Shown: positions 1 to 11,094 of the stretch, in pieces
Layout of the letters: every line of letters starts with the position of its first letter
Position numbering within the stretch: the stretch's first letter is position 1
Source: Nitrospinota bacterium
Lineage (GTDB): Bacteria; JADFOP01
Length of the DNA: 11,094 nucleotides
Assembly: GCA_022562795.1 (NCBI GenBank)
Contig: JADFOP010000055.1
Span: forward strand, 1-11,094
Direction of reading: 5' to 3'
Made by a program: the position numbers and the translations under genes
The notes under the pieces: model-generated
Told to the model about the DNA's origin: nothing
The model's input: the letters and a program-made list of their open reading frames with translations, nothing else
The model's database searches: none

Positions 1-31
1 GTTAGACGGGCGGGTCGCTGCCCAAAAGGCC

Positions 32-58
32 GGACACCCACGAGGGGTGTCCCTACAC
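32..58 (-). repeat. REP-like hairpin, copy 1 (CACCC variant)
   Basis: The arms GGACACCC (32-39) and GGGTGTCC (45-52) form a perfect 8-bp hairpin with a 5-nt loop. CTAC (53-56), the complement of GTAG, abuts it directly, so the unit reads on the minus strand. It has the same outer bases (GGACA) and foot as the other family copies, but different inner stem bases. It ends just upstream of the first gene's ribosome-binding site. Confidence 0.7.
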
Positions 59-77
59 AGGATTAGGCCAAAAAAGG

Positions 78-83
78 AGGAGG
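78..83 (+). promoter_or_regulatory. Ribosome-binding site deciding the beta-helix gene start
   Basis: AGGAGG lies 8 nt before ATG 92, in a purine-only run that begins at 71. It favours 92 over the upstream GTG at 47, which overlaps a repeat hairpin. Confidence 0.8.
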
Positions 84-91
84 AAGAGAGG

Positions 92-1819
92 ATGAAGGGA
101 ATGATGGGAACAGGAAGAATCGCTCGTGGAAGCCTCGTAGCGCTGTCGGCGCTGCTGTCGCTCGCTCTTGCCGCCGGGCCGGCCTTTGGGGCTACGATAG
201 TCGTACCCAACGATGAGCCCACCATCCAGGACGCGGTGGACGCGGCGAAGAAAGGCGATACTATTGTGGTCAAGAAAGGCGGCGGGCTCGGCCCCAACGG
301 GGAGTACCACGAGTCCGTGGATATAGATACTGATGACATCACCATCAAGTGCGAGAGGGGCGCGGTCATCGACGGTGCCATCCCGAGCGACGCCCCGGGC
401 GGCGCCCGGGTCCTGACCACCGACGGGATCGACGTCGATGCGGACGATGTCACGATTGACGGCTGCACGGTGCAGCACTTCTTCTTCGCAGACGGCATCG
501 ATGTGTTTGGGGACGGCGCCACCATCAAGAACAACACCCTGCTTAACAACCTCGGTGACGGCCTTGAACTGGACGGTGACAATTTCCTGGTAAAGAACAA
601 CACGGCCATCAACAATGGCTTCACCTTGGAGATTCCGGTTAATGGCGTAATCAATATCCCCCTATTTGGCGACGGCTTCAATATCGGCAGCAGCGACGGG
701 ACCATTGTGGGCAACACCGCCATCGCAAATACAATTGATGGGTTCAACATCGGGTCCAGTGACAGTAAGAATATCAAAATACTGCGCAACAGGGCGTTCC
801 GAAACAATAGCGATGGTTTCGATATCGAAGGAGATGACCACTCCATTATCGGCAACAGGGCCGAGGTCAATGAAGGTGACGGCTTCGACCTGGATGACAT
901 GGACAGGGCTATTGTGGCGAATAATCTCGCCCGGGGCAATGACGAAGACGGCTTTGAATTTGATGATACCGATGATTCCACCATCCGAAGGAATGTCGCG
1001 ATCGAAAATGGTGATGACGGCTTCGATCACGACAACTGCAGCAACGACGCCAACAAGTTTGAAAGGAATCTCGCCATCGGGAACGAAAGCGAGGGTTTCG
1101 TTAGCTGCGGCGACCGCAACGAGTTTGTGAACAACCGGGCGATTGAAAACCAGAGCGAAGGGTTCGACCTCGACTGCGATGATGATGGTCTTGCCCCTAC
1201 TGGTGAATGCACCGGCCCGATTATAGGCAACCGCTCCATCCGGAACGCCGACGATGAGGGCTTCCGCCTCCAGGACTTCGAGAAGACCACCATCTCAGGC
1301 AACAAGGCCATAGGAAACAATGAAGAAGGCTTCGAAATCAATAACGTCGATAAAACTCTCTTTGAGAACAACCTCGCCAGAGACAACGGCCAGGAAGGCT
1401 TCGGGGTCTTTAGTGGCAGCGACTCCAACACCTTCAAAAACAACCGGAGCATAGGGAACGCCGAGGACGGCTTTAAGATAAACGACTCCGACACGAATAC
1501 GTTTATTAAGAACACCATCACGAAAAACTTCGGGGATGGGTTCGACATCGACGACACAGACTCCGACGACAACATCATCGACGGCAACACCGTGAGAAAC
1601 AACCGCGGGACGGGTATCGAGAACAACGGCGGCGCCGGCGGTGATACGATTATCAAGAACAACACGATGAAGGGCAACAGGACCGACCTGGCCGGCAAGG
1701 GAGACGACGATACCGATTCTGATTGCAGCGGCTTCGGCGGCGGCGTGGATGACGGCTTCGGCAACACCTTCGTCACCGGCGGGTTCGACGTCTGCACCCC
1801 CGGCACGGGGGATGAGTAG
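92..1819 (+). CDS. Secreted Asp-rich right-handed parallel beta-helix protein (PbH1/NosD-like repeats)
   Basis: The protein has 575 residues. The start is ATG at 92 because AGGAGG (78-83) sits 8 nt upstream; an in-frame GTG at 47 would run through repeat copy 1 and is unlikely. A signal peptide covers about residues 1-33 (basic n-region, Leu/Ala-rich core, cleavage near AFGA). The opening block (TIVVPNDEPTIQDAV, then ITIKCERGAVIDG) is the usual first turn of right-handed beta-helix proteins. From about residue 155 to 510, turns of about 23 residues repeat the pattern GN-A--N---DGF-(I/L)-D, with some fourteen regularly spaced Gly-Phe/Leu positions. Eight Cys are present (C87, C125, C316, C339, C362, C373, C545, C568), so disulfides are possible after export. 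I see no C-terminal membrane anchor or sorting motif. The dense Asp suggests calcium binding (inference). The fold is well supported; the ligand, or any polysaccharide lyase activity, is unknown. An intrinsic terminator follows at 1912-1943. Confidence 0.88.
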   Translation: MKGMMGTGRIARGSLVALSALLSLALAAGPAFGATIVVPNDEPTIQDAVDAAKKGDTIVVKKGGGLGPNGEYHESVDIDTDDITIKCERGAVIDGAIPSDAPGGARVLTTDGIDVDADDVTIDGCTVQHFFFADGIDVFGDGATIKNNTLLNNLGDGLELDGDNFLVKNNTAINNGFTLEIPVNGVINIPLFGDGFNIGSSDGTIVGNTAIANTIDGFNIGSSDSKNIKILRNRAFRNNSDGFDIEGDDHSIIGNRAEVNEGDGFDLDDMDRAIVANNLARGNDEDGFEFDDTDDSTIRRNVAIENGDDGFDHDNCSNDANKFERNLAIGNESEGFVSCGDRNEFVNNRAIENQSEGFDLDCDDDGLAPTGECTGPIIGNRSIRNADDEGFRLQDFEKTTISGNKAIGNNEEGFEINNVDKTLFENNLARDNGQEGFGVFSGSDSNTFKNNRSIGNAEDGFKINDSDTNTFIKNTITKNFGDGFDIDDTDSDDNIIDGNTVRNNRGTGIENNGGAGGDTIIKNNTMKGNRTDLAGKGDDDTDSDCSGFGGGVDDGFGNTFVTGGFDVCTPGTGDE

Positions 1820-1829
1820 GATTATTTAG

Positions 1830-1844
1830 TCCGCCTGAGGCGGA
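1830..1844. repeat. Dispersed palindrome TCCGCCTNAGGCGGA, copy 1
   Basis: Two perfect 7-bp arms flank one variable central base (G here). It lies 10 nt after the beta-helix stop codon. Other copies are at 10161-10175, 10641-10655 and 10926-10940, with a truncated one at 2012-2023. Confidence 0.75.
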
Positions 1845-1861
1845 TTTATGGATGTTCGCTC

Positions 1862-1888
1862 GGACAGGGGTAAACCCTGTCTCTACAC
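1862..1888 (-). repeat. REP-like hairpin, copy 2
   Basis: The arm GGACAGGG (1862-1869) pairs with CCCTGTCT (1875-1882; outermost pair G-T) around loop GTAAA. The foot CTAC (1883-1886) abuts it, so the unit reads on the minus strand. Together with copy 3 it brackets the terminator at 1912-1943. Confidence 0.7.
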
Positions 1889-1911
1889 GGGCACAAGACT
1901 CGCCATTCAAG

Positions 1912-1943
1912 CAGGGCGCCCAAACTGGGCGCCCTGTTTTTTT
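1912..1943 (+). terminator. Intrinsic terminator of the beta-helix gene
   Basis: A perfect 10-bp GC-rich stem (CAGGGCGCCC, 1912-1921; GGGCGCCCTG, 1927-1936) with loop AAACT is followed by seven T (1937-1943). The T run is only on the plus-strand side, so it serves the upstream beta-helix gene and not the minus-strand gene that ends at 2049. Confidence 0.9.
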
Positions 1944-1944
1944 A

Positions 1945-1970
1945 TGTAGGGACAGCCTTTATGGCTGTCC
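1945..1970 (+). repeat. REP-like hairpin, copy 3
   Basis: GTAG (1946-1949) abuts a perfect hairpin with arms GGACAGCC (1950-1957) and GGCTGTCC (1963-1970) and loop TTTAT. This 27-bp unit (1945-1971) recurs exactly, in reverse orientation, at 9993-10019. Confidence 0.8.
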
Positions 1971-2048
1971 GGCCTTTAAGGGGTGCGACCCGCCCTTCCA
2001 ACCCACGGACATCCGCCTGAGGCCCTCCCTCAAATCACCGCCGCTCCG

Positions 2049-3908
2049 TCAGCCTCGACGGATTCCCTCGACAATCTCGGCCACCACCTCGTAGCGGCCG
2101 AAAGAGGGCATGAGGTAGGTGCCCTTGACCAGGGGCGCGGCCTCCTCGAGGAACTCCACGGCCAGCTCCACGCCAACCTGACGGGCCTTATCGCCGGCAT
2201 CCTGAAGCCGCTTGCGGACATCTTCGGGGATCTCTATCCCCGGGACCTCGTTGTGGAGGAAGGAGGCGTGGCGGAAGCTCATCAGCGGCAGGACTCCGAG
2301 CAGGACCGGGATTGTGAGGCCGAGCTCCTCGCACCGCTCGCGGAACCTCCGCAGGGTGGAGAGCTCGAAGAGGGGCTGGGTCATGGCGAGCTCCGCCCCG
2401 GCTTCAATTTTCCTCCGGTACCGGCCCATCTCGGCCTCCAGGTCCGGGTCGGCGGGGTTGACGGCGCAGATGACGAAGAAGCGCGCCGGCTCCCCGATCG
2501 CGTGGTCCGAGAGGTCCTTGCCCTCGTTGAGCTTATGAAGAATGTGGATGAGCCCCACGCTATCGACGTCGAAAACGGGTGTTGCGTCCTGACAGTCGCC
2601 GATGCGGGGGGGGTCGCCGGTGAGGGCCAGGATGTTCCGGATGCCGACGGCGTGCGCGCCCAGCAGGTCGCTCTGCAGGCCCATGAGGTTTCTATCCCGC
2701 GTGGTGAAGTGGATAATGGTCTCGATGCCCACCTCCCGCTGAATCAGGTAGGCCATGGCCAGACACCCCATCCGGACCCGCGCCATGGGGCTGTCGGCGA
2801 CGTTGATGAGGTCCGCCCCGGCGGCTTTCAGTATGGCCGCCCCTTCGATGTCTTTTCTGGGGTTCGTCCCCTTGGGTGGGTCGACCTCGACGCTCACCAC
2901 GAAGTGGTCCTGCTCCACGAGATGGGCCAGGTGGCTCTTCGCCTCGGCGGGCGGGGCGAATACCTCCTCTTGGCGGCCCACCTCTATCGTCTCCCGGTGG
3001 GCGGCGGCGACCGACTCCACGGGCGGGGCGAGCTCGACCAGGGCCTTCCCCATGGCGCGGACGTGGTCGGGGGTCGTCCCGCAGCATCCGCCGATAATCT
3101 GGGCGCCCGCCTCGGCGAAGGCCGCGGCATACTCAGCCACGTATTCCGGCGAAGAGAGATAGATGTAGCGGTCCTGGACGATCCGGGGCATGCCGGCGTT
3201 CGGGTGGACGCTGAGGGGCAGGTCGGTGAGCTCGCGCATCCTGGCGATGACGTCGAGCATGCCTTGGGGCCCCACGGAGCAGTTCGCCCCGATGACGGCC
3301 ACGTCCAGCGCCGAGAGACCCTCCACGACCTCCTCCACCGTGTGGCCGCGAGAGGTCTTGCCGTCTTCGTTGAAGGTCATCTGGGCGATAATGGGCAGGT
3401 CCGTCAGCTCCTGGATGGCGAGAACGGCCTCGGTCACCTCGTCTAAATCGTAGAAGGTCTCAACGGTGAAGCAGTCGACACCGCCTTCGAGAAGACCTTC
3501 GGCCACCTCGCGGAAGACTTCGCGGGCCTCCTCGCGGGTTATCTTGCCGACGGGCCTCAGGGGTTTCCCCAGGGGACCGACGGAGCCCGCGATGAAGACC
3601 GGCTCGCCCGAGATGTCCCTTGCGTACTTAGCCGTCTTGGCGCCCCACAGGGTGAACTCCCGGACCTTGTCTTCCATACCATAGGAGGCGAGACGGACCC
3701 GGTTGGCCCCGAAGGTATTGGTCTCGATGAGCTCGCTTCCGGCGCGGATGTAGTTAAGATGAACGTCTTGGACAAGCGAGGGGGTCGAACGGTTGAGCTC
3801 CTCGAAGCACCGCTCGAGCGACACCCCCTGAGCGTAGAGCATCGTCCCCATGGCGCCGTCGGAAAGCAGCAGTCCGCGTGAGAGGCGCTCTACAAAGGGA
3901 TGAGCCAT
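2049..3908 (-). CDS. yitJ: Bifunctional homocysteine S-methyltransferase / 5,10-methylenetetrahydrofolate reductase
   Basis: The 619-residue protein is close in length to Bacillus YitJ, the best-known member of this fusion. Residues about 1-295 form the homocysteine methyltransferase barrel: DGAMGTML near the start, GANCSVGP with C210, and GGCCGT with C275/C276. These three Cys are the family's zinc ligands, which activate homocysteine thiol. Residues about 330-615 form the MTHFR (MetF-like) barrel: VEVDPPKG with E341 in the catalytic Glu position, FTTRDRN, ALTGDPP (428-434) with D432, and QPLF. The expected role is cytoplasmic: reduce methylene-THF to methyl-THF using FAD and NAD(P)H, and methylate homocysteine to methionine. 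The natural methyl donor of this fusion is not certain, and no cobalamin-binding domain is present. ATG 3908 has GGAGA at 3916-3920, 7 nt upstream. It is monocistronic, and I see no terminator after its stop. Confidence 0.93.
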   Translation of the reverse strand: MAHPFVERLSRGLLLSDGAMGTMLYAQGVSLERCFEELNRSTPSLVQDVHLNYIRAGSELIETNTFGANRVRLASYGMEDKVREFTLWGAKTAKYARDISGEPVFIAGSVGPLGKPLRPVGKITREEAREVFREVAEGLLEGGVDCFTVETFYDLDEVTEAVLAIQELTDLPIIAQMTFNEDGKTSRGHTVEEVVEGLSALDVAVIGANCSVGPQGMLDVIARMRELTDLPLSVHPNAGMPRIVQDRYIYLSSPEYVAEYAAAFAEAGAQIIGGCCGTTPDHVRAMGKALVELAPPVESVAAAHRETIEVGRQEEVFAPPAEAKSHLAHLVEQDHFVVSVEVDPPKGTNPRKDIEGAAILKAAGADLINVADSPMARVRMGCLAMAYLIQREVGIETIIHFTTRDRNLMGLQSDLLGAHAVGIRNILALTGDPPRIGDCQDATPVFDVDSVGLIHILHKLNEGKDLSDHAIGEPARFFVICAVNPADPDLEAEMGRYRRKIEAGAELAMTQPLFELSTLRRFRERCEELGLTIPVLLGVLPLMSFRHASFLHNEVPGIEIPEDVRKRLQDAGDKARQVGVELAVEFLEEAAPLVKGTYLMPSFGRYEVVAEIVEGIRRG

Positions 3909-3949
3909 TTCGCTTTCTCCGCTTATGTCAAACCAGCTTTGGAGGCATC

Positions 3950-3978
3950 ACTATAGGCGAGTAGGCGGAATATGTAAA
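3950..3978 (-). promoter_or_regulatory. Sigma70-type promoter of the HMT-MTHFR gene
   Basis: Read on the minus strand, TTTACA (3973-3978) and TATAGT (3950-3955) are separated by exactly 17 nt, and each matches consensus at five of six positions. Transcription would start near 3943, giving a leader of about 35 nt, too short for a SAM or cobalamin riboswitch or a T-box. Confidence 0.7.
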
Positions 3979-4114
3979 GATAGCGCATCTAGCTCCGCCT
4001 CGATGGGCTGCCGACCGTCGAAACATCGCGCTCCAAAGAAAATAGGTGGAGATGGAACGCCCCCGGCCTAACGAGAATTCCGACCCCGGCACGGTAAGGC
4101 GGGCTCCCAAGAGG

Positions 4115-4143
4115 TTGACAGCCATGCCCATAGGTGGCATATA
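4115..4143 (+). promoter_or_regulatory. Probable promoter of tRNA-Val
   Basis: A perfect -35 TTGACA (4115-4120) lies 41 nt before the tRNA. The -10 is poorer: CATATA (4138-4143, 17-nt spacer) or TATAGG (4140-4145, 19-nt spacer). The inverted pair ATGCC (4124-4128) and GGCAT (4136-4140) sits in the spacer. Confidence 0.45.
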
Positions 4144-4160
4144 GGAAAATAACCGTAGGT

Positions 4161-4236
4161 GGGCGGATAGCTCAGTTGGGAGAGCGCCGGCCTTACAAGC
4201 CGGAGGTCGTAGGTTCAAATCCTGCTCCGCCTACCA
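4161..4236 (+). tRNA. tRNA-Val (anticodon UAC)
   Basis: A full cloverleaf can be drawn. The acceptor stem is 4161-4167 with 4226-4232 (first pair G-U). The D stem is 4170-4173 with 4182-4185. The anticodon stem is 4187-4191 with 4199-4203, and TAC at 4194-4196 sits in a 7-nt loop. The T stem is 4209-4213 with 4221-4225, with TTCAAAT as its loop. Discriminator A and an encoded CCA (4234-4236) follow. It has 76 nt and stands alone. Confidence 0.96.
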
Positions 4237-4266
4237 TATTATTCGATTGCTTAGCGGAACGGCTCG

Positions 4267-4291
4267 GGCCACACCCTTCTTGGGTGTGGCC
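4267..4291. other. Strong hairpin downstream of tRNA-Val
   Basis: Perfect 10-bp arms GGCCACACCC (4267-4276) and GGGTGTGGCC (4282-4291) have a 5-nt loop, 30 nt after the tRNA. No T run follows on either strand, so it is not a standard intrinsic terminator. It may help end the tRNA transcript or be a worn repeat. It lacks the GTAG foot of the REP-like family. Confidence 0.45.
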
Positions 4292-4380
4292 GCTTGGAGG
4301 CTTCGGACCAACACCATTGTAAACGGGCCTTGCAGCATAACGTTTTTAGAGTAAGTAACTTAGTACGGGGAGGCGTTAGC

Positions 4381-4779
4381 TCAACGGCTCTTGAGGAGTT
4401 TGAGGGAGACAGAATTGATGCAGTAACGCTGGTTCGTCGGCGGGGGACCGTCGTTGAAGATGTGTCCGAGGTGGGCATCGCACACACTGCAGAGCACCTC
4501 GACCCTTCGCATCAAGATGCTATGATCATCTTCGGTTCTGATGTTTTCCGGTGACATAGGAGCCCAGAAGCTCGGCCAACCGGTACCGGAATCAAATTTC
4601 GTCTCGGAGCTGAACAGTTCGTTGCCACAACAGGCGCATTGGTAGCTCCCTTCGTCCTTGCAATCGAAGTACTCCCCTGAGAAGGGTTTTTCCGTTCCTT
4701 TATTCCGACAGATCTCGAACTGCTCCGGCGTGAGAAGTTGTTTCCACTCCTCTTCTGACTTAACCACCTTGTTTTTCAT
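4381..4779 (-). CDS. msrB: Peptide-methionine (R)-S-oxide reductase MsrB
   Basis: The 132-residue length is typical of a single-domain MsrB. It reduces methionine-R-sulfoxide in oxidised proteins. The visible signature is complete: structural zinc pairs C48/C51 (QCACCG) and C97/C100 (LCSVC), the GTGWPSFW block (65-72), DAHLGHIF (101-108), and RYCINS with the catalytic Cys at 120. It has no signal peptide, so it should be cytoplasmic. ATG 4779 has AAGGGG (4789-4794) 9 nt upstream. It is divergent from proS and has no msrA partner nearby. Its codons are less GC-rich than those of proS or the HMT-MTHFR gene. Confidence 0.95.
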
Positions 4780-4824
4780 CCCTCAACACCCCTTCTCACT
4801 GAGCCATTAGGCACCGCCCCCCAA

Positions 4825-4833
4825 AGTATATCA
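4825..4833 (-). promoter_or_regulatory. Candidate extended -10 promoter of msrB, inside an inverted repeat
   Basis: On the minus strand, TGA followed by TATACT (TATACT at 4825-4830, TG at 4832-4833) gives the extended -10 pattern TGnTATAAT. No good -35 is visible. It is bracketed by the perfect 8-bp inverted repeat CTGAGCCA (4799-4806) and TGGCTCAG (4844-4851), possibly a regulator site. Confidence 0.4.
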
Positions 4834-5010
4834 AACCCTATAGTGGCTCAGATGCGGGACCATCTCCTATTTACTCACCTTTCTTTAATAATACCTCAAA
4901 TACGGTTGGTCTCGCCATCAATGGTGGCGCATGCGTCTCTTTCGAGTTCCGCCCGACTAAGGCCGGCAAGGATGCCTTCCTTTAGGGGGGACCGCCCAGG
5001 GCAGCCCCGG

Positions 5011-5039
5011 TTGCATTTATCCCACCCAGCCTGTAGAAT
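5011..5039 (+). promoter_or_regulatory. Promoter of proS (and the following cupredoxin gene)
   Basis: TTGCAT (5011-5016), a 17-nt spacer and TAGAAT (5034-5039) put the transcription start near 5046, about 38 nt before the proS ATG. The -10 is five of six; the -35 is weak. The tRNA-Asp promoter has the same -10 hexamer and spacer length. Confidence 0.5.
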
Positions 5040-5083
5040 CCCGTTGCCGAGAGACCCAAAGTAAGAGCCCGGACGAGGAACCC

Positions 5084-6514
5084 ATGGCCCGGCGAATCAC
5101 CCCTCGGAGCGAGGACTACAACCAGTGGTACGTTGACGTAGTCCTTCAGGCGAAGCTCGCCGACTACGCCCCCGTCAAGGGCTGCATGGTTATACGGCCA
5201 AACGGTTACGCGCTCTGGGAGAACATCCAGCAGGCCCTGGACGCGATGTTCAAGGCCACAGGTCACGTCAACGCCTACTTCCCCCTCCTCATCCCCGAGA
5301 GCTACCTGAAGAAGGAAGAGGAGCACATCGAGGGCTTCAAGCCCGAACTCGCCGTCGTCACCCACGGCGGGGGCAAAAAGCTCGAAGAGCCGCTCGTCAT
5401 CCGCCCAACGAGCGAGACCATCATCTGGCCGATGTTCAAGAAGTGGATTCAGAGCTATCGGGACCTCCCGCTCCTCATAAACCAGTGGGCGAACGTCGTC
5501 CGCTGGGAAATGCGCACCAGGCTTTTTCTTCGCACCCTTGAGTTCCTCTGGCAGGAGGGCCACACGGCACACGCGACCTTCGAGGAGGCCGAAGAGGAGG
5601 CGCTGACCATCCTAGAGCTTTACCGCAGCTTCGCCGAAGAGTGGATGGCGATGCCGGTTGTAACGGGCCTCAAGACCGAGCGCGAGCGCTTCGCCGGGGC
5701 GCTTAAGACCTACACCATCGAGGCCATGATGCAGGACCGCCGGGCCCTCCAGGCCGGCACCTCCCACAACCTGGGCCAGAACTTCGCCCGGGCCTTCGAC
5801 GTCACCTTCCAGAACGAAAGAGGCGACCTAGAGCACGTCTGGGCCACGAGCTGGGGGGTCTCGACCCGCCTCATCGGCGCCCTCGTGATGGTCCACTCCG
5901 ACGACCAGGGGCTCGTGCTGCCCCCGAAGCTCGCCCCCAATCAGGTCGTCGTCGTCCCCATCTTCAAGGGCGAGGCCGAACGGGCCCGTGTGCTGGAGGC
6001 GGCTGAGACGCTCCGGGCCGCCCTCGGAGGCGACGTCCGATGCCACGTGGACTCCCGCGAGGAGCACACGCCGGGATGGAAGTTCAACGAGTGGGAGCTC
6101 TTGGGCGTGCCCGTGCGGGTGGAGGTCGGCCCCCGCGACCTGGAGCGAAGAGAGGTCGTCCTGGCCCGGCGCGACACGGGGGAGAAGGCCTCTGTTCCTC
6201 AGGAAGGGGCGGCCCAGGCGATCCGGGACCTCTTGGAGGCCGTCCAGGCAAATCTTTTATCTAGCGCCCTGGCCTTTCGTGACCAGCACACGCACGTCCT
6301 CGATGACTTTGAGAAGCTCAAGGAGATAAACGAGGCCGGCGGCGGGTTCTTCAGCATCCACTGGTGCGGGGCCGAGCCGTGCGAGGATCGCCTCCAGGAA
6401 GAGACCAAGGTCACCATCCGGGCAATCCCGCTCGACGGCGAGGCCGAGGCCGGCCGCTGCATCCTCTGCGGCGGGGATAGCGAAAGACGGGTCGTCGCGG
6501 CGAGGGCGTATTGA
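5084..6514 (+). CDS. proS: Prolyl-tRNA synthetase, archaeal/eukaryote-type (ProRS type 3)
   Basis: The 476-residue class II synthetase charges tRNA-Pro in the cytoplasm. The N-terminal [12 protein letters not shown] and [10 protein letters not shown] blocks, class II motif 2 (RWEMRTR to [11 protein letters not shown], 140-163) and motif 3 ([12 protein letters not shown], 256-267, with R262) are clear. [14 protein letters not shown] (about 280-293) opens the anticodon-binding domain. The C-terminal zinc module has C428, C433, C459 and C462. The protein ends in Tyr476; a C-terminal tyrosine reaching the active site is characteristic of this type. The large editing insertion of the bacterial-type enzyme between motifs 2 and 3 is absent, as expected. 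ATG 5084 has GAGG at 5075-5078, 5 nt upstream. The coding is strongly GC-rich (46 of 60 bases at 6121-6180). Its stop overlaps the next gene's ribosome-binding site. Confidence 0.97.
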
Positions 6515-6522
6515 GGAGCCCA

Positions 6523-6957
6523 ATGGCACGGTTGAAAAGGTCAAGAATGCACCTCAACTATTTCCTTGTGATTGTCGGCCTTTTTAGTCTTTGTTTTGCT
6601 GGAAGTGCAAACGGTCGGCAGAAGGTTTTCCATGCGACCACCTCCACCGACGGTGTCCAAAGGATAGAAGTTCTTGGGGGAGATTATTTCTTCGACCCGG
6701 ATTACATCATCGTTAAAGCGAATGTGCCGGTGGAAATCACGATCAAAAAAGATTCTATAATTGTTCCGCATAACATAACAATAGAGGCCCCGGATGCTGG
6801 AATTGAGGTTTCTGAATCCCTGAGCAGAACTCCAAAAGTTATACGGTTCACTCCTACGAAGCCTGGAAAATACGCCTTTTATTGCACTAAGAAACTGTTC
6901 TTTTCCAAAAGCCACAGGAAAAAAGGGATGGAAGGAGTGCTCGAAGTCCGTCCGTGA
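6523..6957 (+). CDS. Exported small cupredoxin-domain protein
   Basis: The protein has 144 residues, with a signal peptide to about residue 31 (basic start, hydrophobic 11-27, cleavage near SANG). The rest is one cupredoxin domain: FDPDYIIVKANVPVEITI, then VPHNITIE, then PGKYAFYC. Plausible type 1 copper ligands are H83, C121, H131 and M136 (HRKKGMEG). Cys to second His is 10 residues, longer than the usual CxxxxH or so, because of a basic/aromatic insert (TKKLFFSKS). A role in periplasmic electron transfer or copper handling is inferred. It is not a lipoprotein, since the residue before C24 is Leu. The start chosen is ATG 6523, with AGGAG (6514-6518) overlapping the proS stop; ATG 6547 with AAGG (6537-6540) is an alternative. 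Base composition drops sharply (21 G+C of 60 at 6721-6780) against proS, which suggests a different origin. It converges on the aldo/keto reductase gene. Confidence 0.82.
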   Translation: MARLKRSRMHLNYFLVIVGLFSLCFAGSANGRQKVFHATTSTDGVQRIEVLGGDYFFDPDYIIVKANVPVEITIKKDSIIVPHNITIEAPDAGIEVSESLSRTPKVIRFTPTKPGKYAFYCTKKLFFSKSHRKKGMEGVLEVRP

Positions 6958-7004
6958 GCTGCAATGATTCAGATTGCCAGCTACAAATAGGAGCCTCTCC
7001 TCCC

Positions 7005-8015
7005 CTACCGATCCTGGCTGACTTTATCGAGGAACCAGTGGGGGTAGAGCGTGGGCGGCTGGCTTAGGGCATCGAGGCGGGAGACCTCCTCCGGCGTCAT
7101 CTCCCACTCGGTCGCCTTGAGGTTGTCGGCTAGCTGCTCCGGCGTCCTGGCGCCGATGATGACCGATGTGACACCGGGCCTGCGAAGCAGGTAGTTGAGC
7201 GCGGCCTGGGCGACGCTGGCCTTGCGGCCGGCGGCTACGCGCTCCAGCTCCTCGACGATCGCTAACCCCTTCTCCTCATCTATCGGGATGAACTCCCCCT
7301 CAGGGGTGCTTCGGCGGGCGCCTTCGGGCCTGGCCTGTCCGCCTCGGTATTTGCCCGTCAGAAACCCTCCCGCGAGGGGGCTCCAGGGCAGGATGCCGAG
7401 ACCCTGGTCGAGGCAGAGCGGGACGAGCTCTAGCTCCAGCTCGCGGGCGACCAGCGAATAGTAGGCCTGGAGGGTCGCGAACCGCTCGAGGCCGAGATTG
7501 TCAGAGATCGCCAGGGCCTTCATAAGCTGCCAGCCGGTGAAGTTCGAGCAGCCGAGGTAGCGGACCTTGCCTTGACGGACGAGGTCGTCGAGGGCCCGCA
7601 GGGTCTCTTCCAGCGGGGTTTCGTGGTCGAAGCTGTGGACCTGATAGAGGTCGATGTAGTCGGTCCCGAGCCTTCTCAAGCTCGCGTTGCAGGACTCCAT
7701 GATGTGGTGGCGGGAGAGGCCGACCTCGTTCGGCCCCGGTCCCATTCGGCCCCGGACTTTCGTCGCCAGTATCACCTCGCCGCGTCGGTGGCCGAGCGCC
7801 TTTCCCAACATCTCTTCGGCAAGCCCCTCGGAGTAGACATTCGCGGTGTCGAAAAAGTTGACCCCCGCTTCCAGCGCCATGCCCACGAGCACGTCCGCTT
7901 CCTCTTGAGCGAGGTCGCCGATCGTTTTCCAGTACCCTCGGCCGCCAAAGGTCATATTGCCGAAGCAAAGCTCGGAGACCTTGAGGCCGGTCTTTCCGAG
8001 AGACCGCATGCGCAT
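7005..8015 (-). CDS. Aldo/keto reductase family oxidoreductase
   Basis: The 336-residue NADPH-dependent TIM-barrel oxidoreductase has the full AKR tetrad: D56 (FFDTANVYS), Y61, K86 (ATKVRG) and H127 (YQVHSFD). Further family blocks are KVRYLGCSNFTGWQ (150-163), the cofactor-loop region WSPLAGGFLTGKY, and the C-terminal TSVIIGARTPEQLADNL. ATG 8015 is chosen because AGGAGG (8024-8029 on the complement) lies 8 nt upstream; the reading frame stays open to 8135, but that extension is low-complexity and has no ribosome-binding site. Length and order of motifs fit the large group of uncharacterised bacterial AKRs acting on aldehydes or sugars; the substrate cannot be told. It ends 48 nt from the convergent cupredoxin gene, with no clear terminator between them. 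Confidence 0.93.
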   Translation of the reverse strand: MRMRSLGKTGLKVSELCFGNMTFGGRGYWKTIGDLAQEEADVLVGMALEAGVNFFDTANVYSEGLAEEMLGKALGHRRGEVILATKVRGRMGPGPNEVGLSRHHIMESCNASLRRLGTDYIDLYQVHSFDHETPLEETLRALDDLVRQGKVRYLGCSNFTGWQLMKALAISDNLGLERFATLQAYYSLVARELELELVPLCLDQGLGILPWSPLAGGFLTGKYRGGQARPEGARRSTPEGEFIPIDEEKGLAIVEELERVAAGRKASVAQAALNYLLRRPGVTSVIIGARTPEQLADNLKATEWEMTPEEVSRLDALSQPPTLYPHWFLDKVSQDR

Positions 8016-8209
8016 AGGCCTGACCTCCTGGTTTAATTGAAACCTGTTTGAATCGCCGATTCCCCCACTGCCTTCTCCAGGGCCGTGGCTTCTTCTGAGC
8101 CCCTCGCCCCCCGAGGCGCTGGGGCCACTATACACAAGGGAGCGCCTGGGGGTAACCCGAAGATACGCCCACCCAGATGCCTTCCTGCACAGGCGAGCGG
8201 ATTTTCCCC

Positions 8210-8238
8210 TTGCCCGTCGCGGCTACGTGTCGTAGAAT
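8210..8238 (+). promoter_or_regulatory. Promoter of tRNA-Asp
   Basis: TTGCCC (8210-8215), a 17-nt spacer and TAGAAT (8233-8238) predict a start near 8245, about 44 nt before the tRNA. The rest of 8016-8288 shows no gene. Confidence 0.5.
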
Positions 8239-8288
8239 CTCGTCTGGAGGCTCTAGCCTCTTTGCCATTGCGAAACTCGCATACGGGC

Positions 8289-8367
8289 GGGGCTGTAGTT
8301 CAGCATGGTTTAGAACGCCGGCCTGTCAAGCCGGAGGTCGCGGGTTCAAATCCCGTCAGCCCCGCCA
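8289..8367 (+). tRNA. tRNA-Asp (anticodon GUC)
   Basis: Acceptor GGGGCTG (8289-8295) pairs with CAGCCCC (8357-8363). The D stem is 8298-8301 with 8313-8316 around an 11-nt loop. The anticodon stem is 8318-8322 with 8330-8334, and GTC is at 8325-8327. The T stem is 8340-8344 with 8352-8356, with TTCAAAT as its loop. Discriminator G and an encoded CCA (8365-8367) follow. Confidence 0.96.
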
Positions 8368-8383
8368 ATATAATTAATAAGTT

Positions 8384-8414
8384 AAGGGCTCCATGATTAG
8401 GAGCCCTTGCTTTT
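8384..8414 (+). terminator. Intrinsic terminator of tRNA-Asp
   Basis: A perfect 9-bp stem AAGGGCTCC (8384-8392) and GGAGCCCTT (8400-8408) has a 7-nt loop and is followed by GCTTTT. It lies 17 nt after the tRNA. It also argues that the coding frame open from 8407 does not start there. Confidence 0.75.
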
Positions 8415-8637
8415 CGGGACAAAATTTCCCTCCATTCATTGCTCGTTAGACCTTTTGAACCGCCAGGGACAACTTCATTCCCAAATCAGAATCGAACGCC
8501 GCCATAAACACGGATGTTTCTTACCAACCTGGCAGGTGGTATGTTCATATAGCCACTCCCTTCCCGTTGGATTACCATCAACGAGCGGTTTTTGGCTGAG
8601 ACTGCTATTAGGAAGTAAAAAAGGAGGTTTTTTGGCT
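8415..8637. other. Leader region of the CaCA gene
   Basis: This holds an open frame in phase with the CaCA gene but no family-like sequence; its translation is not membrane-like. A bulged inverted repeat, TACCAACCT (8522-8530) and AGGTGGTA (8534-8541), is the only structure noted. No convincing promoter was found. Confidence 0.4.
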
Positions 8638-9744
8638 TTGAGGGGTCGTGCCGGGCAGTTGATGGGGATTTTGGTCATCCTAATCCCTTTGGGCTTATGT
8701 TGGTTAGCATTCTCCGGACGCCTACAGACCGAAGGGGCTCCACGGCTGAGCGCTGGGGTGCTTGTAGGCTCAATTCCATTGATCCTGTTGGGTTGTGAGT
8801 TCTTTACCAACGCAGTCGAGCACGTAGGGAGGATATTCAAGCTATCCCATCATGCCACCGGAGGCGTATTGGCAGCGGTTGGGACTGCTCTTCCTGAGAG
8901 CTCCATCCCCGTAATAGCCGTCATTTTCGGCCCCAAGGGGCACGGGGAGGCAGTGGGCGTGGGTGCTATTTTGGGCGCCCCCTTTATGCTGGCCACATTA
9001 GCTTTGGCTATATTAGGAATTACGGTAATTGTAGAGAGATACCGGGGCAGGCGACAAAACCTGGCATTGTCCATAGACACGAAAGTGCTTCGCTCCGAGC
9101 TTGGAGTTTTCCTCGCGTGTTTCGTTGGGGTTTTGGTAGTTTCACTGATAAACCTCCCATTGCTGAAGTACGTAGGCGCGGCAGTTCTCGTCTGTCTCTA
9201 TGCCTGGTACGTAAAATATTCAATAAGCCTAAAAGCCCGAAAGAGCGAAGTCTACACGAAGGTGCTTTATATGGAGCGTTACGCGGGGATGCCTATGGAG
9301 GTAAAGACGGTAGCGGTGCAACTCGTGGCTGGATTGGCATTCATCTTAGCGGGAGCAACTCTCTTCGTTTCATCCGTCATTTCTTTAGCGCTCTACATGA
9401 AAGTGCCCGCGCTGGTCCTCTCTCTTATCTTGGCCCCTTTGGCGACGGAGCTGCCGGAGAAATACAATTCCGTTACGTGGATTTTGCGGGGCCAAGACAC
9501 TCTTGCTGTAAGCAACATAACGGGCGCCATGATATTCCAATCAATGATTCCCGTCGCTTTCGGACTTATCTTCACCAAATGGAGTCTCGGCACGATAGAG
9601 CTCATCAACATCATCTTAGCACTGGGGGCCGCCGGCCTCGTCTACTTCTCCCTGTTCCGTTCGGGCTCCCTCAAGGCCACGGCCTTGCTCGCGGGCGGGC
9701 TTATTTACGTGGTTTACCTGGCCGGTGTTATCTTTTTCCGATGA
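8638..9744 (+). CDS. Sodium/calcium exchanger-family (CaCA) integral membrane protein
   Basis: The protein has about 368 residues and roughly ten hydrophobic segments. The two CaCA alpha-repeats are visible. The first has N58 and E61 (FFTNAVEHVG), then GTALPE (82-87) and a helix ending in GEAVGVGAILGAPF. The second has LAPLATELPE (265-274), then VSNITGAMIFQ (291-301). LPE in both is the ion-binding core of the family. The usual GSNxFN that follows each repeat is replaced here, so the transported ion is uncertain; cation/Na+ or H+ exchange is inferred from family. The frame is open from 8407, but AGGAGG at 8622-8627 points to TTG 8638 (10 nt) or TTG 8632 (4 nt); ATG 8662 is also possible but has only a weak site. 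A charged linker at about 131-155 and 195-220 separates the halves. It is less GC-rich than proS. No partner genes adjoin. Confidence 0.85.
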   Translation: MRGRAGQLMGILVILIPLGLCWLAFSGRLQTEGAPRLSAGVLVGSIPLILLGCEFFTNAVEHVGRIFKLSHHATGGVLAAVGTALPESSIPVIAVIFGPKGHGEAVGVGAILGAPFMLATLALAILGITVIVERYRGRRQNLALSIDTKVLRSELGVFLACFVGVLVVSLINLPLLKYVGAAVLVCLYAWYVKYSISLKARKSEVYTKVLYMERYAGMPMEVKTVAVQLVAGLAFILAGATLFVSSVISLALYMKVPALVLSLILAPLATELPEKYNSVTWILRGQDTLAVSNITGAMIFQSMIPVAFGLIFTKWSLGTIELINIILALGAAGLVYFSLFRSGSLKATALLAGGLIYVVYLAGVIFFR

Positions 9745-9750
9745 AAGAGA

Positions 9751-9779
9751 TGAACGAGCGGACATTTTTCGTTCAATTT
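9751..9779 (+). terminator. Possible weak terminator after the CaCA gene
   Basis: A 7-bp stem TGAACGA and TCGTTCA with an 11-nt loop begins 6 nt after the stop codon and is followed by ATTTT. The stem is short and only part GC, so it is a weak candidate. Confidence 0.3.
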
Positions 9780-9801
9780 TCGATTGCCCCCCCCTCGTAT
9801 T

Positions 9802-9831
9802 CGGAAAATCGCGGAAAATCGCGGAAAATCG
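9802..9831. repeat. Tandem repeat, three copies of CGGAAAATCG
   Basis: Three exact 10-bp copies lie head to tail (9802-9811, 9812-9821, 9822-9831), after a run of eight C (9787-9794). The unit length is close to one helical turn. Confidence 0.85.
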
Positions 9832-9900
9832 GCCCGTCGGGAAGCTTGAACGGTCAATGGGGCAAACTTCTCTTTTTGTGAAAAACGTGGGTGTACGATC

Positions 9901-9925
9901 TGCATAGACAGGGTTTACCCTGTCC
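9901..9925 (+). repeat. REP-like hairpin, copy 4 (degenerate foot)
   Basis: The arms GACAGGG (9907-9913) and CCCTGTC (9918-9924) flank loop TTTA. The foot reads GCAT instead of GTAG and the outer stem pair is lost, so this is a worn copy. Confidence 0.6.
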
Positions 9926-9960
9926 GTGGGCCGGGAGAGTGAACCGTGTATGCGGAGGGG
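9918..9960 (+). repeat. 43-bp direct repeat, left copy
   Basis: Identical over 43 bases to 10090-10132, 172 bp downstream. It starts inside the right arm of REP-like copy 4 and runs into unique sequence after GGAGGGG. Confidence 0.85.
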
Positions 9961-9993
9961 TTCATCCTTGGCGTGGGGGCCTTGCTTGTTCGC

Positions 9994-10019
9994 GGACAGC
10001 CATAAAGGCTGTCCCTACA
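9994..10019 (-). repeat. REP-like hairpin, copy 5
   Basis: The arms GGACAGCC (9994-10001) and GGCTGTCC (10007-10014) with loop ATAAA are followed by the foot CTAC (10015-10018). It is the exact reverse complement of copy 3 at 1945-1971, about 8 kb away. Confidence 0.8.
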
Positions 10020-10053
10020 TAACCAGGTTTCGATGGTTTGGGGACGAATCTCG

Positions 10054-10097
10054 TGTAGGGACAGGGCCGACCAAAGGTCGCTTGCGACTCCCTGTCC
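10054..10097 (+). repeat. REP-like hairpin, copy 6 (with 23-nt folded insert)
   Basis: GTAG (10055-10058) abuts arms GGACAGGG (10059-10066) and CCCTGTCC (10090-10097). The apical region (10067-10089) folds again as CGACC, AAA, GGTCG. 43 of 44 bases match copy 8. Confidence 0.8.
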
Positions 10098-10132
10098 GTG
10101 GGCCGGGAGAGTGAACCGTGTATGCGGAGGGG
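10090..10132 (+). repeat. 43-bp direct repeat, right copy
   Basis: Second exact copy of 9918-9960. Here it follows REP-like copy 6 and runs directly into the right half of another REP-like unit. Confidence 0.85.
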
Positions 10133-10146
10133 GTTTACCCCTGTCC
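10131..10146 (+). repeat. REP-like hairpin, copy 7 (right half only)
   Basis: Sixteen bases identical to the right part of copy 10 (10884-10899) are fused to the end of the 43-bp repeat. The GTAG foot and outer left arm are missing. Confidence 0.55.
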
Positions 10147-10160
10147 ACATCCCGGGTAGG

Positions 10161-10175
10161 TCCGCCTCAGGCGGA
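10161..10175. repeat. Dispersed palindrome TCCGCCTNAGGCGGA, copy 2
   Basis: Central base C. It is followed at 10177-10184 by a second CTCAGGCG half, so a partial tandem copy is present. Confidence 0.75.
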
Positions 10176-10394
10176 CCTCAGGCGGGGTCCCTGTCCACAC
10201 CCCGACGGGAGGCCGTAACAATAGTCCTCGATTTCAGTAACGATTTGAAAAAAATCGGCCCTCAGCCTGTTGATTGGCTGGAAGAGATTCAATCGTGTAG
10301 TCCAACCTATTGATGAATGGTGGGTCACCAAAACGAAGGGGCTTGACTCGGTCAACTTGCTTGGAGATGTAGGTAGGACAAGAAAACTTGCCCC

Positions 10395-10423
10395 TTGACT
10401 TCTTGCCCCATTGGGGATACATT
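10395..10423 (+). promoter_or_regulatory. Promoter of the ribbon-helix-helix gene with operator-like palindrome
   Basis: TTGACT (10395-10400), a 17-nt spacer and TACATT (10418-10423) place the start about 7 nt on, at the ATG (10430). The spacer contains the perfect hyphenated palindrome CCCCA, T, TGGGG (10406-10416), suited to binding by a dimeric repressor. Confidence 0.5.
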
Positions 10424-10429
10424 ATAGGT

Positions 10430-10630
10430 ATGGAAATCATTCGTCGAAAGCTAGGGAAGCGTCGGCACTCCAAGGAACTCCGGGCGAGGCTACGCCCCGA
10501 ACAAGACGATCTAATTCGAGAAGCGGCGGGCATAGCTGGCATAACTCTTTCGGATTGGATGAGGGAGCGTCTTACCAAGGCGGCCAGAAGGGAAATAGCC
10601 GAAGCCAGGAGGCTGAGTGGCAAGAGCTAG
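10430..10630 (+). CDS. Small ribbon-helix-helix DNA-binding protein (antitoxin-like)
   Basis: The 66-residue basic protein has a short strand about 15-23 (KELRARLRP), helix 1 about 24-36 (EQDDLIREAAGIA) and helix 2 from about 40 (LSDWMRERLTKAARREI). That order, with a polar strand for the DNA groove and the SxWMRExL-AAR helix, matches ribbon-helix-helix (Arc/MetJ-CopG) proteins, including DUF1778-type antitoxins and MobC-like relaxosome proteins. It would bind DNA as a dimer. ATG 10430 is chosen because the promoter ends there; the frame extends to TTG 10388, but that would run through the promoter. No ribosome-binding site is at normal spacing, so the mRNA is probably leaderless. No toxin or mobilisation gene follows: the next 464 bases are repeats. 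Function as an orphan regulator or antitoxin remnant is inference. Confidence 0.65.
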   Translation: MEIIRRKLGKRRHSKELRARLRPEQDDLIREAAGIAGITLSDWMRERLTKAARREIAEARRLSGKS

Positions 10631-10640
10631 GCGGGCCAAC

Positions 10641-10655
10641 TCCGCCTGAGGCGGA
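10641..10655. repeat. Dispersed palindrome TCCGCCTNAGGCGGA, copy 3
   Basis: Central base G, 10 nt after the ribbon-helix-helix stop codon. Copy 1 sits at the same distance from its gene's stop. Confidence 0.75.
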
Positions 10656-10700
10656 CTTGCGACCCAGCCAAGGCTGCCTGCAGCACCCCGACACAACCAG

Positions 10701-10744
10701 TGTAGGGACAGGGTCGACCAAAGGTCGCTTGCGACTCCCTGTCC
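10701..10744 (+). repeat. REP-like hairpin, copy 8 (with 23-nt folded insert)
   Basis: GTAG (10702-10705) abuts arms GGACAGGG (10706-10713) and CCCTGTCC (10737-10744). It differs from copy 6 at a single base (T10714 for C10067). Confidence 0.8.
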
Positions 10745-10757
10745 GCAAAGAAAACCC

Positions 10758-10782
10758 GGACAGCCTAAAGGCTGTCCCTACA
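10758..10782 (-). repeat. REP-like hairpin, copy 9
   Basis: The arms GGACAGCC (10758-10765) and GGCTGTCC (10770-10777) with loop TAAA are followed by foot CTAC (10778-10781). It pairs with copy 8 in opposite orientation across a 13-nt linker. Confidence 0.8.
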
Positions 10783-10840
10783 TTTTTAAATATCAAAAAA
10801 CAGGCGGGCCTGTCGTCACGCACTTCCCGTACTTCCTCTT

Positions 10841-10865
10841 CTTCCCGAATGGGGAGCGTTTTTTT
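10841..10865 (+). terminator. Terminator-like hairpin
   Basis: CTTCCC (10841-10846) and GGGGAG (10851-10856), with loop GAAT and one G-T pair, are followed by CG and seven T. It could end the ribbon-helix-helix transcript, about 210 nt after that gene's stop. Confidence 0.45.
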
Positions 10866-10873
10866 GCTATTTT

Positions 10874-10899
10874 TGTAGGGACAGGGTTTACCCCTGTCC
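10874..10899 (+). repeat. REP-like hairpin, copy 10
   Basis: GTAG (10875-10878) abuts arms GGACAGGG (10879-10886) and CCCTGTCC (10892-10899) with a 5-nt loop. Confidence 0.8.
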
Positions 10900-10925
10900 G
10901 CATAAAACCGGGCAGGTTAGGATCG

Positions 10926-10940
10926 TCCGCCTAAGGCGGA
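10926..10940. repeat. Dispersed palindrome TCCGCCTNAGGCGGA, copy 4
   Basis: Central base A. An outer G and C (10925, 10941) extend the pairing to 8 bp. It lies 26 nt after REP-like copy 10. Confidence 0.75.
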
Positions 10941-11094
10941 CCCCGACACCACCTGCCGAGGCTTCTCCTTCATAAAAAAGAAACTCCATCCATGGACCGT
11001 CTTAGAGGGCATATTTCAACAGTTATTGCCCCTGGAGGCAGAGGGGCGTGAGGGGCAACTACATCGTGTTATATAAACTGGATTCTCCTTAAAT

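Follow-up and report, generated by a model that had tools for sequence, protein, structure and literature searches.

The window, the whole 11,094-nucleotide stretch analysed, contains eight hairpins with stems of at least 8 bp of Watson–Crick pairs that directly abut GTAG, seven of them belonging to a single family (family I; Table 1). Dinucleotide shuffles of the window (n = 60) gave no such hairpin in 59 cases and one in the remaining case; the GTAG-footed hairpins are confirmed as real. An earlier note, made from the sequence alone, had listed eight intact copies of the family. All eight exist, GTAG or CTAC adjoining the stem without a gap, four at the start positions it gave and four where its number is one base too low. 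Perfect arms measure 8–9 bp, rather than the 7–8 bp it proposed. The outer GGACA/TGTCC that it took as unvarying is not invariant, because the outermost pair of the copy at 1862 is broken (GTAG-AGACAGGG...CCCTGTCC). Its worn copy at 9901 has indeed lost the foot (GCATAGACAGGGTTTACCCTGTCC), and its truncated copy at 10131 the left arm. Missing from its list was a probable degenerate z-type copy at about 1830–1858 (+).

Table 1 REP hairpins of the window, and RAYT genes elsewhere in the genome
Feature	Position	Strand	Remarks
z-type REP, GTAGGGACACCCCTCGTGGGTGTCC	32..56	-	
Probable degenerate z-type REP, left arm replaced by palindrome TCCGCCTGAGGCGGA (TAG-TCCGCCTGAGGCGGA-TTTATGGATGTTC)	1830..1858 (approximate)	+	Assigned by comparing its sequence with composite hairpins
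y-type REP, outermost pair mismatched, GTAGAGACAGGGTTTACCCCTGTCC	1862..1886	-	
z-type REP, GTAGGGACAGCCTTTATGGCTGTCC	1946..1970	+	
Worn y-type REP without GTAG foot	9906..9924	+	9901 in the earlier note
z-type REP, GTAGGGACAGCCTTTATGGCTGTCC	9994..10018	-	
Long y-type REP, inner module CGACCAAAGGTCGCTTGCGAC	10055..10097	+	Inverted partner of 9994–10018
Truncated y-type REP (GGGTTTACCCCTGTCC), left arm lost	10131..10146	+	
Long y-type REP	10702..10744	+	
z-type REP, RAYT-A-linked 24-nt form (z20), GTAGGGACAGCCTTTAGGCTGTCC	10758..10781	-	Inverted partner of 10702–10744
y-type REP, GTAGGGACAGGGTTTACCCCTGTCC	10875..10899	+	
RAYT-A	Contig C36, L001 1423-1905	+	Between family I copies
RAYT-B	L002 410-874	+	Between family II hairpins at 369-394 and 881-906
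RAYT-C	Contig C23, L003 1420-1902	-	Flanked by family I

The copies at 10055 and 10702 are 43-nt forms, in which an 8-bp outer stem encloses a long inner segment (CGACCAAAGGTCGCTTGCGAC) with further inverted repeats. Each is paired with an inverted neighbour, and the two spacers (36 bp for 9994–10018/10055–10097 and 13 bp for 10702–10744/10758–10781) each recur at three other loci. Between the copies at 1862 and 1946 lies a hairpin with a T run, resembling an intrinsic terminator (about 1914–1943).

Family I extends well beyond the window. Across the genome (2.15 Mb, 84 contigs) we find 75 perfect copies of GTAGGGACAG...CTGTCC on about 25 contigs; the pattern GTAGGGACAGN{0,25}CTGTCC matches 75 times and its reversed control never, giving the genome-wide enrichment by which the earlier note had proposed to check its reading. 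The footless pattern GGACAGN{0,25}CTGTCC occurs at 80 sites, and 75 of these 80 perfect hairpins carry GTAG on one side, a foot frequency of about 94%; GT[AG]G directly at the 5′ foot is the mark of GTAG REPs. To describe the anatomy of the units we used 64.6 kb of stretches picked around pattern matches, which hold 101 family I units; as these stretches were chosen by pattern, foot frequency is taken from the genome-wide counts. The window hairpins belong to a family of more than 100 short palindromes spread over the genome. The copies are many and dispersed and, as judged in the window and at the RAYT loci, mostly intergenic.

Two arm types are distinguished, y (GGACAGGG) and z (GGACAGCC, GGACACCC or GGACGCCC), whose letters covary on both sides of the stem (GGG/CCC, GCC/GGC and CCC/GGG). 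Neighbouring units in the 64.6-kb sample are inverted in 50 cases and direct in 4. Of 48 pairs of inverted neighbours lying no more than 80 bp apart, 47 join a y unit (GGG-type) to a z unit (GCC/CCC-type); if the two types were equally common and paired at random, about half the pairs would be mixed. This alternating inverted arrangement is that of a BIME or REPIN, as the earlier note had supposed in calling the family BIME-like. The flanks are similarly constrained, with T directly before GTAG in 98/100 copies and G directly after the hairpin in 99/101 in the same sample. A second GTAG family (family II, GTAGTCGGGGTC...GACCCCGA) contributes 41 units to the sample, with GG before GTAG in 41/41 and mostly C[AT]CC after the hairpin. 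Long family II units and long y units have the inner module CGACCAAAGGTCGCTTGCGAC in common, within differing outer stems.

A PF01797 profile search of the genome returned three intact genes (RAYT-A, -B and -C), all accepted by the REP_Tyr_transpos model NF047646 at 105–123 bits against a cut-off of 80 (RAYT-A 123, RAYT-C 105); the same model picks up RAYT remnants on contigs C3 and C4. The HUH motif reads DHLH in RAYT-A and RAYT-B and DHIH in RAYT-C, and the tyrosine motif YIVHNP, YIHGNP and YIVHNQ in RAYT-A, -B and -C, respectively. Taking an HUH motif, a catalytic tyrosine with a Y...NP signature and a REP_Tyr_transpos match as the marks of class 2, we judge the genes to be class 2 RAYTs (TnpAREP), from which RAYT-C departs in having NQ for NP; this substitution means that RAYT-C may be impaired. 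RAYT-C is 64% identical to RAYT-A; in named genomes, a scan with RAYT-A turned up two distant relatives and no others. Compared with solved structures, RAYT-A has a sole match, E. coli TnpAREP (4er8, E 9e-8), and it keeps the WQ..RF.EH..R region (as WQGRFHEHILR) that contacts GTAG in the E. coli protein (PMC6006769). Its features (DHLH, WQ, YIVHNP, 160 aa) can be set beside those of subclass 2.5 of Quentin 2018 (DH[LF]H, WQ, YI[VI]ANP, about 151 aa; PMC6006769).

The genes sit among the repeats as in REPtrons, RAYT-A and RAYT-C flanked by family I and RAYT-B by family II. The contact can be as close as the stop codon: RAYT-A ends AAA GTG TAG, where the GTAG foot of the 3′ z20 hairpin supplies the stop, and RAYT-C ends CTG TAG, its TAG likewise coming from the GTAG of the 3′ hairpin. 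The earlier note had reasoned from the hairpins to a RAYT elsewhere in the genome and suggested looking for Y1_Tnp proteins flanked by them. With three intact RAYTs that pass the NF047646 cut-off, two of them (on C36 and C23) flanked by family I, the genome answers to that expectation.

The forms adjoining RAYT-A also differ between lineages. Exact 24-nt y20 and z20 copies number 35 in this genome, with none in the sister genome, of another species (G001), or in seven other genomes searched, several of which hold their own GTAGGGAC hairpins. The absence of 35 identical copies from the sister genome suggests a fairly recent expansion, and the simplest reading of these sequences is that RAYT-A drove it after the split of the two species. 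The sister genome has 32 GTAGGGAC hairpin matches. No RAYT was found in it, an absence that is not firm because the assembly is 85% complete and in 780 contigs; with that proviso, the earlier note's alternative, that the genome once had a RAYT, may fit this relative. In G002, of the same class, neither GTAGGGAC hairpins nor a RAYT was found. We also considered whether RAYT-A and RAYT-C each own a separate REP subfamily. In 16 pairs a y20 has a z20 as its partner, but mixed pairing is frequent, and exclusive subfamilies are therefore only partly supported.

We consider it very probable that the hairpins are REP elements and that RAYT (TnpAREP) Y1 transposases, encoded at REPtrons not linked to them (RAYT-A on C36, RAYT-C on C23), use them as non-autonomous substrates. 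That a RAYT acts on family I today we infer from three things: the flanking arrangement, the 35 RAYT-A-type copies that the sister genome lacks, and what has been published on the biochemistry of RAYTs from other bacteria. The enzymes of E. coli, Stenotrophomonas and Marinomonas recognize single-stranded GTAG plus hairpin and cut at a nearby CT or CA (PMC8266576). By analogy, RAYT-A and RAYT-C would bind, cut and mobilize family I. The transposase would recognize GTAG and the hairpin on single-stranded DNA, for example the lagging-strand template, and its catalytic tyrosine would cut beside the hairpin; inverted y/z pairs would then be moved or copied into intergenic DNA, where inserted copies would decay in place.

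The worn and truncated copies at 9901 and 10131 would also suit a fossil family. RAYT-A and RAYT-C would then be inactive or domesticated, and only host processes, such as mRNA 3′-end protection, gyrase or nuclease binding, or recombination, would now keep or remove the hairpins. The RAYT remnants on C3 and C4 point the same way, as does the sister genome, where REPs are kept and no RAYT was found. This remains a minority possibility in our judgement: RAYT-A is intact, and the 35 identical 24-nt copies that the sister genome lacks point to an expansion of fairly recent date.

Two further readings appear very improbable. The hairpins are intergenic and a terminator-like hairpin lies among them in the window, so they could be host regulatory or terminator hairpins beside which GTAG is incidental; but the foot is one-sided and nearly invariant, y and z alternate, no T runs follow the REPs themselves, and RAYT genes are flanked by the same family. 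We give equally little credence to the idea that they derive from an ordinary IS200/IS605 insertion sequence, as its ends or as MITEs. The three RAYTs do match transpos_IS200 weakly, at 28–36 bits, but this is below that model's cut-off of 55 and compares with 105–123 bits for REP_Tyr_transpos. The genome holds three divergent intact genes, rather than the many near-identical copies that, together with a transposase above the IS200 cut-off, would identify such an element.

Read as REPs and RAYTs, the case is a good new instance of a system already known, not a new kind. It resembles described GTAG REPs and REPtrons (PMC2817692; PMC3733652; PMC6006769) in the GTAG foot of a perfect hairpin, the inverted pairs, RAYTs flanked by their own REP family, two families with their own RAYTs per genome, the TAG stop supplied by GTAG and REPs overlapping RAYT 3′ ends. 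It differs in stem sequence and host lineage, in long forms that share an inner module and in arms replaced by a foreign palindrome. Two arm types alternating in inverted neighbours are also found in the Y and Z REPs of E. coli BIMEs (4er8; PMC8266576), whose TnpAREP is related by sequence to RAYT-A, with the WQ..RF.EH..R region kept. E. coli REPs, however, need a stem bulge (PMC8266576), whereas the stems here are perfect and nearer to the repeats of group 3 RAYTs, which are perfect palindromes (in Stenotrophomonas, an 8-bp stem and a 3-nt loop). The literature already describes REPs that flank RAYTs, repeat-specific REPtrons, TAG stops supplied by REPs, REPs that touch the 3′ end of a RAYT and REPs lying in frame within RAYT genes (PMC2817692, PMC3733652, PMC6006769). 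We accordingly set aside as novelties both the GTAG-made stop codon, which recurs in other RAYTs (L035, L145) and was already described (PMC3733652, PMC2817692), and the REPs that lie in frame within RAYT genes in other genomes, known already as subclass 2.4 (PMC6006769).

The value of the case lies in a clean REP/RAYT system, in which two REP families have matching RAYTs, found in a lineage of which few relatives have been sequenced. It comes with a natural comparison, a sister species that keeps related REPs but lacks the RAYT-A-type repeat and in which no RAYT was found. Its composite hairpins, moreover, offer a way into the origin of new REP variants, since repeats that are otherwise identical are seen with modules or a foreign palindrome swapped in.

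The foreign palindrome, TCCGCCTNAGGCGGA, is 15 bp long and has no GTAG. It occurs 71 times in this genome, 46 times in the sister genome and 9–27 times in six unrelated genomes, and is absent from 180 of the 193 genomes searched, a patchy distribution. In both REP families it replaces arms or loops. The repeat found intact at window positions 10745–10800 recurs on contigs C12 and C62 with TCCGCCTCAGGCGGA in place of GGCTGTCC and both flanks unchanged, converting GGACAGCCTAAA-GGCTGTCC-CTAC to GGACAGCCTAAA-TCCGCCTCAGGCGGA-CTAC within the same surrounding repeat. It directly abuts a REP 7-mer in 33 of the 63 copies read; for shifted control positions within these stretches the figure is 27%. A before/after comparison in uvrD gave no clean empty site, because the genome's own sequence there matches 10/15 bases and is perhaps a decayed copy. 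Pseudomonas composite terminal repeats, made of degenerate GTAG-1 units and unrelated stem-loops (PMC3733652), likewise join a REP part to a foreign palindrome, but the foreign part here is one fixed 15-bp sequence, which turns up in unrelated genomes and away from REPs as well. Searching the literature for this 15-mer found nothing. We tentatively raise, as a possibility we would not favour, that it is a separate spreading palindrome rather than a RAYT substrate of known type, one that replaces short tracts, with a preference for the arms and loops of existing REP hairpins, REPs thereby serving as sites at which foreign palindromes land or recombine.

On contig C9, a copy of TCCGCCTNAGGCGGA lies about 20 codons past the HUH motif of a RAYT-like remnant that was recognized by eye and gave no match in a Pfam search. 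Some copies lie in frame inside genes, where they read SASGG or SALGG.

The 15-bp palindrome TCCGCCTNAGGCGGA has no GTAG foot and stands in for arms or loops in both family I, the GTAG-footed hairpins of the window, and family II, the second GTAG REP family of this genome (G000). G000 has 71 copies of it and the sister genome, G001, has 46; it is further present in G117, G087, G178, G152, G149 and G057, giving a patchy distribution across unrelated genomes; some copies lie inside genes. In G001, several copies of the palindrome (loci L187, L188, L197, L201 and L204) are embedded in a further repeat, arranged as GAGTATCATATTTCGGTGAAA-palindrome-CC.

Sharing of parts extends to the long forms (REPs comprising an outer stem and an inner segment; 43 nt in the y-type copies of the window), where two different REP families have the inner module CGACCAAAGGTCGCTTGCGAC in common. 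Hybrid hairpins, with one arm from each family, lie at about 980–1035 of the RAYT-B locus (L002). A longer repeat of ~75 bp (ACAGGCGGGCCTGTCGTCACGCACTTCCCGTACTTCC...CGAATGGGGAGCGATTTTTTT) sits between REPs at eleven sites, always as the same module.

Contigs C2, C4, C28, C62, C64 and C77 of G000 start or end in or close to REP clusters. The assembly is therefore probably broken at REP repeats, so that the counts may fall short of the real number of copies.

Coordinates of RAYT remnants, REP-containing RAYT genes and repeat modules
Feature	Position or locus
RAYT remnant (L165)	G000:C3:1729-1887
RAYT remnant (L166)	G000:C4:51669-51851
RAYT genes with in-frame GTAG REP or REP pair	L145, L149, L153, L154, L155, L156, L160, L051, L045
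Inner module CGACCAAAGGTCGCTTGCGAC	window 10055-10097, 10702-10744; L002 18-61; many family II units
~75-bp repeat ACAGGCGGGCCTGTCGTCACGCACTTCCCGTACTTCC...CGAATGGGGAGCGATTTTTTT	window 10782-10875; also C1, C12, C16, C35, C36, C42, C56, C62
15-bp palindrome TCCGCCTNAGGCGGA	window 1830, 10161, 10641, 10926

The C4 RAYT remnant is bounded exactly by two family II REPs. An N-terminal RAYT-like piece with an MPNHFHG motif (L207, G000:C9:1000-3300) carries the 15-bp palindrome in frame, shortly past the HUH motif; its tyrosine half is not recognisable, and a Pfam search of the piece returned no match. In RAYT genes of other genomes, the in-frame GTAG REP or REP pair falls directly downstream of the HUH motif, a position for which an in-frame REP inside the gene is a known feature of subclass 2.4 (PMC6006769). 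The GTAG foot of an adjoining REP supplies the TAG stop codon of RAYT-A (L001 1902), RAYT-C (L003 1423, minus strand) and two other RAYTs (L035 1947 and L145), an arrangement with precedent (PMC3733652).
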